Assembly (NCBI RefSeq): GCF_003703835.1
Contig: NZ_RDQR01000002.1
Coordinates: forward strand, 62,001 to 126,000
Length of the DNA: 64,000 nucleotides
Source of the DNA: Auritidibacter ignavus
GTDB taxonomy: Bacteria; Actinomycetota; Actinomycetes; Actinomycetales; Micrococcaceae
Reading direction: 5' to 3'
Shown: positions 1-64,000 of the stretch, in pieces
How positions within the stretch are numbered: the stretch's first letter is position 1
How the letters are laid out: each line of letters opens with the position of its first letter
The notes under the pieces: generated by a model
What the model was told of the DNA's origin: nothing
Databases searched by the model: none
The model's input: only the letters and a program-made list of their open reading frames with translations
Program-made: the position numbers and the translations under genes

Positions 1-1404
1 TCTGAGGTCGAAGCGACTTCTTCCCAGGATGGCTGGAACGTGACCGTCGGCGATGATCACGGGATAACTGTCACTGCTCCGGAGAATGCCTCCACGGGTG
101 ATAAAACCACGATCACGGTAACTGTGACCTATCCGGACGGTTCCACTGACACCGAGACCTTCACCGTGACCGTCAATGACCCGAGTGGTGATAACGGTGG
201 TGAAGAACCTGGCAGTGACCAAGCGAGCGAGGTAACTCCGAACTGGGACAACACCACTGCTCAACCAGGTCAGACTGTTGAGGTGCCGAATAACGGTGAC
301 GAACTGCCGGAAGGCTCTCAGGTCGAAGTTGCGTCCGATCAGGACGGTTGGACCGTTGAGGTTGGCGAGGACGGTAGCACTATCAAGGTGACTGCCCCAG
401 AAGGTGCCACCTCGGGCGACAAGACCGAAATTACCGTGACCGTGACCTACCCGGATGGCTCCACTGACACCGAAACCTTCACCGTGACCGTGACCGAGCC
501 ATCTGATGGTGGTGAGGGACCTGGTGAGCAGGAGAAGCCGAACTGGGGTGACGCTGAGGGTGAGCCTGGTGAGCGGATCGTGATCCCGAATGAGGGTGGC
601 GAGGTTCCTGAGGACACCACTGTTGAGGTGGAAGGCCCAGGACGTGCCTCGATCGACGAGGACGGCAACCTGGTTGTCGAAATCGATAAGGATGCGAAGC
701 CTCGTGACACCATTGTGGTGGTCGTCAAGGACAAGGACGGCAACGTGATCGATGAGATCACCGTGACCGTGACCGAGCCATCTGATGGTGGTGAGGGACC
801 TGGTGAGCAGGAGAAGCCGAACTGGGGTGACGCTGAGGGTGAGCCTGGTGAGCGGATCGTGATCCCGAATGAGGGTGGCGAGGTTCCTGAGGACACCACT
901 GTTGAGGTGGAAGGCCCAGGACGTGCCTCGATCGACGAGGACGGCAACCTGGTTGTCGAAATCGATAAGGATGCGAAGCCTGGTGACACCATTGTGGTGG
1001 TCGTCAAGGACAAGGACGGCAACGTGATCGATGAGATCACCGTGACCGTGACCGAGCCATCTGATGATGGCGGTGCTGGTGACGGTGGCGACAAGCCTGG
1101 TGACGGTGGCGACAAGCCTGGTGACGGTTCCGGTAAGCCTGGTGATGGCGGCGCTGGTGACGGTTCCGGTAAGCCTGGTGATGGCGGCGCTGGTGACGGT
1201 GCTGGTGACGGTTCCGGCAAGCCTGGTGATGGCGGTTCTGGTGACGGTGCTGGCGATGGCGCTGGTTACGCCTCCGATGCGTCGAGTGACCACAGTGACA
1301 AGCTGGCTTCGACTGGTGCTGGCGTGCTGGGCGCGTTGGGTCTGGGTGGTCTGCTGGCTGCGGCCGGTGGCCTGTTGGCCCGTCGTCGCAAGTCTGAGGA
1401 CTAA
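1..1404 (+). CDS. Rib-like repeat surface protein, LAxTG sortase-anchored (5' partial)
   Basis: The reading frame is open from base 1, so the N-terminus and signal peptide lie upstream of the window; 467 residues are visible. Two Rib/alpha-like beta domains (core motif TVTYPDGSTDTETFTVTV) are followed by two nearly identical 93-residue acidic repeats, then about 75 residues of Gly/Asp/Pro/Lys low complexity (GDGGDKPGDG-type) that would span the cell wall. The C-terminus is a textbook sorting signal: LASTG at visible residues 435-439, a hydrophobic segment rich in Gly/Ala/Leu, and an RRRKSED tail. LAxTG is the variant often used by high-GC Gram-positives with class E sortases. The product should be covalently attached to peptidoglycan and act as a stalk or adhesin; ligand unknown. 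No sortase gene is in the window. Confidence 0.85.
   Translation, partial: SEVEATSSQDGWNVTVGDDHGITVTAPENASTGDKTTITVTVTYPDGSTDTETFTVTVNDPSGDNGGEEPGSDQASEVTPNWDNTTAQPGQTVEVPNNGDELPEGSQVEVASDQDGWTVEVGEDGSTIKVTAPEGATSGDKTEITVTVTYPDGSTDTETFTVTVTEPSDGGEGPGEQEKPNWGDAEGEPGERIVIPNEGGEVPEDTTVEVEGPGRASIDEDGNLVVEIDKDAKPRDTIVVVVKDKDGNVIDEITVTVTEPSDGGEGPGEQEKPNWGDAEGEPGERIVIPNEGGEVPEDTTVEVEGPGRASIDEDGNLVVEIDKDAKPGDTIVVVVKDKDGNVIDEITVTVTEPSDDGGAGDGGDKPGDGGDKPGDGSGKPGDGGAGDGSGKPGDGGAGDGAGDGSGKPGDGGSGDGAGDGAGYASDASSDHSDKLASTGAGVLGALGLGGLLAAAGGLLARRRKSED
482..1039 (+). repeat. Two tandem 279-bp repeats in the surface-protein gene
   Basis: Bases 482-760 and 761-1039 form a direct tandem repeat of 279 bp (93 codons). 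I find one difference, C at 703 versus G at 982, changing Arg to Gly. Near identity at synonymous sites means recent duplication or gene conversion. Confidence 0.9.
1063..1290 (+). repeat. Low-complexity Gly/Asp/Lys/Pro-coding tract
   Basis: Short imperfect tandem units of the type ggtgacggtggcgacaagcc and ggtgatggcggcgctggtga encode the wall-spanning stalk of the preceding surface protein. Such tracts commonly vary in length between strains. Confidence 0.75.
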
Positions 1405-1440
1405 GACTCTGCGCTGCTACTAGTGGTGTAGTTACTGGCG

Positions 1441-1493
1441 GTGGCCGGTCCCGGGTTCTTCGGAACTACACGGGACCGGCCACTGGCGTTTTT
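1441..1493 (+). terminator. Intrinsic terminator of the surface-protein gene
   Basis: A perfect 13-bp stem (1441-1453 with 1471-1483, gtggccggtcccg) with a 17-nt loop is followed by a T run at 1489-1493, 37 bp after the stop codon. Confidence 0.85.
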
Positions 1494-1530
1494 AGGCGTC
1501 CACGACGGGCGTGACGGTGTGGCATAAACG

Positions 1531-1564
1531 ATGAGGGGCTTTCACACGTGTGAAAGCCCCTCAT
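1531..1564. terminator. Perfect 34-bp palindrome, probable terminator for the CoA-binding/metY operon
   Basis: The two 17-base arms (atgaggggctttcacac and its complement) meet without a spacer. The palindrome lies 26 bp beyond the stop of the minus-strand gene, and in that direction it is followed by CGTTTAT. A protein-binding palindrome is possible, but the position between convergent genes favours termination. Confidence 0.6.
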
Positions 1565-1589
1565 TGTGGTCCCTTGCACGAATCTGGTT

Positions 1590-2105
1590 CTATCGATCTA
1601 ATTCCTGGCGGCGCGAAGAGATGACCCCGGTGTTGAAACCAGCGAGGTTCAGCCCGCCGTGGAAGCGAGCGTGTTCAATTTTCACGCAACGGTCCATGAC
1701 GATATTCATGCCATACGACTCGGCCAGGTGTGCCGCCTCTTCATTCCAGATACCCAGCTGGAGCCAGACGATCTTGGCCCCGACGTTGTGGGCATCTTCG
1801 ACAACCGCGGGAGTGTCTTCGGGTTTTCGGAAGACGTCGACGATATCGGGTACGACGGGCAGTGCCTCGAGGCTCGGATACACCTTGTGGCCCAAGATTT
1901 TCCCACCCTTCTCCGCGAGAACCGGGTTGATGAAATACACATCGAAGGTGGTGGAACTAAGCAGGTAAGTCGCGACAAAGTTGGACGCACGGGAGGGCTT
2001 ATCCGAGGCGCCCACGATGGCAATGGACTGGCTCTGACGAAGCAGACTCAAACGTTCCGGAGCCGAGGGGCCGGTCCAGGTGCGGTCTGGCAATGCTGTG
2101 CTCAT
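1590..2105 (-). CDS. CoA-binding domain protein (YccU type)
   Basis: A 171-residue protein with a single Rossmann-like CoA-binding domain (CoA_binding_2 family). The nucleotide-binding signature IAIVGASDKPSRASNFVATY is near residues 28-47, and the family segments PVVPDIVDVFRKPED and WLQLGIWNEEAA follow. Its exact role is not established; family members are small cytosolic proteins. It lies 18 bp downstream of metY in the same direction, so it is probably co-transcribed. That suggests a link with O-acyl-homoserine/sulfur metabolism, which is inference. Confidence 0.8.
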   Translation of the reverse strand: MSTALPDRTWTGPSAPERLSLLRQSQSIAIVGASDKPSRASNFVATYLLSSTTFDVYFINPVLAEKGGKILGHKVYPSLEALPVVPDIVDVFRKPEDTPAVVEDAHNVGAKIVWLQLGIWNEEAAHLAESYGMNIVMDRCVKIEHARFHGGLNLAGFNTGVISSRRQELDR

Positions 2106-2123
2106 GATGGTCCTTTCCTGGAG

Positions 2124-3422
2124 TTAGTGGCTTGCACCATCGGTGGCGGTGGTTAACGCTTGGTCAAGATCCCAGATAATGTCGTCGACGTCTTCGATCC
2201 CCACCGAAATACGAATCAAATCATCCGGAATACCGGCAGCAGCCAATTGTTCATCTGAGAGTTGCTGGTGCGTGGTCGAACCCGGGTGCAACACCAGCGT
2301 TTTAGCATCGCCAACATTCGCTAGATGGGATGCCAACTGAACGCTTTGGATGAAGGTATTTCCGGTGTCGCGACCTCCCTTCACCCCGAAGCTGAAGACC
2401 GAGCCGACCCCTTGTGGCAAGAGCTGTCTCCCCCGTTCGTAGTACGGGTTGTCGGGAAGCCCCGCATGGTTGACGTAGCTAATGCGCGAGTCCTCGTTCA
2501 GCCATTCGGCGACCTGTTGTGCATTAGCAATGTGCGCGTCCATGCGCTGTGGCAAGGTCTCAATCCCTACCATCAGTTGCTGGGCTGACTGCGGTGCCAG
2601 GGTAGGGCCAAAATCGCGCAGTTGCTCGTTGCGGACTTTGGTCAAGAACCCGTATTCGCCGAAGTTGCCCCACCAGCTCAGTCCGTTATAGGACTCCACG
2701 GGTTCGGTCATGGATGGGAAGTTGCCGTTATCCCAGGGGAAGGTGCCGTGCTCCACCACGACTCCTCCCAAGGTGGTGCCGTGGCCGCCCAAGAACTTTG
2801 TGGCGGAGTGGATGACAATATCGGCGCCGTGCTCGAACGGGCGAATCAGATAAGGAGTGGTCAGCGTGGAATCTACCACCAAAGGAACCCCGTGGTGATG
2901 GGCCACCTGCGCGAGACCGGACAAATCCACGATCGTCGATGAGGGGTTCGACACGATCTCGGTGTAGACCGCTTTCGTATTGGGCTGCATAGCCGCTTCA
3001 AAGTCGGTGGCCTCCGTGGAATCCACGAAGGTGGTCTCGATGCCGAAACGACGCAACGAGACGTCCAACTGGGTCACCGTGCCACCGTAGAGTCGCGATG
3101 AGGCCACAATGTGGTCCCCGGCCTGAGCCAGTGCGGCGAATACCACGAACTCTGCGGCCATCCCCGACGACGTCGCTACCCCGCCGATACCGCCTTCCAA
3201 GGAGGCCATCCGTTCTTCAAACGAGGCCACCGTGGGGTTGGCAATGCGTGAATAGATATTGCCGTATTTCTGCAGGGCAAACAGGTTCGCGGCATCCTCG
3301 GTGGATTCGAAGACGAATGAGGTGCTCTGATACACCGGGAGTGCACGCGATCCATGCACCGCATCGGGAACGGTTCCGGCGTGCAAAGCACGGGTGCGGA
3401 ACCCAAATTGGCGTTCAGCCAT
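2124..3422 (-). CDS. metY: O-acetylhomoserine sulfhydrylase (O-acetylhomoserine aminocarboxypropyltransferase)
   Basis: A 432-residue cytosolic PLP enzyme of the Cys/Met metabolism family. Full length, with the PLP-lysine motif SATKFLGGHG (Lys about 209), Tyr/Arg-rich YSRIANPTV near residue 57, and MVGIETLPQR typical of MetY rather than MetB. It makes homocysteine from O-acetylhomoserine and sulfide, the direct sulfhydrylation route to methionine. ATG 3422 is preceded by a good GGAAGGA site. Unlike other sulfur genes here, I see no SAM aptamer in its 5' region (3423-3530). It is first in a two-gene operon with the CoA-binding protein. Confidence 0.9.
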   Translation of the reverse strand: MAERQFGFRTRALHAGTVPDAVHGSRALPVYQSTSFVFESTEDAANLFALQKYGNIYSRIANPTVASFEERMASLEGGIGGVATSSGMAAEFVVFAALAQAGDHIVASSRLYGGTVTQLDVSLRRFGIETTFVDSTEATDFEAAMQPNTKAVYTEIVSNPSSTIVDLSGLAQVAHHHGVPLVVDSTLTTPYLIRPFEHGADIVIHSATKFLGGHGTTLGGVVVEHGTFPWDNGNFPSMTEPVESYNGLSWWGNFGEYGFLTKVRNEQLRDFGPTLAPQSAQQLMVGIETLPQRMDAHIANAQQVAEWLNEDSRISYVNHAGLPDNPYYERGRQLLPQGVGSVFSFGVKGGRDTGNTFIQSVQLASHLANVGDAKTLVLHPGSTTHQQLSDEQLAAAGIPDDLIRISVGIEDVDDIIWDLDQALTTATDGASH

Positions 3423-3593
3423 CGTCGTCCTTCCATTTCAGGTCACTAGTGCAGATCACTGCATGAGGGGTCTGTTTCTCTTCTTGTCTATTGTTCTCGC
3501 GCTCCGGGGAGAATGCGACCTTTATGACTCATGAGGTCACCTAGACTAGAGAGAGCTTGGCTGAGGCCAACCAGATCAGTGTGTGAGGACTTG

Positions 3594-4322
3594 ATGAGTG
3601 AAATGCAATCGACGAGCGAGCGCAAGAACTTTTGGGTCACGGGCAAAGGCGTGCTCACCATTGCGCTGATCGCTATCGGCATCACGGCCATCATCATCTT
3701 CGGTGTGGTGCGTGCGGTCGGCCCCGATGCCGAGGGCGTGGGGCAAGAGGCCACCTATACCGGCGAAACCACGGATTCGATCTGTGGGCTCGGCGGTGTC
3801 GCGCGTGAAGGATCCATTGGTAGCACTCCCGACGCTGACTGGGAAAACCACCGCAATATTTTCTTCCCCGTCTCTGAGCAATACGGGCCTGGTCAGCGCA
3901 ATGATGACGGGGTACCTAGTTGTTTTGAGCATTCACCACGGGGCATGATGTTTGCTGCCGTGTCATATACCGCCATGCTGACGAACCCGGACCGGTTCGA
4001 TGACACCGCGCTCGCGATGCCACTGGGACCCGGCGTTGATACCGAACAGCACAGCTCACAGATGGTCGATGAGGTGCGAGAGCGTTTCGCTGGCGAAGAC
4101 TCCGCGATCGGTGGTTTTCGGCTGGTCCGCTACGACGGTGACGCTGGGCTGATTGAGGTCGCGGTCACCAGCTTTGACGGCACCCACACCACTCGAGCCT
4201 CGTTGTTGTTAGCGATGGAGTGGGTCGATGGTGATTGGAAAATCGTCGGTGACCTGGATGAGCAACCCGTTGAGATCAGAGACTTGCAGGACCACATTGG
4301 TTTCCAGCAATTTCGTGCCTAA
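3594..4322 (+). CDS. Membrane-anchored protein of unknown function (DUF8175-like)
   Basis: I choose ATG 3594 (MSEMQSTSERKN), preceded by GTGAGGAC, over the open frame back to 3531; this gives 242 residues. One N-terminal transmembrane helix (about 14-37) puts the rest outside the cell. The ectodomain starts with SICGLGG, contains FFPVSEQYGPGQ, a second Cys (SCFEHSPRGMMFAAV) and ends in a beta-rich TRASLLLAMEWVDGDWKIVGD segment. From memory this resembles extracellular proteins coded within actinobacterial conjugative elements, but no other conjugation gene is nearby. The two cysteines could form a disulfide. Function unknown. Confidence 0.75.
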   Translation: MSEMQSTSERKNFWVTGKGVLTIALIAIGITAIIIFGVVRAVGPDAEGVGQEATYTGETTDSICGLGGVAREGSIGSTPDADWENHRNIFFPVSEQYGPGQRNDDGVPSCFEHSPRGMMFAAVSYTAMLTNPDRFDDTALAMPLGPGVDTEQHSSQMVDEVRERFAGEDSAIGGFRLVRYDGDAGLIEVAVTSFDGTHTTRASLLLAMEWVDGDWKIVGDLDEQPVEIRDLQDHIGFQQFRA

Positions 4323-4365
4323 GACCTCGTCGCACCCCGGCGGTGACGTCGCGAGTAGCCTCCTG

Positions 4366-4394
4366 TTCGCAAATTCAAGAAATATTCCTATAAT
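4366..4394 (+). promoter_or_regulatory. Candidate sigma-70-type promoter for the BCCT gene
   Basis: A perfect -10 TATAAT (4389-4394) with a -35-like TTCGCA (4366-4371) at 17-bp spacing, in an AT-rich stretch about 75 bp before the ATG. It is the best consensus -10 I found in the window. Confidence 0.55.
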
Positions 4395-4469
4395 AGATCA
4401 TCTGTACCGGGCTGTCGTATTCCGGACGCGTCCTTGATTTCATCTGACGATCTAAGGAGTGACCATCGC

Positions 4470-6464
4470 ATGTCGAATCATGATCCTTCAGACGAACCAG
4501 ACGAGCCACCCACGGCTCAGTCCGCGGGGGCGACGACCACCGAGACATCCGGTGAGGGATCGGTGCTGACCGAAGAAACCGAAGCGGAAGAAATCGATAA
4601 GACCGCCTCCTTGCCCCAGTACATGTCGCTTGGCGAGCATGATTCTGATAGCCGCATCGTGGCCAAGCTGAGACGGCAGGGTGTGAAGATCGGCCGGGGC
4701 ATGATTGCCCCGCACGTGTTCTGGCCATCGACTATCATCGTCATTGCCGTGGCACTGTGCGGTATCTTTTTGCCGGACGCGACCGGTGAAGTCCTGAACG
4801 CCATCCAGACCTGGATCGTCGATACCCTGGGCTGGTACTACGTACTGTGCATTATGGTCTTCATCGGCTTTGCCCTGTTTTTTGGGCTGTCGAAATACGG
4901 CAGACTAAAGCTCGGTTCCCCTGAAGACAAGCCCGACCACGGGTTGCTGTCCTGGTTCTGTATGCTCTTCGCCGCCGGCATGGGTATCGGGTTGGTTTTC
5001 TATGGCGTCGGTGAGCCGCTGACTTTTGCCACCGTGGAACCCAAACCCGGCTGGGAAGGCAGCGAAGCCGACATCGCCAAGCAAGCCATGGCCCAAACCT
5101 TCGTGCACTGGGGCATCCACCCCTGGGCGGTCTACGCCATCATTGGCCTAGCCGTGGCCTACACCATTCACCGGCGTGGGCGTCCGGTCTCGATCCGCTG
5201 GGTTTTTGAACCTCTGCTGGGGGAGCGTGTTAAAGGCATTCTGGGTGACGTGATCGACATCCTGGCGGTGTTCGGCACCATCTTCGGTGTGGCCACTTCA
5301 CTGGGCCTCGGCGTGCAACAGATCGGGACCGGTCTGGAAAAGATCGGCATCGTCGAAACCGCTGATACTGTTCTGCTGGTCATCCTCATCGTGGTCATCA
5401 CGTTCATCGCCACACTCTCTGTGGTCTCCGGTGTGGGACGCGGAATGAAGTGGCTGTCGAACTTCAACCTCAGTCTGGCCGGCGTGGTCCTGATCGCACT
5501 GTTGCTGATGGGACCGACCCTGTTCATCTTCCAGAACCTCGTGGAATCGCTGGGCGTCTACCTGGCCACCTTCTTCGAAATGTCGCTGGACGTGGCCACC
5601 TATACCGGGGAAGACGGATCCGCATGGGCCTCGTCCTGGACCCTGTTCTACTGGGGCTGGTGGGTGTCTTGGGCACCCTTCGTCGGTATCTTCATCGCCC
5701 GAATCTCCCGCGGTCGCACCGTGCGCCAGTTCATTGCTGGTGTGCTCCTGGTGCCGCCGCTGGTCGGTTTCCTCTGGTTCGGCGTGCTGGGCGGCACCGG
5801 GATTTTCCGCCAGCTTTTTGGGGCCGGTGACCTGGTCGAAGACGGCGAAGTCAGCCCCGAAGGGGTGCTCTTCGACGTGCTCGGCGACCTGCCTTTGGGG
5901 ATGTTGTTCTCCATTGTGGGGATCCTGTTGGTCACCATCTTCTTCGTGACCTCTTCAGACTCCGGATCCCTGGTGATGGACATGCTCTCCTCGGGCGGCC
6001 ACCCCAACCCGCCGATCTGGTCGCGCGTGTTGTTCTCCACCGCTGCCGGTGCGCTGGCTATCGGTCTCATGCTGGCCGGCGGATTAGAATCTTTGCAAGC
6101 CGCCGCGTTGGCCACCGCGTTGCCATTCTCTGTGGTGTTGTTGTTTATGTGCTGGTCTTTGGTGCGTTGTCTGCGCGCCGACTACGCCCGCGTGGAACGT
6201 AGCAAGCTGGATGACCGCTACCATGAGTTCGCCAGCAGAATGGCTGACGACTACGAGTGGGACTTCCCCGAACAGCTCACCAGCCACATTGACGACTGGA
6301 TCGATTACCGGCTGGAGGCCACCCGCGGGATCTTCAACCAGAAGAGCAGAGACCCCGCCTCGCCACCGCCAGGCACACGTCCGTCCCGGTTCAACATGCC
6401 CGGAATTGGGCTACGCCGGCACGAAAAGAGCCGGGACGACAAGAACCGGGACGACCGCGAGTAG
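4470..6464 (+). CDS. BCCT family transporter (glycine betaine/choline type)
   Basis: A 664-residue, 12-helix secondary transporter of the betaine/carnitine/choline family. ATG 4470 is chosen because AAGGAG sits 10 bp upstream; a TTG at 4434 is in frame but lacks a site. The N-terminal ~70 residues are acidic, and the C-terminus is charged (RDDKNRDDRE), as in osmosensing BetP-type carriers. Diagnostic segments are GMGIGLVFYGVGEPL (TM3 glycine stretch), FVHWGIHPW, and FYWGWWVSWAPFVGIFIARI. The likely job is Na+-coupled uptake of a quaternary-ammonium osmolyte. Substrate cannot be fixed from sequence. It stands alone between a promoter and a shared terminator. A second, diverged BCCT gene is at 42273-44060. 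Confidence 0.92.
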   Translation: MSNHDPSDEPDEPPTAQSAGATTTETSGEGSVLTEETEAEEIDKTASLPQYMSLGEHDSDSRIVAKLRRQGVKIGRGMIAPHVFWPSTIIVIAVALCGIFLPDATGEVLNAIQTWIVDTLGWYYVLCIMVFIGFALFFGLSKYGRLKLGSPEDKPDHGLLSWFCMLFAAGMGIGLVFYGVGEPLTFATVEPKPGWEGSEADIAKQAMAQTFVHWGIHPWAVYAIIGLAVAYTIHRRGRPVSIRWVFEPLLGERVKGILGDVIDILAVFGTIFGVATSLGLGVQQIGTGLEKIGIVETADTVLLVILIVVITFIATLSVVSGVGRGMKWLSNFNLSLAGVVLIALLLMGPTLFIFQNLVESLGVYLATFFEMSLDVATYTGEDGSAWASSWTLFYWGWWVSWAPFVGIFIARISRGRTVRQFIAGVLLVPPLVGFLWFGVLGGTGIFRQLFGAGDLVEDGEVSPEGVLFDVLGDLPLGMLFSIVGILLVTIFFVTSSDSGSLVMDMLSSGGHPNPPIWSRVLFSTAAGALAIGLMLAGGLESLQAAALATALPFSVVLLFMCWSLVRCLRADYARVERSKLDDRYHEFASRMADDYEWDFPEQLTSHIDDWIDYRLEATRGIFNQKSRDPASPPPGTRPSRFNMPGIGLRRHEKSRDDKNRDDRE

Positions 6465-6510
6465 TCGCGAGCGCGACTCGTCCGGCGCGGTAGGTGTTGC
6501 ACTCCACCAT

Positions 6511-6552
6511 GGCCCGGGTTCTGATGGGCATTCTGCCCTTAGAACCCGGGCC
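6511..6552. terminator. Bidirectional terminator between convergent BCCT and MFS genes
   Basis: A perfect 12-bp stem, ggcccgggttct (6511-6522) with agaacccgggcc (6541-6552), and an 18-nt loop lies in the 93-bp gap between convergent genes. The T run is poor. Confidence 0.65.
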
Positions 6553-6557
6553 GGTTG

Positions 6558-7997
6558 CTAGGATTGCGGTTTCGGTGTCCGTACAAACGGCACCAGCACC
6601 ACGGTGACCACCGATAGCACCGCTCCGTACAGCAGCGCGTTGTGAATACCGGTCATCTCAGCCGTTGCAAGATCCTGGCCCAAGCGCACCCCGAGGGTGG
6701 TGGCCAGTGTCATGACCGTGATGTACAGTGAGGTGCCACCGGCAGCGGCGACCTGTTGCAGTGAATTGATCACCGCCGAGCCGTGAGAATACAGCCGTGG
6801 TGTCAGCGAGTTCAGCGCTGAGGTAAACAGTGGCCCCATCAGGGCCGCTAGCCCGATCGACATCACCACGTGGGTGGTGATCAAGCTACCGAGCCCGGTG
6901 TCGGCATCGAAGGTGGTCATCAGCCACATCGCCACCGAAACCACCACGGCGCCGGGGATTAACAGCACCCGGGCACCGACGGCGTCATAGGCCCGGCCCA
7001 CCAGCCATCCCAAACCGGCCATCACCAGGCCCCCCGGGAGCATGGCCAGCCCGGTGTCCTGAGCAGAGAAGTGCAGAATGTCCTGCATGTAGATCGGCAG
7101 AATCACGATCACGCCGAACAGCCCCACCATGGCAATCAAGACGCATATGGTGGACAGCGTGAAAGTGCGGACGGTGAATACCCGCAGATTCAACAGCGCG
7201 ATATCCCGCAAGGAGATCTGTCGTAGTGTGAAGATCCCCAACGCCACCCCGCCGATGACCAGTGGCACCCAGGGCGACAGGACCGCATGTCCGGTGGCAG
7301 CTTCACCGATAGAACTCAGTCCATAAATCACGCCGGCAAAACCGATCGCTGACAACACCACCGAAAAAACATCCAGCGGCACCTTGCGGGTCTCGGTCAC
7401 GTTACGCAACCGCCACAGCCCCAACAGCACCACCAACACTCCGATCGGCAGAATGATCAAAAACATCCACCGCCAGCTCAACGCATGCAGGATCAGACCG
7501 CCGGCGGTCGGCCCGACCGCCGGAGCGACCGCGATGATGATCGACACCACTCCCATGGTGCGCCCGCGTAAGTGCAACGGCACTACGTTGAGCACCGTGG
7601 TCATCAACAACGGCAACATGATCGCGGTGCCCGCGGCCTGGATGACGCGACCGGTGACGAGTAGTCCGAAGACAGGTGCCGTCGCGGCCACCAGTGTGCC
7701 GAGGACGAAGAACCCGGTGGAGATGACAAACACCACCCGGATCGGCAACCGGGTCAGTAGCCAGCCGGTGGTGGGGATGACCACGGCCATGGTGAGCATG
7801 AACGCGGTGGTGAGCCACTGGACGGTGGCCGGGGTGAGCTGAAATTCGTCCATCAGCACCGGCAAGGCCACCGACATGATGGTCTCGTTGAGGATCATCA
7901 CGAACGAGCCCAGCGCCAACATGGCCAGCACCCCCACAGCGCCCGGTGGTAAGGATGCTCCTGGGGTCTGGGTGGTTTCGGAGTGCTGTGATGACAT
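6558..7997 (-). CDS. MFS multidrug exporter, DHA2 (EmrB/QacA) type
   Basis: The start is ATG 7997 (MSSQHSETTQ), with TTAGGAGT about 9 bp upstream overlapping the end of the preceding lipoprotein gene; the product is 479 residues. It has about 14 predicted helices, the DHA2 features LMDEFQLTPATVQWLTTAFMLTMA, GWLLTRLP and the motif C-like VAPAVGPTAGGLI, and an ENET-like NETIMSVALPVL in TM1. Proton-driven export of drugs or lipophilic compounds is the usual role. It is 13 bp downstream of the lipoprotein gene and probably translated from the same mRNA. Substrate unknown. Confidence 0.88.
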   Translation of the reverse strand: MSSQHSETTQTPGASLPPGAVGVLAMLALGSFVMILNETIMSVALPVLMDEFQLTPATVQWLTTAFMLTMAVVIPTTGWLLTRLPIRVVFVISTGFFVLGTLVAATAPVFGLLVTGRVIQAAGTAIMLPLLMTTVLNVVPLHLRGRTMGVVSIIIAVAPAVGPTAGGLILHALSWRWMFLIILPIGVLVVLLGLWRLRNVTETRKVPLDVFSVVLSAIGFAGVIYGLSSIGEAATGHAVLSPWVPLVIGGVALGIFTLRQISLRDIALLNLRVFTVRTFTLSTICVLIAMVGLFGVIVILPIYMQDILHFSAQDTGLAMLPGGLVMAGLGWLVGRAYDAVGARVLLIPGAVVVSVAMWLMTTFDADTGLGSLITTHVVMSIGLAALMGPLFTSALNSLTPRLYSHGSAVINSLQQVAAAGGTSLYITVMTLATTLGVRLGQDLATAEMTGIHNALLYGAVLSVVTVVLVPFVRTPKPQS

Positions 7998-8010
7998 GCT
8001 GGCCGTACTC

Positions 8011-8757
8011 CTAACGCGTCGCGGTGTAGATCTCGTCAATGCGTTCGCTGGCCGACTCGGCCCAGGCATCGAATGCTATCCCGTCCTGAGGATCGGTGGC
8101 TGAAGGATACACCGACCGGTACCGAAGCCAGGTGCCACCGGTTTCCAGCTCAGCGGTCCGGGCCGTAAGGAAATCCGAGACGACCACCTCTCGGATGGAA
8201 ACCTCACCGGCCTCGGCGGAGACGGTGTCGTCCTCGATCTCGGTCATCTCCTCATTCACACAGTCGGTCTCTCGAGCTTCTTCGAGCTCGACCCGTTCAC
8301 GGCGATCCGCATCGGTGCTGAACTCGACCAGATCGAGTTCTTCGACCGAGGCCGTCTCATCAAGCTGAGTCTCGCCGTCAACCTGGGCATAGACTGCAGG
8401 ATCCGTTGAGTCCATGGCAACCTCGAGCTGTGAGAGTGTTGCCTGCTGACACTGGTCTGGGTCCGACACCTCCCGGAGTGAATCGACCACGAGCCACCGG
8501 TCGCCCCAGATTTCTTCGCCGGTATAGACCATCGCCTCCTGCAGGGTCTCATCGACCTGGTTCGCCAGGGCAATCGATTCCTCGCGGGGTTCCGGTGCTT
8601 GATCGGAGGGAATCGCTGTGGCGGGATCTTGGGCCTGCCCGGATCCCGGGTCGTCCTCGCCACCACAACCGGTCAACCCCAGGGCGCTGAGGCTGACCAG
8701 GGTGGCGAGCGCCACCGAGCGGTACCGCGCGGCGAGCGCGGGCGTGGAGAAAAGCAT
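8011..8757 (-). CDS. Putative secreted lipoprotein, function unknown
   Basis: A 248-residue protein with a lipoprotein signal: positive start, a hydrophobic segment (about 13-28), lipobox LTGC with Cys near 31, then a GGEDDPGSG linker. The mature part is very acidic, especially ELDLVEFSTDADRRERVELEEARETDCVNEEM, and contains two more Cys. I recognise no domain. It is the first gene of a two-gene unit with the MFS exporter, so it could assist export or sensing at the membrane face; this is inferred from position only. Confidence 0.7.
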   Translation of the reverse strand: MLFSTPALAARYRSVALATLVSLSALGLTGCGGEDDPGSGQAQDPATAIPSDQAPEPREESIALANQVDETLQEAMVYTGEEIWGDRWLVVDSLREVSDPDQCQQATLSQLEVAMDSTDPAVYAQVDGETQLDETASVEELDLVEFSTDADRRERVELEEARETDCVNEEMTEIEDDTVSAEAGEVSIREVVVSDFLTARTAELETGGTWLRYRSVYPSATDPQDGIAFDAWAESASERIDEIYTATR

Positions 8758-8913
8758 CGGGAATCATCCTGTCAATAGACGTCGTGCCGGGGAGATTCTT
8801 CTAGGCTACTCACTGCGGGGGCCTTTCGCCTGTCTCTGGTCCCGGCCGCGGTTTCGTGGTTTTCGACCCCCCAGGTATTGTGATCTGCCACACGCGCGCC
8901 GTAGGTTAGGGGT

Positions 8914-10293
8914 ATGACGACTTATGCAGTGACTAACCCCGCCACCGGTGCTGTTGAAAAGACCTACCCCACCGCAACCGACGAACAGATTAGCGAGGCA
9001 GTTAACCTGGCTGCCGAGACTTTCACAAGTTATGCGAACACCAGCTTTGAGCAGCGCGCCCAGTGGATGCACCGCGTTGCCGATCTCTACGAAGAGCGTC
9101 TCGACCAGCTATGCTCGATCATCACCCGGGAGATGGGTAAACCGGTCCGCCAAGCCGAGTTTGAAGTCAAAATTTCGGTCTCGATCTACCGCTACTACGC
9201 CGATCACGCCGCGGAGTTCCTCGCCGATGAAGAACTCCCAGTTGCTCGCGGTGGTCAGGCCAAAGTGCAATACGACCCGGTGGGTGTGCTGTTGGGCATC
9301 ATGCCCTGGAATTTCCCTTACTACCAGGTCGCCCGTTTTGCTGGGCCGAACCTGATGGCCGGAAATACCATCGTGCTTAAGCACGCCCCGCAGTGTCCGG
9401 AATCGGCCGAAGTGATGGAGCAGATCTTCCACGAGGCCGGATTCCCCGCGGGCGCCTACGTCAATATTTACGCCTCCAACGAGCAGATCGCCGAGCGAGT
9501 TATTCCCGACCCGCGGGTCCAGGGTGTGTCTCTGACCGGCTCTGACCGGGCGGGGGCAGCGGTGGCCGAGACCGCCGGTAAACACCTGAAAAAAGTGGTG
9601 CTTGAGCTGGGTGGTAACGACCCCTTCATCGTGCTTGACCGCGACATCGTGCCCCAGGCCGTCGAGCTGGCTGCCACCTCGCGGTTTGGTAACGCCGGCC
9701 AGGCCTGCAACGCGGCTAAACGCCTCATTGTGCTCGAGGAGTTCTACGACGACTTTGTGGAACAACTGAAAACCGCCGTGGAACAAGTCCGGTTGGGCGA
9801 CCCCACCCAACCGGAGACGGCCATGGGACCGATGTCTTCCCAGCAAGCGTTGGAGAATCTCGACGCTCAGGTCCGCGACGCCATCGACCACGGTGCGACC
9901 GCACACGTGGGAGGGGCGCCCGAAGACCGCGAGGGGGCCTGGTACCCGGCCACTCTGCTCACCGGGCTCACCCCCGAGATGCGGGCCTATTCCGAAGAGC
10001 TCTTTGGCCCGGTGGCCATGGTCTACTCGGTGGCAAGTGAAGAAGAAGCCATCAAGCTCGCCAACGACACGCCCTACGGTTTGACCGCTACCGTCCACTC
10101 CTCCGACCCGGCGCGCGCGGCTGAGGTGGGAAATCAGATCCACACCGGCCAAGTGTTCATCAATGAAACCTCCACCACCGCCGCAGAGTTGCCCTTCGGC
10201 GGTGTCAAGCGCTCCGGTTTCGGGCGTGAGCTGGGACCGTACGGCATCAAAGAGTTCGTCAACGTCCGGTTGGTGAAATACAGCAAGAACTAA
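8914..10293 (+). CDS. NAD(P)-dependent succinate-semialdehyde dehydrogenase-like aldehyde dehydrogenase
   Basis: A 459-residue cytosolic aldehyde dehydrogenase. The Glu-containing LELGGNDPF (Glu about 231) and catalytic Cys in GNAGQACNAAKR (about 265) are present, as are PWNFP (131) for cofactor binding and the C-terminal PFGGVKRSGFGRELG. Length and motifs match the GabD/YneI branch that oxidises succinate semialdehyde to succinate, but related branches act on other short aldehydes. ATG 8914 follows AGGGGT. It is a single gene; the SAM-riboswitch operon starts after it from its own leader. Confidence 0.85.
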   Translation: MTTYAVTNPATGAVEKTYPTATDEQISEAVNLAAETFTSYANTSFEQRAQWMHRVADLYEERLDQLCSIITREMGKPVRQAEFEVKISVSIYRYYADHAAEFLADEELPVARGGQAKVQYDPVGVLLGIMPWNFPYYQVARFAGPNLMAGNTIVLKHAPQCPESAEVMEQIFHEAGFPAGAYVNIYASNEQIAERVIPDPRVQGVSLTGSDRAGAAVAETAGKHLKKVVLELGGNDPFIVLDRDIVPQAVELAATSRFGNAGQACNAAKRLIVLEEFYDDFVEQLKTAVEQVRLGDPTQPETAMGPMSSQQALENLDAQVRDAIDHGATAHVGGAPEDREGAWYPATLLTGLTPEMRAYSEELFGPVAMVYSVASEEEAIKLANDTPYGLTATVHSSDPARAAEVGNQIHTGQVFINETSTTAAELPFGGVKRSGFGRELGPYGIKEFVNVRLVKYSKN

Positions 10294-10346
10294 CCCTGCA
10301 CCAGTCCTGGCAGGGCGAGTAGTTCACGTCACATTTCTCAATGACC

Positions 10347-10375
10347 TGTGATGTGACATGGTCACTGACTACAGT
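10347..10375 (+). promoter_or_regulatory. Candidate promoter of the first SAM-riboswitch operon
   Basis: TACAGT at 10370-10375 lies just before the aptamer; the hexamer 17 bp upstream (TGTGAT, 10347-10352) is a poor -35. The same TACAGT stands before the divergent aptamer at 39182. An inverted repeat GTCACAT...ATGTGAC (10328-10357) overlaps the -35 and might bind a regulator. Confidence 0.35.
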
Positions 10376-10383
10376 GAGGCCCA

Positions 10384-10482
10384 GACCATCCAGAGTGGCT
10401 GAGAGAGCTGGCTCGATGACGCCACAGCAACCAGGGGTGCCGTTCAGGCCACCCAGGTGCTAATGCCAGTTCCGATGGAAAG
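10384..10482 (+). ncRNA. SAM-I (S-box) riboswitch upstream of DszC/DszA-like operon
   Basis: The sequence carries the S-box core in order: CCATC (P1), AGAGTGGCTGAGAGA, GGCTCGATGACGCC, ACAGCAACC, GGTGCTAATGCCA, and GATGG closing P1 (10386-10390 with 10474-10478). The aptamer ends at the ribosome-binding site GGAAAGGA, only 10 bp before the GTG start. No poly-T terminator is visible, so control of translation initiation is likely: SAM binding would hide the site. Confidence 0.93.
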
Positions 10483-10492
10483 GACCTTCGCT

Positions 10493-11842
10493 GTGTCGCC
10501 TTCTGCCCGGACATTTCACGACGACGTCGCAATCTCGGCCACCCCCGTGGCCCCGCATGTTCCGACCGTCTCGGACTATCACAGCCTGAAAGACTATTTC
10601 GCCCCACTGTTTGACTCGATCGCTGTTGGTGCTAGCCAGCGGGAACAGCAACGCATTTTGCCCTTCGCCGAGATCCGCGAGCTCAACCAGGCCGGCTTCA
10701 GTGTGTTGCGGGTCCCCACCGCATACGGCGGCCCCGGGGTGAGCATCGAAACCTTTACGCGGTTGCTGATTGATCTAGCCACCGCCGATGCGAATATCGC
10801 CCACCAATACCGCTCCCACGCCGGATTCACCGAATCCCTGTACTTTCTGCCTGAACCGCAACGAGCAGCGTGGTTTCAGCGACTGCTGTCCGGGGTCACC
10901 GTCGGGAACGCCTCCACCGAAATCGGCGGGAACACCCTGGGCACGCTCAACACCTCGCTCTCGTTGCACCCCGACGGTAGCGGGATCCTGAACGGCACGA
11001 AGTACTACGCCACCGGGTCGGCTTTCGCCAGTCATACCCGGGTGTCGGCCACCCTCTACAATCCCGACGGATCTGCCCAAGAAGGTCGCGGATTCGCGGT
11101 GGTCGGGGTCAATGATCCCGGGGTGGAGCTCCTCGATGACTGGGACGGGTTCGGTCAACGCCTGACCTCCACCGGTACCGCACGATTCACCGACATCACT
11201 GTTCCGGCCACCCACGTCTTACCACGTGTCCCTGGTTCGCCCGAGGCCCACCATGAAGCGACCTTCTTCCAGTTGGTGTTACTGGCCGTCTCCGCCGGCA
11301 TCGGGGCTGCTGCAGTTCACGACGCCACTTCTGGGGTCCGGCACCGCAAACGTACCTTCAACACCGGTCTGGGCGTGCCCTACCGTGACGATCCGCTCAT
11401 CCTCGAAACCGTCGGGCGCCTCGGTGCCGGGGCTTTCACCGCCCGCGCCACCGTGATCGAAGCCGCCAGGTCTCTAGACAGCGCCCTGGAGGCGTTGGCC
11501 GCGAGAAGCCAGATGCACAACGCCCATGCCGAGGTCCCCGAGGAATTTATCACCGCCCAGATTGCCGTGGCCAATGCGCACGTCACGGTCCCCGAGATCG
11601 TGATCAAGACCTGTTCCGATCTGTTCCTGACCGGTGGCGCCTCGAACACATTGCGCTCTAAGAACCTCGACCGGCACTGGCGCAACGCCCAAACCGTGGC
11701 CACTCATAACCCCATCGTCTTCCGTGCCCGGGCGATCGGGGACTGGCTGGTCAATGGCACCGCCCCCGAAGGGCTCAACGCCATCGGTGATGCCCCCACC
11801 GGCAACTCCTCGCAGACGCAGACACCCCAGGAGCACGCGTGA
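10493..11842 (+). CDS. Acyl-CoA dehydrogenase-fold sulfur-acquisition monooxygenase (DszC/SfnB-like)
   Basis: I choose GTG 10493 because it follows the riboswitch-linked GGAAAGGA; in-frame ATGs upstream lie inside the aptamer. The 449-residue product has the acyl-CoA-dehydrogenase fold: an alpha N-domain (LNQAGFSVLRVPTAYGG), a beta middle domain (GTKYYATGSAF, DDWDGFGQRLTSTGTARF) and a helical C-domain ending LDRHWRNAQTVATHNP. Relatives such as DszC use reduced flavin and O2 to oxidise organosulfur compounds; SfnB belongs to sulfone scavenging. Its partner DszA-like gene overlaps the stop by one base. The role is inferred from fold, partner and SAM riboswitch: release of sulfur from an organic donor when SAM is low. 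Substrate unknown. Confidence 0.85.
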   Translation: MSPSARTFHDDVAISATPVAPHVPTVSDYHSLKDYFAPLFDSIAVGASQREQQRILPFAEIRELNQAGFSVLRVPTAYGGPGVSIETFTRLLIDLATADANIAHQYRSHAGFTESLYFLPEPQRAAWFQRLLSGVTVGNASTEIGGNTLGTLNTSLSLHPDGSGILNGTKYYATGSAFASHTRVSATLYNPDGSAQEGRGFAVVGVNDPGVELLDDWDGFGQRLTSTGTARFTDITVPATHVLPRVPGSPEAHHEATFFQLVLLAVSAGIGAAAVHDATSGVRHRKRTFNTGLGVPYRDDPLILETVGRLGAGAFTARATVIEAARSLDSALEALAARSQMHNAHAEVPEEFITAQIAVANAHVTVPEIVIKTCSDLFLTGGASNTLRSKNLDRHWRNAQTVATHNPIVFRARAIGDWLVNGTAPEGLNAIGDAPTGNSSQTQTPQEHA

Positions 11843-13227
11843 TGAAACCCCTGCTATTCAACGCTTTCGAGATGATGGTCCCGGTCCACCAATCCCCGGG
11901 CCTGTGGCGCCACCCCGAGTCCCGGATCGTGGCCTTTGACACCCTGGAGTACTGGACGCAACTGGCCGAAACCCTGGAACGAGGCCGATTCTCCGCCCTA
12001 TTTTTGGCCGACGTGCTCGGTGTCTATGACGTCTACGGGGCATCGGCCGAGACCTCCTATCGCGGTGGCCTGCAGTACCCGTTGCTGGACCCGCTGTCGG
12101 CAGTCTCGGCCATGGCCGACCACACCCGTCACCTTGGTTTCGGGGTGACCGCCTCGGTCTCCTATGAGCACCCGTTCCTGCTGGCCCGCCGACTGAGCTC
12201 CCTGGACCACCTCACCGCAGGACGTTTGGCCTGGAATATCGTCACCTCCTACCAGGACTCCTCGGCCAAAAACATGGGACTCGCCCAGCAGATCCCGCAC
12301 GATCAACGCTATGATCGCGCCGATGAATACATGGAGGTGATGTACCGGCTGTTTGAATCCTCCGTCGAGCCCGGCGCAGTGGTCAACGACGCTCACGCCG
12401 GCGTGGTCGTCGACCCGCAGAAAATCCACCCGGCCGAGCACCGGGGCGAATTCTTCACGGTTCCCGGCCCGGCCTTGACCCACCCCGGACCGCAACGCAC
12501 CCCGTTGTTGTTCCAAGCTGGCGCCTCCCCGCGAGGCAGAGCACTCGCCCTCGATCACGCCGAAGCCGTCTTCCTCATCGGTGCCACCCCCGAATTGGTC
12601 CGCCACTGGGTCGATGAGCTACGTGACGGACTCCGGGCCCGGGGTCGTGACCGCAACGCGGTGAAGATTTTCGCCATGGCCACCGTGGTCACCGGCGCTA
12701 CCGATGCGGACGCCATCGCCCGCTGGGAGTCCTATCGGGACTACGTCGATACCGAAGGGGCCTTGGCACTCTTCGGGGGCTGGACCGGTGTGGACCTGGC
12801 TCAGGCAGACCCCGACGACACGCTGGAATACGTCACCACCGAGGCCAACCGTTCCGCCCTGGAGGCGATGACCACCCTGGCCGAAGCCACCGGTGGCAGT
12901 GCCTATACGGTCAAGGACCTCGCCGAATTCGTCGCCCTGGGCGGGCGTGGCCCGGTGTTAGTCGGATCCGCTGAAACCATTTCCGACCAGCTAGAGCGCT
13001 GGGCCACGGTGGCTGACATCGACGGGTTCAATATCTCCGGTGCGGTGCGACCGGCAGATCTGGAGCGCTTCGCCACCTACGTCTCCCCGGTGCTAGCTCA
13101 GCGAGGACAGCTAGCCTCCCCGGCGCCCGAGGACACCCCGCGCACCCTACGCGAACAGTTCTTCAACGCCGGTCCGCACACCGCCGCCGATCACCGAGCC
13201 ACCAGCTACCGGCACTCCGTGCGCTAG
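11842..13227 (+). CDS. LLM-class flavin monooxygenase, NtaA/SnaA/DszA family
   Basis: A 461-residue FMNH2-dependent luciferase-like monooxygenase. ATG 11842 overlaps the upstream TGA by one base with CCAGGAG upstream; GTG 11839 is an alternative. Family markers are FNAFEMMVPVHQSPGLWRHP at the start, FSALFLADVLGVYDVY, GFGVTASVSYEHPFLLARR, LAWNIVTSYQDSSAKNMG, PLLFQAGASPRGRALA and VADIDGFNISGAV. Enzymes of this group cleave C-S or C-N bonds (dibenzothiophene sulfone, nitrilotriacetate, EDTA). With the DszC-like protein it forms a two-step oxygenation module under SAM-riboswitch control. A close family paralogue is at 40769-42178. A flavin reductase is needed; none of the classical DszD type is seen nearby. 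Confidence 0.87.
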   Translation: MKPLLFNAFEMMVPVHQSPGLWRHPESRIVAFDTLEYWTQLAETLERGRFSALFLADVLGVYDVYGASAETSYRGGLQYPLLDPLSAVSAMADHTRHLGFGVTASVSYEHPFLLARRLSSLDHLTAGRLAWNIVTSYQDSSAKNMGLAQQIPHDQRYDRADEYMEVMYRLFESSVEPGAVVNDAHAGVVVDPQKIHPAEHRGEFFTVPGPALTHPGPQRTPLLFQAGASPRGRALALDHAEAVFLIGATPELVRHWVDELRDGLRARGRDRNAVKIFAMATVVTGATDADAIARWESYRDYVDTEGALALFGGWTGVDLAQADPDDTLEYVTTEANRSALEAMTTLAEATGGSAYTVKDLAEFVALGGRGPVLVGSAETISDQLERWATVADIDGFNISGAVRPADLERFATYVSPVLAQRGQLASPAPEDTPRTLREQFFNAGPHTAADHRATSYRHSVR

Positions 13228-13230
13228 TGA

Positions 13231-13261
13231 AGGGTAACCTATCCAGGTTAGGGTAGGGGTA
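13231..13261 (+). promoter_or_regulatory. Weak candidate iron (DtxR/IdeR) box before the siderophore reductase
   Basis: AGGGTAACCTATCCAGGTTA contains an AACCT...AGGTT inverted repeat, followed by GGGTAGGGG running into the ATG. Compared by eye with the IdeR consensus TTAGGTTAGGCTAACCTAA the best register matches about 11 of 19, weaker than the other boxes here. Confidence 0.35.
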
Positions 13262-14160
13262 TGTCTGAAAAAGTCCGCCCAGCACGCACGAAAAACCCGG
13301 CCCACCTGATGGAAGTCGTCGGCACCGAACGACTCTCCGCACACTTCATCCGACTGACCTTCGGTGGGGGAGACTTCGAGCAGTTTCTGGCCCACGATTC
13401 CCACTCCGCAGATCGCTACATCAAACTGCTCTTACCGCCGGATCCCTCCCTGGGGTTGAAGCCACCCTTTGATCTGGACGCATTACGCACTGAGCTACCC
13501 AAGCATCAACTCCCGGTGCGCCGGACCTACTCGGTGCACTCCATCGACCCGGTCGCCCAGACCTTTCAGGTCGATTTTGTCTTGCATGGTGATGCCGGGG
13601 TGGCCGGCCCCTGGGCCGCACGCGCTGCGGTCGGGGACCCCGTTCAGTTCAGTGGCCCCGGCGGACAATACACTCCTAACCCGCAGACCGAGTGGCACCT
13701 TTGGGCCGGAGACGAAGCCGCCCTACCAGCCATCGCGGCGTCTCTGGCCGAACTGGCTGAGACCAATCCGGCCGCCTGCGGAGTCGCGTTGCTCGAGGTC
13801 GCCGGCGCCGATGACGAATTTCCCATCGTGGCACCGCAGGGTGTTCAAGTACGCTACCTGCACCGGGGCGGTCCCTTCACACCGGAGACCACGATGCTGA
13901 CCGAGGCAGTCCGCGATGTGGCCTGGCCGAAGAAGCTCACGGCCGACTACCTGCACAGCGCCCCACACAGTATTCAGGCCTTCGTGCACGGCGAGCGCGA
14001 AGTGATCAAGCAGCTCCGCGCGTATTTGATGGACGAGCGCGGGCTGTCCCGGTCACAACTGTCGCTGTCGGCCTACTGGGCCTACGGTCGGGTCGAAGAC
14101 GCGTTCCAGGCGGAAAAACGCGATCCGATTGGGCAGATTTACCCGGCCGAACAGCAGTAG
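13261..14160 (+). CDS. Siderophore-interacting protein (FAD-dependent ferric-siderophore reductase)
   Basis: A 299-residue cytosolic flavoprotein of the SIP/ViuB family. FAD-binding beta-barrel with VRRTYSV (Arg87-Tyr90), NAD(P)H domain with WAGDEAALPAIAASLAEL, and a family-typical end SAYWAYGRVEDAFQAEK. It reduces Fe(III) bound to an imported siderophore to release iron. It begins 33 bp after the sulfur operon and overlaps a weak iron box, so it may be read both by run-through and from its own iron-controlled promoter. As a reduced-flavin enzyme next to two FMNH2-dependent monooxygenases, an accessory reductase role is conceivable but unsupported. Confidence 0.88.
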   Translation: MSEKVRPARTKNPAHLMEVVGTERLSAHFIRLTFGGGDFEQFLAHDSHSADRYIKLLLPPDPSLGLKPPFDLDALRTELPKHQLPVRRTYSVHSIDPVAQTFQVDFVLHGDAGVAGPWAARAAVGDPVQFSGPGGQYTPNPQTEWHLWAGDEAALPAIAASLAELAETNPAACGVALLEVAGADDEFPIVAPQGVQVRYLHRGGPFTPETTMLTEAVRDVAWPKKLTADYLHSAPHSIQAFVHGEREVIKQLRAYLMDERGLSRSQLSLSAYWAYGRVEDAFQAEKRDPIGQIYPAEQQ

Positions 14161-14195
14161 CCCGTCTCGTCGGACGGTCAGCGATCCTCCATGGC

Positions 14196-14882
14196 TCAGT
14201 GCCGCACCGGATGTGCCTGGGTGTAGTCGAAGAGGTCCTCAAAGATTGCTTGGTTGAACTGAAACCCGCGCCGGGTCTCGTCGATAAAAGCCTCGCGGTC
14301 CTGCTGATCCAGCTTGAGGGCATCCAGGCTGGCACGGTAGTGATCCTTATAGACCTTCGGTTTTGGGATGGCGGCGAAGGTATACATGTGTAGTTGATCG
14401 TCACGAGCCTGATAGTGCCGACGGACCAGCGAGGCGATGGCCAACCCGCCGGATAAATCGCCCAGGTATCGCAAGTAATGGTGAGCCGCGAGTCGGACCG
14501 GATCATCGCAGACCCGAACAATCCGGGCCACATAATCGGTGGTCGCTGTCATAGCAGCCGGCGCGTCCCAGTCAGTCAGTGGCAACAAGGACTCCAGATC
14601 TGCTGCCAAGGCATCGCGTCGATCTAGGTTCGGATCGAACAGGGCCCGGAACGCTTCGTTGCCCGCGGATTCCCGGCATGCCTCTACCGCGGTATCCAGG
14701 GCGCCATAGATGTAAAAGTACTGACACACCAGCAGTGCGTAGTCGCGCAATGAGCGTTTTCCTGACATTAGCTCGGTGATGAACGCCGAATTTTCTGCCT
14801 GCGAGTGGTCCTCGCGAGTCAGCTGGCGGACTCTGGTGGAGAGCACATCGTCAGCAGATGTCGTCGCGGCGTGGATGTCCAT
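14196..14882 (-). CDS. hmuO: Biliverdin-producing haem oxygenase
   Basis: ATG 14882 (MDIHAATTSA) is preferred over ATG 14903 because AAAGAGG lies about 8 bp upstream; the product is 228 residues. Haem oxygenase features are TREDHSQAENS, with the proximal haem-ligand His at about 26, YFYIYGALD, the distal-helix glycines in YLGDLSGGLAI, and FNQAIFEDL near the end. It opens haem to biliverdin, CO and Fe2+, releasing iron from haem taken up by the importer at 22717-31839. Convergent with the siderophore reductase. A candidate iron box is 38 bp upstream. The symbol follows the corynebacterial usage. Confidence 0.9.
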   Translation of the reverse strand: MDIHAATTSADDVLSTRVRQLTREDHSQAENSAFITELMSGKRSLRDYALLVCQYFYIYGALDTAVEACRESAGNEAFRALFDPNLDRRDALAADLESLLPLTDWDAPAAMTATTDYVARIVRVCDDPVRLAAHHYLRYLGDLSGGLAIASLVRRHYQARDDQLHMYTFAAIPKPKVYKDHYRASLDALKLDQQDREAFIDETRRGFQFNQAIFEDLFDYTQAHPVRH

Positions 14883-14919
14883 AGCAGCGGCCTCTTTTCG
14901 CAAGATCGGGAGCGGTGTG

Positions 14920-14938
14920 CTAAGGAAGGCTACCCTTT
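14920..14938 (-). promoter_or_regulatory. Candidate DtxR/IdeR iron box of haem oxygenase
   Basis: CTAAGGAAGGCTACCCTTT matches the IdeR consensus TTAGGTTAGGCTAACCTAA at 13 of 19 positions by hand count, including the central AGGCTA. It lies 38 bp upstream of the haem oxygenase ATG, where a repressor would block transcription when iron is plentiful. Confidence 0.55.
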
Positions 14939-15072
14939 GTGAGTGAAGTAATAGGGACGAGACTATCGGGTTCTGCTGACATTTTCATCACCGCGTCTGA
15001 CAAAAATGAAGTCGTTTCCCTGGAAAATTGGCCATCTTAACCAGATGTGACATAAATTACCACTGTACGGCG

Positions 15073-15103
15073 TTAGTAATTCAGTCAGGGTAAGCTAATC
15101 TGT
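15073..15103 (+). promoter_or_regulatory. Orphan candidate promoter overlapped by an iron box
   Basis: TCAGGGTAAGCTAATCTGT (15085-15103) matches the iron-box consensus at 13 of 19 positions and overlaps a plausible plus-strand promoter, TTAGTA (15073-15078), 17 bp, TAATCT (15096-15101). No convincing gene follows on the plus strand. It could also serve haem oxygenase on the minus strand with a ~200-nt leader. Confidence 0.4.
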
Positions 15104-15320
15104 TAGACGTTGGCACGCGGTGAGACGCCCCTCATGCTCATCGCGCGGCTCTCCCGCAGACCCGGGTCCCAAGGTGGGGTGGACCCGTCGCCGAGAGTTC
15201 TCGGCACACAACAGTGGCGGAGAATTCCTCAGGATTCTCCGCCACTGGTTTGTTAATCGAGATGGTCCGTGGATACCTCGACGGCAGCTGTGGCCCACCC
15301 GAGGTATCAACGGAGGCGTT
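15104..15320. other. Intergenic stretch without a gene
   Basis: Part of the gap between haem oxygenase and the MHS transporter (14883-15320). Apart from the two iron-box candidates and two hairpins (15212-15247 and a weaker GATACCTCG repeat at about 15271-15309) I see no ORF with a start site, and short ORFs here lack codon-position bias. Confidence 0.5.
15212..15247. terminator. Strong hairpin, probable terminator
   Basis: A perfect 14-bp stem, CAGTGGCGGAGAAT (15212-15225) with ATTCTCCGCCACTG (15234-15247), 8-nt loop, followed on the plus strand by GTTTGTTAAT. It lies 74 bp beyond the stop of the minus-strand MHS gene and 110 bp after the orphan promoter. Confidence 0.6.
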
Positions 15321-16676
15321 TTAGACCTTATTCAAATCAATGCCACGGGTTTCGGGCAACAGACGCACAGCAAACAGGGTCACCACGCAGAGGACGATGA
15401 TGTAGAAGCTCGACAGCCAGGACATGTCAATGGAGATGAACAGCTGGTTGAGGTAGGGAGCTGATCCACCAAAGACGGCCACCGAAATCGAGTAGGCCAG
15501 ACCGATATTGCGGGTACGGAATTTGGTCGGGAAGACTTCAGACATCATGCAGGACAGCAACGCACCGGCTGCTCCGACGATCAACAACGCGATCGTGGCA
15601 GCAATGAATAAACTCCAGGGGTTATCCGAGATCATGCTCTTCAGCGGAATCTGGGTGATGATCATCAGCACGGCGAACGTTGCCATAATCGGCCGGCGAC
15701 CGATGCGGTCGGAGAGGCGTCCCCAGAATGGCAACGAGAACAGAGCGATCAACTGCGCGCCGACGCTGGCCGTATAGGCCAGGGTGGGCTCCATGCTTTG
15801 TTCCACGATGGCGTAGGTTGAAACGTAGGAGCTCCACGTGTAGTGGGCGGCGGTAGCGCCACTGACCATACCGATAATGAGCAGAATAGCTTTGGTCTGG
15901 GAGAATTTGCGCGGGGTGAGCTGCATCGTGGTTGGCGCGCTGGCCTGTGCCGGGGCAACAGGTGTCTCGTCTGTTTCGTGATGCGCCTGCTCGTGGACGG
16001 CGGATTCAGCCATGTTCCGACGCAACAGCAGAGCGACAACGGCCAGGATTGCACCCAAGACGAACGGAATGCGCCATCCCCATGCTGCCAGAGCAGTTTC
16101 GTCCACTACCGCCGAGATACCGCCACCGACGCTATATGCCAGCACGGAGCCACCGAAGATGGTGACAAATACGAGCGAGGACCACTGTCCGCGTTTGTGG
16201 GCGGGAGCGATTTCAGCAACGTAGGAGTTAGCCGCTGCTGACTCACCGCCGTGGGCCAAGCCCTGGGCGATGCGTAGGAGCAAAAGACCGGCCGAGGCCC
16301 ACACGCCAATGGTTTCGTAGGTGGGCAAGACGCCGATGAGCACCGAGGCGGTGGCCATAGTCAGCATGGTCATAATCAGGACCGCTTTGCGGCCTTTGCG
16401 GTCGGCCATGGCACCGAACAGGATGCCACCCAGCGGGCGGACGAGGAATCCGACCGCGAAAACAGCCAGGGTGGCCAAGAGTGCAGACACCGGATCGCTG
16501 TCATCGAACATAGCCCCGGCAATAAAGGGCGCGAAGACCGCGTAGGCGCTCCATTCGTACCATTCCAAAAGCTGGCCGGAGGTGGAAGCAATCAGAGATT
16601 TCTTCGGGGCTGCTTGGATGGGTTGGGTGGGTTGGGTGGGTGAGGGTTCTTTGGGCAGGGTGGTGGTCGTCGTCAT
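15321..16676 (-). CDS. MFS transporter, metabolite:H+ symporter (MHS) type
   Basis: A 451-residue, 12-helix proton symporter. MHS/ProP-KgtP-ShiA hallmarks are LIASTSGQLLEWYEWSAYAVFAPFI in TM1, GFLVRPLGGILFGAMADRKGRKAVL in TM2-3, and RIAQGLAHGGESAAANSYVAE in TM4-5. Members import carboxylates, shikimate, proline/betaine or aromatic acids. It is the last gene of a three-gene set with an APH-fold kinase and an acyl-CoA ligase, so a carboxylic acid that is then CoA-activated is the likely substrate. A long polar N-terminal tail rich in Thr/Pro precedes TM1. Confidence 0.88.
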   Translation of the reverse strand: MTTTTTLPKEPSPTQPTQPIQAAPKKSLIASTSGQLLEWYEWSAYAVFAPFIAGAMFDDSDPVSALLATLAVFAVGFLVRPLGGILFGAMADRKGRKAVLIMTMLTMATASVLIGVLPTYETIGVWASAGLLLLRIAQGLAHGGESAAANSYVAEIAPAHKRGQWSSLVFVTIFGGSVLAYSVGGGISAVVDETALAAWGWRIPFVLGAILAVVALLLRRNMAESAVHEQAHHETDETPVAPAQASAPTTMQLTPRKFSQTKAILLIIGMVSGATAAHYTWSSYVSTYAIVEQSMEPTLAYTASVGAQLIALFSLPFWGRLSDRIGRRPIMATFAVLMIITQIPLKSMISDNPWSLFIAATIALLIVGAAGALLSCMMSEVFPTKFRTRNIGLAYSISVAVFGGSAPYLNQLFISIDMSWLSSFYIIVLCVVTLFAVRLLPETRGIDLNKV

Positions 16677-16708
16677 GACGGTTACCGACTTTCTCGAAAA
16701 GTCAGGAC

Positions 16709-17791
16709 CTATGCGGTGGTGAATTGATGGGCGGATTCCAACAGGGCGGGCACTCCGTGCTCCAGACCCGCAGCGAAGCTCGGATCGTCGGGTGCTTCGC
16801 CGTTGAGGAATCGGGTGTAGATCGCTTCACAGAAGATAGCGGATTTCCACAGAGCTAGTACCTGGTACCAGTTCAGCTGGGAAAGGTCGAGAGAGGACTC
16901 TCGGTTATAGTGGGCCACGAGTTCATCGCGGCTGGGGAAACCGGGTTGACGGGTGACTGGTGTGAGTTCCATGACGGTGGGAGTATCACTGCCACTGGCA
17001 TAGGTGGCAGCGAAGTAGCCGAGATCAGCAAGCGGATCTCCGAGGGTAGCCATCTCCCAGTCCAGCACCGCCTGGATCTCAGGTGTGGTGCTGGGTGAAT
17101 ACATCAGGTTGCCAATGCGATAGTCGCCGTGGATGACGCTGTGCCGTTGAGTGGTGGGCACATGCCGGCCAAGCCACTGCGATAGCTCATCGACCAGCGG
17201 AATATCTCGTTGTGTTTGCTGGGGCCACAGGTGCGTGAAGCGCTCGATCTGGCGTTGTAAATAGCCCTCGGGCCGTCCCAAAGATGCCAGCGGTTCGGTC
17301 GAGACATCGAGGCTGTGCAGTTGTTGCAGAGCATCCACTGCGGCAAATCCGATCTGGCGCCGGGCGTCGTCGGATTCGAAGCGTTCGGGTAGCTCTGAGG
17401 TGATGACATCACCATCGAGGGTGTCCATGATGTAGAACGGTACGCCCAACAGCTCGCCGGTTTCTTCCACCGCGCGAATCGTGGGCACCGCAAATCCGCG
17501 GGTGGCCAAGGCTGATTGCACGCGGGCTTCCCGAATCATGTCGTGGGTTGAGCGCGGGATCGGCGGTCGCGGTCCGCGACGCAAGATCACATCGGCGCCG
17601 TCACGCTGAATCCGGAAGGTGGCGTTAGATTGGCCTTCGCCGATCCGTGTGATCTGCAGGCCGCCCTGGCCAATATCGTGCTGATCCAAGAAACGCTCCA
17701 CGGTGGAGCGAATCAACAGTGGTGGCTCGGGCAGATCGCGGGCCTGTTGCGGAGTCTGAACAACATCAATAAGGGGGGTGGTGTTGGTCAT
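16709..17791 (-). CDS. APH-fold phosphotransferase (LvaA/ACAD10-11 kinase-like)
   Basis: A 360-residue cytosolic kinase-like protein of the aminoglycoside-phosphotransferase superfamily. It shows the catalytic Brenner motif VIHGDYRIGNLMY with Asp, and the metal-binding VLDWEMATLGDPLADLGY. An N-terminal lobe with GGLQITRIGEGQSNATFRI and VILRRGPRPP completes the fold. This subfamily is fused to acyl-CoA dehydrogenase in ACAD10/11 and is separate in LvaA of levulinate catabolism, where 4-hydroxyacyl-CoA is phosphorylated. It lies between an acyl-CoA ligase and an acid transporter, matching such a pathway; antibiotic modification is unlikely. The 32-bp gaps suggest one operon. Confidence 0.82.
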   Translation of the reverse strand: MTNTTPLIDVVQTPQQARDLPEPPLLIRSTVERFLDQHDIGQGGLQITRIGEGQSNATFRIQRDGADVILRRGPRPPIPRSTHDMIREARVQSALATRGFAVPTIRAVEETGELLGVPFYIMDTLDGDVITSELPERFESDDARRQIGFAAVDALQQLHSLDVSTEPLASLGRPEGYLQRQIERFTHLWPQQTQRDIPLVDELSQWLGRHVPTTQRHSVIHGDYRIGNLMYSPSTTPEIQAVLDWEMATLGDPLADLGYFAATYASGSDTPTVMELTPVTRQPGFPSRDELVAHYNRESSLDLSQLNWYQVLALWKSAIFCEAIYTRFLNGEAPDDPSFAAGLEHGVPALLESAHQFTTA

Positions 17792-17823
17792 CAGTGTCCC
17801 TTGGTCTGGTGGCAGGTGAGGTG

Positions 17824-19383
17824 TTAGCTGGTGGTGGGCTCAGCGGTGTACTGCGTGCGCAACACACGACGCTGAATCTTGCCGGTCGGGGTCTTGGGCA
17901 GGTCGTTGAGGAGGTGTATCTCTTTGGGGGCCTTGAAAGCCGCTAGCTTCTGGTGGACCGTGGCCCGTACGTCCTCGGGGTCGAGGGTTTGACCCTCCTG
18001 AACGGAGATGAAGGCGATGACTTTCTCTCCGGAGTACGGGTCCGCAACGCCCACGACCGCAGCTTCTTTAACGCCGGGGTAGTCGTAGATGGCGTCCTCG
18101 ACCTCGCGCGGCCAGACCTTATAGCCGGAGACATTGATCTGGTCCTTGCGCCGGTCGACAATGTAGATCCAGCCCTCGTCGTCGAGGATGCCGATGTCAC
18201 CGGTGTATAACCAGCCGTTTTGAATGGTGCTGGCGGTGGCTTCGGGATTGTTTAAATAGTGGTCAATGCACGAGGGGCCCTGGAGTACCAATTCCCCGGG
18301 TGTGCCGTTGGGGGCCTGTTGGCCGTCGTCGCCGATAATGCGAGCTGCCACATCCGGCATCGTCTTACCGATGGACAGGCTGGCGGTTTCTTCATGAATC
18401 GGGGCCCGCTCACCGAGCGGGACACCGATCACCGCCGAGCTGGTCTCGGTCATGCCGTAGACGTTGTGTATGTAGTGGCCGAAACGATCCTCGAACTGAC
18501 GCAAGGTCGCCGGAGGCACCGGGGCGCCACCGGTATAGGTCGACTTGAGCGTAGCGAAATCCTCTTCGGTCACGCCCGGGGCATCCAGTAGCGCGTTGTA
18601 GACAGTAATGGAGCCCACCATGTGGTTGACATCGCCACGCCGCAGCGCATCCAGCACCACCTCGGTACGGGTCCGGCCACGCAGAATCAGCTTTCCACGG
18701 CCTGCGGTGAGCGTCGCGGTGGCACTGCCGACCGCACCGGTGATGTGAAACAGCGGGGCCACGGCCAGCACACCGTCGCCGGGCTGTTGGTGGATCAGCT
18801 GCGGGAAGGTCAGTGCGACCGCCGCGAGGTTGCGGTGGGTCGCCAGGGCCCCCTTGGGTGGTCCGGTCGTTCCGGAGGTATAGGTCAGGAGCGCTGCAGT
18901 GTCCGCGGTGATCTCCGGCGCGGTGGGGGTTGTGCCCAGGAAAGTCTCCAATTCCTGCCACAGGTCGGGGTCGCTGGGGTCAGTGAGATCAGCGGCAACG
19001 ACCCACGGTGTGGTGCCGGCCAACCCCCAGGTGGCGGTCTCGGCACCGGTGGTCTCCGAGGACACCAGTCCCACCGCCTGAGAGTCTTGGAGAATGCCGG
19101 CCAATTCGTGTTGACCGTACATGGTGTTCAGGATCAGCGGGGTGGCCCCGATCTTCCACAGCGCGAGCATGCACAGCGGAAAACTCACGGTGTTCTGCAA
19201 CTGGATGCCCACCCGTTGCCCGGGCTCGACACCTCGAGATTGAAAATAGCTTCCCAGAGCGTTCGTCAGGTCCTCGGTGCGTTCAACGGTGTAATCGTTG
19301 GTGTGATCAGTCAGTGCGATCGCTTGTGGTTCGTCCGCGACGCGCTGGCGCCACAGCTGCGTCAACGTGGTGTTGATATCCAT
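17824..19383 (-). CDS. AMP-dependent acyl-CoA ligase
   Basis: A 519-residue adenylate-forming enzyme of the fatty-acid/carboxylic-acid:CoA ligase family. P-loop-like LLTYTSGTTGPPKGALATH, NVYGMTETSSAVIG (A5), LYTGDIGILDDEGWIYIVDRRKDQINVSG (A7-A8), and the C-terminal catalytic Lys in LPKTPTGKIQRR. It activates a carboxylic acid to acyl-AMP and then acyl-CoA. Chain length cannot be told from sequence. ATG 19383 has GGAGGG 9 bp upstream. First gene of the operon, divergent from the TetR gene across a 92-bp region with a palindromic operator. Confidence 0.9.
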   Translation of the reverse strand: MDINTTLTQLWRQRVADEPQAIALTDHTNDYTVERTEDLTNALGSYFQSRGVEPGQRVGIQLQNTVSFPLCMLALWKIGATPLILNTMYGQHELAGILQDSQAVGLVSSETTGAETATWGLAGTTPWVVAADLTDPSDPDLWQELETFLGTTPTAPEITADTAALLTYTSGTTGPPKGALATHRNLAAVALTFPQLIHQQPGDGVLAVAPLFHITGAVGSATATLTAGRGKLILRGRTRTEVVLDALRRGDVNHMVGSITVYNALLDAPGVTEEDFATLKSTYTGGAPVPPATLRQFEDRFGHYIHNVYGMTETSSAVIGVPLGERAPIHEETASLSIGKTMPDVAARIIGDDGQQAPNGTPGELVLQGPSCIDHYLNNPEATASTIQNGWLYTGDIGILDDEGWIYIVDRRKDQINVSGYKVWPREVEDAIYDYPGVKEAAVVGVADPYSGEKVIAFISVQEGQTLDPEDVRATVHQKLAAFKAPKEIHLLNDLPKTPTGKIQRRVLRTQYTAEPTTS

Positions 19384-19408
19384 GTGTGTGTTGTCCCTCC
19401 AACAGGTC

Positions 19409-19430
19409 CGACCGATCGTTCGCTCGGTCG
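19409..19430. promoter_or_regulatory. Palindromic TetR-type operator
   Basis: CGACCGA (19409-19415) and TCGGTCG (19424-19430) form perfect 7-bp half-sites around an 8-bp spacer between the divergent acyl-CoA ligase and TetR genes. The ACCGA/TCGGT half-sites and spacing fit TetR-family operators; autorepression with repression of the ligase operon is the expected scheme. Confidence 0.65.
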
Positions 19431-19475
19431 TGCATAATGTAATTTATATCACGTTTAGCTACCAGGAGGGTACTC

Positions 19476-20138
19476 ATGGACAAAGATGAGGTGGTCACAA
19501 TTCATCCGCGCATGTTGCCGCTACAACTTCCGCTACATCCCATTGCCCAAGCAGCGCTGAGCTGCTTTGCGGTGAGTGGATATCACGGCACCAGTATTCG
19601 CAAGATCGCCCAAACGGCTGGGCTTTCGGTGCCCGGGATCTATCACCATTTCGGCTCAAAACACGAGATTTTGGTCGAGATCTGTAACGTGGCGATGCAT
19701 GAGCTGATCGATGCGTCACAGCGGGCTGTTGACCATGCTGGTCCAGACCCGCTGGACCGTTATGATGCGCTGGTGGAATGCCTCGTGCAGTTCCACGCCG
19801 ACTTTGCCGCGGTAGCCTTCGTGTCGTTTACCGAGATTCGTGCGCTGAACGGTGATGCCCGTGACCACCACATTGCCCAGCGCCGTCGCGAACAGGATCT
19901 CGTGCGTCGGGTGGTTGATGAGGGCATCGCTGCCGGGGTATTCACCACCCGAGACCCCGGGGATGTGGCCCGAGCCGTGGTCAGCATTTGCCTAGGCATT
20001 TCGCGCTGGTACCGCCAAGACGGTCCGCTGAGTTTGGATCAGGTCTGCGCAATTCACGTGCGTATCGCCCGCGCCACCGCCGGATGCATCCAGGCACCGG
20101 AAGAATTACCCACCGATCGGCGGTGTGTGAGCGTCTAG
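19476..20138 (+). CDS. TetR-family transcriptional regulator
   Basis: A 220-residue regulator. The N-terminal helix-turn-helix (residues ~24-66) reads ALSCFAVSGYHGTSIRKIA, AGLSVPGIYHHFGSKHEIL; a ligand-binding helical domain follows. Strong AGGAGGG upstream of ATG 19476. It is divergent from the acyl-CoA ligase/kinase/transporter operon with a palindrome between them, so an acyl-CoA or the free acid is the likely inducer. Its TAG stop shares a CTAG with the stop of the convergent acetyl-CoA synthetase gene. Confidence 0.9.
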   Translation: MDKDEVVTIHPRMLPLQLPLHPIAQAALSCFAVSGYHGTSIRKIAQTAGLSVPGIYHHFGSKHEILVEICNVAMHELIDASQRAVDHAGPDPLDRYDALVECLVQFHADFAAVAFVSFTEIRALNGDARDHHIAQRRREQDLVRRVVDEGIAAGVFTTRDPGDVARAVVSICLGISRWYRQDGPLSLDQVCAIHVRIARATAGCIQAPEELPTDRRCVSV

Positions 20139-22315
20139 CGGGTGGCCAGGACCTCGGCAATACTGGCCACGGCCGGCTCATTTTGCAGACTGGTGGTATC
20201 GCCGAGGGTGTCCCCGGTGTAGAGCTGGGTGAGTAGCCGTCGCATGATCTTGCCCGAACGCGTCTTGGGCACATCCGGGACGACCACGATGTCCTTGGGT
20301 TTGGCCACCGGGCCGATCGTCTGCGAAACCAGCTCACGTAACTCGGCCACCGCTTCCTCGGCGGCGAATCCGTCCCGCGTGACCACAAAAGCGATCGCAG
20401 CGTGACCGGTTTTGGCATCCGGTACCGGGGTGACGCCGGCTTCAACCACCTGCGGGTGTGTCACCAAGGCGGACTCGATCTCGATGGTGGATAACCGGTG
20501 ACCGGAAATGTTGATCACATCGTCAATCCGGCCCAGAATCCAGGTGTCCCCGTCGGCATCCACCTTCGCCCCGTCACCGGCCACAAACCAGCCACGGGAG
20601 TCTTCCGCATCGGCGTAGTCCTTCCAGTACGAGTTAAAGAACCGCGCCGGATTGCCCCACACGGTCCGTGCCATCGCTGGTCCGGGTCGGGTGATCACCA
20701 CCACGCCCTGCTGACCGGCTGGGGTCGGGTGCCCGTTGTCATCGACCACCGCGGTGTGGACCCCGGGCAACGGCCGGGAGCCACACCCGGGTTTGAACTC
20801 GGTGTCATCCTGTCGCGGTGAGAGCACCGTCGCACCGGTTTCGGACTGCCACCAGGTATCGACCATGGGGACCTGGCCACCACCGAGCTGGGTGCGCGCC
20901 CACCGCCAGGCCTCAGGGTTGACTGCCTCGCCCACGGTCCCGAGTAGCCGAATACTGCTCAAATCATAGCCGGGCTCCACCCCGTCGGGGTGCCACCCCA
21001 TCAACGATCGGATCAGCGTCGGGGCGGTGTAATAGCTGGTCACCCCGTAACGCTGGATTACCTCAAAGTGCCGGCCCGGATGTGGCTGGTTGGGCACCCC
21101 CTCATAAATCACCTGCGTGACCCCATTCGATAGGGGGCCGTAGAGTTCGTAGGTATGGGCGGTGACCCACGCTAGATCGGCGGTGCACCAATGCACGTCC
21201 TGGTCCCGGGTCGCGATATCCGGATTCGAAAAGAGATAGTCATAGGACCACGACGCCTGGGTGAGATAGCCGGCCGAGGTATGCACTAGTCCTTTCGGCT
21301 GACCGGTGGTGCCCGAGGTGTACATGATGAACAGCGGGTGCTCGGCGTCAAAAAACTCCGGGGTGTGGGTCGCAGGCTGCCGATCCACGATCTCGTGCCA
21401 CCACACGTCTCGACCCGGCACCCAGGTGATCTCGTCTTGATGACCGGTGCGGTTGAGCACCAGCACGTGCTCAATGTTGTTTTCCCCGGCTACCGCGGCA
21501 TCGGACGCGTCTTTGACCGGTACGGCTTTGCCCCGCCGGAACTGCCCATCGGAGGTGACCAGCAACTTCGCCGCGGTATTCTCCACCCGGAACTTCAGGG
21601 CTTCGGCCGAAAAACCGCCGAAGACCAGTGAGTGCACCGCCCCAATGCGGGCACACGCCAGTGCGATCACCACGGTCTCGACCAGCACCGGCAGATAGAC
21701 CACCACGCGATCGCCGGGGCCAATGCCCAGCTCGGTTAGCGCATGGGCGGTCTGAGAGACCTCGGCGAGCAACTGCCGGTAGGTCACCGCCCGCCGATCG
21801 CCGGGCTCGCCCTCAAAATACAGGGCCACCTTCTCGCCCAGACCGTTGTCCACGTGCCGATCCAGGCAATTCACCGCCACATTGAGCTTGCCACCGGAAA
21901 ACCACCGCATCACCGGGCCACGTTCGGCGGCTGGTGAAGGATTGGTCCAGGTGTGTACCGTGTCGAATGGCTCGTGCCAGTCCAACCGTTGGGCGGCAGC
22001 CTCCCAGAAGGCGATCCGCGCCCGCTCGTCCACTGGCTGTCCATCGCCGCGACCGCCGTGTAAGAGCTCGGGATCTCGACCGGGATGCACATCCGGATCG
22101 GCGGCGTCCACGATCTCGGCGGGCAACGGTCCGGGCACGATGCCTGGCAGTCCGGTCTGCTCCGGGGTGAGTGGCTGGTACTCAGAAGTAAAAAGCTGTG
22201 CGGCCAACCCGGCCGGATACCGCTGATCAACCTGGACGGGCTCGGCGATCAGGGACTGAAAGATTTCCCGATCAGAGGGGTGGGACGCGGAACGCTCAGT
22301 GGGTGTTGCGGACAC
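20135..22315 (-). CDS. acsA: Acetyl-CoA synthetase (acetate-CoA ligase)
   Basis: GTG 22315 has GGAAGGAAGG 11 bp upstream and is preferred; GTG 22327 is nearer to the site than usual but possible. The 726-residue product is longer than typical AcsA (~650) because of an N-terminal extension rich in Pro/Gly before WNPSPAAERGPVMRWFSGGKLN-like ACAS_N sequence. Core motifs: MYTSGTTGQPKGLVH, DTWWQSETGA, DGDTWILGRIDDVINISGHRLSTIEIE and the acetylatable Lys in PKTRSGKIMRR. It makes acetyl-CoA from acetate, CoA and ATP; propionate-type activity is possible. It is preceded by a SAM-I riboswitch, unusual for this enzyme, which ties it to sulfur or methionine status. Confidence 0.9.
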   Translation of the reverse strand: MSATPTERSASHPSDREIFQSLIAEPVQVDQRYPAGLAAQLFTSEYQPLTPEQTGLPGIVPGPLPAEIVDAADPDVHPGRDPELLHGGRGDGQPVDERARIAFWEAAAQRLDWHEPFDTVHTWTNPSPAAERGPVMRWFSGGKLNVAVNCLDRHVDNGLGEKVALYFEGEPGDRRAVTYRQLLAEVSQTAHALTELGIGPGDRVVVYLPVLVETVVIALACARIGAVHSLVFGGFSAEALKFRVENTAAKLLVTSDGQFRRGKAVPVKDASDAAVAGENNIEHVLVLNRTGHQDEITWVPGRDVWWHEIVDRQPATHTPEFFDAEHPLFIMYTSGTTGQPKGLVHTSAGYLTQASWSYDYLFSNPDIATRDQDVHWCTADLAWVTAHTYELYGPLSNGVTQVIYEGVPNQPHPGRHFEVIQRYGVTSYYTAPTLIRSLMGWHPDGVEPGYDLSSIRLLGTVGEAVNPEAWRWARTQLGGGQVPMVDTWWQSETGATVLSPRQDDTEFKPGCGSRPLPGVHTAVVDDNGHPTPAGQQGVVVITRPGPAMARTVWGNPARFFNSYWKDYADAEDSRGWFVAGDGAKVDADGDTWILGRIDDVINISGHRLSTIEIESALVTHPQVVEAGVTPVPDAKTGHAAIAFVVTRDGFAAEEAVAELRELVSQTIGPVAKPKDIVVVPDVPKTRSGKIMRRLLTQLYTGDTLGDTTSLQNEPAVASIAEVLATR

Positions 22316-22332
22316 GAAAAATCGCACCTTCC

Positions 22333-22432
22333 TTCCATCGCTTCTGGCATGAGCACCTGCCGAATCGACAATGGAGTCGGTGGTTGCTGCGGCGTTATCG
22401 AGCCAGATCTCTGCTACCGCTCTGGATGGTCG
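22333..22432 (-). ncRNA. SAM-I (S-box) riboswitch upstream of acetyl-CoA synthetase
   Basis: Read on the minus strand: CCATC, AGAGCGGTAGCAGAGA, GGCTCGATAACGCC, GCAGCAACC, GGTGCTCATGCCA, then GATGG closing P1 (22425-22429 with 22335-22339). The last element runs into GGAAGGAAGG, the ribosome-binding site, so translational control is likely. A TTGACC at 22465-22470 upstream could be the -35. Confidence 0.92.
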
Positions 22433-22591
22433 TACTGCCCTCTAGTCTAGGTCGTCGATCAAGCGGTCAACACCGAGGTGTCGCAGACCGACATCTTGTG
22501 AGATCAGCAATAACACGGACCCGCCGCGAGCCCGCTTGTGGTCGTCGAGAACGCCCCACAAGCTGATATCTGCACTAAAAGTAGGAAAGTC

Positions 22592-22620
22592 TTAGCAGTC
22601 ATACATACAGTCGCTATAGT
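22592..22620 (+). promoter_or_regulatory. Candidate promoter of the haem-uptake locus
   Basis: TTAGCA (22592-22597), exactly 17 bp, TATAGT (22615-22620). The predicted start falls inside the iron box that follows. Confidence 0.6.
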
Positions 22621-22632
22621 TGCTAAATAAAG

Positions 22633-22651
22633 ATAGGTGAGGCTAAGCTTG
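22633..22651 (+). promoter_or_regulatory. Candidate DtxR/IdeR iron box of the haem-uptake locus
   Basis: ATAGGTGAGGCTAAGCTTG matches the IdeR consensus TTAGGTTAGGCTAACCTAA at 14 of 19 positions by hand count. It begins 12 bp after the -10, a classic repressor position, 66 bp before the hmuT start. Confidence 0.65.
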
Positions 22652-22716
22652 CCGTTAGCTTTGAGTATTCACCATCACCCGCCGGATACGATCCCGTCGA
22701 GAAGAGGTCACCTACC

Positions 22717-23868
22717 GTGCAGACCGTCCAACGCGCACCGAGAACATCACGCAGTGGCCAGCGCGCCACACTGGCAGCCCTGCTAGCCACCCTGCTGTTT
22801 GTTATCACCGGTTGTGGCGGACAGGCTAGTGGCACCGTTGATGTTGGCCAGGCCCTGGACAACGCCCAGTTCATCGACAACCCCAAGGATTACGAAGGCC
22901 CCACCACCGCGCATTTGGCCAATTCGGCGATCGACCCGATCGCCACCAACCCGCAATCCCAGTTGCCGGTTACCGTCACCGACGCCCAAGGCACTCAAGT
23001 CACCGTGACCGATACCTCCCGGATTCTGGCGGTGGACCTCTACGGCACCGCCTCCCGGACCGTCTATGAGCTCGGCCTCGGCGATCATGTGGTTGGCCGC
23101 GATATCTCTTCGGGTTTTGCCGAGATCGCCGAAAAACCGTTGGTAACCGAAAACGGGCACGATCTCAACGCCGAAGCCATCCTCGAGCTGGCTCCGACCG
23201 TGATCATCACCGACACCTCCCTCGGACCCTGGGACGTGATGTTGCAGATGCGCGATGCCGGTATTCCGGTGGTTGCTATCGACTCCAAGCGCGATGTCGA
23301 CACCGTTGACGAACTCACCATGCAGATCGCCGAAGCCCTGGGCGTACCCGAAGAAGGCCAAAAGCTCGCCGAACGCATCCAGGCCGACACCGAGGAGATG
23401 CTGGCAGAAATCCAGCAGTACGTGCCCGAATCCGACGACGAGAAGTTACGCATGATGTTCCTTTACGTCCGTGGCCAGGCCGGGGTCTACTACATCTTCG
23501 GGCCCGGCTCCGGCACCGATTCGTTGATCAAAGGTGTCGGTGGGATCGATGTGGCCGATGAGATCGGCTGGGAGGGCATGATGCCGATGACCGACGAAGC
23601 GATCGTGGAAGCCCAACCCGATCTAGTGCTGATGATGACCAAGGGGCTCGAATCGGTCGACGGAGTCGACGGGTTAATGACTGCCGTGCCCGCTCTCGCG
23701 CACACTCCCGCCGGCAAAAAGCGCCGGATTGTCGACATGTCCGACTACGAAGTGCTCTCCTTTGGCCCCAATACCGCCGGCATCCTCGAGGCGCTCGCCG
23801 TGGCCATCTACGCACCCGACCCCGCAGGTACCTCCACCGACGAATCTGGTACCTCCACCGAAGAGTAG
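22717..23868 (+). CDS. hmuT: Haem ABC transporter substrate-binding lipoprotein
   Basis: A 383-residue lipoprotein. GTG 22717 follows AAGAGG. The signal has an Arg-rich start, a hydrophobic segment and lipobox ITGC (Cys about 32). The mature part has a PF01497-type periplasmic-binding fold: DTSRILAVDLYGTASRTVYELGLGDHVVGRD, ILELAPTVIITDTSLGPWD, PVVAIDSKRDVDTVDELTMQIAEALG. An extra ~90-residue N-terminal region (DNAQFIDNPKDYEGP...) precedes the fold. It hands haem from the cell-surface HtaA proteins to HmuUV. First gene of the locus behind the iron box. Confidence 0.88.
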   Translation: MQTVQRAPRTSRSGQRATLAALLATLLFVITGCGGQASGTVDVGQALDNAQFIDNPKDYEGPTTAHLANSAIDPIATNPQSQLPVTVTDAQGTQVTVTDTSRILAVDLYGTASRTVYELGLGDHVVGRDISSGFAEIAEKPLVTENGHDLNAEAILELAPTVIITDTSLGPWDVMLQMRDAGIPVVAIDSKRDVDTVDELTMQIAEALGVPEEGQKLAERIQADTEEMLAEIQQYVPESDDEKLRMMFLYVRGQAGVYYIFGPGSGTDSLIKGVGGIDVADEIGWEGMMPMTDEAIVEAQPDLVLMMTKGLESVDGVDGLMTAVPALAHTPAGKKRRIVDMSDYEVLSFGPNTAGILEALAVAIYAPDPAGTSTDESGTSTEE

Positions 23869-23877
23869 AGCCTGCCC

Positions 23878-25041
23878 ATGAAGACCCCGACGACCCCGGC
23901 TACTCCGGCAATTCCGCTGTACTTCGCCCCGCATCAGACCGTGGGCGATAACGTCGACACCGGCCTGCTCAACTCCGCTGCCACCCGCACAGTGTTGCAG
24001 AGCCAGTCCCACGGACGCGCCCGCTGGCTTTTCGTGGTGCTCACGGCCTTGTTCATCGTCCTGATCCTGGTCTCAGCCGGGATCGGTCAGATGCAGATCG
24101 CACCGCTAGAAGTCATCTCCTCGGTGCTTCGCGGGATCGGGATCGACACCGGCATCGAATCCGAGCACACCTACTACGAAGCCGCCCTATGGGATGTGCG
24201 CTTCCCGCGGGTGGCACTCGCGGTGATCGTCGGCGCTGGATTGGCCACCGGCGGGGTACTGATGCAGGGCGTGTTCGGCAACCCCCTGGCCGAACCCGGC
24301 ATCGTCGGGGTCTCCGCCGGTGCGGCTGCCTTCGCCTCGGTGGTTATCGCCCTGGGCCTGAGTGTCTTCGGTGCCTGGACTTTGGTGTGTGGCGCCTTCA
24401 TCGGCGGGCTACTCGCCACCACCCTGGTGTATCTCACCGCCCGCAAAAACGGTCGGACCGAAGTAGTCACCCTGATCCTCACCGGCGTTGCGGTCAACGC
24501 GGTGGCCGGAGCCCTCACCGCGGTGATGACCTTCATCGGCGACACCTCCGCCCGCGAAGAAATCGTCTTCTGGCAACTGGGTTCGCTGAATGGCACGCGC
24601 TGGCAAGACGTCTCCGTCGCCGCACCGGTGATGCTGATTGGTATTGGTCTCTGCCTGTTCTACACCCGCCAGCTTGACCTTTTGGCCCTGGGTGAACGCC
24701 AGGCCCGCCACCTGGGAGTCGATGTGGAATCGCTACGCCGACAGATCATCATTCTCGTGGCAGTCATCACCTCCGCGGCTGTTGCCTTCTCCGGCATCAT
24801 TGCCTTCGTGGGCCTGGTGGTACCCCACATCATCCGCATGATCGTCGGCCCTGGCCACCGCGTGCTGCTCCCCGCCTCGATCATCGGGGGAGCGGTGCTC
24901 CTGCTGGCAGCCGATTCTGCTGCGCGCACGATCATTCCCTACGCGGATCTACCGATCGGAATTCTGACCGCCCTGGCCGGTGGACCGTTCTTCTTCTACT
25001 TGATTCGTCGCACCCGACGTGGCGCCGGGGGGTGGAACTAA
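23878..25041 (+). CDS. hmuU: Haem ABC transporter permease (FecCD family)
   Basis: A 387-residue FecCD/BtuC-type permease with about ten helices after a ~50-residue cytosolic N-terminus. Markers are WDVRFPRVALAVIVGAGLATGGVLMQGVFGNPLAEPGIVGVSAGAA, and the ATPase-coupling region FSGIIAFVGLVVPHIIRMIVGPGHR. Ten bp after hmuT; its TAA stop overlaps the ATG of hmuV by one base, so the two are translationally coupled. Confidence 0.92.
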   Translation: MKTPTTPATPAIPLYFAPHQTVGDNVDTGLLNSAATRTVLQSQSHGRARWLFVVLTALFIVLILVSAGIGQMQIAPLEVISSVLRGIGIDTGIESEHTYYEAALWDVRFPRVALAVIVGAGLATGGVLMQGVFGNPLAEPGIVGVSAGAAAFASVVIALGLSVFGAWTLVCGAFIGGLLATTLVYLTARKNGRTEVVTLILTGVAVNAVAGALTAVMTFIGDTSAREEIVFWQLGSLNGTRWQDVSVAAPVMLIGIGLCLFYTRQLDLLALGERQARHLGVDVESLRRQIIILVAVITSAAVAFSGIIAFVGLVVPHIIRMIVGPGHRVLLPASIIGGAVLLLAADSAARTIIPYADLPIGILTALAGGPFFFYLIRRTRRGAGGWN

Positions 25042-25946
25042 TGACCCACACTGCTCACGGTGCCCCCATCCGGAACTCCCGGCCCAACCATCGCGCCCCG
25101 GTGCTGGTTGCCGACAACGTGTCCGTGACGATCGGGGAGCAGTACCTGATTGACCACCTGGACTTGGAGGTCTACCCCGGTGAAGTCGTCGCACTAGTCG
25201 GTCCCAACGGTGCCGGAAAATCGACGTTCTTGGCCACGCTCACTGGCGATACCACCCCGAGCGCCGGCACCGTGACGCTCTACGGAACCGAGCTGTCCGA
25301 GCTGCGCCCCGCCCAGATGGCCCGATTGCGCGCGGTGCAACTCCAAGAAAATCGGGTCGCCTTTGCCTTTACTGCCAGTGAGGTCGTGCGATTGGGTCGA
25401 GCCGCCTGGGCCGGCACCGGTGAAGAAGCCCGTGACGATGCCGTGGTCTACGAGGTCATGCACGCCACCGAGGTCACCCCACTGGCCCAGCGCGCCTATC
25501 CGCAACTGTCTGGAGGCGAGAAAGCTCGCACCACCTTCGCCCGCACCCTGGCCCAAGAGACTCGGATGCTGCTCCTTGACGAGCCCACCGCCGCGATGGA
25601 TATCCGCCACCAAGAACACGTGCTGCGCCACGTCCGCCAGCGCGCGAACGCCGGAGCAGCCGTGGTGGTGGTCATTCACGATCTGTCGGTGGCCGCAGCC
25701 TACGCCGACCGGATCATGATGATCAGCAATGGTCGCCACATCCGCACCGGAACCCCGAAGCAGGTGCTGACCGCACAGCTGATCACCGAGGTCTACGGTC
25801 ATCCGGTCGATGTGTTGCAACACCCCACCAACGGGGAGCTGATCATCGCCCCGGTCCGTGACCGCCCCCGACGCTCAGCACTATCACCCACACCATCACC
25901 TACGACATCTGGAAGTTGCATTCATGAAAACTCATTGTTTCACTGA
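25041..25946 (+). CDS. hmuV: Haem ABC transporter ATP-binding protein
   Basis: A 301-residue ABC ATPase. ATG 25041 overlaps the hmuU stop. Walker A GPNGAGKST (about residues 54-62), Q-loop LQENRVAF, signature LSGGEKARTTFAR, Walker B LLLDEPTAAMD and switch His in VVIHDLSVAAAYADR are intact. It powers haem import with HmuU. The C-terminal ~25 residues are Arg/Pro/Ser-rich. The gene's end overlaps the start of the next gene by 23 bp. Confidence 0.93.
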   Translation: MTHTAHGAPIRNSRPNHRAPVLVADNVSVTIGEQYLIDHLDLEVYPGEVVALVGPNGAGKSTFLATLTGDTTPSAGTVTLYGTELSELRPAQMARLRAVQLQENRVAFAFTASEVVRLGRAAWAGTGEEARDDAVVYEVMHATEVTPLAQRAYPQLSGGEKARTTFARTLAQETRMLLLDEPTAAMDIRHQEHVLRHVRQRANAGAAVVVVIHDLSVAAAYADRIMMISNGRHIRTGTPKQVLTAQLITEVYGHPVDVLQHPTNGELIIAPVRDRPRRSALSPTPSPTTSGSCIHENSLFH

Positions 25947-27480
25947 ATCTCGCACGCTGGCCCACGCTGGGCGTACCGTGCGTACTAGCCTGCCGGCTCA
26001 CCTGCTGGCGGGCCTGCTCGCTGTGGTCATCGCTGTGGCCTGCCTGGCTGGAGTCATCGGCCACCAGCTACTGACAGCCTCCAGTGCCTCTGCCGCCCCG
26101 CAGGTGGCGATCTCCGGACTGGACGGCCAAGCCAAGGTGCGCGCTAGTGGCATCACCGATATCACCGTCAGTGGCCGGGGCTTCCAGTCACTGCAGGGCG
26201 GGTTCGGCGGCATCTACGTGGCCTTCGGCTGGGTGGATGATCCCCGCGGTGGTTCGTGGAAACCCTCTCAGGGTGGAAAGACCGGCGTGAACTACATGTA
26301 CGTCCCCGATACCGAGGCCAAGGATAATAACGGCTACCTGCGCTTTGTGACCTTCCCCGGCTCATCCACCGCTTCGGCCGCTAACGGCGGAACCCTGGCC
26401 GCCGACGGGACGTGGAAGCTCACCATGCGTACCCCGGGCGCGAAGTTCAACGCCGTGGACCGTCAGGGCAACCAAAAAACCGTGGACTGCACCAAAGTCA
26501 CCTGTGGGATCATCACCATCGGCGCCCACGGCGTGCACAACCCGTCCAATGAATCCTTCACTCCGGTCGAGATCGTCGGTGCTGCCGGCGACACCGTCTC
26601 GGTGAGTGTCGATGACTCCGCTGCAGCCGCCAACCGCAGTGCTGCGGGTCACCACACTGGCGGTGGCGGCCAGGCCGGAACCGTGGAGAACCCTCAGCAG
26701 GCCGCCGTCGATGCGGCTGCGGCTGATCTGGCCAACGGACAGCCAGCTGAACAGGATGAGGCCGGCGACTCCGCCGGCGCTGTAGACGCCGGACAGGCAG
26801 AAGAACTGACCGACAACACCGCTGAGGCCAACGCCGCCTTTGCCACCGTCGGGCTACAACAAGAGGCCATCCAGGCCGGTCACGTGCTGGGCTTCACCGG
26901 GCAAGGTTTCCAACCGGGCGAGCAAGTGGTCGTCACCCTGGGCGATGGTTCTTCTGGAGCCGGCCCGTTGACCGCCGGTGCAACAGGAGAAGTAGCCGGA
27001 GCGATCCCGATCCCCGACGATGCCAGTCCGGGCACCCACACGCTACGACTCACCGGCGCCTCCTCGGAACAAACCGTTGAAGCCCAATTCACGGTCGCGG
27101 CCAACGCCACCGCGACCTCGGCCGAGAACTCCAGCTGGTGGTCCCCGGCCTTCATCACGGTCTTGTGTCTGGCCGCGGCCATCCTGATCTTTGTCATCGT
27201 CTGCGTCATCGTCTCGCTCCTCAAGCGTCGCCGGGCCCGAGCAACTGTCTCCGAGCAGCCTGACCAGTCTGACCCATACGACGAATACGACCAGCAGGAC
27301 GATGTCGATCCAGAACCCGAACTGGAGGAATATGATGACGCCACCCAGATGACCGAGGAGATCTCGGCCAGCCACGACCCTTACGCCACCGTGCCAGCCG
27401 CCTCGCCAGCAACGGCACCGGCTGAGCGCCTCTCGGGCGGTGGACGCCACCGCCACCTCAGCTCCTCGGACCGGTGGTGA
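25924..27480 (+). CDS. Membrane-anchored surface protein of the haem locus, neocarzinostatin-like domain
   Basis: ATG 25924 gives 518 residues. An N-terminal signal segment (about 20-58, ending SASAAPQ) leads to a beta-rich domain (about 57-220) with WKPSQGGKTGVNYMYVP and two Cys in KTVDCTKVTCGIITIGAHG, resembling the disulfide loop of neocarzinostatin-type or HtaA-locus proteins. An Ala/Gln-rich linker, a second beta domain (GHVLGFTGQGFQPGEQVVVTL, about 313-397), one transmembrane helix (about 404-430) and an acidic cytosolic tail with DPYDEYDQQDDVDPEPELEEYDD follow. I do not recognise a catalytic role. Its place between HmuV and the HtaA proteins suggests haem capture or scaffolding. Confidence 0.75.
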   Translation: MKTHCFTESRTLAHAGRTVRTSLPAHLLAGLLAVVIAVACLAGVIGHQLLTASSASAAPQVAISGLDGQAKVRASGITDITVSGRGFQSLQGGFGGIYVAFGWVDDPRGGSWKPSQGGKTGVNYMYVPDTEAKDNNGYLRFVTFPGSSTASAANGGTLAADGTWKLTMRTPGAKFNAVDRQGNQKTVDCTKVTCGIITIGAHGVHNPSNESFTPVEIVGAAGDTVSVSVDDSAAAANRSAAGHHTGGGGQAGTVENPQQAAVDAAAADLANGQPAEQDEAGDSAGAVDAGQAEELTDNTAEANAAFATVGLQQEAIQAGHVLGFTGQGFQPGEQVVVTLGDGSSGAGPLTAGATGEVAGAIPIPDDASPGTHTLRLTGASSEQTVEAQFTVAANATATSAENSSWWSPAFITVLCLAAAILIFVIVCVIVSLLKRRRARATVSEQPDQSDPYDEYDQQDDVDPEPELEEYDDATQMTEEISASHDPYATVPAASPATAPAERLSGGGRHRHLSSSDRW

Positions 27481-27483
27481 GCC

Positions 27484-29049
27484 ATGGCTAACACCACCCC
27501 AACCCGGCAAGCCGCTCGGCGCTGTCTGCGCAGACTCGGCGCACCACGACGCGCGTCGGCAGTGACTGCATTGTTGACGGCACTGCTGTTGGTCCTAACC
27601 GCATTGCTCAGCGTCCCGCTGGCCGCCAGCCCCGCCATCGCCTCACTCGATGACTCATCGGACGCCCAGGGGTCCTCACGTCGCCAGGTCGATATTGGCG
27701 TCGAGATTCCCGAGGGCCTCAACGCCCGGGTCACTCCCGACCAACAAGGCAATTTCACCATCGACAACGCCCAGTTCCGGTGGGGGATCAACGTCGAATC
27801 CAACGCCGGGGCCTTCTTCGGCGGCTGCAATTGGCTGCAAGCCGGAAAGGCCGGCAACTGGGGCCGGTCCGAGGTCTGGAGCAACGACAGGTTGTTCAAG
27901 GTCAAAGAGGGCAATGTCCGGATCGAAAAACGGCTCGGCGCCACACAGTGGACCACCCCCACCTGGCAGAACAAATGCCAGGATCTCACCGGTTCGACAC
28001 CCCGCACGGTGCTGACCAACCCCGCAGAAACCGGCACCCAGGCCGAAGTCGTGATCGATGGTGGTCAAGGCCACTACGATGCGACCACCGATACTCTCCG
28101 GATCAAGTGGAAGGGGAGCTTTACGGTGGTGTTCTACGGCGGGATGACCTACTGGTGGGCCACCGACCCGGTGCTAGAGCTCACCAACGGCAAAGGCACG
28201 CTCACCGCGGACCTGGGTGGGTACGGCGCGGACATGTACGACCTGTCCAAATGGACGGTGCTGGAAACCCACAAAAAGGTGCCCATGGCCACCATCAACT
28301 CCGTGTCAATGAAAACCGACCCACAGACCAAACAACTCAACGGGTTGACCACCACCCCTCGCTACCGCGGGGTGAAAGTTGATGTTGCCGCGGTGGGTCC
28401 CTCCAACCCGCAAAACCGCAACGAACCCAACTGGGGTTCTTTCCCCCAACAGTTCGTGGACTTCCAGGTCCTGACCGGTCAAGCCGGCTACTGGTACACC
28501 ACAGGTGGGCTGCGTGACCCGGCCAAACCCCCGACTCCGATCACTGTCTCCTTCGACGCCACCCGCCCGATCTCGTCCGGCAGCGCCACCGAGGTCCCCC
28601 CACAGCTGACGGAACCCAGTGAGGCGACCCAGCCGCCCGCGCCCCAGGCACCGTTGCAGACCGTCAGGAACCCGGCCGGTAGCGCTCGGGTCCCCTCAGC
28701 CGGCTGGGCCTCTCCCACCGGGCCCTCGACCACCGCCAGTTACGAACCGCTGGATCTCAGTGCGCTGCTGGCCGCCATGGGTCACCCGGCCGCGCCAGAA
28801 GCCACTGGACTCGCCGATGCCAACGCGGCCGCTCAAGCCGCCGAGGAAGCCAAAACTTCCTACGGGCAGCCCGTAGCCGCCCAAGACATTGACTGGCTGG
28901 GAGGCAACTTGATCCCCGACGACGTCGCGCAATTCCTCCAGGATCACCGCGAAGCCTTCCTGTGGGCGCTGGCCGGACTGCTGGTGATCGGCGCCGGCAC
29001 CGGTCTAGCCTTCTGGCGCGGCTGGCTCGTACTGCCCTGGAAAAACTGA
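27484..29049 (+). CDS. HtaA-domain haem-binding surface protein, membrane-anchored
   Basis: A 521-residue protein with a Sec signal (about 22-57), one HtaA domain (about 90-350), a Pro/Ala-rich linker and a C-terminal transmembrane helix (about 492-515) with a short basic end. HtaA core: FTIDNAQFRWGINVESNAGAFFGG, FTVVFYGGMTYWW, LTNGKGTLTADLGGYGADMYDLSKWT, and QAGYWYTTGGLRDP. In corynebacteria, HtaA domains take haem from haemoglobin using a Tyr ligand and pass it to HmuT; here it would sit on the outer face of the membrane. Three bp after the preceding gene. Confidence 0.85.
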   Translation: MANTTPTRQAARRCLRRLGAPRRASAVTALLTALLLVLTALLSVPLAASPAIASLDDSSDAQGSSRRQVDIGVEIPEGLNARVTPDQQGNFTIDNAQFRWGINVESNAGAFFGGCNWLQAGKAGNWGRSEVWSNDRLFKVKEGNVRIEKRLGATQWTTPTWQNKCQDLTGSTPRTVLTNPAETGTQAEVVIDGGQGHYDATTDTLRIKWKGSFTVVFYGGMTYWWATDPVLELTNGKGTLTADLGGYGADMYDLSKWTVLETHKKVPMATINSVSMKTDPQTKQLNGLTTTPRYRGVKVDVAAVGPSNPQNRNEPNWGSFPQQFVDFQVLTGQAGYWYTTGGLRDPAKPPTPITVSFDATRPISSGSATEVPPQLTEPSEATQPPAPQAPLQTVRNPAGSARVPSAGWASPTGPSTTASYEPLDLSALLAAMGHPAAPEATGLADANAAAQAAEEAKTSYGQPVAAQDIDWLGGNLIPDDVAQFLQDHREAFLWALAGLLVIGAGTGLAFWRGWLVLPWKN

Positions 29050-29126
29050 CCCTGCCACCACCACAATCCCCTTTCCTGCCAACCCTTCAACCGATCAATC
29101 CATCAACTCACCACGCAAGGAGAGAC

Positions 29127-30671
29127 ATGCAGAACAAGATCACACGCCTGTTGGGCGGTGTCGCCGGTATCGCGCTATTGGCCGGTGGCCTGACCGCCAC
29201 CGACGCCAACGCCGATCAGAACCTCCCGGTCAGCGACGTGCAGTTTAGCTGGGCCGTCAACGAAGAAGCCGGTGGCGGTGCCTTCTTCGGTGGCGCCAAC
29301 TGGCTGGTGGCCGGCGAGGTCGGCAATGTGCACGGCGATCAGAACCGCGGTGCCACCGTCTGGGATGAAAAGAAGGACGCCAAGTACTTCACGAATCGCG
29401 ACGGCAACGTCACCATCACCCGCCCGGATGCCCAGGGAAACCAGGTGCCAGCCACCTGGGCGGCCCGGAATTTTGAATCCATCACCGCCGATGGTGAGCC
29501 TGCCGGAAACCGTTTGAAAACAGCCCCGGGCTCCTCTTCCTGGAATCAGGCTAATATTGCCGCCGGTTCCGGCACCGTTGATCCCGAAGGCGAGAACGCC
29601 GAGATCTCCTGGGACGGTTCCTTCACCACCGTGTTCTACGGCGGGATGACCTACTGGAGCATCAACGATCCGAAGCTGACCGTCACCAACGGCAAGGGCG
29701 AACTGACCGCGACCCTGACCGGTTACGGCGCTGATATGTACGACCTGTCCAAGTGGGTCAAGCTCGATCCGATGCACAATGCCACCGTGGCCACCTTCTC
29801 CGATGTCGACGTGACCGAGACCGGGATCGAGATCAAGCCCGATTACCTGGGCGTTGCGGTTGAGGTTGAAGCCAACGGCCCCTCCAACCCGCAGAAGCGG
29901 GAGGGCAAACACTGGGGTTCCTTCCCCCAGGATACAGTGGACTTCAACGTCGGCACTGGCCAGGCCGGGTACTGGTATTCCACCGGCGGCCAGGTCGACC
30001 CCAAGAAACCGGCCGCCCCGATCTCGGTGTCCTACCCCAAGGTGGAAGCCCCGGCCCAGCCGACCCCCGAGCATGAAGATTGCACCACCGCCGGGGCAGC
30101 TGACGGTGAGAACACCGAATGTGTCGATACCGATGTGACCATCCCCGATGCTGATCAGAACCAACCTGGCCCTGGCAACCCCGGCGGACCCGATGAAGGT
30201 CCCGGCGATGGTGACGGTGATGACACCCCCACCGGCGCGTTCAAGTTGACCATCGAGAAGAACCAGACCTCCCTGGGCCAGGGTGAAGTGGATCAGGCTG
30301 GTGGGGTGGTGGCCTCCGGCCGCCTGCCCGAGGCCACCGTGCTCGATACCCGCTCGAACTCTCAGGGCTGGAACGTGACCGGACAGGCCTCGGCCTTCCA
30401 GAACGCCGCGGGAACCGAATCCTTCGGCGCAGCCGCCCTGGGCTGGGTGCCGCGGGTGACCCAAACCGGTCAGACAGCACGAGCCGGTGCCGAGGTGAAG
30501 CCCAATGTGGAGAACGGTTTGGCCGCCAACCGCACGCTGGCTACCGCCACCGGCGCTACCGGTGAAAAGACCACCCTGGGTGCGGAACTGAACCTCAACG
30601 TGTTGCAACAGAATATCCCCTCCGGTGGGAACTACCGCTCGGTGCTGACCGTGACCGCCATCGCGAAGTAG
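29127..30671 (+). CDS. HtaA-domain protein with C-terminal WxL-like domain
   Basis: ATG 29127 is preceded by AAGGAG; 514 residues. Signal peptide (1-31, ending DANADQ), HtaA domain (about 33-297; FTTVFYGGMTYWS, LTATLTGYGADMYDLSKWV), a Pro/Gly/Asp linker with two Cys (DCTTAG, TECVD), then a beta domain (about 370-514) with VLDTRSNSQGWNVTGQASAF, SFGAAALGWVPRV, LGAELNLNV and GGNYRSVLTVTA. That order (D.R....GW.V.......F ... G.Y...LT.T.) resembles the WxL wall-binding domain of low-GC Gram-positives. Unlike its neighbours it has neither a transmembrane helix nor a sortase signal, so the WxL-like domain is the likely attachment device; the next gene codes a DUF916 protein. Confidence 0.82.
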   Translation: MQNKITRLLGGVAGIALLAGGLTATDANADQNLPVSDVQFSWAVNEEAGGGAFFGGANWLVAGEVGNVHGDQNRGATVWDEKKDAKYFTNRDGNVTITRPDAQGNQVPATWAARNFESITADGEPAGNRLKTAPGSSSWNQANIAAGSGTVDPEGENAEISWDGSFTTVFYGGMTYWSINDPKLTVTNGKGELTATLTGYGADMYDLSKWVKLDPMHNATVATFSDVDVTETGIEIKPDYLGVAVEVEANGPSNPQKREGKHWGSFPQDTVDFNVGTGQAGYWYSTGGQVDPKKPAAPISVSYPKVEAPAQPTPEHEDCTTAGAADGENTECVDTDVTIPDADQNQPGPGNPGGPDEGPGDGDGDDTPTGAFKLTIEKNQTSLGQGEVDQAGGVVASGRLPEATVLDTRSNSQGWNVTGQASAFQNAAGTESFGAAALGWVPRVTQTGQTARAGAEVKPNVENGLAANRTLATATGATGEKTTLGAELNLNVLQQNIPSGGNYRSVLTVTAIAK

Positions 30672-30698
30672 CCCAGCAGAGTATTACACCACCCGACA

Positions 30699-30758
30699 GC
30701 CTCGGTGAGGTGTTGTGCCCCACGGGGTCGCACCTCACCGAGGCCTCGGATCCTTTTT
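30699..30758 (+). terminator. Terminator or attenuator inside the haem locus
   Basis: A perfect 14-bp stem GCCTCGGTGAGGTG (30699-30712) with CACCTCACCGAGGC (30731-30744), then CTCGGATCC and T5 (30754-30758). It sits between the HtaA-WxL and DUF916 genes and would lower expression of the last two genes relative to the upstream ones. Confidence 0.7.
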
Positions 30759-30774
30759 CACCACCCGGAGCACC

Positions 30775-31839
30775 ATGACCACCCGCCTGACTGTCCCCGC
30801 AGCCGTGATCACCACCCTGTTATCAGCCCTGCTGTGCTTGATCCCGTACACCCCCACCGTTGCCACCGCTGCCACGCCTGAAACCCCAGCCTCGGCTGAG
30901 ATCCCTGCTACCGACCAGAGCCTTTCCCCGGATCAGACCGAGACCTGGGGGATCGCCCCGGCAGATAACGACTACGGCACCGGTCGCAGCTCGTTTGCCT
31001 ACCAGGTCTCTGCCGGTGAGACCATCGAAGACCAGATGGTCGTGGTCAATTACGGCGCCGAAGAGCTCACCCTCAACACCACCATCGCCGATGCCGAAAC
31101 TTCCGTGGATGGCACACTGTCCCTGAAAGAACCCGGCCAAGAGCCCACCGGCCTGGAAATCTGGGGCACCGTGGAGACCGAGTCCATCACCGTCGCCCCC
31201 GGCGAATCCAAGACCGTGGCCTTCACGATCGAGGTCCCCGCTGATGCCACACCCGGAGACCACCTGGGCGGAGTGGTCACCTCCCGGCTCTCGGAAGGCG
31301 ACGGCCAGGTCGCAGTCAACCACCGGCTGGCCTCCCAAATCAGGATCACCGTCGACGGCGAGGTCATCCCGGCGCTGGAGATCAACGAGATCAGCATTGT
31401 CGACGCCCCGGTGGCCTGGATACCCTTCGCACCTGTGGAAGCCACTGTGCGGTATGAAGTCACCAATACCGGCAATGCGCTCACCCGGATCAACCCCGAC
31501 AACTCGGTCTGGCTGGGCGCCGTCCATGAATCCGATGCCACCGATCAAGACTCCAGTACCGTGCTGGAACTGATGCCCTCCGGCACCGGGATCGTGGAAG
31601 AACGAGCCACCATCTGGCCGATCGGCTACCATCACGCCACCGTCAAGCTCACCCCAGAAGCCGTCTCGGGTGCCCTGGGCGAACCCGTTGAAGCCAACGG
31701 ATCCGGGATCATCATCCCGTGGGGTACCCTGGTGGTGCTTCTCGTCGTGAGCGGAGGGATTATTGCCTACGTGGTGATCACCCGCCGACGCCACACCCAG
31801 CAAGCCGATCCAGCCAAGCCTCAGTCACCCCGCCAGTAA
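30775..31839 (+). CDS. DUF916 (WxL-interacting type) membrane protein
   Basis: ATG 30775 follows GGAG; 354 residues. Signal peptide (1-31), a DUF916/WxLIP-like beta domain (about 60-190: GRSSFAYQVSAGETIEDQMVVVNYGAEELTLNTTI, SITVAPGESKTVAFTIEVPADATPGDHLGGV), a second Ig-like domain (about 200-310) and a C-terminal helix (about 317-337) with basic tail. In Firmicutes DUF916 proteins bind peptidoglycan and WxL-domain partners. The preceding gene ends in a WxL-like domain, so these two are a plausible pair. Confidence 0.8.
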   Translation: MTTRLTVPAAVITTLLSALLCLIPYTPTVATAATPETPASAEIPATDQSLSPDQTETWGIAPADNDYGTGRSSFAYQVSAGETIEDQMVVVNYGAEELTLNTTIADAETSVDGTLSLKEPGQEPTGLEIWGTVETESITVAPGESKTVAFTIEVPADATPGDHLGGVVTSRLSEGDGQVAVNHRLASQIRITVDGEVIPALEINEISIVDAPVAWIPFAPVEATVRYEVTNTGNALTRINPDNSVWLGAVHESDATDQDSSTVLELMPSGTGIVEERATIWPIGYHHATVKLTPEAVSGALGEPVEANGSGIIIPWGTLVVLLVVSGGIIAYVVITRRRHTQQADPAKPQSPRQ

Positions 31840-31851
31840 GGACTCCACCGT

Positions 31852-32697
31852 ATGGCCTCTTCCCAGCGTTCAACCACCGTGCGGGATCTGCTCTTCGGAT
31901 CCCTCGCGGTGCTGATTCTGCTGATCATCGTGGCCTTCGGTGTGCTGGCTTTCCGCCCCGATTGGGCCACGAAACTCGGCATCGGCCCCACCACCGGCCA
32001 GGATCGGGTCGCGGAGATGACCGACGCTGACAAAGCCCAGGCTTCGGCAACCATCGCCCCGATGGCCGCCGTCGATGCCCCGGATGCCGAGTCCACCGCT
32101 CGCGATGCGACTCAGACACCAGACAAGATTGACCCCGACTGGCTACACGCCGTCTCCGAGGCCACCGGGATCCCGCCCCGGGCCCTGTCGGCCTATGCCA
32201 GCGCCGATCGACGGGTCCGCGAGGAACAACAGTGCGCGGTCGGCTGGAACACCCTGGCCGGCATTGGCTGGATCGAGTCCCAGCACGGCACCCTGCAGGG
32301 TGGCTCGGTGGCCGACGATGGCCGCGTCACCCCCAAGATCTACGGCGTCCCCCTGGACGGCACTGGCCATACCGCTCACGTCCCCGACACCGACGGGGGA
32401 GAACTCGATCAAAACGAGGTGTACGATCGCGCTGTCGGCCCGATGCAGTTCATCCCCGAGACCTGGGCCCGTTGGGGTGCGGACGGTTCGGGCGACGGCG
32501 TGGCCGACCCTCATCAGATCGATGATGCCGCCTATACCGCCGCCCGCTATCTGTGTCACTCTCGCGCCGGGCTCGAAGGCTCTCAAGAGTGGATCGCAGC
32601 GATCCGGTCCTACAACAATTCGGTGCACTACCAAGCCGACGTGGCCGCCACCGCCGAACGGTACAGGGTAGCAGCCGCCGAGATCACCGCCAGCTAG
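31852..32697 (+). CDS. Lytic murein transglycosylase (MltB/SLT_2-like)
   Basis: A 281-residue protein; AAGGA lies 8 bp before ATG 31852. One N-terminal helix (about 12-36) anchors it outside. The catalytic domain has LAGIGWIESQHGTLQGG with the general-acid Glu (about 142), the family motif YDRAVGPMQFIPETWARWG, GVADPHQIDDAAYTAARYLC, and YNNSVHYQADVAATAERY. It cleaves the MurNAc-GlcNAc bond non-hydrolytically. Twelve bp after the DUF916 gene; a job in opening the wall for the haem-binding assembly is inferred from position. Confidence 0.85.
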   Translation: MASSQRSTTVRDLLFGSLAVLILLIIVAFGVLAFRPDWATKLGIGPTTGQDRVAEMTDADKAQASATIAPMAAVDAPDAESTARDATQTPDKIDPDWLHAVSEATGIPPRALSAYASADRRVREEQQCAVGWNTLAGIGWIESQHGTLQGGSVADDGRVTPKIYGVPLDGTGHTAHVPDTDGGELDQNEVYDRAVGPMQFIPETWARWGADGSGDGVADPHQIDDAAYTAARYLCHSRAGLEGSQEWIAAIRSYNNSVHYQADVAATAERYRVAAAEITAS

Positions 32698-32788
32698 TTC
32701 TCCACACACGTGGGACACTCGCCGGCTTTCTCCACCGTTGCCGCGCTACGGCTACCCTGGCTGGCAACGATCTCCTACCGTCATCGGT

Positions 32789-34228
32789 ATGACAGCTCAG
32801 TTCCCTCCACCAACCCAGCCGGCTCATCCAGTCCAGCCGGATCACTCGGCACCTGCGGATCAGGATACCGTCACGCCCGCCGCTGAGTTGCTCGATGCCT
32901 TCCACAACACGGGCGATCAACTCCGCCACCAGCTCGTCACCCTGTCGCTGACCGACCAGGCTGATGCCATTGATTTGCTGGCTGCTGCCGAAGATCTCAC
33001 CCGCACTCTGGACGGGATCAAAGCCACACTCACCGCCCAGCTGTCCACCCTGCGTATCGAGGCCGAAACCGCCGACAACATCCCGGCCTTACGCCGTGGC
33101 TCCGGGCTCGGCGCCGAAATTGCGCTCGCCCGTCGCGTGGACCACCGTACCGGAGCCAAGCTACTGCGTGCCGCCCGGACGCTCGCTGACTCGTTGCCCC
33201 AGGCGCTGGCCTCGATGACCAACGGGGGACTGTCAGAAGCCGCCGCCCTGACCTTGGTCCGTGACACCCAAGGAGTCGATGCTGACCACCGTCGCACCAT
33301 CGATCAGCACCTGGCCGGCGACTACGCGACGCTGACCCCAGCCGAATTGGGACAGCGCGCTCAAGCCCATGTCCAGCGCCTCGATCCCGAGACCATGGAT
33401 CGCCAGGCCTCCACCAACCGCACCAAACGCAATGTGAAAACTGGCCCCGCTGGTCCGGGGATGGGAACGCTCAACGCTTATCTTCCCGCCGAACAAGCCG
33501 CCGCCTGCCACGCCACGCTCCAACGCGACGCCCGCCGGATGATCCGTACCGGCGAGGACACCCGCAGCGAAGAACAACTTATCGCCGACCTGCTGGTCGA
33601 ACGTCTCACCGGCCAATCCTCCGCCCCGGCCATCCCCGTCCAGGTCAAACTCGTGATGACCGACCGTACGCTCTTTGGCACCGATGACACCGTGGCCCGT
33701 ATCCCCGGGGTCGGCACTCTGCCGGCCTACATCGCTCGGCAGTGGGTTGCGAACCCGGAGGCCAACGTCCTGCTCAACCGGTTGTTTACCGCCCCTCAGA
33801 CCGGCCATTTGGTCGCGATGGAATCCTCCGCCCGACTCTTTCCTCCCGGGCTGAAAGAACTCATTCGCCTGCGCGACGATCTCTGCCGCACCCCGGGTTG
33901 CGAGAACCCCATCCACGAACTCGATCACGCCACACGCTTTGCCGACGGTGGCCCGACCTCCTTCGCCAACGGCCAGGGACTGTGTCGGGTGTGCAATCAG
34001 ACCAAAGAAAAGAAGCACTGGAAACACCACTCCACCGTCGCCGACATGACCGTCGAAACCCCGACGGGCCACCGTTACCGACGCCCTACCCCGCCAGTGC
34101 TACCCGGCCTCGACCTCGCCGATCCCGATCCGCCAGCTCCCGATACCCTGATCCCGCTGGAGGCAATCGAACATGGACCGGATGACGTCCCGGACCCTTT
34201 TAGCACCGACGGCCCGCCACCGTTCTAG
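32789..34228 (+). CDS. DUF222/HNH endonuclease-domain protein (13E12 family)
   Basis: ATG 32789 (MTAQFPPPTQ) gives 479 residues; TTG 32738 is less likely. The N-terminal DUF222 domain includes LRRGSGLGAEIALARRVDHRTG and ALASMTNGGLSEAAALTLV. The C-terminal HNH domain has paired Cys (CRTPGC ... CRVC), the HNH-like ELDHATRFADGGPTSFANGQGLCRVCNQTKE (about 366-400), then a Pro-rich tail. This actinobacterial family is often multicopy; its activity is not well known. Its stop shares a CTAG with the convergent ssuC-like gene. Confidence 0.88.
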   Translation: MTAQFPPPTQPAHPVQPDHSAPADQDTVTPAAELLDAFHNTGDQLRHQLVTLSLTDQADAIDLLAAAEDLTRTLDGIKATLTAQLSTLRIEAETADNIPALRRGSGLGAEIALARRVDHRTGAKLLRAARTLADSLPQALASMTNGGLSEAAALTLVRDTQGVDADHRRTIDQHLAGDYATLTPAELGQRAQAHVQRLDPETMDRQASTNRTKRNVKTGPAGPGMGTLNAYLPAEQAAACHATLQRDARRMIRTGEDTRSEEQLIADLLVERLTGQSSAPAIPVQVKLVMTDRTLFGTDDTVARIPGVGTLPAYIARQWVANPEANVLLNRLFTAPQTGHLVAMESSARLFPPGLKELIRLRDDLCRTPGCENPIHELDHATRFADGGPTSFANGQGLCRVCNQTKEKKHWKHHSTVADMTVETPTGHRYRRPTPPVLPGLDLADPDPPAPDTLIPLEAIEHGPDDVPDPFSTDGPPPF

Positions 34229-35181
34229 GCCCACCGCTTGATGGCCCACTTCTCCAACAGACCCAGTAACGCATCGGTGATTTTGCCAATCACCGCCAGC
34301 AGAATGATCGCCAGAATCAGTCGGTCGGTCCGACCGTTGTTCTGCGAATCCGTGAGCAAGAAGCCCAGCCCCATCGAGGAGGCAATCAGCTCGGCAGCCA
34401 CCACGAACAGCCACGCCTGTGCCAAGGCAAGGCGTAGCCCGGAAAAGATCGACGGCACCACGGCCGGCAACTGGACGGTGCCTAAGAGTCGTAACCCGTG
34501 ATAGCCGAAGGCTCTGCCGGCCTCCACCAGCTGTGGGTTCACGTGTTTCAGAGCAGAAAACACCGTGGTGAACACTGGAAAGAATGCCCCAATGGCGATC
34601 AGCGTGACCTTGGAATTCTCCCCGATCTGCAACCACAGGATCAACAGGGGAACCCACGCCAGTGACGGCACCGCCCGGATCGCACCCAGGATCGGGGACA
34701 GCATCGCCTCAGCCCATCGGTTTAGACCCAGCACGGCCCCGAATACCAGCCCCAATGCGGCACCGATGCCGAAACCAAGGAGCACCCGCTGCAACGAGAT
34801 CAGGATGTGAAACCCGAGATCGCCACGTTCTGCCAGCACCACACCGGCATCGATGACCTGGAACGGAGAAGGCAACTGTACCGGGTTGAAGACCTCGGCG
34901 GCGGTGACACCCCACCACATCAGCAACAGCCCGACCGGCACGATCAGCCCGAGCACAAACCGCCCCGCGGTGGTGCCCAACCACCAGGAGCGCCCGCCTC
35001 GTTGATCCCGTGGCTTTTCTGCGTGACCCGACCGAACCCTGGCCCCTGCTCCCGAACGGTCAACGCTGAGGGTCTGATCAGCCTGACCAGCGGTTTCAGG
35101 GGTGTCGGCGCTACCAGAGCGACCGGAGGCCGATGCTGACGATGTTGATGTCGTGACAGTTTTTGTGCTGTGAGTGCTCAT
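34225..35181 (-). CDS. ssuC: Sulfonate/taurine-type ABC transporter permease
   Basis: A 318-residue BPD-type permease with about six helices after a ~70-residue polar N-terminus. The EAA-like coupling loop reads LVEAGRAFGYHGLRLLGTVQLPAVVPSIFSGLRLALAQAW, typical of SsuC/TauC. The ATG overlaps the upstream stop by one base. Third gene of an SsuBAC-like operon under a SAM riboswitch, so its cargo is probably an organosulfur compound; the symbol reflects family, not proven substrate. Confidence 0.85.
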   Translation of the reverse strand: MSTHSTKTVTTSTSSASASGRSGSADTPETAGQADQTLSVDRSGAGARVRSGHAEKPRDQRGGRSWWLGTTAGRFVLGLIVPVGLLLMWWGVTAAEVFNPVQLPSPFQVIDAGVVLAERGDLGFHILISLQRVLLGFGIGAALGLVFGAVLGLNRWAEAMLSPILGAIRAVPSLAWVPLLILWLQIGENSKVTLIAIGAFFPVFTTVFSALKHVNPQLVEAGRAFGYHGLRLLGTVQLPAVVPSIFSGLRLALAQAWLFVVAAELIASSMGLGFLLTDSQNNGRTDRLILAIILLAVIGKITDALLGLLEKWAIKRWA

Positions 35182-36242
35182 CAGTGATCAGTGCTCTTCT
35201 CAGTGGGTGCAGTCTCCCCGGTGTGCTGATGCTTGCCAGCATGCTGCGCCTGCTCGGCAAACCGGGGCTCAAAAATCTCGTCCAAAGCGGTCTGAATATG
35301 TTCGGGCCGATCAACATCTGCGGTTTCGACGAAGATGGGGCCGATGGTGCGCAACACCGACAGCTGATCCTGACCAGGCACCGGTGAAATATCCAGGTTC
35401 GAACGTTCAAAGATCACCGTTTCGGCCACCTCGATCTCGATGCCGGCCTCCTCGGCCAGAATTTCCGCGGTTTCCTGGGGATGCTCCAGGGCCCACTGTC
35501 GGGCCCGCTCATAGGTATCGACCACCAGTTGCGCCCGGTCAGGATGGTCATCAACAAACTCCTCGGTGGCGTTAAGGAAGTTGTAGGTGTTCAGCTCGAC
35601 GTCCCGATACATCAGCTGTGCCCCCTCGGCTTCGGCCCCAGCCATGATCGGATCCAACCCGGCCCAGGCATCCACCGACCCTTGCTCCATGGCCTGCCGG
35701 CCATCGGCGTGTTGCAGATTCTGGATTTCCACGCTTGCTGGGTCCACGCCGTGCTCTTGCAGAGCTTGAATCAAGAAGAAGAACGGATCGGTGCCACGGG
35801 TGGCTGCCACGGTGCCCCCGGCAAGGTCTGCTACCGAGCTGATGTCGGCATCCGCTGCAGTCACCAGCGCCGACCATTCCGGTTGATTGGTGATGGCAAT
35901 GGTCTTGACCGGAGCCCCATTGGCACGGTTGAGTAAAGAGGCCGATCCCGCAGCCGACCCGATATCGATGGCTTCGGCTCGCAGGTTCTCGTTGGCCTTA
36001 TTCGAACCGGCTGAATAGACCCACTCCACTGAGATCCCCTGATCGGTCAGTTCATCTTCGAGCCAGCCCTGATCTTTGATGATCAAGCTCAGCGGAGAAT
36101 ACGTCGCGTAGTCCAGGGTCAGCGTGTCGTCAGGATTATCGATGGACCCCGATCCTTCACCGACCAGACAGCCGGACAGGGTCACCGACAGCGCAAGCAC
36201 GCTCGCAGTGGCCACGCCACCGCGGAGAAACTGGAATGTCAT
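35181..36242 (-). CDS. ssuA: Sulfonate/taurine-type substrate-binding lipoprotein
   Basis: A 353-residue secreted lipoprotein. The signal ends in a lipobox LSGC (Cys about 25). The SsuA/TauA/NMT1-like fold shows YATYSPLSLIIKDQGWLEDEL, AIDIGSAAGSASLLNRANGAPVKTIAITNQPEWSALV, and GTVAATRGTDPFFFLIQALQEHGVDPASVEIQNLQHADGRQAMEQGSVDAWAGLDPIMA. It overlaps the ATPase gene by 4 bp and the permease gene by 1 bp. It should bind an organosulfur ligand outside the membrane. The C-terminal tail is His/Glu/Ala-rich. Confidence 0.87.
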   Translation of the reverse strand: MTFQFLRGGVATASVLALSVTLSGCLVGEGSGSIDNPDDTLTLDYATYSPLSLIIKDQGWLEDELTDQGISVEWVYSAGSNKANENLRAEAIDIGSAAGSASLLNRANGAPVKTIAITNQPEWSALVTAADADISSVADLAGGTVAATRGTDPFFFLIQALQEHGVDPASVEIQNLQHADGRQAMEQGSVDAWAGLDPIMAGAEAEGAQLMYRDVELNTYNFLNATEEFVDDHPDRAQLVVDTYERARQWALEHPQETAEILAEEAGIEIEVAETVIFERSNLDISPVPGQDQLSVLRTIGPIFVETADVDRPEHIQTALDEIFEPRFAEQAQHAGKHQHTGETAPTEKSTDH

Positions 36243-37129
36243 CGTCCTGCCCCCGCTGTGTCGGTGGTGGCGGCCGATTCGGTCACGCCTAGCCCTTCGT
36301 ACAGATGCCGGGCGAGGTCGACGAGTTCTGGGGTGGAGAGATCCCGTGGCCGGGCACCGGGAACCTGGCAGATCTCCTGCACTGTCGCTCCGGGTTGCCC
36401 AGACTGGTCCGAGCCCAGCAACATGACGTGATCGGATAAGTGTAGGGCCTCATCTACGTCGTGGGTGACCAACAAGATCGTGGTGTTGGTGGCAGCATGA
36501 ACATCCAGTAATAGCTGTTGCATGTTGATCCTGGTCAGCGCGTCCAAGGCGCCAAAAGGCTCGTCCAGTAGCAACACTTCCGGGCTCCGTGCCAGCGCCC
36601 GGGCCAGAGAAGCACGCTGGGCCATACCCCCGGAAATTTCTCGAGGCCGGTGCCTGGCCACCTGCCCGAGCCCGACCAGCTCAAGGAGTTCGGCCACGCG
36701 CTCGCGACCGGCCCGCCGACCGGTGCCACGGGGTAGCCCGAGGGTTACATTGGCGGCAATGCTACGCCACGGCAACAGGCGGGGCTCTTGGAATCCGACA
36801 GCGGTTCGGGGGTCATAGGCTACGACCGTGTCGCCACCGATCAGCACGTGCCCGGTGTTTTCGGTATCCAGGCCCCCCACGGTGCGAAGCAACGTGGATT
36901 TTCCCGATCCGGAGGCTCCGATGATCGATAAGATCTCCCCGGGAGCAACCGTGAACGACATATCGCGCAGAATGGTGCGTGTCCCGGTGTCGGTGGTAAA
37001 GCTACGCCCGACGTGGTCGAAGGTGACCGATAGTTGTGAACCGGACGCGAGTTGACCGGAGGTACTGGAAAGGGGTTGACCGGAGGCACCGGCGCCGGGG
37101 GTGGACGAAGCAACAGAAGGCACGTACAT
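36239..37129 (-). CDS. ssuB: Sulfonate/taurine-type ABC transporter ATP-binding protein
   Basis: ATG 37129 with GGAGAG 5 bp upstream is chosen; GTG 37132 is adjacent and in frame. 296 residues after a ~45-residue Ser/Pro/Gly-rich N-terminus. Walker A GASGSGKST, Q-loop FQEPRLLPW, signature ISGGMAQRASLARAL, Walker B LLLDEPFGALD and switch His LVTHDVDEAL are intact; FQEPRLLPW is typical of SsuB/TauB. First gene of the operon; the SAM-I aptamer ends only 4-5 bp before the start. Confidence 0.88.
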   Translation of the reverse strand: MYVPSVASSTPGAGASGQPLSSTSGQLASGSQLSVTFDHVGRSFTTDTGTRTILRDMSFTVAPGEILSIIGASGSGKSTLLRTVGGLDTENTGHVLIGGDTVVAYDPRTAVGFQEPRLLPWRSIAANVTLGLPRGTGRRAGRERVAELLELVGLGQVARHRPREISGGMAQRASLARALARSPEVLLLDEPFGALDALTRINMQQLLLDVHAATNTTILLVTHDVDEALHLSDHVMLLGSDQSGQPGATVQEICQVPGARPRDLSTPELVDLARHLYEGLGVTESAATTDTAGAGR

Positions 37130-37133
37130 CACT

Positions 37134-37266
37134 CTCCATCGTTCCTGGCGTTAGCACCCTGCTGATTCACGTCAACGTGTCAGTCGAAGCGACAGACAAT
37201 TGTGTCTCACGTGTCGGGGTTGCTGCGGTGTCAAAGAGCCAGATCTCTCAACCGCTCTGGATGGTT
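37134..37266 (-). ncRNA. SAM-I (S-box) riboswitch upstream of the sulfonate-type ABC operon
   Basis: On the minus strand: CCATCCAGAGCGGTTGAGAGA, GGCTCTTTGACACC, GCAGCAACC, an enlarged P3 hairpin of about 55 nt, GGTGCTAACGCCA, GATGG (37260-37264 pairing with 37136-37140). It abuts the ribosome-binding site, pointing to translational control. Confidence 0.92.
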
Positions 37267-37274
37267 ACGTGCTT

Positions 37275-37304
37275 ATCTAATCTTTTCGTTTCTCCGCTTG
37301 TCAA
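37275..37304 (-). promoter_or_regulatory. Candidate promoter of the SAM-riboswitch ABC operon
   Basis: On the minus strand a consensus -35 TTGACA (37299-37304), 18-bp spacer and -10-like TTAGAT (37275-37280) end about 9 bp before the aptamer. Confidence 0.65.
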
Positions 37305-37315
37305 AATCGGGTGTC

Positions 37316-37381
37316 ATAAAAGACCCCGAGCAAACGCGGTCTGGGATCTCACCGTGGTGAAACCGCGTTCGTCGGGGTCTT
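37316..37381 (-). terminator. Terminator of the thioester-adhesin gene
   Basis: A long near-perfect stem, about 20 bp (37319-37339 with 37361-37381; AAGACCCCGA arm), followed in the minus direction by TTTTATGAC. It separates the adhesin gene from the ABC operon promoter, which it nearly touches. Confidence 0.8.
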
Positions 37382-37418
37382 GATCGGGGAGTTCAAAGCT
37401 CGGGAAATTCCAGAGCGT

Positions 37419-38975
37419 TTAGGCGTCGTCTCGGTGACGCCACCGCACCAGCAGGATGCCCACCAGCAACACGATCGCGCCACCCACGCCAGCCCAGAGC
37501 AACGAGGAGGTACTGCCGGTCTTGGCCAGTTCATCGTCAGCTACCTGGGAGTTGTGCTCACCGTTGTTGCTGTCTGACTCGGCCCGGTCAGTGTCATCCA
37601 CCTCTGCCGGGGCATTGACCGGCTTGGCGACATCCGAGGTCGCGGGGCTAGATTCGGTGTCTGCGGGCTCTTCACTGGTCTGGGCAGGGGATTCTTCCGG
37701 TTCGTGTGTGGGGGTTTCTGCGGGGGTTGGGGCCTGCTGGGGCGTGGCTTCGGGCGACGTCTCAGAGTCTGCCGGCTCCTCGGCTGGGGAACTGGACGCT
37801 ACGGCCGGCTGAGTCTCGGTCCGGAAACTCAGCTCCACCTGGTCTTCGTGCCCGTGTTGCCGGGCGGTGACGAGCAAGATCGCCTGAGAGCGACGGTGTG
37901 ACTCGGGGTGTACCGGCAGAGTGACGAACCGGTGTTGGGAGACGTGGGATTGTTCCAGTGTCCAAGTCACGGTGTCTTCGTCAGGAGAATCCGCAGTGTG
38001 CGCTAGGTAAATCTCGTCGCCGTGCGCCACGCGTTGTAGGTCGACCGGTTCGCCGTCTTCATCGGTGTAGGTGTACTCCAGGCCGGAGTCTGACTCAGCC
38101 GACAGGGCCAGATGGCCTGATGCGGCGTCGATGGTCACCGGCCCCAGCAAGGTCGGGTCTGACGCATCACGGTCGGCAGGAATGAGAAACTCTTCGGCGT
38201 CCACCTGCAGGCTCCCCGGGGCCGCCGCGGTGCTCTGATGCGCCTGAAGATCAAGTCCCGAGGCCTCTTCGATGAGATAGTCGTAGACTGCCCGCACGTG
38301 ATCCACCGAGTTCTCACCCAGATCGGCGCTACGGTTTGAGGCCGAGACGGTCTTGTCCTCCAGCTTGATCTCGTCGGTATAGTGCCAGATTGCCGCCTGG
38401 GTGGCAGCGATGGCCTCGTCGCTGGTCAACTGGCTGACCCCGGGTACTTTGGCCGCCAGCTCCTCCAGTTCCAGGGCCGGGTAGGAATTCTGCACGATCC
38501 ACCCCACCCGCAAAGAGGTGGAGGCATCCCGCGTTTGTTCCGGGCCTGGGGAGGTTTTGGCGAAATCGTCCCACCGATCTACGGTGCCGATAGAATCGAT
38601 CAAGGTCGCTTGCGAGATCTCCAAACAGTAGGCCGGAATTGTCTCGCCGTTGATCCCAACCTGGAACAGGCCGGTGGCCACCGTCCGGGGGTTGCTCCCG
38701 TCGGCCTCAGTGGTGTGCACGCGGTAGCCGGGTTCACCGTGGCCGGTCAGTGTGGTGGAATCACCCACATCAAAGTCCGGGACCGAATGCCATGAGGCCG
38801 TCTGTTGTGAGCCGGTATCCCGCCAGACGCCGGTGAATCGTGTCTGCGTGATCTGGTGGTCGGTGACAGTGGCGTGGGCGAGATCCGGGGAAGCGGTCAT
38901 CGCCACGGCCACACCCAGCGTGGCCCCGGTGGTCAGCAACCGGGTAGGAATCAGAGGTGTTGAGCGTGCGTTCAC
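37419..38975 (-). CDS. Thioester-domain (TED/TQxA) surface adhesin, LAxTG sortase-anchored
   Basis: GTG 38975 (GAAGGGAAA upstream) gives 518 residues; the frame is open to 39053 but lacks a start site there. Signal peptide (1-35). The thioester domain has Cys117 in IPAYCLEIS and Gln193 in the diagnostic TQAAIWHYTD; these two side chains can form an internal thioester that bonds covalently to host or surface molecules. A beta-rich segment (about 255-395), a Thr/Pro/Glu/Ser-rich stalk and a sorting signal follow: LAKTG at 483-487, hydrophobic helix, RWRHRDDA tail. It should be wall-linked. Single gene with its own terminator. Confidence 0.87.
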   Translation of the reverse strand: MNARSTPLIPTRLLTTGATLGVAVAMTASPDLAHATVTDHQITQTRFTGVWRDTGSQQTASWHSVPDFDVGDSTTLTGHGEPGYRVHTTEADGSNPRTVATGLFQVGINGETIPAYCLEISQATLIDSIGTVDRWDDFAKTSPGPEQTRDASTSLRVGWIVQNSYPALELEELAAKVPGVSQLTSDEAIAATQAAIWHYTDEIKLEDKTVSASNRSADLGENSVDHVRAVYDYLIEEASGLDLQAHQSTAAAPGSLQVDAEEFLIPADRDASDPTLLGPVTIDAASGHLALSAESDSGLEYTYTDEDGEPVDLQRVAHGDEIYLAHTADSPDEDTVTWTLEQSHVSQHRFVTLPVHPESHRRSQAILLVTARQHGHEDQVELSFRTETQPAVASSSPAEEPADSETSPEATPQQAPTPAETPTHEPEESPAQTSEEPADTESSPATSDVAKPVNAPAEVDDTDRAESDSNNGEHNSQVADDELAKTGSTSSLLWAGVGGAIVLLVGILLVRWRHRDDA

Positions 38976-39158
38976 AGCGAGTTTCCCTTCAGCAGAGGTG
39001 TATCGGACGGTGTTTACGTTAGGAGCCGGTGGGTTACCCCGGGCCGGGACCAAACCAATCTGTGGATACAGCCCGCGCTGTGGATGAGGCTTCGCATGGA
39101 TCGAGCCCGATATGCTATGCGAGCCCTGATGCAGCCGATCGGCAGGTCACGTCGCTGA

Positions 39159-39187
39159 TTGGCGCCTGAGCGATCATCGGTTACAGT
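39159..39187 (+). promoter_or_regulatory. Candidate promoter before the divergent SAM aptamer
   Basis: TTGGCG (39159-39164), 17-bp spacer, TACAGT (39182-39187), ending about 5 bp before the aptamer. Confidence 0.5.
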
Positions 39188-39190
39188 GGA

Positions 39191-39290
39191 TGCATCAATC
39201 GTTCAGAGCGCCCGAGAAACCTCGCTCGTTGACGCCGCAGTAATCGCCTGTTCTTTCGGGAGCGGGCGCTCATGCCAACAATGATGGAGG
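39191..39290 (+). ncRNA. Divergent SAM-I-like riboswitch
   Basis: The order of S-box elements is kept but several consensus bases differ: CAGAGCGCCCGAGAA, CTCGCTCGTTGACGCC, GCAGTAATC (usual GCAACC), GGCGCTCATGCCA (usual GGTGCTAAT.CC), then GATGG next to GAGG. The GCTCGTTGACGCCGCAG stretch is identical to the aptamer at 40660. P1 can form from CATCAATCGTT and AACAATGATG with one mismatch and a bulge. It may bind SAM weakly, bind something else, or be decaying. Confidence 0.65.
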
Positions 39291-39301
39291 CATTACCGGC
39301 T

Positions 39302-40561
39302 GTGAGTTACGCACATTTTTCCCGACAGTTTCGGCAGCTCTTTGACGAGATCGGCCGTGGTGATCGCGCGCGAGAAGCCGGGCGACATCTTCCGATCATT
39401 CCGCTCGAGCAGTTGCGCGATGCCGGGCTCGGGGCCATTACGGTGCCCCGACAGGATCCGCAGCAACCGGTCGCAAGCTTCGAGACGGTGCTGCGCCTGA
39501 TGATGGATCTCGCCACCGAAGATGTGAACGTCGCCCATATGTGGCGATCGCATGTGGTGTTTATTGAGTATTTGCGCGCGGTGACCACCTCGTCCGAGAT
39601 GCAGCAGTGGTGGCATCGGATTGACCAGGGCGAGTGGGGCGGTTCGGCGTTGTCAGCCACGATGGATCAGGTCTCCCAGCCCACCACAGTCAGCGCCGAT
39701 GAGGTGGGCAACCTCACCGTGTCGGGCACCAAGTACTACTCCACGGGCACGCTGGCCTCGACCTGGACGATGGTGGGCGTGGATCGTGACCATGATTTGG
39801 CGCTGAAACGAGCCCGTCAGCGACGCCGTCATGGCGAATCGGGGGTGCGCGTTGAGGATTGTCTGTCCGCGGTGGCCGTGGTTGCGGTGAAACAGCCGCG
39901 CGTGCGAGTCCGTGATGACTGGGACGGATTTGGGCAACGGCTGACTGCGACCGGATCGCTGATCATGAAAGACGCTTTGGCCGAGGCGGTCTATGACCGG
40001 CCGGGTGATTCCCGGCGGGGTATTCTCAACGTGATGCTTGAGGTCACGTTGCTGGCCCTGCAGGCCGGTATTGCCCGGGCGGCGTTGCGCGATGGGATGG
40101 CCGCGTTGCAACAGCGCACCCGCGTTTTCAACACCTCGACCGGGTCCACCCCGCGCGAAGACGATCAACTGTTGGGGATTGTGGGAGAACTCTCCGCCAA
40201 ATCAGCACTGTGTGAGCAAGCGGTGCGCGCGATCGGTGCGCAACTGGATGAGGCCGTGGTAGCCCAAGAGGCCACCGACGCTGGTCGTCAAGAGGCTCAG
40301 CCCGGTTCCGGGTGGATCGAGACGCTGGTGGCCTCCCAGCGGGCAGCGATTACGGTCCCGTCATTGGTGTTGGAGGTCTGCACCGGTATTTTTGACGTGC
40401 TCGGGGCCTCGGCGACCTCCACCGGTTTGGCCCTGGACCGGCACTGGCGCAACGCCCGGACCTTGGCCACCCATGATCCATCGGTATTCAAGGCCAGGAT
40501 GGTCGGTGACTGGGAAGTCAACGGAACCGTGCCCAGCACCTATCTGGCGCAGAACCGATAG
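39302..40561 (+). CDS. Acyl-CoA dehydrogenase-fold sulfur-acquisition monooxygenase (DszC/SfnB-like), second copy
   Basis: GTG 39302 with GATGGAGG upstream is chosen by analogy with the paralogue at 10493; ATGs at 39272, 39281 and 39284 lie in the aptamer. 419 residues with the same domain order: LRDAGLGAITVPRQDP, VNVAHMWRSHVVFIEYL, GTKYYSTGTLAS, a DDWDGFGQRLTATGSL segment, and LDRHWRNARTLATHDPSVFKARMVGDW. An Arg-rich insertion (KRARQRRRHGESGVRVEDC) interrupts the middle domain, absent from the paralogue. Likely reduced-flavin-dependent oxidation of an organosulfur compound with the DszA-like partner downstream. Substrate unknown. Confidence 0.8.
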   Translation: MSYAHFSRQFRQLFDEIGRGDRAREAGRHLPIIPLEQLRDAGLGAITVPRQDPQQPVASFETVLRLMMDLATEDVNVAHMWRSHVVFIEYLRAVTTSSEMQQWWHRIDQGEWGGSALSATMDQVSQPTTVSADEVGNLTVSGTKYYSTGTLASTWTMVGVDRDHDLALKRARQRRRHGESGVRVEDCLSAVAVVAVKQPRVRVRDDWDGFGQRLTATGSLIMKDALAEAVYDRPGDSRRGILNVMLEVTLLALQAGIARAALRDGMAALQQRTRVFNTSTGSTPREDDQLLGIVGELSAKSALCEQAVRAIGAQLDEAVVAQEATDAGRQEAQPGSGWIETLVASQRAAITVPSLVLEVCTGIFDVLGASATSTGLALDRHWRNARTLATHDPSVFKARMVGDWEVNGTVPSTYLAQNR

Positions 40562-40659
40562 CCCCAGCAGCACGCCCCGGTAGCAACCGGTCTCCACTCG
40601 CACGGCGGTTTGCCTCACCCACATTCTGTCGAAAAGCCCCAGGTCAGGTGATGGTCTCG

Positions 40660-40755
40660 TCCCATCCAGAGTGGCTGAGAGACTTGGCTCGTTGACGCCG
40701 CAGCAACCCGTGGTCCACGGTCCGTGCCCGGGTGCTAATGCCAAGACCGATGGAA
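40660..40755 (+). ncRNA. SAM-I (S-box) riboswitch upstream of the second DszA-like gene
   Basis: CCATCCAGAGTGGCTGAGAGA, TGGCTCGTTGACGCC, GCAGCAACC, a GTGGTCCACGG hairpin, GGGTGCTAATGCCA and GATGG (40662-40666 pairing with 40749-40753), directly before AAGGAG. A complete consensus S-box with a probable translational mechanism. Confidence 0.93.
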
Positions 40756-40768
40756 GGAGTATCTTTCG

Positions 40769-42178
40769 ATGTCGACCACCCCTGAAACCGGCCAGAACGG
40801 TGAGCGCGAGATTTTCTTCAACGCTTTCGACATGAATTGCGTGGTGCACCAGTCCCCGGGGCTGTGGCGCCACCCGGAGGATCACGCCCGGGAATACAAC
40901 ACGATCGGCTACTGGACCAAGCTGGCCCAGATCTTGGAAAAGGGCCTGTTCGATGGGCTATTTATTGCCGATGTGCTCGGTCCCTACGACGTCTTTGAGG
41001 ACTCACCCCGGGCAGCGCTGAATTCCGGGGCCCAAGTGCCGGTCAACGACCCGTTCTTGCTGGTCTCGGCGATGGCCGCGGTGACCGAGAACCTCTCCTT
41101 TGGGGTCACCGCCGGTACCGCCTATGAGCACCCCTACCCCTTCGCTCGGCGACTGGCGACCTTGGATCATCTCACCGACGGCCGGATCGGGTGGAACGTG
41201 GTCACCGGGTATCTGCCCTCCGCGGCCCGCAATATGGGCAATGTCGATCAGATGGAACACGACGAGCGCTACGATCACGCCGATGAGTACATGGACGTGG
41301 TCTATAAGTTACTCAATGGCTCCTGGGAGCTCGATGCGGTGGTCGAGGATCGTGGCACCGGGGTGTTCACCGATCCGACCAAGGTGCATAATATCAACCA
41401 CCAGGGTCGGTACTTCTCCGTTCCCGGCACCGCGGTCACCGAGCCCTCCCCGCAACGGGTGCCATTGATTTTCCAGGCTGGTGCCTCCACCCGAGGTCGG
41501 GCGTTTGCCGGTAAGCACGCTGAAGCCTCCTTCATTAACTCGCCCACCCCACAGCTGATGAGCGCGACTGTGGAAAAGCTACGCCAGGCGGCAGTGGATG
41601 CCGGCCGTGACCCCTATGATCTGCGGATCTTCGCGATGCTGACGGTGATCACCGCAGCCACCGATGACGAGGCCCAGGCGAAGTTTGAAGACTACGCCAG
41701 CTACGCCGATGTGGAAGGCGCCCTGGTGCTGATGTCAGGCTGGATGGGCTTGGACCTGTCCACGTTCGATCTGGACGAGCCGCTGGGTGAGGTGGAATCA
41801 AACGCGATCCAGTCCACGGTGGAGACCTTCAAGCAGGCGTCGGGAGATGACGGGGAGTGGACCGTGCGCAAAATGGCCGAATGGGTCGGTGTGGGCGGCT
41901 TCGGCCCGGTCATCGTCGGCTCCGGCGAGACCGTGGCCCGGAAGATGATCCAGTGGCAGGATGAGACCGATATCGACGGGTTCAATTTAGCCTATGCGGT
42001 CACCCCAGGCACCTTCGAGGACATCGTCGAGTACGTGGTGCCACAGCTGCAGAAGCTGGGGCGGTACAAGACCGGCTACGCTCCGGGCACGTTGCGTCAG
42101 AAGCTGTTTGGTCAGGGCGATCACCTCAATGAACGCCACCACGGTTCCCAGTTCACGCCGGGATCTTTGCAGCGCTAG
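40769..42178 (+). CDS. LLM-class flavin monooxygenase, NtaA/SnaA/DszA family, second copy
   Basis: A 469-residue paralogue of the protein at 11842: FNAFDMNCVVHQSPGLWRHP, FDGLFIADVLGPYDVF, GVTAGTAYEHPYPFARR, IGWNVVTGYLPSAARNMG, LIFQAGASTRGRAFAGKHAEA and TDIDGFNLAYAV. ATG 40769 follows AAGGAG at the end of a SAM aptamer. The gene is separated from its DszC-like neighbour by 207 bp, whereas in the first copy the two genes overlap, so each component is controlled on its own here. FMNH2 must come from a reductase coded elsewhere. Confidence 0.88.
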   Translation: MSTTPETGQNGEREIFFNAFDMNCVVHQSPGLWRHPEDHAREYNTIGYWTKLAQILEKGLFDGLFIADVLGPYDVFEDSPRAALNSGAQVPVNDPFLLVSAMAAVTENLSFGVTAGTAYEHPYPFARRLATLDHLTDGRIGWNVVTGYLPSAARNMGNVDQMEHDERYDHADEYMDVVYKLLNGSWELDAVVEDRGTGVFTDPTKVHNINHQGRYFSVPGTAVTEPSPQRVPLIFQAGASTRGRAFAGKHAEASFINSPTPQLMSATVEKLRQAAVDAGRDPYDLRIFAMLTVITAATDDEAQAKFEDYASYADVEGALVLMSGWMGLDLSTFDLDEPLGEVESNAIQSTVETFKQASGDDGEWTVRKMAEWVGVGGFGPVIVGSGETVARKMIQWQDETDIDGFNLAYAVTPGTFEDIVEYVVPQLQKLGRYKTGYAPGTLRQKLFGQGDHLNERHHGSQFTPGSLQR

Positions 42179-42192
42179 GACCGCCAGACAGC

Positions 42193-42238
42193 AAACCGGC
42201 AGGGCCTCTCCCGCTGAGGGAGAAACCCTGCCGGTTTT
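42193..42238. terminator. Bidirectional terminator
   Basis: A 12-bp perfect stem AAACCGGCAGGG (42193-42204) with CCCTGCCGGTTT (42226-42237), with further pairing CTCCC/GGGAG in the loop, and TTTT at 42235-42238; between convergent genes. Confidence 0.85.
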
Positions 42239-42272
42239 CTCATGCCGTGTGGGACTCAGCGAGCCCCGGCCC

Positions 42273-44060
42273 TTACTGGTTGCGGTCCTTCTTGGGCACC
42301 TTGGGTAGCGGGGCCGAGCTAGTGCGGGCAGCCAGGGTACCGTGCTTGGCCCTGGGCTCGATCGTTTCCAGATCCAGGTACGGATCGCGCATGACCGGAG
42401 CCGGTTCTTCGGCCTCGGGCTCGACGACCACATCATCGGTGTTGAAGTCATCGTCGGCGTCACGACGGGCGTATTCCTCCGGTGGCAGGACTTTCTTCCA
42501 CTCGCGAGTCCGGATCTGGGGCAACTCACCGGCGTCCTCACGCAGGGCGCGGTAGAGCGCGTACATCTGGAAGTAGCCCATCACGAAGAATGGCAGACCG
42601 ACCAAGATAATGGTCTGTTCCAGTGCAGTCAGACCGCCCTCAGCGGAGAAGACCAGCAGGGTGGCGGTGATCAGACCGATGGCCACCGCCCAGAAGATGC
42701 GCTGGCCCAGCGGGTTGTAGTCCTCGTGACCGTTGGCCATGGTGTCGGTGACCAGTGCGGCCGAGTCGACCGAGGTAATGAAGAAGATCACCACGAGGAT
42801 GATGGCCAGGATCGACATCGGGTAGGACCACGGGTGGTGTTCCAGGAAGGCGAAGAGCGCGCCGGGGATGTCTCCCTCGTCGACCACGCGCTCGACCAGG
42901 CCACCGTCGCCATTGAGCTCGATATCGAAGGAACCGTAGCCGAAGATACCGAACCACAGGATGGAGAAGGCCGATGGAATAGCCAGCACACCGAGCACGA
43001 ACTGACGCACGGTGCGACCCTTGGAAATGCGGGCGATAAAGATTCCGACGAACGGCGACCAGGTGATGGTCCAGGCCCAGTAGAACACGGTCCAGGTGTT
43101 CTGCCAGCCGGTATTAGCGAAGGTGTCGTTCCACAGCGCCATTTCGGGCAGGTTGTGCAGGTAGCTTCCCAGGGACTCGAAGGTACCGCGCAACATGAAC
43201 AGGGTCGAACCGGTGATGAGCACGAAGATCAGCAGACCGATGGCCATCACGATGTTGATGTTGGAGAGCACTTTAATGCCCTTATCCAGCCCCAGCGACA
43301 CCGAGAGCAGAGCCACACCGGTGACCACACCGATAATGATCAGCTGCCAGCCAGCCGAGTTCGGCACACCGAAGAGCTGACCCAGACCACCGTTGATCTG
43401 CAGGGTACCCAGACCGATGGAAACTGCAACACCGAAGACGGTACCAACGATGGCCACCACGTCGATGAACTTACCGATCGGACCGTGGATTCTTTCACCC
43501 AGAATGGGCTGGAAGATCGAGGACACCCGTGGGGGCAGGTTGCGTTTGTGAATGAAGTAGGCGAAGCACAGTGCCGGCAGGGTGAAGATGGTCCAGGTGT
43601 GCAACGTGAAGTGATAGAAGGTGAAGTTCATCGCCTCCACGGCGGCCTCGTCGGTACCTGCCTCAATGCCCAGCGAGGGGCCACGTGGCGGATCACCGAA
43701 GTGGCTGACCGGTTCGGCCACACCCCAGAACATCAGAATCGAACCGATACCGGCCGCGAACAGCATCGCGAACCAGGCTAGACCGGAGTGCTCGGGCTTT
43801 TCGTCATTGGGGCCGAGCTTGACGCGACCGAACCGGCCAAGCGCGATGTAGATCAAGAACCCCAGGAAGACGGTCACACCTAGGACGTAGAACCAACCCA
43901 GGTTGGTCAGCAACCAATCGGAGGCGGTGGAGACTGCCCCGCCCAGTGGCTCGGTGAAGGCGATGGTGGCAATCACGAACAGAATGATGATCCCGGCGGA
44001 GGAAAAGAAAATCACCGGGGATGTTTTCAACTTTAACGCGTCGTGCAATTTGGTCAACAT
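42273..44060 (-). CDS. BCCT family transporter, second type
   Basis: A 595-residue, 12-helix BCCT transporter. FYWAWTITWSPFVGIFIARISKGRTVRQFVLG, FYHFTLHTWTIFTLPALCFAYF and VFFITSVDSAALVTD are diagnostic. The TM3 glycine stretch reads AAGIGSILMFWGVAEPV instead of the GMGIG form of the copy at 4470, a difference near the substrate/Na+ path that may mean another substrate. The ~75-residue acidic C-terminal tail (DADDDFNTDDVVVEPEAEEP) differs from the basic/acidic mix of the first. Single gene with a shared terminator. Confidence 0.9.
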   Translation of the reverse strand: MLTKLHDALKLKTSPVIFFSSAGIIILFVIATIAFTEPLGGAVSTASDWLLTNLGWFYVLGVTVFLGFLIYIALGRFGRVKLGPNDEKPEHSGLAWFAMLFAAGIGSILMFWGVAEPVSHFGDPPRGPSLGIEAGTDEAAVEAMNFTFYHFTLHTWTIFTLPALCFAYFIHKRNLPPRVSSIFQPILGERIHGPIGKFIDVVAIVGTVFGVAVSIGLGTLQINGGLGQLFGVPNSAGWQLIIIGVVTGVALLSVSLGLDKGIKVLSNINIVMAIGLLIFVLITGSTLFMLRGTFESLGSYLHNLPEMALWNDTFANTGWQNTWTVFYWAWTITWSPFVGIFIARISKGRTVRQFVLGVLAIPSAFSILWFGIFGYGSFDIELNGDGGLVERVVDEGDIPGALFAFLEHHPWSYPMSILAIILVVIFFITSVDSAALVTDTMANGHEDYNPLGQRIFWAVAIGLITATLLVFSAEGGLTALEQTIILVGLPFFVMGYFQMYALYRALREDAGELPQIRTREWKKVLPPEEYARRDADDDFNTDDVVVEPEAEEPAPVMRDPYLDLETIEPRAKHGTLAARTSSAPLPKVPKKDRNQ

Positions 44061-44408
44061 CGGTGCCTAAGCACTCCTGACAAGGTTGAGTAGATGATGA
44101 ACCGAGCCATCGGCCACGACCCAAGGGCGGGTATTCGTCGTCTCAGGCACGTTCAGGCCCTGGTTTTCAGGGCTGAGCTATACGATACAGAAGTAGGTGT
44201 TAAATGCAAGTGAATTAGGTGATATTGATGGTGACTCATAGATGAACAACGGCGTGACGGAGCCGTTATGACGACGTAACACGGGAGGTCTCAGGTTCTG
44301 GTGTGCTGTTGCTCTCGAGCATCACAACCGAGCCCGAACCCCCGCTCATTGAGGGATCCAGGCCCGGATATGACGGTGTATGACACGGCGGGTGAACGCC
44401 GGTGGTCA
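44061..44408. other. Intergenic stretch without a gene
   Basis: 348 bp between the BCCT gene start and the YtxH gene end. It should hold the BCCT promoter. I see an inverted repeat AACGGC...GCCGTT (44248-44267, 8-bp spacer), possibly an operator, and a CCCTG...CAGGG hairpin near 44158-44173. No credible ORF. Confidence 0.5.
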
Positions 44409-44792
44409 TCATGAGTTGGCGTGTGCACCGCCGGACGGCTTGGTGGTCTTGGAGGTGGAGTTCGACGTCGAGTTGGACGTGGTGTCGGAATCAGCGGATG
44501 TGCCGGTGTTCTCGGACTGGGCGGTCTCGGAGGTGTAACCGGTGGAGCTGTCGACGATGCCGGCGGCGGTTTCAGCAGCGTCGCCCAGAGCCGGAGACTT
44601 TTCCTTGACCACACTGGTCACCTTGGAGGTCACATCGTGTACCTGTTGCTGGGTCTTGGGGTCGGTCCAGAATTCCTGGGCCTGGCGGGCGATCTCCTCG
44701 GCCTGCTTGCGCCCCTCGCGGGAGCCCAAAAAGTACCCCGCGGCAGCACCGGCACCGAAGGTCAAGATGTTACGAAAGCTGAAAAGACCCAT
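44409..44792 (-). CDS. YtxH-like small membrane-associated protein
   Basis: ATG 44792 (MGLFSFRN) has AAGGAG 6 bp upstream; 127 residues. The N-terminal GAGAAAGYFLGSREGRKQAEEI segment, a Gly-rich short helix followed by an amphipathic helix, is typical of YtxH-type proteins. A helical stretch with QQQVHDVTSKVTSVV and a Ser/Thr/Asn-rich tail follow. Family members are small and linked to stress or envelope; the function is not known. Confidence 0.75.
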   Translation of the reverse strand: MGLFSFRNILTFGAGAAAGYFLGSREGRKQAEEIARQAQEFWTDPKTQQQVHDVTSKVTSVVKEKSPALGDAAETAAGIVDSSTGYTSETAQSENTGTSADSDTTSNSTSNSTSKTTKPSGGAHANS

Positions 44793-44940
44793 GTCATTCT
44801 CCTTTTTCTTCACCCGAGGTGGGGGTGATACGAAATGGTGGACACCCGATTTTCAAGCGAGGGTGCTCTCACTTCGATTCTTCCCTACGGCTGTAGCAAG
44901 GTCAATGTTCGACGTCTTCCCAGGACACGCAGGGCCGAAC

Positions 44941-46749
44941 TTAGTGCCTCAAGGCCTGCTCGAGCCACCAAGCGCCACCATCTGAGGCGATCTTGGCATC
45001 CACGATCAGCGGGGTGCCGGTCAGACGACCGTGCTCATCGGCGCTCACGGCGGTCTCGAGCCAATCGGTGACCTGGCTGAGGTCCTCGGCGACACGCACG
45101 GTGATCCCCCGGGCCCCGTAACCGATAGCGATCCGGGCGAAGTCGGTGTCGGGGAAGGTCACCGTGTTCCGGGCACTATCTTGCCCCGGTTGCAGGCCGA
45201 AGTGATGGAGCTCGGCCCCATAGGCGGCATCGTTATAGATGATCACGACCGCTGGGATGCGCAACCGAACCAGGGTCTCCAGTTCGGAGATGCCCATGGC
45301 GAATCCGCCATCGCCGGTGCCGAGGACCGGCATGCGGGTCGGTTCGGCGAAGGCAGCACCGACCAGCGTGCCCAGTCCCAGCCCGATGGACTGAAAGGCC
45401 TGGGTGAAACAGAATCCGCGCACGTCCGGAACGCGCAGATAGGCCACCGGGTAGCCCATGAAGTTTCCCGAATCGGTGGTCACCACGCGCTGTTCGGGCA
45501 ACAGCCGGTTGAGTTTGGTAGAGAGCACGCGGGGGTCAATACGGTCCTCGGTGCTCAGATCGCCACCGGCAAGGGGGACCTCGTTGAAGTATTTTGCCGA
45601 GAGCTTGGTACGCACGTGATCGGTGCGGTACCCGGTCACCGACGGTGTCTCGGAATGTTCCGCAGCGTCGTGGTGTAGGCGAGTTAGCTCGGCGTTGACG
45701 GCCTCCGCCACCGCAGCGGAATCAGCCACCAGGGTTTGGGAGACCTCTCGGAATTTCCCGATCGCCCACGGGGAATGGTCCACCTGGATCAGGGTGGCCT
45801 CGTCGTTAATCAGCTCCCCGTGGCGGGTGGTCCAGTCGTTCAGGGCACAACCAAAGGACAGCACCAGATCGGCTTGGGAGATGAGCTCGGCGGTCACCGG
45901 AGAGGAGAATCCACCGGAGATGCCCAGGTTCCACGGGTGTCCCTCGAAGAGTCCGTTGGCCACCGCGGAGGTGGTCAGCAGTGCCCCGGCGGTTTCGGCC
46001 AGAGCGATGATCTCGGTGCGGGCGTGCAACGCGCCCCGACCAGCCAGTACCACCGGGCGCTGGGCGTGAAATAAGGATTTGGCTGCTCGGGTCACCTGGG
46101 AAAGTTGCGGGATGGTGCCGGTGCGCGGGCCCCGGTGGGGGACTTGACGTTCGGCGGTGACCGGTTGGGTCTGCAGATCGATCGGTAAGTTCAGCACCAC
46201 GGTATGACGTCGGGCGAGATGTTGGAAGACCTCGTCAAGTACTGTCGCCACTTCATTGGGGTCACTGATGCGTAGCGGGGTGGCACCCACGGCTTCCACC
46301 AGGCTGAACTGGTCGATCTTGAAATTCGAGCCCACCGACTCCTGGGGTGTTTCAGCGGTGAGCACCAGCATGCCGGTGCCGGATTTGGCGGCTTCGGTCA
46401 GTCCGGTCAGGGTATTGGTCAGCCCGCACCCTTGGTGGACGCTGACCGCAGCGAACCCGGTGGGGTTCAGCTCGGGACGGACCTGTCGGGTTTCGGGGGA
46501 ATCGAGGCTGGCCAATCGGGTGTAGGCGTCGGCCATCGACGCGGCTGCTCCCTCGTGGCGGGCTGCGGTGAACTCGATCCCGGCGGCGATCAGCTGGTTG
46601 GTGAGATGAAAGTTCCCCGAGCCGACCACACCGAAGACGTGGGTCAGGCCGTGCTCGGCTAAGATCTCGGCCACACGTTGGACCAGAGTCGGCTGGGCGG
46701 GTGAGTCGTGCGGGGCGGGTTGGGGTTGTTGAGCTGGTTGTTCGGTCAT
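44941..46749 (-). CDS. Thiamine-pyrophosphate-dependent enzyme (acetolactate synthase/benzoylformate decarboxylase superfamily)
   Basis: A 602-residue TPP enzyme with the three-domain layout. Catalytic Glu in FTAARHEGAAASMADAY (Glu66), middle domain with RAAKSLFHAQRPVVLAGRGAL, and the TPP/Mg motif GTGDGGFAMGISELETLVRLRIPAVVIIYND. The sequence TQAFQSIGLGLGTLVGAAFAE precedes it. It is not obviously acetolactate synthase (no small subunit nearby). The ATG overlaps the stop of the cyclase-family hydrolase by 4 bp, so the two act together; a hydrolysis followed by 2-oxo-acid decarboxylation is plausible. Cytosolic. Confidence 0.82.
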   Translation of the reverse strand: MTEQPAQQPQPAPHDSPAQPTLVQRVAEILAEHGLTHVFGVVGSGNFHLTNQLIAAGIEFTAARHEGAAASMADAYTRLASLDSPETRQVRPELNPTGFAAVSVHQGCGLTNTLTGLTEAAKSGTGMLVLTAETPQESVGSNFKIDQFSLVEAVGATPLRISDPNEVATVLDEVFQHLARRHTVVLNLPIDLQTQPVTAERQVPHRGPRTGTIPQLSQVTRAAKSLFHAQRPVVLAGRGALHARTEIIALAETAGALLTTSAVANGLFEGHPWNLGISGGFSSPVTAELISQADLVLSFGCALNDWTTRHGELINDEATLIQVDHSPWAIGKFREVSQTLVADSAAVAEAVNAELTRLHHDAAEHSETPSVTGYRTDHVRTKLSAKYFNEVPLAGGDLSTEDRIDPRVLSTKLNRLLPEQRVVTTDSGNFMGYPVAYLRVPDVRGFCFTQAFQSIGLGLGTLVGAAFAEPTRMPVLGTGDGGFAMGISELETLVRLRIPAVVIIYNDAAYGAELHHFGLQPGQDSARNTVTFPDTDFARIAIGYGARGITVRVAEDLSQVTDWLETAVSADEHGRLTGTPLIVDAKIASDGGAWWLEQALRH

Positions 46750-47609
46750 CGGCGATCACCGTCTGAGCTGGAAGGACTGGCAGGGTGCTGGCCGGCCACG
46801 GCACCGGGGCGTTCAACGATCGCGAAGACGCGCGCCGGGGCGGCGGTGCCGTTTTTGATCGGCAATGGGGCGACGACGATCAACGCGCCGGTGGGTGGTA
46901 GCTGATCGAGGTTTTGGAGGGAGGTGACCCCATATTTATCGGCCCCGAGCAGGTAGTGGTGCACCGGGAAGGCCGGCTCGAATCCGGCAGCCAGGCCGGC
47001 ATCGATGCCGACGGTTTCAACTCCGAAACCGGAGACCTCCTCACGCTGGGAGAGCCATTCGGCGGCTGCGGGCGACACCCCGGGGGTGTGGGGGCCATGC
47101 TGGTCAGCGTTGAGGGATTTTTCGGGATCGCGGGCGTAGGCATCCCAGCCGGTGCGTAGTAACACCCAGCAGTTTGGCGGTAAGGGGCCGTGGGTGCGCT
47201 CCCACTGCTGAACGTCGGCAATCTCCAGGCACCAGTCGGGATCAGCCCGCGCCTCGGCGACGAAATCGAGGACCACGGCCGGACCAATCAGTCGGGTTGG
47301 GGCCAGCTCGTGGATGTGCTTGCCATCGCGACCGGTGATCCAGTGGGCGGGGGCATCGACGTGAGTGCCCACGTGTTCACCCATCCGGAAATTATGATGC
47401 GCCCACAACGGGGCCCGCTCATCGAAGGCGGCCACCGGCTCGAGGGAGAAGTCGTGCAAATTGATGTAGGGGGCGGGCAGGCGCAACACCGCAATATCGG
47501 CTGAGAGCTCGTTGGTGAGATCGATGATCTCCACCGTGCCTGTTGCCTGGGCCCGCACCAGGGCGTCGATCAGTGAGCCCTGGACCGGGGGTCGTTGGGA
47601 GTCGTTCAC
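46746..47609 (-). CDS. Cyclase-family metal-dependent hydrolase (kynurenine formamidase/isatin hydrolase-like)
   Basis: A 287-residue protein starting at GTG 47609. The metal-binding signature HVGTHVDAPAH (His79-His89; pattern HxGTHxDxPxH) defines the family. Members hydrolyse N-formylkynurenine, isatin or related amides or lactams with Mn or Zn. It overlaps the TPP enzyme gene by 4 bp. Substrate not deducible; a tryptophan- or indole-derived compound is one option, considered under findings. Confidence 0.82.
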   Translation of the reverse strand: MNDSQRPPVQGSLIDALVRAQATGTVEIIDLTNELSADIAVLRLPAPYINLHDFSLEPVAAFDERAPLWAHHNFRMGEHVGTHVDAPAHWITGRDGKHIHELAPTRLIGPAVVLDFVAEARADPDWCLEIADVQQWERTHGPLPPNCWVLLRTGWDAYARDPEKSLNADQHGPHTPGVSPAAAEWLSQREEVSGFGVETVGIDAGLAAGFEPAFPVHHYLLGADKYGVTSLQNLDQLPPTGALIVVAPLPIKNGTAAPARVFAIVERPGAVAGQHPASPSSSDGDRR

Positions 47610-47721
47610 AACTTGACCCTACTACGGCTGACGTGAGTGTGTCAGGACCTGTCAGGGTTGTGCCGGTCCACGGTGGTGCGCCAACAGTCGCGCACGCCTC
47701 AGGCAGCCGGCCGACAGAGCC

Positions 47722-48750
47722 TCAACCCCACGCGGCGATGAGTTGTTTGTCGACGGCGAGCCGGTCGGCGGGGTCGAAGATGCCACCGGTGAGGAGCACC
47801 TCATCGGCCTGGTAGAATTCCGCCAGCTCACGCACCCGGGCGGCCACGGTCTCGGGGGTGCCGGCCAGGCCTTGAGCGAGGTGCTCATCGGTGTGCGCAC
47901 GTTCGCGGGCGGTGGCGTGATCCAGGGCGTGGCGGACCTCTGTGGGATCATCCAAGGGCGGGAAGGCGCCCACGTTCCGGGAGCGGGCCATCGCCCAGGC
48001 CTCGGAGAGCAACAGGTCGTGGGCGTGGGCTTCCGTCTCGGCTACTGCCACGTTGAGGGATAAAATCACCCGGGGTTGCTGGTTGCGGTGCGGATCGGGG
48101 ACAAACTCATCCCGATAGGCGGCCAGTTCGTCGCGGTGGGCTACGGAGAACTGGGGGAGGGCCGGTCCGCCGATCACCACACCGGCCCCCACCTCGGCGG
48201 CAGTGGCCACCGAACGCTTTGAGGCGAGCACAAACAACGGGGTGGCTGCCTCATTCGGTGGTTGCAGGGTGATCTCAGCAGTCCCGTTCAACAAAGCGAT
48301 GATCTCGCGCAGTTGCTCAGGGAAATGGTAGCGGTCGGCATGTTGTTGGTGGAGTGCGCGACGGATTGGGGCCGTGAAGCCGACCGAGGAGCCCAGCCCG
48401 ATATCGATCCGGGAGGAGAACAGGGCCTCCAGGGTGCTGATGTACTCGGCGGCCACGAGGGGCTGATGGCTAGGAGTCATGATCCCACCGGAGCCGATCC
48501 GGATGGTCTGGGTAGCTTGGGCGATGGCGGCCATCAGCACGGCGGGGGTGGATCCGGCGATGCCGGGGACCGCGTGGTGTTCGGCGACCCAAAACCGGTG
48601 GTACCCCAGAGTTTCGGCGTGTTGGGCGCGGGTGATGACGTCATGCAGGACCGCACCGGCTGAGGAGCCAGTTCGCGTATTGGCCCGATCCAGGATGGAC
48701 AGAGGCAGGGATGTCTGCCTCGGTGGGGATATTGGCTCTGCACAGGTCAT
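47722..48750 (-). CDS. LLM-class flavin monooxygenase, MsnO8 family
   Basis: A 342-residue luciferase-like protein: LPLSILDRANTRTGSSAGAVLHDVI at the start, RFWVAEHHAVPGIAGSTPAVL, IRIGSGGIMTPSHQPLVAAE, IDIGLGSSVGFTAPIRRAL and LAGTPETVAARVRELAE. Single TIM-barrel domain using flavin and O2. The subfamily is poorly characterised. It lies 112 bp upstream of the cyclase/TPP pair in the same direction and could join that pathway. No SAM aptamer is present, unlike the DszA-like genes. Confidence 0.82.
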   Translation of the reverse strand: MTCAEPISPPRQTSLPLSILDRANTRTGSSAGAVLHDVITRAQHAETLGYHRFWVAEHHAVPGIAGSTPAVLMAAIAQATQTIRIGSGGIMTPSHQPLVAAEYISTLEALFSSRIDIGLGSSVGFTAPIRRALHQQHADRYHFPEQLREIIALLNGTAEITLQPPNEAATPLFVLASKRSVATAAEVGAGVVIGGPALPQFSVAHRDELAAYRDEFVPDPHRNQQPRVILSLNVAVAETEAHAHDLLLSEAWAMARSRNVGAFPPLDDPTEVRHALDHATARERAHTDEHLAQGLAGTPETVAARVRELAEFYQADEVLLTGGIFDPADRLAVDKQLIAAWG

Positions 48751-48759
48751 CTCTCTAGC

Positions 48760-51549
48760 CTATCCCGCCGGGAGTGCTTCGGGCTGATGTGCGCACAACC
48801 AGCGGTTGTGCACTCGGTAGACCAGTTCGAGCCCGAGCGATCCGGCAACCGCAATCCCGATCGAGGCCAGCAGGATCGGGGTGGGGGGCAGGATGAACTG
48901 GTGGTACCACTGCGAGAAGGGCACGGCGACCACCAGCACGAGGCCGGCGTACATGATCGCCAGGATCCCGATCTTCTGCCAATTCAGCGGACGGGAGATG
49001 ACATTCAGCAGCCACAACCCGGTCAGGGTCAAGGTGATCATGGTAGCGGTTTGGAGTTGTTCCATGGTCAACGCAGCACCGGCGACGTGCTCTGCGGCGG
49101 CGACGTACCCATCCCAAGAGGCCGGGGAGCCCAGCGCGTCGAGGGGGTCGTCGAAGAAGGGGAGCTCGCCGGCGAAGGATCTGGCATAGCACCGGCCTAC
49201 CAGGTTGATCGCCACCAGTGCGAGGACGATGACCGCCCCGGAGGGGATGGCGAAACGCAGTGCGCGGTGGAGAAAACCGGGCACATAGCGACGCGGGTTG
49301 GGCATCAGGGCGAGGAGGAAGGACGCGATGCCGATGAACAGTGCGTCGGCGGTGGAGGCTTGGCGGGGCAGGAGCGGGTATTGCCAGAACAGCAGAGAGA
49401 AGATCAGCACGAAGCCGAATGCGTAGGCGGTTTTGGCCAAGAACAGATGCGCTAGGCGCTCGACGTTGGCGATAACTTTGCGACCCTCGGCCAGTACTGA
49501 GGGGAGGCGGTCGAATTTTGAATCCAGTAGCACCATCCGGGAGACGGCCTTGGTGGCCGGGGCAGCGTTGCCCATAGCGATCCCCAAATCTGCGGACTTC
49601 AGCGCCAGGGCGTCATTGATGCCATCTCCGGTCATGGCCACCGTGTGACCGGAGGCGCGCAGGGCCTCGACCATGCGTTTCTTCTGGTCCGGGGAGACGC
49701 GGCCGAAGACGGAATATTCGTCCATGATGCCGGCCAGTTCGGCGTCATTTTCGGGTAAATTGCGGGCGTCGAAGGCGAGGCTGGGGGCCGTACTCTGGGT
49801 GCGCTCGCTAGCTGGGGCGTCGTGCTCCCAGCCCACGGCACGGGCCACGGCTGCCACGGTGTGGGGAGAGTCCCCGGAGATGACCTTGAGCTGTACGCCT
49901 TGGGAACGGAAATAGTTCAGGGTCTCTGCGGCGTCGTCACGCACGTTCTCTCCGAAGGTCAGCACCAGCTCGGGTACTAAGCGATCGGGCAGGTCAGCGC
50001 TGTCACCGAACCAGGGGTGCTCGGCGGTAGCATGAGCAGCACCGGCGTGGGCTCGGGCCAGCACCATGGTGCGCAGACCGTTGGTGGCCAGGGCGGTGGT
50101 GTGTTGCTGAATGACCGGTGCCAGCGTGGGATCCAGCTGGGAAATCAGGGCCTCCGGGGCGCCCAGAAACCAGCCACCGGTCACCTCGTCTGCTGCCGGG
50201 TCCCCGGTAGTGGGGGTGCCGAAGCCAAAGGCTGACCAGCGCCGTTCGGAGGCGAAGACCACGTGATCGGTCAGTGGCTGATCGGGTTGCTGGGTGAAGT
50301 GTTCCCGCAACGCGATCGCGGTGGGGTTGGCGTTGGGGTCGGCGCCAATGGTGGCCAGTACCTGTTGCCAGGCGGGTGGCTGGGCCGTGGAGTCAGTGGC
50401 TGATGTGGTGGGGGTCGTTAGTGTGGTGAGATCACCGCTCGTCGGGTCGATCCGGTAGGCGGCGTCGAACAGGATGCCACCTTCGGTCAGAGTGCCGGTT
50501 TTATCCAGACAGACCGTATCGACACGGGCCAGGATTTCCACGGCGGGTTGTTCTTGGATCAACACTTTTTTGCCGGTGAGCGACAGTGCGGCCATAGCGA
50601 AGCTGATCGTGGTCATCAGGGCCAGGCCCTGCGGGATCATGGTGGTAATACCGGCGATGGTCGAGATCAGCGGGGTCTCCAGACTGCCGTGGCCTAAGAC
50701 CTGGTCCCATCCGCCCACGGCCATCACCTGGCCGAAAAGGGTGATGGCGATCAGCGGGATGAGTGAGACCGTGATCCAGCCGGCGACTTTTTCCAGCCCG
50801 GCGCGTAGCTCGGAGTGCACGGTGGTGAATTCGCGGGCTTTCAAGGTGAGCTGGGCGGCGTGGGAATCGTGCCCCACCCCGGTGATACGCATCAGGGCGG
50901 TTCCGGAGACAACCGAGGTGGCTGACAGCACGGTGTGCTGGACTTTTTTCGCCACCGGGTCGGCTTCACCGGTGACCAGAGATTCATCGACCTCAAAATC
51001 CTGGGAGGAGATCACCACCCCGTCGGCCGGGACTTGATCGCCACGACGCAGCACCACGACATCGTCGAGCACCGCGTCCGTGAGGCCGATCGAGGTGGGG
51101 GTACCGTGGCGCATCACCACAATGTCGTCCCGATTCAGCAACGCGATGCGATCGAGTTTCTTTTTCGCCGAGTACTCCTGGATCACGCCGATGATCACGT
51201 TGGACAGCGCGGCCAAGGAGAACAACAGGTCCAGCCAGCGGCCTAAAAGGATAATGACCAGCGCGCAGAGTCCAATCACCAGATTGAACATGGTAAATAA
51301 GTGGGTGGACAGGATCGCCCACAGCGTGCGGGAGGTGCCCGCAGGTTGGGTATTGATCAGCCCGCGGTCGATGCGGGCCTGTACCTGCTCGCCCGTGAGG
51401 CCCTGGGTGCCGGTGACCAGGCCGGGGTCGTTGACATCCCGCTCGCGGAGGAATTTTGCGCGAGCGTCGGGGGATGGGTCAACCTCGGTGGAGGGTTGAG
51501 AGCGTTTCCGGATCTTGCGGGTACGCTGGCTACTCTCCGGGTCAGTCAC
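48760..51549 (-). CDS. P-type cation ATPase, CtpE-like
   Basis: A 929-residue P-type ATPase. GTG 51549 has GGGAGGAA upstream. Actuator motif VTGEADP, TM4 IPQGLALMTT, phosphorylation site DKTGTLTEG (Asp349), hinge TGDGINDALALKSADLGIAMGN are all intact. There are no N-terminal heavy-metal domains. The PQGL in TM4 and overall pattern resemble mycobacterial CtpE, reported as a Ca2+ uptake pump. Calcium or another divalent cation is the likely substrate; this is from family resemblance. Ten bp upstream of the MsnO8-type gene, so possibly co-transcribed. Confidence 0.88.
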   Translation of the reverse strand: MTDPESSQRTRKIRKRSQPSTEVDPSPDARAKFLRERDVNDPGLVTGTQGLTGEQVQARIDRGLINTQPAGTSRTLWAILSTHLFTMFNLVIGLCALVIILLGRWLDLLFSLAALSNVIIGVIQEYSAKKKLDRIALLNRDDIVVMRHGTPTSIGLTDAVLDDVVVLRRGDQVPADGVVISSQDFEVDESLVTGEADPVAKKVQHTVLSATSVVSGTALMRITGVGHDSHAAQLTLKAREFTTVHSELRAGLEKVAGWITVSLIPLIAITLFGQVMAVGGWDQVLGHGSLETPLISTIAGITTMIPQGLALMTTISFAMAALSLTGKKVLIQEQPAVEILARVDTVCLDKTGTLTEGGILFDAAYRIDPTSGDLTTLTTPTTSATDSTAQPPAWQQVLATIGADPNANPTAIALREHFTQQPDQPLTDHVVFASERRWSAFGFGTPTTGDPAADEVTGGWFLGAPEALISQLDPTLAPVIQQHTTALATNGLRTMVLARAHAGAAHATAEHPWFGDSADLPDRLVPELVLTFGENVRDDAAETLNYFRSQGVQLKVISGDSPHTVAAVARAVGWEHDAPASERTQSTAPSLAFDARNLPENDAELAGIMDEYSVFGRVSPDQKKRMVEALRASGHTVAMTGDGINDALALKSADLGIAMGNAAPATKAVSRMVLLDSKFDRLPSVLAEGRKVIANVERLAHLFLAKTAYAFGFVLIFSLLFWQYPLLPRQASTADALFIGIASFLLALMPNPRRYVPGFLHRALRFAIPSGAVIVLALVAINLVGRCYARSFAGELPFFDDPLDALGSPASWDGYVAAAEHVAGAALTMEQLQTATMITLTLTGLWLLNVISRPLNWQKIGILAIMYAGLVLVVAVPFSQWYHQFILPPTPILLASIGIAVAGSLGLELVYRVHNRWLCAHQPEALPAG

Positions 51550-51770
51550 CGTGGTGTTCCTCCCTGGGCTGTGTGATGTGGTCTGGGGACGGGCCGGGTG
51601 TCGGTCCGGGCCTTACTTTAGCCGGTGTGGGGTGTGGGTGGGGTCCTCCTGGAGGATGATGTCGCTCATCGAGACTCACAGTAAGTTTCCAGCTGGTTCC
51701 CGGCCAGCTTTCATCGCGGCTTCTTAGACTAGATAGTGCCTCTTCAAGGTGTGAGTGATGAGAATAGGTG

Positions 51771-51805
51771 CATGGCCCCGGTCGCAGTCAGCGGCCGGGG
51801 CCATG
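51771..51805. terminator. Hairpin downstream of the RND gene
   Basis: A perfect 11-bp stem CATGGCCCCGG (51771-51781) with CCGGGGCCATG (51795-51805), 13-nt loop, 17 bp beyond the stop of the minus-strand RND gene. T run poor. Confidence 0.6.
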
Positions 51806-51821
51806 TGCTGTTTCGGGTCAG

Positions 51822-54800
51822 TCACTGCTGGTGGTCACTGCTGGCGTGCTCGCCGCGGCGGTAGGTTCCGCCACGTTCGGTCAGCGAGTACAGTACCGGC
51901 ACAATGATCAGCGTGACCACGGTGGAGAACGCCAGCCCGCCGATCACCGCGATCGCCATCGGGGCGGAGACGAAACTGGATTGCCCCGACAGACCCAGGG
52001 CTGGGGGAATCATCGCGCCGATGGTGGCCGCAGCGGTCATCAGGATCGGACGGATGCGGTGCCCGCCACCGTAGAGTAGGGCGTCGTTGATCGACATCTT
52101 CCGATCACGGTACTGGTTCACCAGATCGATCAGCACGATCGCGTTGGTGACCACAATGCCGATCAACATCAGCTGGCCGATCATCGCCGGGGCGCCGATG
52201 GGCGTGCCGGTCAGCAACAACGCCAAGATCATCCCGCTGATGCCGAAGGGGATCGACATCAGCAGTACCAGTGGTTGGATCAGGGATTTGAACAGCCAGA
52301 CCAGGACCACGTAGATCAGCAAGACCGCGGCGACCATGGCCAGCATCAGCTGGTAGAAGGTGGTGTCAATGTCGCTGGCCAGACCACCGATCTCCGCGGT
52401 GACGCCTTCGGGTAGATCGGTGTCGTCCATAACTTGGGTGATCTCGTCGGTCAGAGTACCGATATCGTCGGGGTTGGTCGGAGTGGCCGAAAGGGTCACG
52501 GTACGCACCGCATTGGAGGTATTGATTTGTGGGGCGATGGAAATCCGCTCGATGTCGGCCACATCGGTCAGTGGGATCCCGCCTAAATCGAGGTCTTCCA
52601 ATTCCTGGATGGTGTCAATATCGGCGGCCGGGGTGAGGTGGACGTCCAGATCGGCCCCGTCGATACTGACATTGGCCACCGGATAGTCGGTGGTGTAGGA
52701 GGTGATCAGCCCGGTGACCTCCTTCAGGGTCATCCCTGCCTCGGCGGCGGCCTGTGGATCGATGGTGATTGACACCGAGGGCTGGCTACCGGCCAGATCG
52801 GAATCGACGCGTTCGACCGAGTCGAGCTGTTCGATTTGATCGACCAGCAGATCATTAGCTTCGGCGCGGGAGTCATCGTCGAGGGCTTCCAGCACCACAT
52901 CGACGGTGGAGGAGCCCAGGATGGATGAGGCATCGGTGAGCTGTATCTCACCGGCCTCAGGATGCTCTTCGCGATAGGCCGTCACGGTCTGCTCGATGGT
53001 GGCGGCGGCCTCGGCTTGATCGGCCTGGGGGTCGGTAATCAGCGTGTAGTTCGCGATATTGCTGGCCAGAGCTCCGGTTGTGGCATCGGCGCCAATATCG
53101 ACCTGGACCACATTGACCACCTCGAGTTGTTGTAGTTGCTCCGAAAGGCCCTCGGTCAGCTCGGTGGTGCGTTGCAGGCTCGTGCCTTCAGGGGCGGTTT
53201 GGTCCACGGCGTGCATGTTCATACCCGAGTCGCCGAGCAAGTTGACCTTCAGCAACGGGGTCAGCGCCAGAGAGCCGAGGAAGACCGCGATGGCCAGGGC
53301 GACGGTAATCCAGCGGTGTGACAGGGCCAAAGACAGCACGGGGCGGTAGCCGCGGGCCAAGACGCCGGTGGGTTCGTGAATCTCGGGCTGGGTAGCAGTC
53401 TTGAGGTCAGCCTCAAGGTCATGATCGAGGTCAGAGTCCTCCTTGGTGCTGGCAGTATCGGTGGACGTTTTCGGAGACCGCATAAACCAGTAGGCCAATA
53501 CCGGCACAATCGTCAGTGCCACCAACACCGAGCCCAACAGCGCTAGCACCACGGTGATCGCAAACGGTCGGAAGAGCTCACCGGCCAACCCGGAGACGAA
53601 GAACACCGGGGCGAAGACCAGCATCGCCACGACGGTGGAGGACACCACCGCGGAGGCGACTTCAGCGGTGGCCCGGTAGATGGTGGCGCGTCGTTGGGCG
53701 CGCGTGACCGGTCGCGTGGTTTTCAGGTGGCGGACGATATTTTCGATCACCACAATGGAGTCATCCACCATCCGGCCGATGGTGATCATCAAACCCGCCA
53801 CCGACATCATATTCAGCGTCGTGTCGGTGATCAGCATGCCGCCGAAGGCAAATAGGACCGACAAGGGGATCGAAAGACCGGAGATGATCGTCGGGCGCAC
53901 GGCGAAGAGGAACCCGAAGATCACCACCACGGCCAGCGCGAGACCGATCAGGCCTTCTTGGGCCAGCCCAGAGAGGGATTCCTCAATAAAAGGGGCCTGG
54001 TCAAAGATGACGGTGAACTGAGTGCCATGGCCGAGCTGTTCTTCAGACTCGTCGAGCACCTGGGTGATCTGGTCGGAAAGTTCGATGAAGTTGGCATCGG
54101 CGGCCGGGATGACCAGCAGAGACACACCATCCTGGCCGTTGGTGCGCGAGACGGTGGTGGGCTCAGGCTGTTCAGCCTGCACCTGGGCAAGATCACCGAG
54201 CGGGACCGGGTTCTCATCGGTGCTGATCAGTAACTGTTCGAGATCTTCGACGGCGGTGAGCTCATTGCCGATGGCCACGTCCATCTCGCTGCTGGGATCA
54301 TCTTCGTCGTTGACGGTGCCCCCGGGGAGCACTACCCCGGCGTCTTCCAACGCATCGACGAGCTCGGTGCGTGAGGTACCCGCTGTGGCCATCGCCTCAT
54401 CATCCGGGGTGATGCGCACGATGCGCTGGTCCCCACCAAACTGTTGGACCGAGGCTACCCCGTCAATCGTTTGCAGATCCGGAATGGTGGCCAACTCGAG
54501 ATCGGCGATCAGCTCCGCGGAGTCCCGGTCCGAGGACGCAGAAAGCACCATCGCCGGGATATCACCGGTGCCACCGCTCAACACGGTAGTCGTGGTGCCC
54601 TCGGGCAACTGATCGTCGAGGTAGTTGGTGATCACTTCCGCCTGCGAGGCTGTCCGATACGTGTCGGTGCCGTATTCCAGCTCGACGGTGACCATGGAGA
54701 AGTTGGAGCTGGAGATGGCCGAGGTTTGTTTCAGCCCGTCGAGGGTGCGTAACTCACGCTCGAGCGGTTCGGCCACCAGATCGGCCATCTGCTCTGAGCT

Positions 54801-54965
54801 GGCGCCGGGATTTACGGCGGAGATGGCGACCGCCGGAAGCTCCACCGGTGGGATCAGCTCGCGTCGCAAGAGAAACATCGACAGGGAGCCCAGTAGCGTG
54901 ATCACGATCGAGACCAACGCGATAAAGGCGCGGTTTCTCAGCGACAAGCGAGGCAAGAATGACAT
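51822..54965 (-). CDS. RND superfamily efflux permease (HAE1/AcrB-like)
   Basis: A 1047-residue, 12-helix pump with two large external loops. TM4 carries the proton-relay Asp pair in GRMVDDSIVVIENIVRHLK, and a second-half counterpart reads GIVVTNAIVLIDLVNQYRDR. FLLRRELIPPVELPAVAISAVNPGASSEQMADLVAEPLE near the N-terminus is the HAE1 pattern. In monoderm actinobacteria such AcrB-like proteins work without an outer-membrane channel; no membrane-fusion partner is coded here. Three bp downstream of a 139-residue gene. Confidence 0.9.
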   Translation of the reverse strand: MSFLPRLSLRNRAFIALVSIVITLLGSLSMFLLRRELIPPVELPAVAISAVNPGASSEQMADLVAEPLERELRTLDGLKQTSAISSSNFSMVTVELEYGTDTYRTASQAEVITNYLDDQLPEGTTTTVLSGGTGDIPAMVLSASSDRDSAELIADLELATIPDLQTIDGVASVQQFGGDQRIVRITPDDEAMATAGTSRTELVDALEDAGVVLPGGTVNDEDDPSSEMDVAIGNELTAVEDLEQLLISTDENPVPLGDLAQVQAEQPEPTTVSRTNGQDGVSLLVIPAADANFIELSDQITQVLDESEEQLGHGTQFTVIFDQAPFIEESLSGLAQEGLIGLALAVVVIFGFLFAVRPTIISGLSIPLSVLFAFGGMLITDTTLNMMSVAGLMITIGRMVDDSIVVIENIVRHLKTTRPVTRAQRRATIYRATAEVASAVVSSTVVAMLVFAPVFFVSGLAGELFRPFAITVVLALLGSVLVALTIVPVLAYWFMRSPKTSTDTASTKEDSDLDHDLEADLKTATQPEIHEPTGVLARGYRPVLSLALSHRWITVALAIAVFLGSLALTPLLKVNLLGDSGMNMHAVDQTAPEGTSLQRTTELTEGLSEQLQQLEVVNVVQVDIGADATTGALASNIANYTLITDPQADQAEAAATIEQTVTAYREEHPEAGEIQLTDASSILGSSTVDVVLEALDDDSRAEANDLLVDQIEQLDSVERVDSDLAGSQPSVSITIDPQAAAEAGMTLKEVTGLITSYTTDYPVANVSIDGADLDVHLTPAADIDTIQELEDLDLGGIPLTDVADIERISIAPQINTSNAVRTVTLSATPTNPDDIGTLTDEITQVMDDTDLPEGVTAEIGGLASDIDTTFYQLMLAMVAAVLLIYVVLVWLFKSLIQPLVLLMSIPFGISGMILALLLTGTPIGAPAMIGQLMLIGIVVTNAIVLIDLVNQYRDRKMSINDALLYGGGHRIRPILMTAAATIGAMIPPALGLSGQSSFVSAPMAIAVIGGLAFSTVVTLIIVPVLYSLTERGGTYRRGEHASSDHQQ

Positions 54966-54968
54966 GGT

Positions 54969-55388
54969 TTAGCTCTCTTTGTCAGGACCTGGGGCAACAG
55001 GCGCCGTGATCTCAACGGCCTCGGTGCTGGCATCAACGACGCCGATCCGGCCTCCGGAAATCCCGCGGGCGGAGATGAGCCCGCGGATCCGGACTTCTTC
55101 GGACAGCGGGACCGAGACCACTGCGGTGTTGGGATGATCGGGCCCTGGTCCGGGCTGGGGCGCGGGGTCGTCAACCGAGGGAGTGGGAAGGGTAGCTCGC
55201 AATCCCACATGGTGGGGTGCTGCCATTGACTGCAGGGTAGCTTTGATCGGGCCGGTGCCCACCGCGTCAATCATCAAGGATCGTGATGCGGCGATGACGA
55301 TCGATTCCAGGGTGGTCGGATCGGTGGGGCCCAGAAGATAAAGGGCCGAACCGTCATGCTCGGGACGTAAGGGAATATCAGTAATCAC
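54969..55388 (-). CDS. Small protein of unknown function coupled to the RND pump
   Basis: 139 residues from GTG 55388 (GAGGAG upstream). No signal peptide or transmembrane helix. An N-terminal beta/alpha segment (ALYLLGPTDPTTLESIVIAASRS), a Pro/Gly/Asp-rich middle (PAPQPGPGPDHPNT) and a second beta segment with ISARGISGGRIGVVDAS. I recognise no family. It ends 3 bp before the RND start, so it is translated with the pump; a cytosolic accessory or regulator is a guess. Confidence 0.65.
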   Translation of the reverse strand: MITDIPLRPEHDGSALYLLGPTDPTTLESIVIAASRSLMIDAVGTGPIKATLQSMAAPHHVGLRATLPTPSVDDPAPQPGPGPDHPNTAVVSVPLSEEVRIRGLISARGISGGRIGVVDASTEAVEITAPVAPGPDKES

Positions 55389-56115
55389 CAGTGCTCCTCA
55401 GAGATGAGCATGAGCGCTCCTCACGGTGCAGAGTCTGCGTGGATCGGACCACACACATATTACCCGCCCGCGTGCGGGGGCGCGAGAATTGTCAGCTGAA
55501 GCCTCGGTGTAGCGTGGGTGGCACGACCTTCGGTTTCGGGCCTCATATGGCGCTGGCCTGGCCGAGCCGTGAACAGCGTGTTGCACGCGATCGACCGCAG
55601 AGTTCGGCCCATTCTGTTGCGATGGAGATCTCAAACATGGTGTCGTGACATGTGGTGATACCACCAGTTGCTCCTCGCCCGTGGGTTCCTGCTCGTAACA
55701 GTCCTCTATCACCGCTTTCACCAAGCATTCCCGAAGTATTCCAGGGGTTGGTTCCGAAGGCGGTAACGCATCGAGCTGGACGACGAGCATTGTTGGGCTT
55801 CGTCTGTCGAGGGAGAGTTCGGCCGATGTGAGAACGTCATCGGTGTGGTTGGCGCGTGCCGATGCTCGGGCATACTCCAGCAGGTGTTCAAGAGAAGAGT
55901 CGCTACAGCGGCTCGTCGTGGCTCGGCCCTTTTGAAGGTGCGCCCGCTATTGGGTTGCTGGTGAGGGGGAGTGTAGAAGAAGGACTGAGGAATGCCGAGC
56001 ATGCCAACGTCAGGCAGAGGTGTGCCAACCCGGAATATAAGGCACCACGACGCTTTCGGAAAACTGGCCCGAGAGCGCCGTGGTGCGAGTGAGGGTGTTG
56101 AGGGTTGAGATGTGG
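55389..56115. other. 727-bp intergenic region, no convincing gene
   Basis: Short ORFs exist on both strands but lack start sites, recognisable domains and the GC3 bias of neighbouring genes. The GC content looks lower than that of the neighbouring genes. The region could hold degraded coding sequence. It ends in the symporter terminator. Confidence 0.5.
56042..56086 (-). terminator. Terminator of the sodium:solute symporter gene
   Basis: A 13-bp stem, 56042-56054 with 56074-56086 (GCACCACG arm); the single non-Watson-Crick pair is G-U in the minus-strand RNA but A-C in the plus-strand RNA, which favours minus-strand use. CCTTATATT follows. Confidence 0.7.
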
Positions 56116-57792
56116 CTATCGATTAACGGGGACCTTCTGCTGTTGCTGGGCGGGGTAGCGGATCGACTCCACCATCTCCTGAACTTCCTGGCTGGGAGGT
56201 CTGGTGAGTTTTGAGACCACAATGGTAATCAGGAAGTTCAGCAACGCACCGACGGGCCCGATGCCTTCCGGCGAGATACCCAGGATGGGCTCATTGGCAG
56301 GGGTGCCGAATAGCTCCAGGGTGTAGACCATGTAGCCGCCGCTGAAGACCAAACCGGTGAGCATGCCGACCGCTGCACCGATGGCGTTGGCATTCTTCCA
56401 GAAGATCCCCAAGATCAGGATCGGGAAGAACGTTGCGGCCGCCAGTCCGAAGGCGAAGGCCACTACCTGGGCCACAAACGCCGGAGGATTCAGTCCGGCA
56501 ATGATTGCGATGACTACCGCAACTGCCATGGCCAGGCGTCCGACCAACATCTGCCGACTCTCGGAGGCTCTTTCCTTCGAAATCATCCGGTAGTAAATAT
56601 CGTGGGAGGTCGCCGAGGAGATCACCAACAGCAGGCCAGCTGCCGTGGAAAGCGCTGCCGCCATTCCACCAGCTGCCATCAACCCGACGATGGGGGTGGG
56701 AAGGCCTCCAGTTTCGGGGGAGGCGAGCACCAAAATGTCGTTGGAGACTACGAGATCCGCCGTTCCGGACACATTCGACACCGAATTAATTTCTCCGGTG
56801 GTGTTCACCTCAACGAGTCCGGTTTCTTGCCATGGTGTGACCCATCCCGGAAGGCCGTCCTCGTCGGAACCCTGGGCGTCCCGGAGCAGATTGAGCTTGG
56901 TGAAGGCGCCCATCGCCGGAGCGGTCAGGTACAACAAGGAGATGAAGAACAGTGCCCAGAAGGCGGAGAAGCGAGCGCCACGGACTGTTTTGGTGGTGTA
57001 GAACCGGATGATCACGTGTGGCAGACCAGCGGTGCCCAGCATGAGCGAGAGAGTGACCAGAAACACATCCAGCTGACCCCCCTCACGACCGGCGAATGCA
57101 TCGGTGAACTCATGCAGACCGAAATCAGTACGGAGCATGTTGAGTTCTTCTAAGATCTGCCCGTAAGTGATCTGGGGGATTGGGAAGTTACCGAGATACT
57201 GCGAGATGGCCACCGCGGGAATTAAGTACGCGATGATGAGTACCACATACTGCGCCACCTGAGTATAGGTGATGCCTTTCATCCCGCCCAGCACCGCGTA
57301 GAAGAAAATCACGGCCGCACAGGCCACCACGGCCCACTGCGGGTCCAGACCGAGGAACCGCGAGAAGACGACACCGCCACCGGTCATCTGACCGACGACG
57401 TAGGTGAAGGAAACGATGATGGCGCAGATAGCTGCCACGAGCCGGACCGTGTCGTTGTAGCGTTCGCCCACGAATTCCGGGACAGTGAACTTGCCCCATT
57501 TACGCAGGTACGGGGCCAACAACAGGGCTAGCAGCACATAGCCGCCGGTCCATCCCATCAAGTAGACCGACCCATCGGAGCCGAGGAAGGCGATCATGCC
57601 CGCCATACCGATGAAGGAAGCCGCTGACATCCAGTCGGCGGCTACCGCGGCACCGTTGGCTATCGTTGGCACCCCACGAGAAGCGACGTAGAACTCCTTG
57701 GTCTCTTTAACTCGGGAGCGCCAGGCGATGACGATATAGATACCGAAGGTTAGGACCAGGAAGAAGAATGTCCAGAATTCCAAGGAACTCAT
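56116..57792 (-). CDS. Sodium:solute symporter (ActP/VC_2705-like), large subunit
   Basis: A 558-residue SSS-family carrier with about 13 helices: SRGVPTIANGAAVAADWMSAASFIGMAGMI, GKFTVPEFVGERYND, VGQMTGGGVVFSRFLG, and TLSLMLGTAGLPHVIIRFYTTKTVRGAR, all typical of acetate/pyruvate-type symporters. It overlaps the DUF4212 gene by 4 bp, the usual pairing for the VC_2705 subgroup. Likely uptake of a short monocarboxylate with Na+, possibly acetate, which the acetyl-CoA synthetase of this window could use; substrate not proven. Confidence 0.9.
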   Translation of the reverse strand: MSSLEFWTFFFLVLTFGIYIVIAWRSRVKETKEFYVASRGVPTIANGAAVAADWMSAASFIGMAGMIAFLGSDGSVYLMGWTGGYVLLALLLAPYLRKWGKFTVPEFVGERYNDTVRLVAAICAIIVSFTYVVGQMTGGGVVFSRFLGLDPQWAVVACAAVIFFYAVLGGMKGITYTQVAQYVVLIIAYLIPAVAISQYLGNFPIPQITYGQILEELNMLRTDFGLHEFTDAFAGREGGQLDVFLVTLSLMLGTAGLPHVIIRFYTTKTVRGARFSAFWALFFISLLYLTAPAMGAFTKLNLLRDAQGSDEDGLPGWVTPWQETGLVEVNTTGEINSVSNVSGTADLVVSNDILVLASPETGGLPTPIVGLMAAGGMAAALSTAAGLLLVISSATSHDIYYRMISKERASESRQMLVGRLAMAVAVVIAIIAGLNPPAFVAQVVAFAFGLAAATFFPILILGIFWKNANAIGAAVGMLTGLVFSGGYMVYTLELFGTPANEPILGISPEGIGPVGALLNFLITIVVSKLTRPPSQEVQEMVESIRYPAQQQQKVPVNR

Positions 57793-58127
57793 GACGAGTG
57801 ACCTCCCTGCTGAGCGTCGCGCTGGTCAACTTCAGAGACGCCGAACTCTCTATCGAGCCGGTCCATCCACAGCGCGTAGACCAGAATCAGGAGCACGAAG
57901 GTGTAGATCGAGCCCTGCTGGGCAAACCACATGCCCAGGGGGAATCCAAGAATCACGATGTTATTCAGAGGCTCGATCAACAGAATCCCGAAACCAAATG
58001 AAACGGTAAACCAGATGATCAGTAGCACAATCATCAGTCGAAGGTTCTTCTTCCAATAGCGTTGCCGCCAGCCGTTATCCGGAGGCGGAGCGTGTGAAGA
58101 AGGGTTTTCTTGTGCCTTGTCAGACAT
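57789..58127 (-). CDS. DUF4212 small subunit of sodium:solute symporter
   Basis: 112 residues, ATG 58127 with AAGGAG upstream. Two helices and the family pattern YWKKNLRLMIVLLIIWFTVSFG, LGFPLGMWFAQQGSIYTFVLLILVYALWMDRLDREF. Always found with the large symporter subunit; translationally coupled here by an ATGA overlap. Confidence 0.9.
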   Translation of the reverse strand: MSDKAQENPSSHAPPPDNGWRQRYWKKNLRLMIVLLIIWFTVSFGFGILLIEPLNNIVILGFPLGMWFAQQGSIYTFVLLILVYALWMDRLDREFGVSEVDQRDAQQGGHSS

Positions 58128-58345
58128 GTGATGCTCCTTTGTCGTCGATCGTGGGCACGGGCCCAGGAGATTCAGGAATGTGGCAAAAACGCTTGAAGGG
58201 AGACTACCTGAGTGTGCGCTACATCACAATAAAAAATAAGAAGAGATCGACTGTTCATCATCGAGTGATGGGTCACGTAAGCTTTCCACCCCATTGCTAG
58301 GTTATGGTTGGACACTGTGATATGTGTCACTGTAGAGTGCCGGGT

Positions 58346-58891
58346 ATGAGCACCTCCGCACGAGAACAGACTGCATCGGCTGGCGCCGACGACCAGGGCT
58401 TATCTGGGATCGTCGCGCGATTGAAAGCACGCAAGGCGCACGGGTGGGGAATCTTTCACCCGGGGAGCTGGCCGATGATGCTCGGCGGAATGATGTTCAT
58501 TATCTCCGCTTTTCTCCCGTGGGTGTCATTGCCCTGGGTGGAGGACCTCACCGGTGAGACGTTCCATCTTCGTGGGACCGACGGCCCAGGGGTTCTCACG
58601 TTGGCGGTTGGATGCCTGGCGTTTGCGGGAGCTTTCGTGCCCCGTCGCAAACTGGCTATCGGTCATGCGGCAGGTCCGGGAGGTATCGTCGCGCTCATCG
58701 TGATACTTCAATGCTGGAGTATCGTCTCCCACTCGATTCAGCTGAATGCGTGGGGTGCTTTCGTGCCCGGAATGGGCTTGGTGCTGGCCGCTGGTGGTGC
58801 GGTTCTCCTGATGAAAGCTGGGTGGACTATGTACCGCCACTGGCCACAACGCGATTCAGCGTCTTCACGCGGTTCGAACCGGTCTTCGTAA
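58346..58891 (+). CDS. Small integral membrane protein, unknown function
   Basis: ATG 58346 (MSTSAREQTA) gives 181 residues; the frame is open to 58304 but the later start is a likelier N-terminus. About four helices (MMLGGMMFIISAFLPWV, VLTLAVGCLAFAGAFV, IVALIVILQCWSIV, FVPGMGLVLAAGGAVLL) with short loops and a Ser/Arg-rich tail. FLPWVSLPW is typical of small actinobacterial membrane proteins. Divergent from the symporter operon across a 218-bp AT-rich region; no function assigned. Confidence 0.7.
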   Translation: MSTSAREQTASAGADDQGLSGIVARLKARKAHGWGIFHPGSWPMMLGGMMFIISAFLPWVSLPWVEDLTGETFHLRGTDGPGVLTLAVGCLAFAGAFVPRRKLAIGHAAGPGGIVALIVILQCWSIVSHSIQLNAWGAFVPGMGLVLAAGGAVLLMKAGWTMYRHWPQRDSASSRGSNRSS

Positions 58892-59256
58892 ATCAACCAC
58901 ATGGAGGTGGGGGGTGCTGTCAAAAACACGGATCGATATCGTCGCCGGAGCACACGAGGGGTCGGCAGTCACGCAGCAGGGCAGACCAGAAAATATTGTG
59001 TCCCCCAAAAGTCTCAACGGATGATCTGAATCATGGTCGGTGCACATTCTGGTCACGTGTTTGCTGGCCCGCCAGAAATGACAACACACTGACTTGAGTG
59101 CATCGATCATCTCGACCACGATGCGCGCAGTGATCGGTCTCGTTCTCCCTGACCGAGCCCTGGCGAATCCCAAGAGCTACCCATCTGTCAGGGACGTCGT
59201 CCCCGGCGGATGAGTAGCTCTTGCGGTATCTCAGTGGGTGGTATTGCCACCGAGCC
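58892..59256. other. Intergenic stretch without a gene
   Basis: 365 bp between convergent genes. Apart from the hairpin at 59171-59223 I see nothing supportable; short ORFs here look random. Confidence 0.5.
59171..59223 (-). terminator. Hairpin downstream of the ABC-2 exporter operon
   Basis: A 15-bp stem CAAGAGCTACCCATC (59171-59185) with GATGAGTAGCTCTTG (59209-59223); the one mismatch is a G-U pair in the minus-strand RNA. A nested GGGAC/GTCCC hairpin lies in the loop. No T run. Confidence 0.55.
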
Positions 59257-60396
59257 TTAGGAGGCCAAGGCTTCCCGGAACTTGACGGCTTTGCCGATTT
59301 TCAGCACGGAGTTCTGGTAGATCCGGGTGGCCAAGGCCAATACCAACGCGGTGGTGAGAATTAACAGCCCCAGTGACCCCAGCACTTCCCACAGCGCCGC
59401 CTCGCCGGTGAAGACCCGAATCGGCATGGCAACGACTGCTGAGAAGGGAATCCAGCTCATCGCCGTGACGAGCGCGGTATTGGTGGGGTACATGACAATC
59501 AGCAGGTAGGGGACCAAGATCAGGAGCACGATGGGCGTGGAGATGGAACCAAGGTCTTCATTGCGCGAAACCATCGAGGCGGCCGCGGCGTACATCCCGG
59601 CCACCATGACAAACGAAATGGCGAAGAACAGGACGAACCACAGGGTCGGAGCGATCATTTGTTCACTGAGCAACGGCATCTGCTCGTCGTCGCCATTAAC
59701 CAGAATGCCGATGACCGCGGCCAGTGCCATCAGCGCGATCTGGGCGAAAGCGACAATGGAGTTGCCCAGTACCTTGCCGAACAAGATGGCTCGAGCCGGG
59801 ACAGCAGCCAACAGAATCTCGATGATCCGGGATTGTTTTTCTTCGACCACGGAGCTGGCCATGGTCTGACCGAAGAGGATGGCCGCCATAAAGTAAACCA
59901 GACCGAAAATCATGCCCAGCAGGTACATGATGGCGAAATTCTGGGCATCGGAATCCTCCAGGATGGTGATTTCCGGGGCGATCGACAGGGCGTCGATGAG
60001 CGCGCTGGGGGGTTCGCCCAGGGACAGGACTTCAATACCCATGGGGTTGGTGTCGGTCACTTCGGTCAGGATCAGCCCGGCATCGGCCTCGCCGGAGGTC
60101 ACCTGGTCTGTGACGGTCTCGGCGTCTTCGACGGTGGTGGCCTCAAGCCCGGGGACCGCATCGAGTCCGGCGTGGGGTTCGGCGGTGTTGCTGGCGTCCA
60201 CGACGTCTTGGGAGATGGCTACGGTGGTGTCCGAGGAACCACCGGAGGTCAAGGATTCGGCTACGCGAGGTCCGAAGAGAGTACCGAGCAGCACCAGGGC
60301 GATCAAGATGATCCCGGTAATCACAAAGGCTTTGGACCGCAGGCGGGTTTTGATTTCACGTCCGGCCACAACGCTGGCCGCGCTCAAGCTGGTCAT
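59257..60396 (-). CDS. ABC-2 type exporter permease (NatB-like)
   Basis: 379 residues. One N-terminal helix (about 24-45), a large external domain (about 50-150: VTDQVTSGEADAGLILTEV), then five helices with FAIMYLLGMIFGLVYFMAAILFGQTMASSVVEEKQSRIIEILLAAVPARAILFGKVLGN, the NatB/YhaP signature. Overlaps its ATPase gene by 4 bp. Export of Na+, peptide or drug is possible; two-component genes next door suggest response to an envelope-active compound. Confidence 0.87.
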   Translation of the reverse strand: MTSLSAASVVAGREIKTRLRSKAFVITGIILIALVLLGTLFGPRVAESLTSGGSSDTTVAISQDVVDASNTAEPHAGLDAVPGLEATTVEDAETVTDQVTSGEADAGLILTEVTDTNPMGIEVLSLGEPPSALIDALSIAPEITILEDSDAQNFAIMYLLGMIFGLVYFMAAILFGQTMASSVVEEKQSRIIEILLAAVPARAILFGKVLGNSIVAFAQIALMALAAVIGILVNGDDEQMPLLSEQMIAPTLWFVLFFAISFVMVAGMYAAAASMVSRNEDLGSISTPIVLLILVPYLLIVMYPTNTALVTAMSWIPFSAVVAMPIRVFTGEAALWEVLGSLGLLILTTALVLALATRIYQNSVLKIGKAVKFREALAS

Positions 60397-61373
60397 GGGT
60401 GGTCTCCTGGGGTGGTGTCAGCGGTATCGGATTGGTCGGTGACGACGTCGTGGAAGATCTCGTGCAAACTCCGGTGGATCGGACCGAACTCGAAGACGGT
60501 GCCACGGGTGATGGCCTGGGCCAGTAACTGATGGGCGGTCTGGGGGTTTTCGGCGGTGAAGCGTAGATCGCCGCCGTCGAATTCGGTGACCGTGATGCCG
60601 GGGACCTCTCGGGCCCACCCGGTGTCGGCATCGGTGCGCAACCTCCAGTCCTTAATTTCGGCCTGCTCGAGTAGCTGATCGCGGGTGCCGTTGGCGGCCA
60701 CCTGCCCGTCGGCGAGGATGACCAGCTCGTCGCAGAGTCGTTCGACCAGATCGAGTTGATGAGAGGAGAACAGCACCGGGGCACCCCGGCTGGCGACATC
60801 TTGCAGGACCTCCAGGATGGTCTCGACCGCTTGCGGGTCGAGTCCGGAGAACGGCTCATCGAGCACGAGTGCGGCCGGCTCGTGGACCAGCGCGGCGGCG
60901 ACTTGGACGCGCTGTTGGTTACCCAGGGAGAGATCTTCCAGATCATCTTTTGCCCGAGAGGCGAGGCCGAGACGCTCTAGGATCTCCTCGGAACGGTGGG
61001 AGGCAGCAGCGGAGTCGACGCCGTGGAGTTTGGCCAGGTAGACCAGCTGTTCTTTGACCGGCATCTTCGGGTACAGCCCGCGTTCTTCGGGCATGTAGCC
61101 GATTTGAGAGCGGTACCGGGCATCGATGGGGGAACCATTGACGGTGATGGTGCCGCCATCGTGGTCGAGTACACCCATCAAGATGCGCATGGTGGTCGTT
61201 TTACCGGCACCGTTACCTCCCACGAAACCGGTCATCAGGCCCGGTTTGATGGAGAAGGAGAGCTCTTTGAGCACTTGGCGGGTGCCGTAGGACTTGATCA
61301 GGTTGTCGATGACGATTCCGGACTCGGCCAAGGCCCCAGCGGCCGGCGGGGGAGCATTGTCGTGATGTCTCAT
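60393..61373 (-). CDS. ABC exporter ATP-binding protein (NatA-like)
   Basis: 326 residues. Walker A GGNGAGKTTTMRIL, Q-loop YMPEERGLYPKM, signature LSLGNQQRVQVAAAL, Walker B LVLDEPFSGLDP, switch His in SSHQLDLVERLCDELVIL. The YMPEERGLY Q-loop and LSLGNQQ signature are typical of the YhaQ/NatA group. A C-terminal regulatory region follows. Works with the adjacent permease; a 111-bp gap separates it from the response regulator. Confidence 0.9.
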   Translation of the reverse strand: MRHHDNAPPPAAGALAESGIVIDNLIKSYGTRQVLKELSFSIKPGLMTGFVGGNGAGKTTTMRILMGVLDHDGGTITVNGSPIDARYRSQIGYMPEERGLYPKMPVKEQLVYLAKLHGVDSAAASHRSEEILERLGLASRAKDDLEDLSLGNQQRVQVAAALVHEPAALVLDEPFSGLDPQAVETILEVLQDVASRGAPVLFSSHQLDLVERLCDELVILADGQVAANGTRDQLLEQAEIKDWRLRTDADTGWAREVPGITVTEFDGGDLRFTAENPQTAHQLLAQAITRGTVFEFGPIHRSLHEIFHDVVTDQSDTADTTPGDHP

Positions 61374-61484
61374 ATCACCAATGTAGAAAACGGGTGGCCG
61401 GGGCGTCCTCCCCCTATTGGGTGAACTTTGACCACTTGCGGCCGGGCGCCAGAAGACTGAGAGGAGCGAGATGAGTGAGATGGG

Positions 61485-62210
61485 CTAGATGTGGTGTTCG
61501 TAGGCCCAAATCACTGCGTGGACCCGATCCTTGACCCGCAATTTCATCAGCAGATGCGACACGTGAGTCTTGACGGTGGCAGCACCGACGACCAGGTGTT
61601 CGGCGATTTCGGGGTTGGAATAGCCCTGGATGAGCATGTGGAAGATCTCGGTTTCTCGCCCGGTGAGCTCGTTGAGGACTTCCGGTCCGGCGGCTTCGAG
61701 CAGGGCAGCTGGTTTCGGGCGAGTAATGGGGGCCGGCTGGTCAGGCTGGTCTGCGGTGGGGGTCTGGCCGGCGAAACGCTGCAGGACCCGTCCGGTAACT
61801 TCCGGGGCCAGTAGTGCGTCCCCATCACCCAGGGTGATGATTGCCTCGATTATGTCCTCGGCCCCGGCGGTCTTGAGCAAGAATCCGGAGGCGCCGGCCT
61901 CGAGGGTTTCGAACAAGAAATCGTCGCGATCGAACGTGGTCAGGATCAGCACCGAGCTGGTCGTGGAGAGCCGGGCGATCTCCCGGGTGGCTTCGATTCC
62001 ATCCATCACCGGCATGTGGACGTCCATACACACCACATCGGGGCGCTGTGCCCGGACCAGCTCGATGGCTTCGACGCCGTTGGCGGCTTCACCCACCAGC
62101 TGTAATCGGGGCTCAGTCGCGATCATCGCGGCCAGTCCGGTACGGATCATGGGCTGGTCATCGACCAGCACCACGCTCAAGGGCTCATCGAGTTCATTGG
62201 GGGTGTTCAT
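61485..62210 (-). CDS. NarL/LuxR-type response regulator
   Basis: 241 residues. Receiver domain with acidic pocket VDDQP, phospho-acceptor Asp63 in CMDVHMPVMDG, Thr in LILTTFDRD and Lys in FLLKTAG. A ~30-residue Pro-rich linker leads to a LuxR HTH (LTGRETEIFHMLIQGYSNPEIAEHLVVGAATVKTHVSHLLMKL). Overlaps the kinase gene by 4 bp. It probably controls the adjacent ABC-2 exporter. Confidence 0.93.
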   Translation of the reverse strand: MNTPNELDEPLSVVLVDDQPMIRTGLAAMIATEPRLQLVGEAANGVEAIELVRAQRPDVVCMDVHMPVMDGIEATREIARLSTTSSVLILTTFDRDDFLFETLEAGASGFLLKTAGAEDIIEAIITLGDGDALLAPEVTGRVLQRFAGQTPTADQPDQPAPITRPKPAALLEAAGPEVLNELTGRETEIFHMLIQGYSNPEIAEHLVVGAATVKTHVSHLLMKLRVKDRVHAVIWAYEHHI

Positions 62211-63619
62211 GCCAGCTGGGTCCTGGACGGTGGTGGAGCATCGAAGGGTTCGGTTGCTTCGGTGCAGATCGTGGCTACCTCGCTCGAGGCCGCGGCTGTC
62301 TCGTGGAGCGGGATGTTGGCTCGAATCAACCAGCCACCGGAAGATTTCGGCCCGGCGGTGAAGGTCCCATCCAGCGCGGTGACGCGTTCGGTGAGCCCTT
62401 GCAGCCCGGACCCGGTGCCCTCAGCGAGGCCGCTGTGCTCAGAAGCCCGACGCATCGAGCTGGGGGAATGGTTATGATCGGAGACCTCCAGTTCGATCGC
62501 ATCAGCCAGATAACGCAACCGGACCACCACGGTGGCGGTGGCCCCGGCATGTTTGCGGGCGTTATTGATGCCTTCCTGGGCGATCCGGTACAGCGTCAGC
62601 TGCACCGAGGAGGGGACCTCGGGGCGGGCGACACCGGGCTGGCTGGGTTCAATAATTTCTAGTCGGACGGTTTGGGAGGTGGCATGAGCCGTTCGCACCA
62701 GATCGGGAAGCTGACTGAGATCCGGTAGCGGCGCGGTGTGTTCTGGCTGGTCGCGCAGTGTGTAGACCAGGGCCCGCAACTCGGCGATGGCCTGCTGTGC
62801 GGCGGTCTCGATGGCACGCAATTGCTCGACTCCAGCGACACTGCCGGTGCTGTCGGTACTGCCCTTGGCTGATGTGTCCAGGCTACGCCGGGCCGCGGAG
62901 GCATGAATGCCCATCACGGTCACGTGGTGGGCGACTACGTCGTGTAGTTCACGGGCAATGTGCATCCGTTCGGCGTGCACGGCCGAGGCCGCCAGTTGTT
63001 GTTGCGCCTCGTGAAGCTCGCGGTGGGCCGTCGAGAGCTCCTGATGGGCGATATGAAGCTGGTTGTGGGCGATTGCGCCCTGCCAGGAGGAGTTCCCGAA
63101 GATCCAGGCCAAGAAATAGAAGATTGCGTTGACCAACCATTGGGATCCCAGCGCGGTGAGGGTCTGATAGAGGTCCGCACCCGTGGCTTGGGCCTGGGTG
63201 ATGGCCTGGATCGAGATCGCGATCAGCCACGCGAGGATCAGCCCGATAATCCCAACCCGGACCCACAGGGCGCGCCGGCGATCATTCGACCAGGCACCGA
63301 CCCCGTAGAAACTCACAAAGAGCACGATCTGGTACGAGTACACCTCCACGCCGATGGTGTGATTGAACACGATGGCCGCCACCGCCAGGTAGCTGGCTAC
63401 CGCGCAGGGGAAGCGCCGGTAGAGCATCATGGGTAAAGCCAGCAACGGCACGCTGAGATAGGTGCCCCAGGCGGTGAATCCCATGGTCTCGAGCAGTCCC
63501 GAGCGATGCGATAACGCGGTAAAGATCAACCCGAGGATCACTAAGCCGGCACCGACCAGCGCGTCGGTGCGTAGCCAGTGGGGCGGAAGGTCGCGGCAGG
63601 GCTCGGCGGATTCGGTCAC
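62207..63619 (-). CDS. HisKA_3 sensor histidine kinase
   Basis: 470 residues from GTG 63619. Five to six helices (about 20-175) make a membrane sensor without a large external domain, then a coiled coil (about 183-215), the dimerisation/phosphorylation helix IARELHDVVAHHVTVMG with His226, and an ATPase domain with YRIAQEGINNARKHAGA (N box) and GTGSGLQGLTERV (G box). The intramembrane-type sensor next to an ABC exporter is common for detecting membrane-active compounds. The start overlaps the upstream gene's TGA by GTGA. Confidence 0.92.
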   Translation of the reverse strand: MTESAEPCRDLPPHWLRTDALVGAGLVILGLIFTALSHRSGLLETMGFTAWGTYLSVPLLALPMMLYRRFPCAVASYLAVAAIVFNHTIGVEVYSYQIVLFVSFYGVGAWSNDRRRALWVRVGIIGLILAWLIAISIQAITQAQATGADLYQTLTALGSQWLVNAIFYFLAWIFGNSSWQGAIAHNQLHIAHQELSTAHRELHEAQQQLAASAVHAERMHIARELHDVVAHHVTVMGIHASAARRSLDTSAKGSTDSTGSVAGVEQLRAIETAAQQAIAELRALVYTLRDQPEHTAPLPDLSQLPDLVRTAHATSQTVRLEIIEPSQPGVARPEVPSSVQLTLYRIAQEGINNARKHAGATATVVVRLRYLADAIELEVSDHNHSPSSMRRASEHSGLAEGTGSGLQGLTERVTALDGTFTAGPKSSGGWLIRANIPLHETAAASSEVATICTEATEPFDAPPPSRTQLA

Positions 63620-64000
63620 AGCGTGCTCCAGGGGGTCAGTACCTCGAGCAGACGGGCACGCAGCACCTGAGCGCGCTGGGAAAACTCTTTCTGCAAGCGG
63701 GTGTATTCGGCTTTGCCGTCCCGGGTCTCGATGCGGATGGGGTCCAGACCCCAGTCGGAGAGGTCATAGGGCGAGGCGCGCATATCCATCACCCGGATCT
63801 GCCAGGCCAGCTCGAACGTCTCGGCCATCAGATCCGAATCCACCAGTGGCACCATCTTGTAGCTGTGACGGTAGAGATCCATATTGGCGTGCAGACAGCC
63901 GGGCTGTTCTAGTTCGGGTGCGCGCTTGCGGGTGGGCCTGAACTGGTTGAGCGGTTTGGCCTCGGGCGCGTAGAACCGGTAGGCATCAAAGTGGGTGCAC
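63616..64000 (-). CDS. 3-methyladenine DNA glycosylase-like conserved actinobacterial protein (5' partial)
   Basis: The frame is open to the window edge, so only the C-terminal ~127 residues are present. They read HFDAYRFYAPEAKPLNQF, LEQPGCLHANMDLYRHSYK, ASPYDLSDWGLDPIRIETRDG and a helical end. From memory this matches a conserved actinobacterial protein usually labelled 3-methyladenine DNA glycosylase; the label itself is not well supported by experiment. Its stop overlaps the kinase start by 4 bp, so the two-component genes are translationally coupled to it. Confidence 0.75.
   Translation of the reverse strand, partial: CTHFDAYRFYAPEAKPLNQFRPTRKRAPELEQPGCLHANMDLYRHSYKMVPLVDSDLMAETFELAWQIRVMDMRASPYDLSDWGLDPIRIETRDGKAEYTRLQKEFSQRAQVLRARLLEVLTPWSTL

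Follow-up and report, generated by a model that had tools for sequence, protein, structure and literature searches.

An HtaA-like protein with a WxL-like tail and its DUF916 partner beside a haem-uptake operon in Auritidibacter ignavus

Organization of the haem-uptake locus

In the window of Auritidibacter ignavus DNA analysed here (the whole stretch of 64,000 nucleotides), two genes encoding the proteins P0001 and P0002 lie downstream of hmuTUV (Table 1). We checked the coordinates and genes of this pair, at 29127-31839, and found them to be correct; the ATG at 29127 is preceded by a good ribosome-binding site (AAGGAGAG). P0001 has a signal peptide and harbors neither a terminal helix nor an LPXTG-like motif, all three judged by eye from the sequence, in agreement with the initial annotation.

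Table 1. Coordinates of genes and other features in the window.
Feature	Position	Strand	Evidence
Haem oxygenase (HmuO-type)	14235..14843	-	PF01126 147.7 bits, cut-off 23
DtxR/IdeR-like box, 65 bp upstream of hmuT	22633..22651	+	15/19 matches
HmuT, haem-binding lipoprotein	22717..23868	+	PF01497; CgHmuT 5az3 E 1.4e-68
HmuU permease	23878..25041	+	FecCD PF01032, 315 bits
HmuV ATPase	25032..25946	+	NF010068 haem ABC ATPase 300.8 bits, cut-off 261
Conserved secreted operon protein, unnamed family, C-terminal transmembrane stretch (by eye)	25924..27480	+	
Membrane-anchored HtaA-like protein	27484..29049	+	PF04213 21.1 bits, cut-off 24
P0001, putative display protein, HtaA-like + WxL-like	29127..30671	+	
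WxL-like domain of P0001, residues 370-514	30234..30668	+	D407, R409, W415, LGW440xP, Y..LTVT
14-bp perfect inverted repeat, 18-base loop, between WxL-like and DUF916 genes	30699..30744	+	
P0002, WxLIP-type: DUF916, second Ig-like domain, C-terminal helix	30775..31839	+	PF06030 49.5 bits

The start of the conserved operon protein (ATG 25924) was picked by eye inside an ORF spanning 25858-27480. Its homologues adjoin hmuV in HtaA loci (best E 9.9e-99), and in two loci (L072 and L079) the homologous ORF carries two HtaA-like domains. The HtaA-like protein encoded at 27484 ends in a C-terminal hydrophobic stretch, as read from its sequence, and the haem oxygenase gene is found about 8 kb from the hmu operon. 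When HmuT was aligned to 5az3, its axial His and Tyr were seen to be kept in the motifs GHxLNAE (His) and FLYxRG (Tyr/Arg). Among the HmuT homologues, the window's included, the Tyr motif is present in 15/15 and the His motif in 11/15; of the four in which it is missing, three are truncated in the fetched slice and one, the full-length L071, has Asn in place of the ligand His.

The DtxR/IdeR-like box, scored against what we take to be the DtxR/IdeR consensus (15/19 agreement), ranks first when the + strand of the 64 kb is scanned, and one of 20 random sequences of equal length reached 15; a strict search allowing 3 mismatches returned no site. Such a box would be consistent with iron control of the operon.

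The inverted repeat between the P0001 and P0002 genes is longer than any found in 100 shuffles (0/100 reach its length). With loops of up to 26 and one mismatch allowed, and with gaps and three controls treated alike, 27 of the 39 gene pairs show a stem of at least 11 base pairs 3' of the WxL-like gene. A narrower rule (loops of 12 at most) gave stems of at least 10 in 11/39 as against 0/39 in the coding control. The window's own hairpin, with its 18-base loop, is missed by that narrower rule, and it was also absent from the list of a simple terminator scan (loops 3-8).

The HtaA-like domain

Scanned whole against Pfam and NCBIfam, P0001 gave no family match. With PF04213, its HtaA-like part reaches 23.2 bits, so that both HtaA-like proteins of the window miss the gathering cut-off (23.2 and 21.1 of 24 bits); the two are 44% identical over 279 columns. 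The AlphaFold model of P0001 resembles ten listed CR-fold entries with Z of 10.2 to 15.8, the nearest structure to the HtaA-like domain being HbpA (Z 15.8, compared with 13.5 for CgHtaA), and the HbpA chain 9bch is the sole PDB profile match of this domain up to E 1 (E 0.016). The initial annotation had described a haem-binding HtaA domain: a CR-fold domain is indeed predicted, but the known haem ligands, the axial Tyr and the helper His, are missing.

The residue counts bring out this difference. In a canonical CR set (25 PF04213 loci fetched, 19 aligned, six on the other strand omitted) the axial Tyr, the helix 1 Ser and the helper His are invariant in 19/19. Among the 35 of 38 HtaA-like domains kept after partial domains were dropped, none has a Tyr at W+9 or W+10, and Ser occupies W+6 in 21, where P0001 has Ala. 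The helper His position corresponds to Tyr171 in 35/35, in a register that we read from hhalign, and three Tyr (Tyr171, Tyr176 and the one that ends YWY) do not vary among the 35. The helper residue of ChtA is also reported to be a Tyr (PMC12494546). With the known axial Tyr and helper His missing from the HtaA-like domains of the window, P0001 is no more than a putative haem binder, and the loss of the axial Tyr in 35/35 domains together with the His to Tyr replacement suggests that the module may not use the known haem chemistry.

The WxL-like tail and its DUF916 partner

The pattern on which the C-terminal part of P0001 had been called a WxL domain is present (D407-x-R409, W415-N-V, G-x-Y...LTVT). 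Scanned alone, this part matches PF13731 with an E of 0.0074 and 16.7 bits, under the cut-off of 25, and 9 of the 30 members of the WxL-like alignment match the model at E <= 0.01. A whole-genome search with PF13731 at E 0.001 found a match in 0/19 genomes, only one of which, the window's own, has a known WxL-like domain. When the 30 WxL-like rows were compared with five enterococcal WxL proteins by hhalign, we obtained a probability of 95.6 (E 1.3e-8, 129 columns), against 0.8 for a control in which the HtaA-like profile was set against the same enterococcal proteins. Comparisons with single WxL sequences were weak (34.2 and 3.6).

Across 44 WxL-like domains, the first motif, W-x-V in the window, has W in 37 and F in 7, preceded by D at W-8 in 44 and R at W-6 in 43, while W+2 is L in 15, V in 15, I in 11 and another residue in 3. 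At the second motif (LTWxL) the Trp is found in 0/44 domains, the Y being kept in 43/44 and the T in 42/44, and the domain carries an added LGWxP signature. The tail is thus remotely homologous to the Firmicute WxL domain and, judged by its sequence, a divergent relative of it that falls outside the two-motif definition. Foldseek and VIA returned no WxL chain among the matches listed for this domain, and the best of its structural rows, with a Z of 8.0 that borders on chance, are fimbrial pilin domains. The window's whole genome has one WxL-like match.

P0002, which had been annotated as a DUF916 protein with a membrane anchor, proved to be just that. Its PF06030 match (E 5.4e-13) is above the cut-off of 27.3 bits, and P0002 is among the 35 of 39 DUF916 alignment members that match at E <= 0.01. 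A C-terminal transmembrane helix spans residues 316-343 in the model and is hydrophobic in the sequence. Compared with the E. faecium WxLIP (9i1y_A, 9i25_C), the model scores Z 17.9 over residues 55-318, in an alignment that covers both WxLIP domains (rmsd 5.2, 244 residues), whereas the next-best structural family, fimbrial chaperones among others, reaches 11.9. A PDB profile match to EfmWxLIP1 (E 2.6e-7) was also found. DUF3324 does not occur among the Pfam matches of the 39 DUF916 members at E 0.01.

Co-occurrence and cargo

We searched 198 genomes of the order; the WxL-like domain was found in 50, and every one of these 50 has DUF916 as well, in line with the pairing proposed at the outset. 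The counts were made on 138 listed WxL-like, 111 DUF916 (E < 1e-40) and 61 listed HtaA-like places; the weaker DUF916 rows omitted from them are all that speaks for DUF916 in 24 of the 75 genomes returned by the DUF916 search. DUF916 lies within 1.5 kb downstream of 98 of the 138 WxL-like matches, and none lies directly downstream of the other 40. Because the DUF916 and WxL-like profiles were built from loci found via the C-terminal domain of P0001, they favour genes that are paired; when the independent Pfam model PF06030 was applied to 75 of the order's genomes to check this, all 19 PF06030-bearing genomes had a WxL-like domain. The pairing is beyond chance. Six genomes have an HtaA-like domain without a WxL-like one, and across the phylum the WxL-like domain was found in 30 of 396 genomes, some of these matches being weak.

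Among the fetched loci, which are the best-scoring places and not a random sample, hmu genes occur in 19 of 20 that bear HtaA, and HmuT or HmuU in 0/21 WxL-like loci without an HtaA-like domain. Four related operons (L050, L075, L077 and L081) have the WxL-like tail fused to a canonical HtaA that keeps the axial-Tyr motif, WGxxxSFxxY. The first Cys of the Cys pair is present in L075 and L077. Elsewhere, relatives carry a phosphatase, GH53, esterase or GDPD on the tail, and because of this cargo we regard the display pair as general and reject a haem-specific one. The initial proposal that a WxL-type system displays a haem module is thus upheld as far as the pair stands beside hmuTUV across genera, but not in its haem specificity. 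A reading of four loci (L059-L062) as metal-ABC loci was abandoned; the one scanned, L059, resembles phosphate PstB, 0.4 bits under the cut-off.

Proposed mechanism and alternatives

We think it probable that P0001 is displayed at the wall by the WxL-like/WxLIP pair and captures for the haem-uptake operon, with a relay to HmuTUV. Its N-terminal HtaA/CR-fold domain would be the capture module and its C-terminal WxL-like domain the wall-held anchor, which P0002 would complete or stabilise by WxLIP beta-strand insertion, as has been proposed for WxL domains in Firmicutes. The displayed module would pass haem, or iron-porphyrin from a haem protein, to the HtaA-like protein encoded at 27484, and from there it would go to HmuT and HmuUV, the haem oxygenase freeing the iron. 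The hairpin between the genes probably gives more display protein than anchor.

The missing axial Tyr and helper His, together with HbpA being both the nearest structure and the sole profile match, would also fit an HtaA-like domain that is no haem binder but a haem-protein receptor like C. diphtheriae HbpA, HmuT taking the released haem. We consider this unlikely, since HbpA is ahead by a small margin in Z (about 2) and the three invariant Tyr could build a new haem site. Somewhat less unlikely is that the WxLIP alone holds the WxL-like domain, through strand exchange of the pilin-chaperone kind and with no peptidoglycan binding: this would agree with the likeness of P0002 to fimbrial chaperones and of the tail, at the edge of chance, to pilin domains. 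However, Firmicute WxL domains are reported to bind peptidoglycan non-covalently (PMC5817068), and the DUF916 domain too is thought to bind the wall (PMC10599100).

P0001, with no helix or sortase signal, might instead be a freely secreted haemophore whose WxL-like tail has another purpose, and corynebacterial HtaA and ChtA are reported to be partly secreted (PMC12494546). The 50/50 co-occurrence and the adjacency with a membrane-anchored WxLIP, as well as the recurrence of this tail on enzymes of widely differing activity, make this very improbable. Slightly more improbable still is the capture of another ligand, e.g. a siderophore or corrinoid, to which the non-canonical HtaA-like pocket and the sub-cut-off scores of HmuU against BtuC and siderophore permeases could point; the HmuT haem ligands are kept, HmuV is above the haem cut-off and sister operons carry canonical HtaA.

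Starting from the wall-display reading, one may go further, in a proposal that we hold only tentatively and that is perhaps not the likelier outcome: WxL-type display in the Actinomycetota, with a one-motif LGWxP tail and WxLIP strand donation, would be a general nutrient-capture socket. In haem operons its CR modules would form a relay from wall to membrane, binding haem or extracting it from haem proteins via a pair of Tyr that are invariant in the beta6-beta7 loop and not via the axial Tyr, and the hairpin would set the excess of display protein over anchor.

Comparison with known systems

The csc and elr WxL/WxLIP clusters of Lactobacillales and Bacillales likewise place a WxL-type C-terminal tail on varied cargo beside a DUF916 membrane protein, and they share D at W-8, R at W-6, W-x-hydrophobic and Y...T. 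Unlike them, the window's type lacks the second-motif Trp and has LGWxP, Pfam recognises no DUF3324 in it, its genome has a single WxL-like match and the cargo in the scanned loci is for nutrient capture. With the corynebacterial HtaA/ChtA/HmuTUV system it shares an operon that joins CR-fold modules to hmuTUV, a membrane-anchored HtaA-like protein and a haem oxygenase in the genome; however, the window's helix-free CR-fold protein has a WxL-like tail and a WxLIP, and has lost the axial Tyr and helper His. The solved fold nearest to the predicted one of the HtaA-like domain is that of HbpA (9bcj), the haemoglobin receptor of C. diphtheriae, which shows 17% identity over the aligned part and has a different anchor. 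In the Isd/NEAT system of Firmicutes, haem is relayed from a wall module to a membrane module, a binding protein and a permease; the relay proposed here would share this logic, with unrelated folds, Isd/NEAT being sortase-anchored.

In Firmicutes, WxL display is seen largely as a host-adhesion device. It has been described mainly from that group (PMC9772566), and our literature search found no HtaA joined with WxL or DUF916. Our results point to actinobacterial WxL-like/WxLIP display of nutrient-capture proteins as an overlooked wall-display route, in which a diverged WxL-type display bears cargo for haem capture as well as phosphatases and glycosidases. Such display would account for wall-held capture proteins without sortase signals that serve transporters in these bacteria, and it makes testable both the role of the WxLIP for its WxL partner and the function of a CR fold without the axial Tyr. 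If this is true, the Pfam WxL model mostly misses the actinobacterial WxL-type system, and a profile based on LGWxP would let annotation detect many unnamed surface proteins. For P0001 itself, a tblastn against plasmids gave no match, and a scan of contigs returned a single relative, in a Brevibacterium MAG, whose gene reaches the contig edge.

A gene pair in a haem transport locus

The initial annotation had placed both genes correctly, and the first encodes a protein of 514 residues, P0001, that consists in order of a signal peptide, an HtaA-like domain (about residues 29-310), a Gly/Pro/Asp-rich linker and a C-terminal domain (370-514). Judged by eye, the signal peptide is present and both a terminal helix and a sortase signal are absent, as had been claimed. 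P0002, encoded by the second gene, has 354 residues forming a signal peptide, two beta-domains and a single C-terminal helix. From hmuT to the lytic transglycosylase, the genes overlap or are separated by 12 bp or less, with two exceptions: a gap of 77 bp precedes P0001 and one of 103 bp precedes P0002.

Features of the window that bear on the gene pair
Feature	Position	Remarks
Haem oxygenase	14235-14843	147.7 bits, cut-off 23
Putative DtxR-like box	22633-22651
hmuT	22717	co-directional, upstream of P0001
hmuU	23878	co-directional, upstream of P0001
hmuV	25032	co-directional, upstream of P0001
Unnamed secreted protein, C-terminal hydrophobic stretch	25924-27480 (start about 25924)	co-directional, upstream of P0001
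HtaA-like protein, C-terminal hydrophobic stretch	27484-29049	co-directional, upstream of P0001
P0001	29127-30671 (+)
Inverted repeat	30699-30744	between the P0001 and P0002 genes
P0002	30775-31839 (+)
Lytic transglycosylase	31852-32697	downstream, 12 bp past P0002; PF13406 32.2 bits, cut-off 24.3

HmuT aligns with CgHmuT (5az3) at E 1.4e-68 and retains GHxLNAE (His) and FLYxRG (Tyr, Arg), whose residues are the CgHmuT haem ligands according to the abstract of PMC4926363. With the window counted, the Tyr motif occurs in 15/15 HmuT sequences and the His motif in 11/15, three of the others (L068, L069 and L074) being cut by the fetched slice and one (L071) having Asn. HmuV exceeds the haem-ABC equivalog cut-off (300.8 vs 261 bits). 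A putative DtxR-like box (15/19 matches to the consensus) was the top site in a plus-strand scan of the window, a score that 1 of 20 random sequences also reached, and a strict DtxR-box search of the window gave no site. The unnamed secreted protein is kept next to hmuV in HtaA loci and forms a single ORF with HtaA-like domains in two of them (L072, L079). No homologue of the lytic transglycosylase was found in the other fetched locus slices (phmmer E 1e-4).

The HtaA-like domain

Against PF04213, the HtaA-like domain of P0001 scored just under the cut-off (23.2 of 24 bits) and the 27484 protein 21.1, while matches at E 0.01 or better came from 7 of 22 HtaA-like alignment members. P0001 was modelled with AlphaFold (mean pLDDT 85.5, pTM 0.62, 63-row alignment), and the model matched HbpA 9bcj (Z 15.8, rmsd 2.9, 174 residues), CgHtaA 6jsa (Z 13.5, rmsd 2.7, 159 residues) and, in all, ten CR entries with a lowest Z of 10.2; the rows that follow (8.0 and less) cover the other domain. 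Because the model matches CR structures throughout this range, we consider the predicted HtaA/CR fold of the N-terminal part to be sound.

The chemistry of the domain, as read from aligned residues, differs from that of canonical CR domains. In the 19 canonical domains of the order that we aligned out of 25 fetched loci, the helix-1 Ser, axial Tyr and His, whose roles are treated in PMC12494546, are invariant (19/19). A Tyr at W+9 or W+10 is absent from 35/35 HtaA-like domains, W+11 being Tyr in 17, Phe in 16 (including both window copies) and His in 2. In the hhalign register as we read it (probability 92.8), an invariant Tyr (Tyr171 in P0001; 35/35) stands where canonical domains have the helper His. 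All 35 also have Tyr176 and the final Tyr of YWY. Thus, of the haem-binding HtaA domain initially proposed, the CR fold stands but the canonical ligands do not, and because these residues differ, haem binding by P0001 would follow from genomic context rather than from its residues.

Of the 35 HtaA-like domains, 33 retain the first member of a Cys pair, P0001 and a Brevibacterium relative (L007) lacking both. The latter (3124-3942 of its locus) is the closest relative of P0001, and a disulphide may have been lost. Elsewhere in the same genome (contig C33, locus L063, 9765-11334), pieces of an HtaA-like gene lie in several frames with an internal stop, apparently a decayed copy.

A diverged WxL-like domain and its partner

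When the C-terminal domain was scanned alone in Pfam, the sole match was WxL (E 0.0074, 16.7 of 25 bits). PF13731 was matched at E 0.01 or better by 9 of 30 WxL-like alignment members (best 7.6e-6), and a whole-genome search of 19 genomes, that of the window counted, gave no match at E 0.001. Aligned with a profile of five WxL proteins from enterococci, our WxL-like profile was matched over its full length (probability 95.6, E 1.3e-8, 129 columns), and the HtaA-like profile, used as a control, gave no alignment (probability 0.8). The score was weak against one WxL protein taken singly (34.2) and lower still against a segment of 9i25_A, a crystallised WxL chain (3.6), yet D-x-R...W and Y...T line up in both.

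Among 44 WxL-like domains, the first motif is flanked by D at W-8 (44) and R at W-6 (43), its W is present in 37, the other 7 having F, and position W+2 holds L in 15, V in 15 and I in 11. In the second motif, Y (43) and T (42) are kept, but in contrast to the WxL anchor of Firmicutes the Trp is found in 0/44, and a new LGWxP has been added (W and P each in 43/44). The tail of P0001, initially annotated as WxL-like, is homologous to WxL by profile but short of its second Trp and of the PF13731 cut-off; it is a sister form, outside WxL by the two-motif definition of PMC9772566 and PMC5817068. More than 91% of 938 WxL sequences come from Firmicutes according to PMC9772566.

The claim of a neighboring DUF916 protein with a membrane anchor held, since P0002 exceeds the PF06030 cut-off (49.5 vs 27.3 bits) and carries the C-terminal helix. 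PF06030 was matched at E 0.01 or better by 35 of 39 DUF916 alignment members, and the DUF916 profile found EfmWxLIP1 in the PDB (E 2.6e-7). Over residues 55-318, the P0002 model (pLDDT 86.1) matched the WxLIP structures 9i1y and 9i25_C at Z 17.9; the rows below these, fimbrial chaperones among them, were far lower (Z 11.9). The 9i25 entry is titled as a WxLIP bound to a long WxL; our literature search found no publication on it. PMC10599100 proposes that WxLIP contributes the strand missing from the WxL sandwich; by this mechanism, a strand of P0002 would complete the WxL-like sandwich of P0001.

Co-occurrence in the order

Among 198 genomes from the order, that of the window included, the WxL-like profile matched 50, spread over 23/73 genera, related genomes not being independent, and the DUF916 profile matched 51/198 at E below 1e-40 and 75 at E 0.001. 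The domains travel together: all 50 WxL-like genomes have DUF916, which occurs alone in 1, with neither in 147, although both profiles were built from paired loci. The independent Pfam model PF06030, run on 75 genomes of the order, exceeded its cut-off in 19, all of them also in the WxL-like list; two others of this set that the WxL-like profile matched, G159 and G165, escaped it. A DUF916 gene follows within 1.5 kb on the same strand at 98/138 WxL-like places, and lies within 10 kb at 118/138; conversely, 98/111 DUF916 places have a WxL-like domain directly upstream. We fetched 39 further WxL-like loci from 34 genomes, picked as best matches, and with the window counted DUF916 is adjacent in 38/40, L076 ending at a contig edge and L049 having none in its slice.

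HtaA-like domains were found in 27/198 genomes of the order and 2/396 of the phylum, own genome counted in both, and are fused to, or immediately precede, a WxL-like domain in 17 genomes. Both domains share one ORF in 15 cases among the 40 loci, and the L078 gene is broken by a stop. HmuT, U or V homologues (E below 1e-40) occur in 19/20 HtaA-like loci (window and L007 counted), on the other strand in L007; the exception, L067, begins at a contig end. In 21 WxL-like loci that have no HtaA-like domain, the slices contained neither HmuT nor HmuU (0/21), some having other ABC ATPases with weak HmuV resemblance. Six genomes, five of one genus (G124, G173, G186, G251, G291) and G201, have HtaA-like domains without any WxL-like match, so another anchor must serve these.

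Other cargo on the WxL-like tail

In four loci (L050, L075, L077, L081), all within hmu operons, the WxL-like gene lacks an HtaA-like match but, by position, exceeds the PF04213 cut-off (71.1 bits in L075, 58.2 in L081). All four have WGxxxSFxxY; the FxGH helper pattern is unmatched and FPSH or FPTH is seen there by eye. No other single observation supports a haem role of the fusion as well as this canonical HtaA on a WxL-like tail. A scan of ten WxL-like proteins besides P0001 gave purple acid phosphatase (L043, L053), canonical HtaA (L075, L081), GH53 (L045), esterase (L049) and GDPD (L070), with no further domain in L047, L059 and L073. Directly before annotated DUF916 genes, two proteins in named records also carry the WxL-like domain: one from Streptomyces goshikiensis that has a RICIN domain (WxL-like at 533-646, E 1e-21), the other small, hypothetical and from Cellulosimicrobium protaetiae (71-209, E 1e-32). 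The pair thus appears, from these sequences, to be a general display socket.

The two phosphatases, which have a DUF916 neighbor, can be read as phosphate scavenging through the same socket. L059 adjoins genes that resemble PstB and, weakly, PstS. It represents a second kind of WxL-like/DUF916 cluster (also L060-L062), which in L059, the one scanned, has the ATPase resembling phosphate PstB and a protein with weak resemblance to class E sortase. DUF916 and metallophosphatases are named as neighbors of an actinobacterial metal protein in PMC12537917 (2025).

The anchor principle, the capture fold and the transporter were known already; what is new, as far as we found, is their joining, with a diverged anchor. 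Our searches, in a literature set with few subscription papers, found no report joining HtaA with DUF916 or WxL; the best matches by title and abstract start reported no WxL-DUF916 cell-wall system in Actinobacteria, and those by genus names did not include "WxL domain".

A hairpin between the paired genes

The repeat between the P0001 and P0002 genes is a perfect 14-bp inverted repeat. Allowing one mismatch within 110 bases past the WxL-like stop codon, we found stems of at least 11 pairs in 27 of 39 WxL-DUF916 gaps (12 without), 23 of them reached by at most 1 of 100 shuffles; controls gave 1/39 at the end of the WxL-like gene, 1/36 upstream of its ORF and 6/39 after DUF916. The hairpin may act as an attenuator or 3′ stabiliser, giving more display protein than anchor. 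Among 14 gaps folded, the hairpin sequences are unlike one another.
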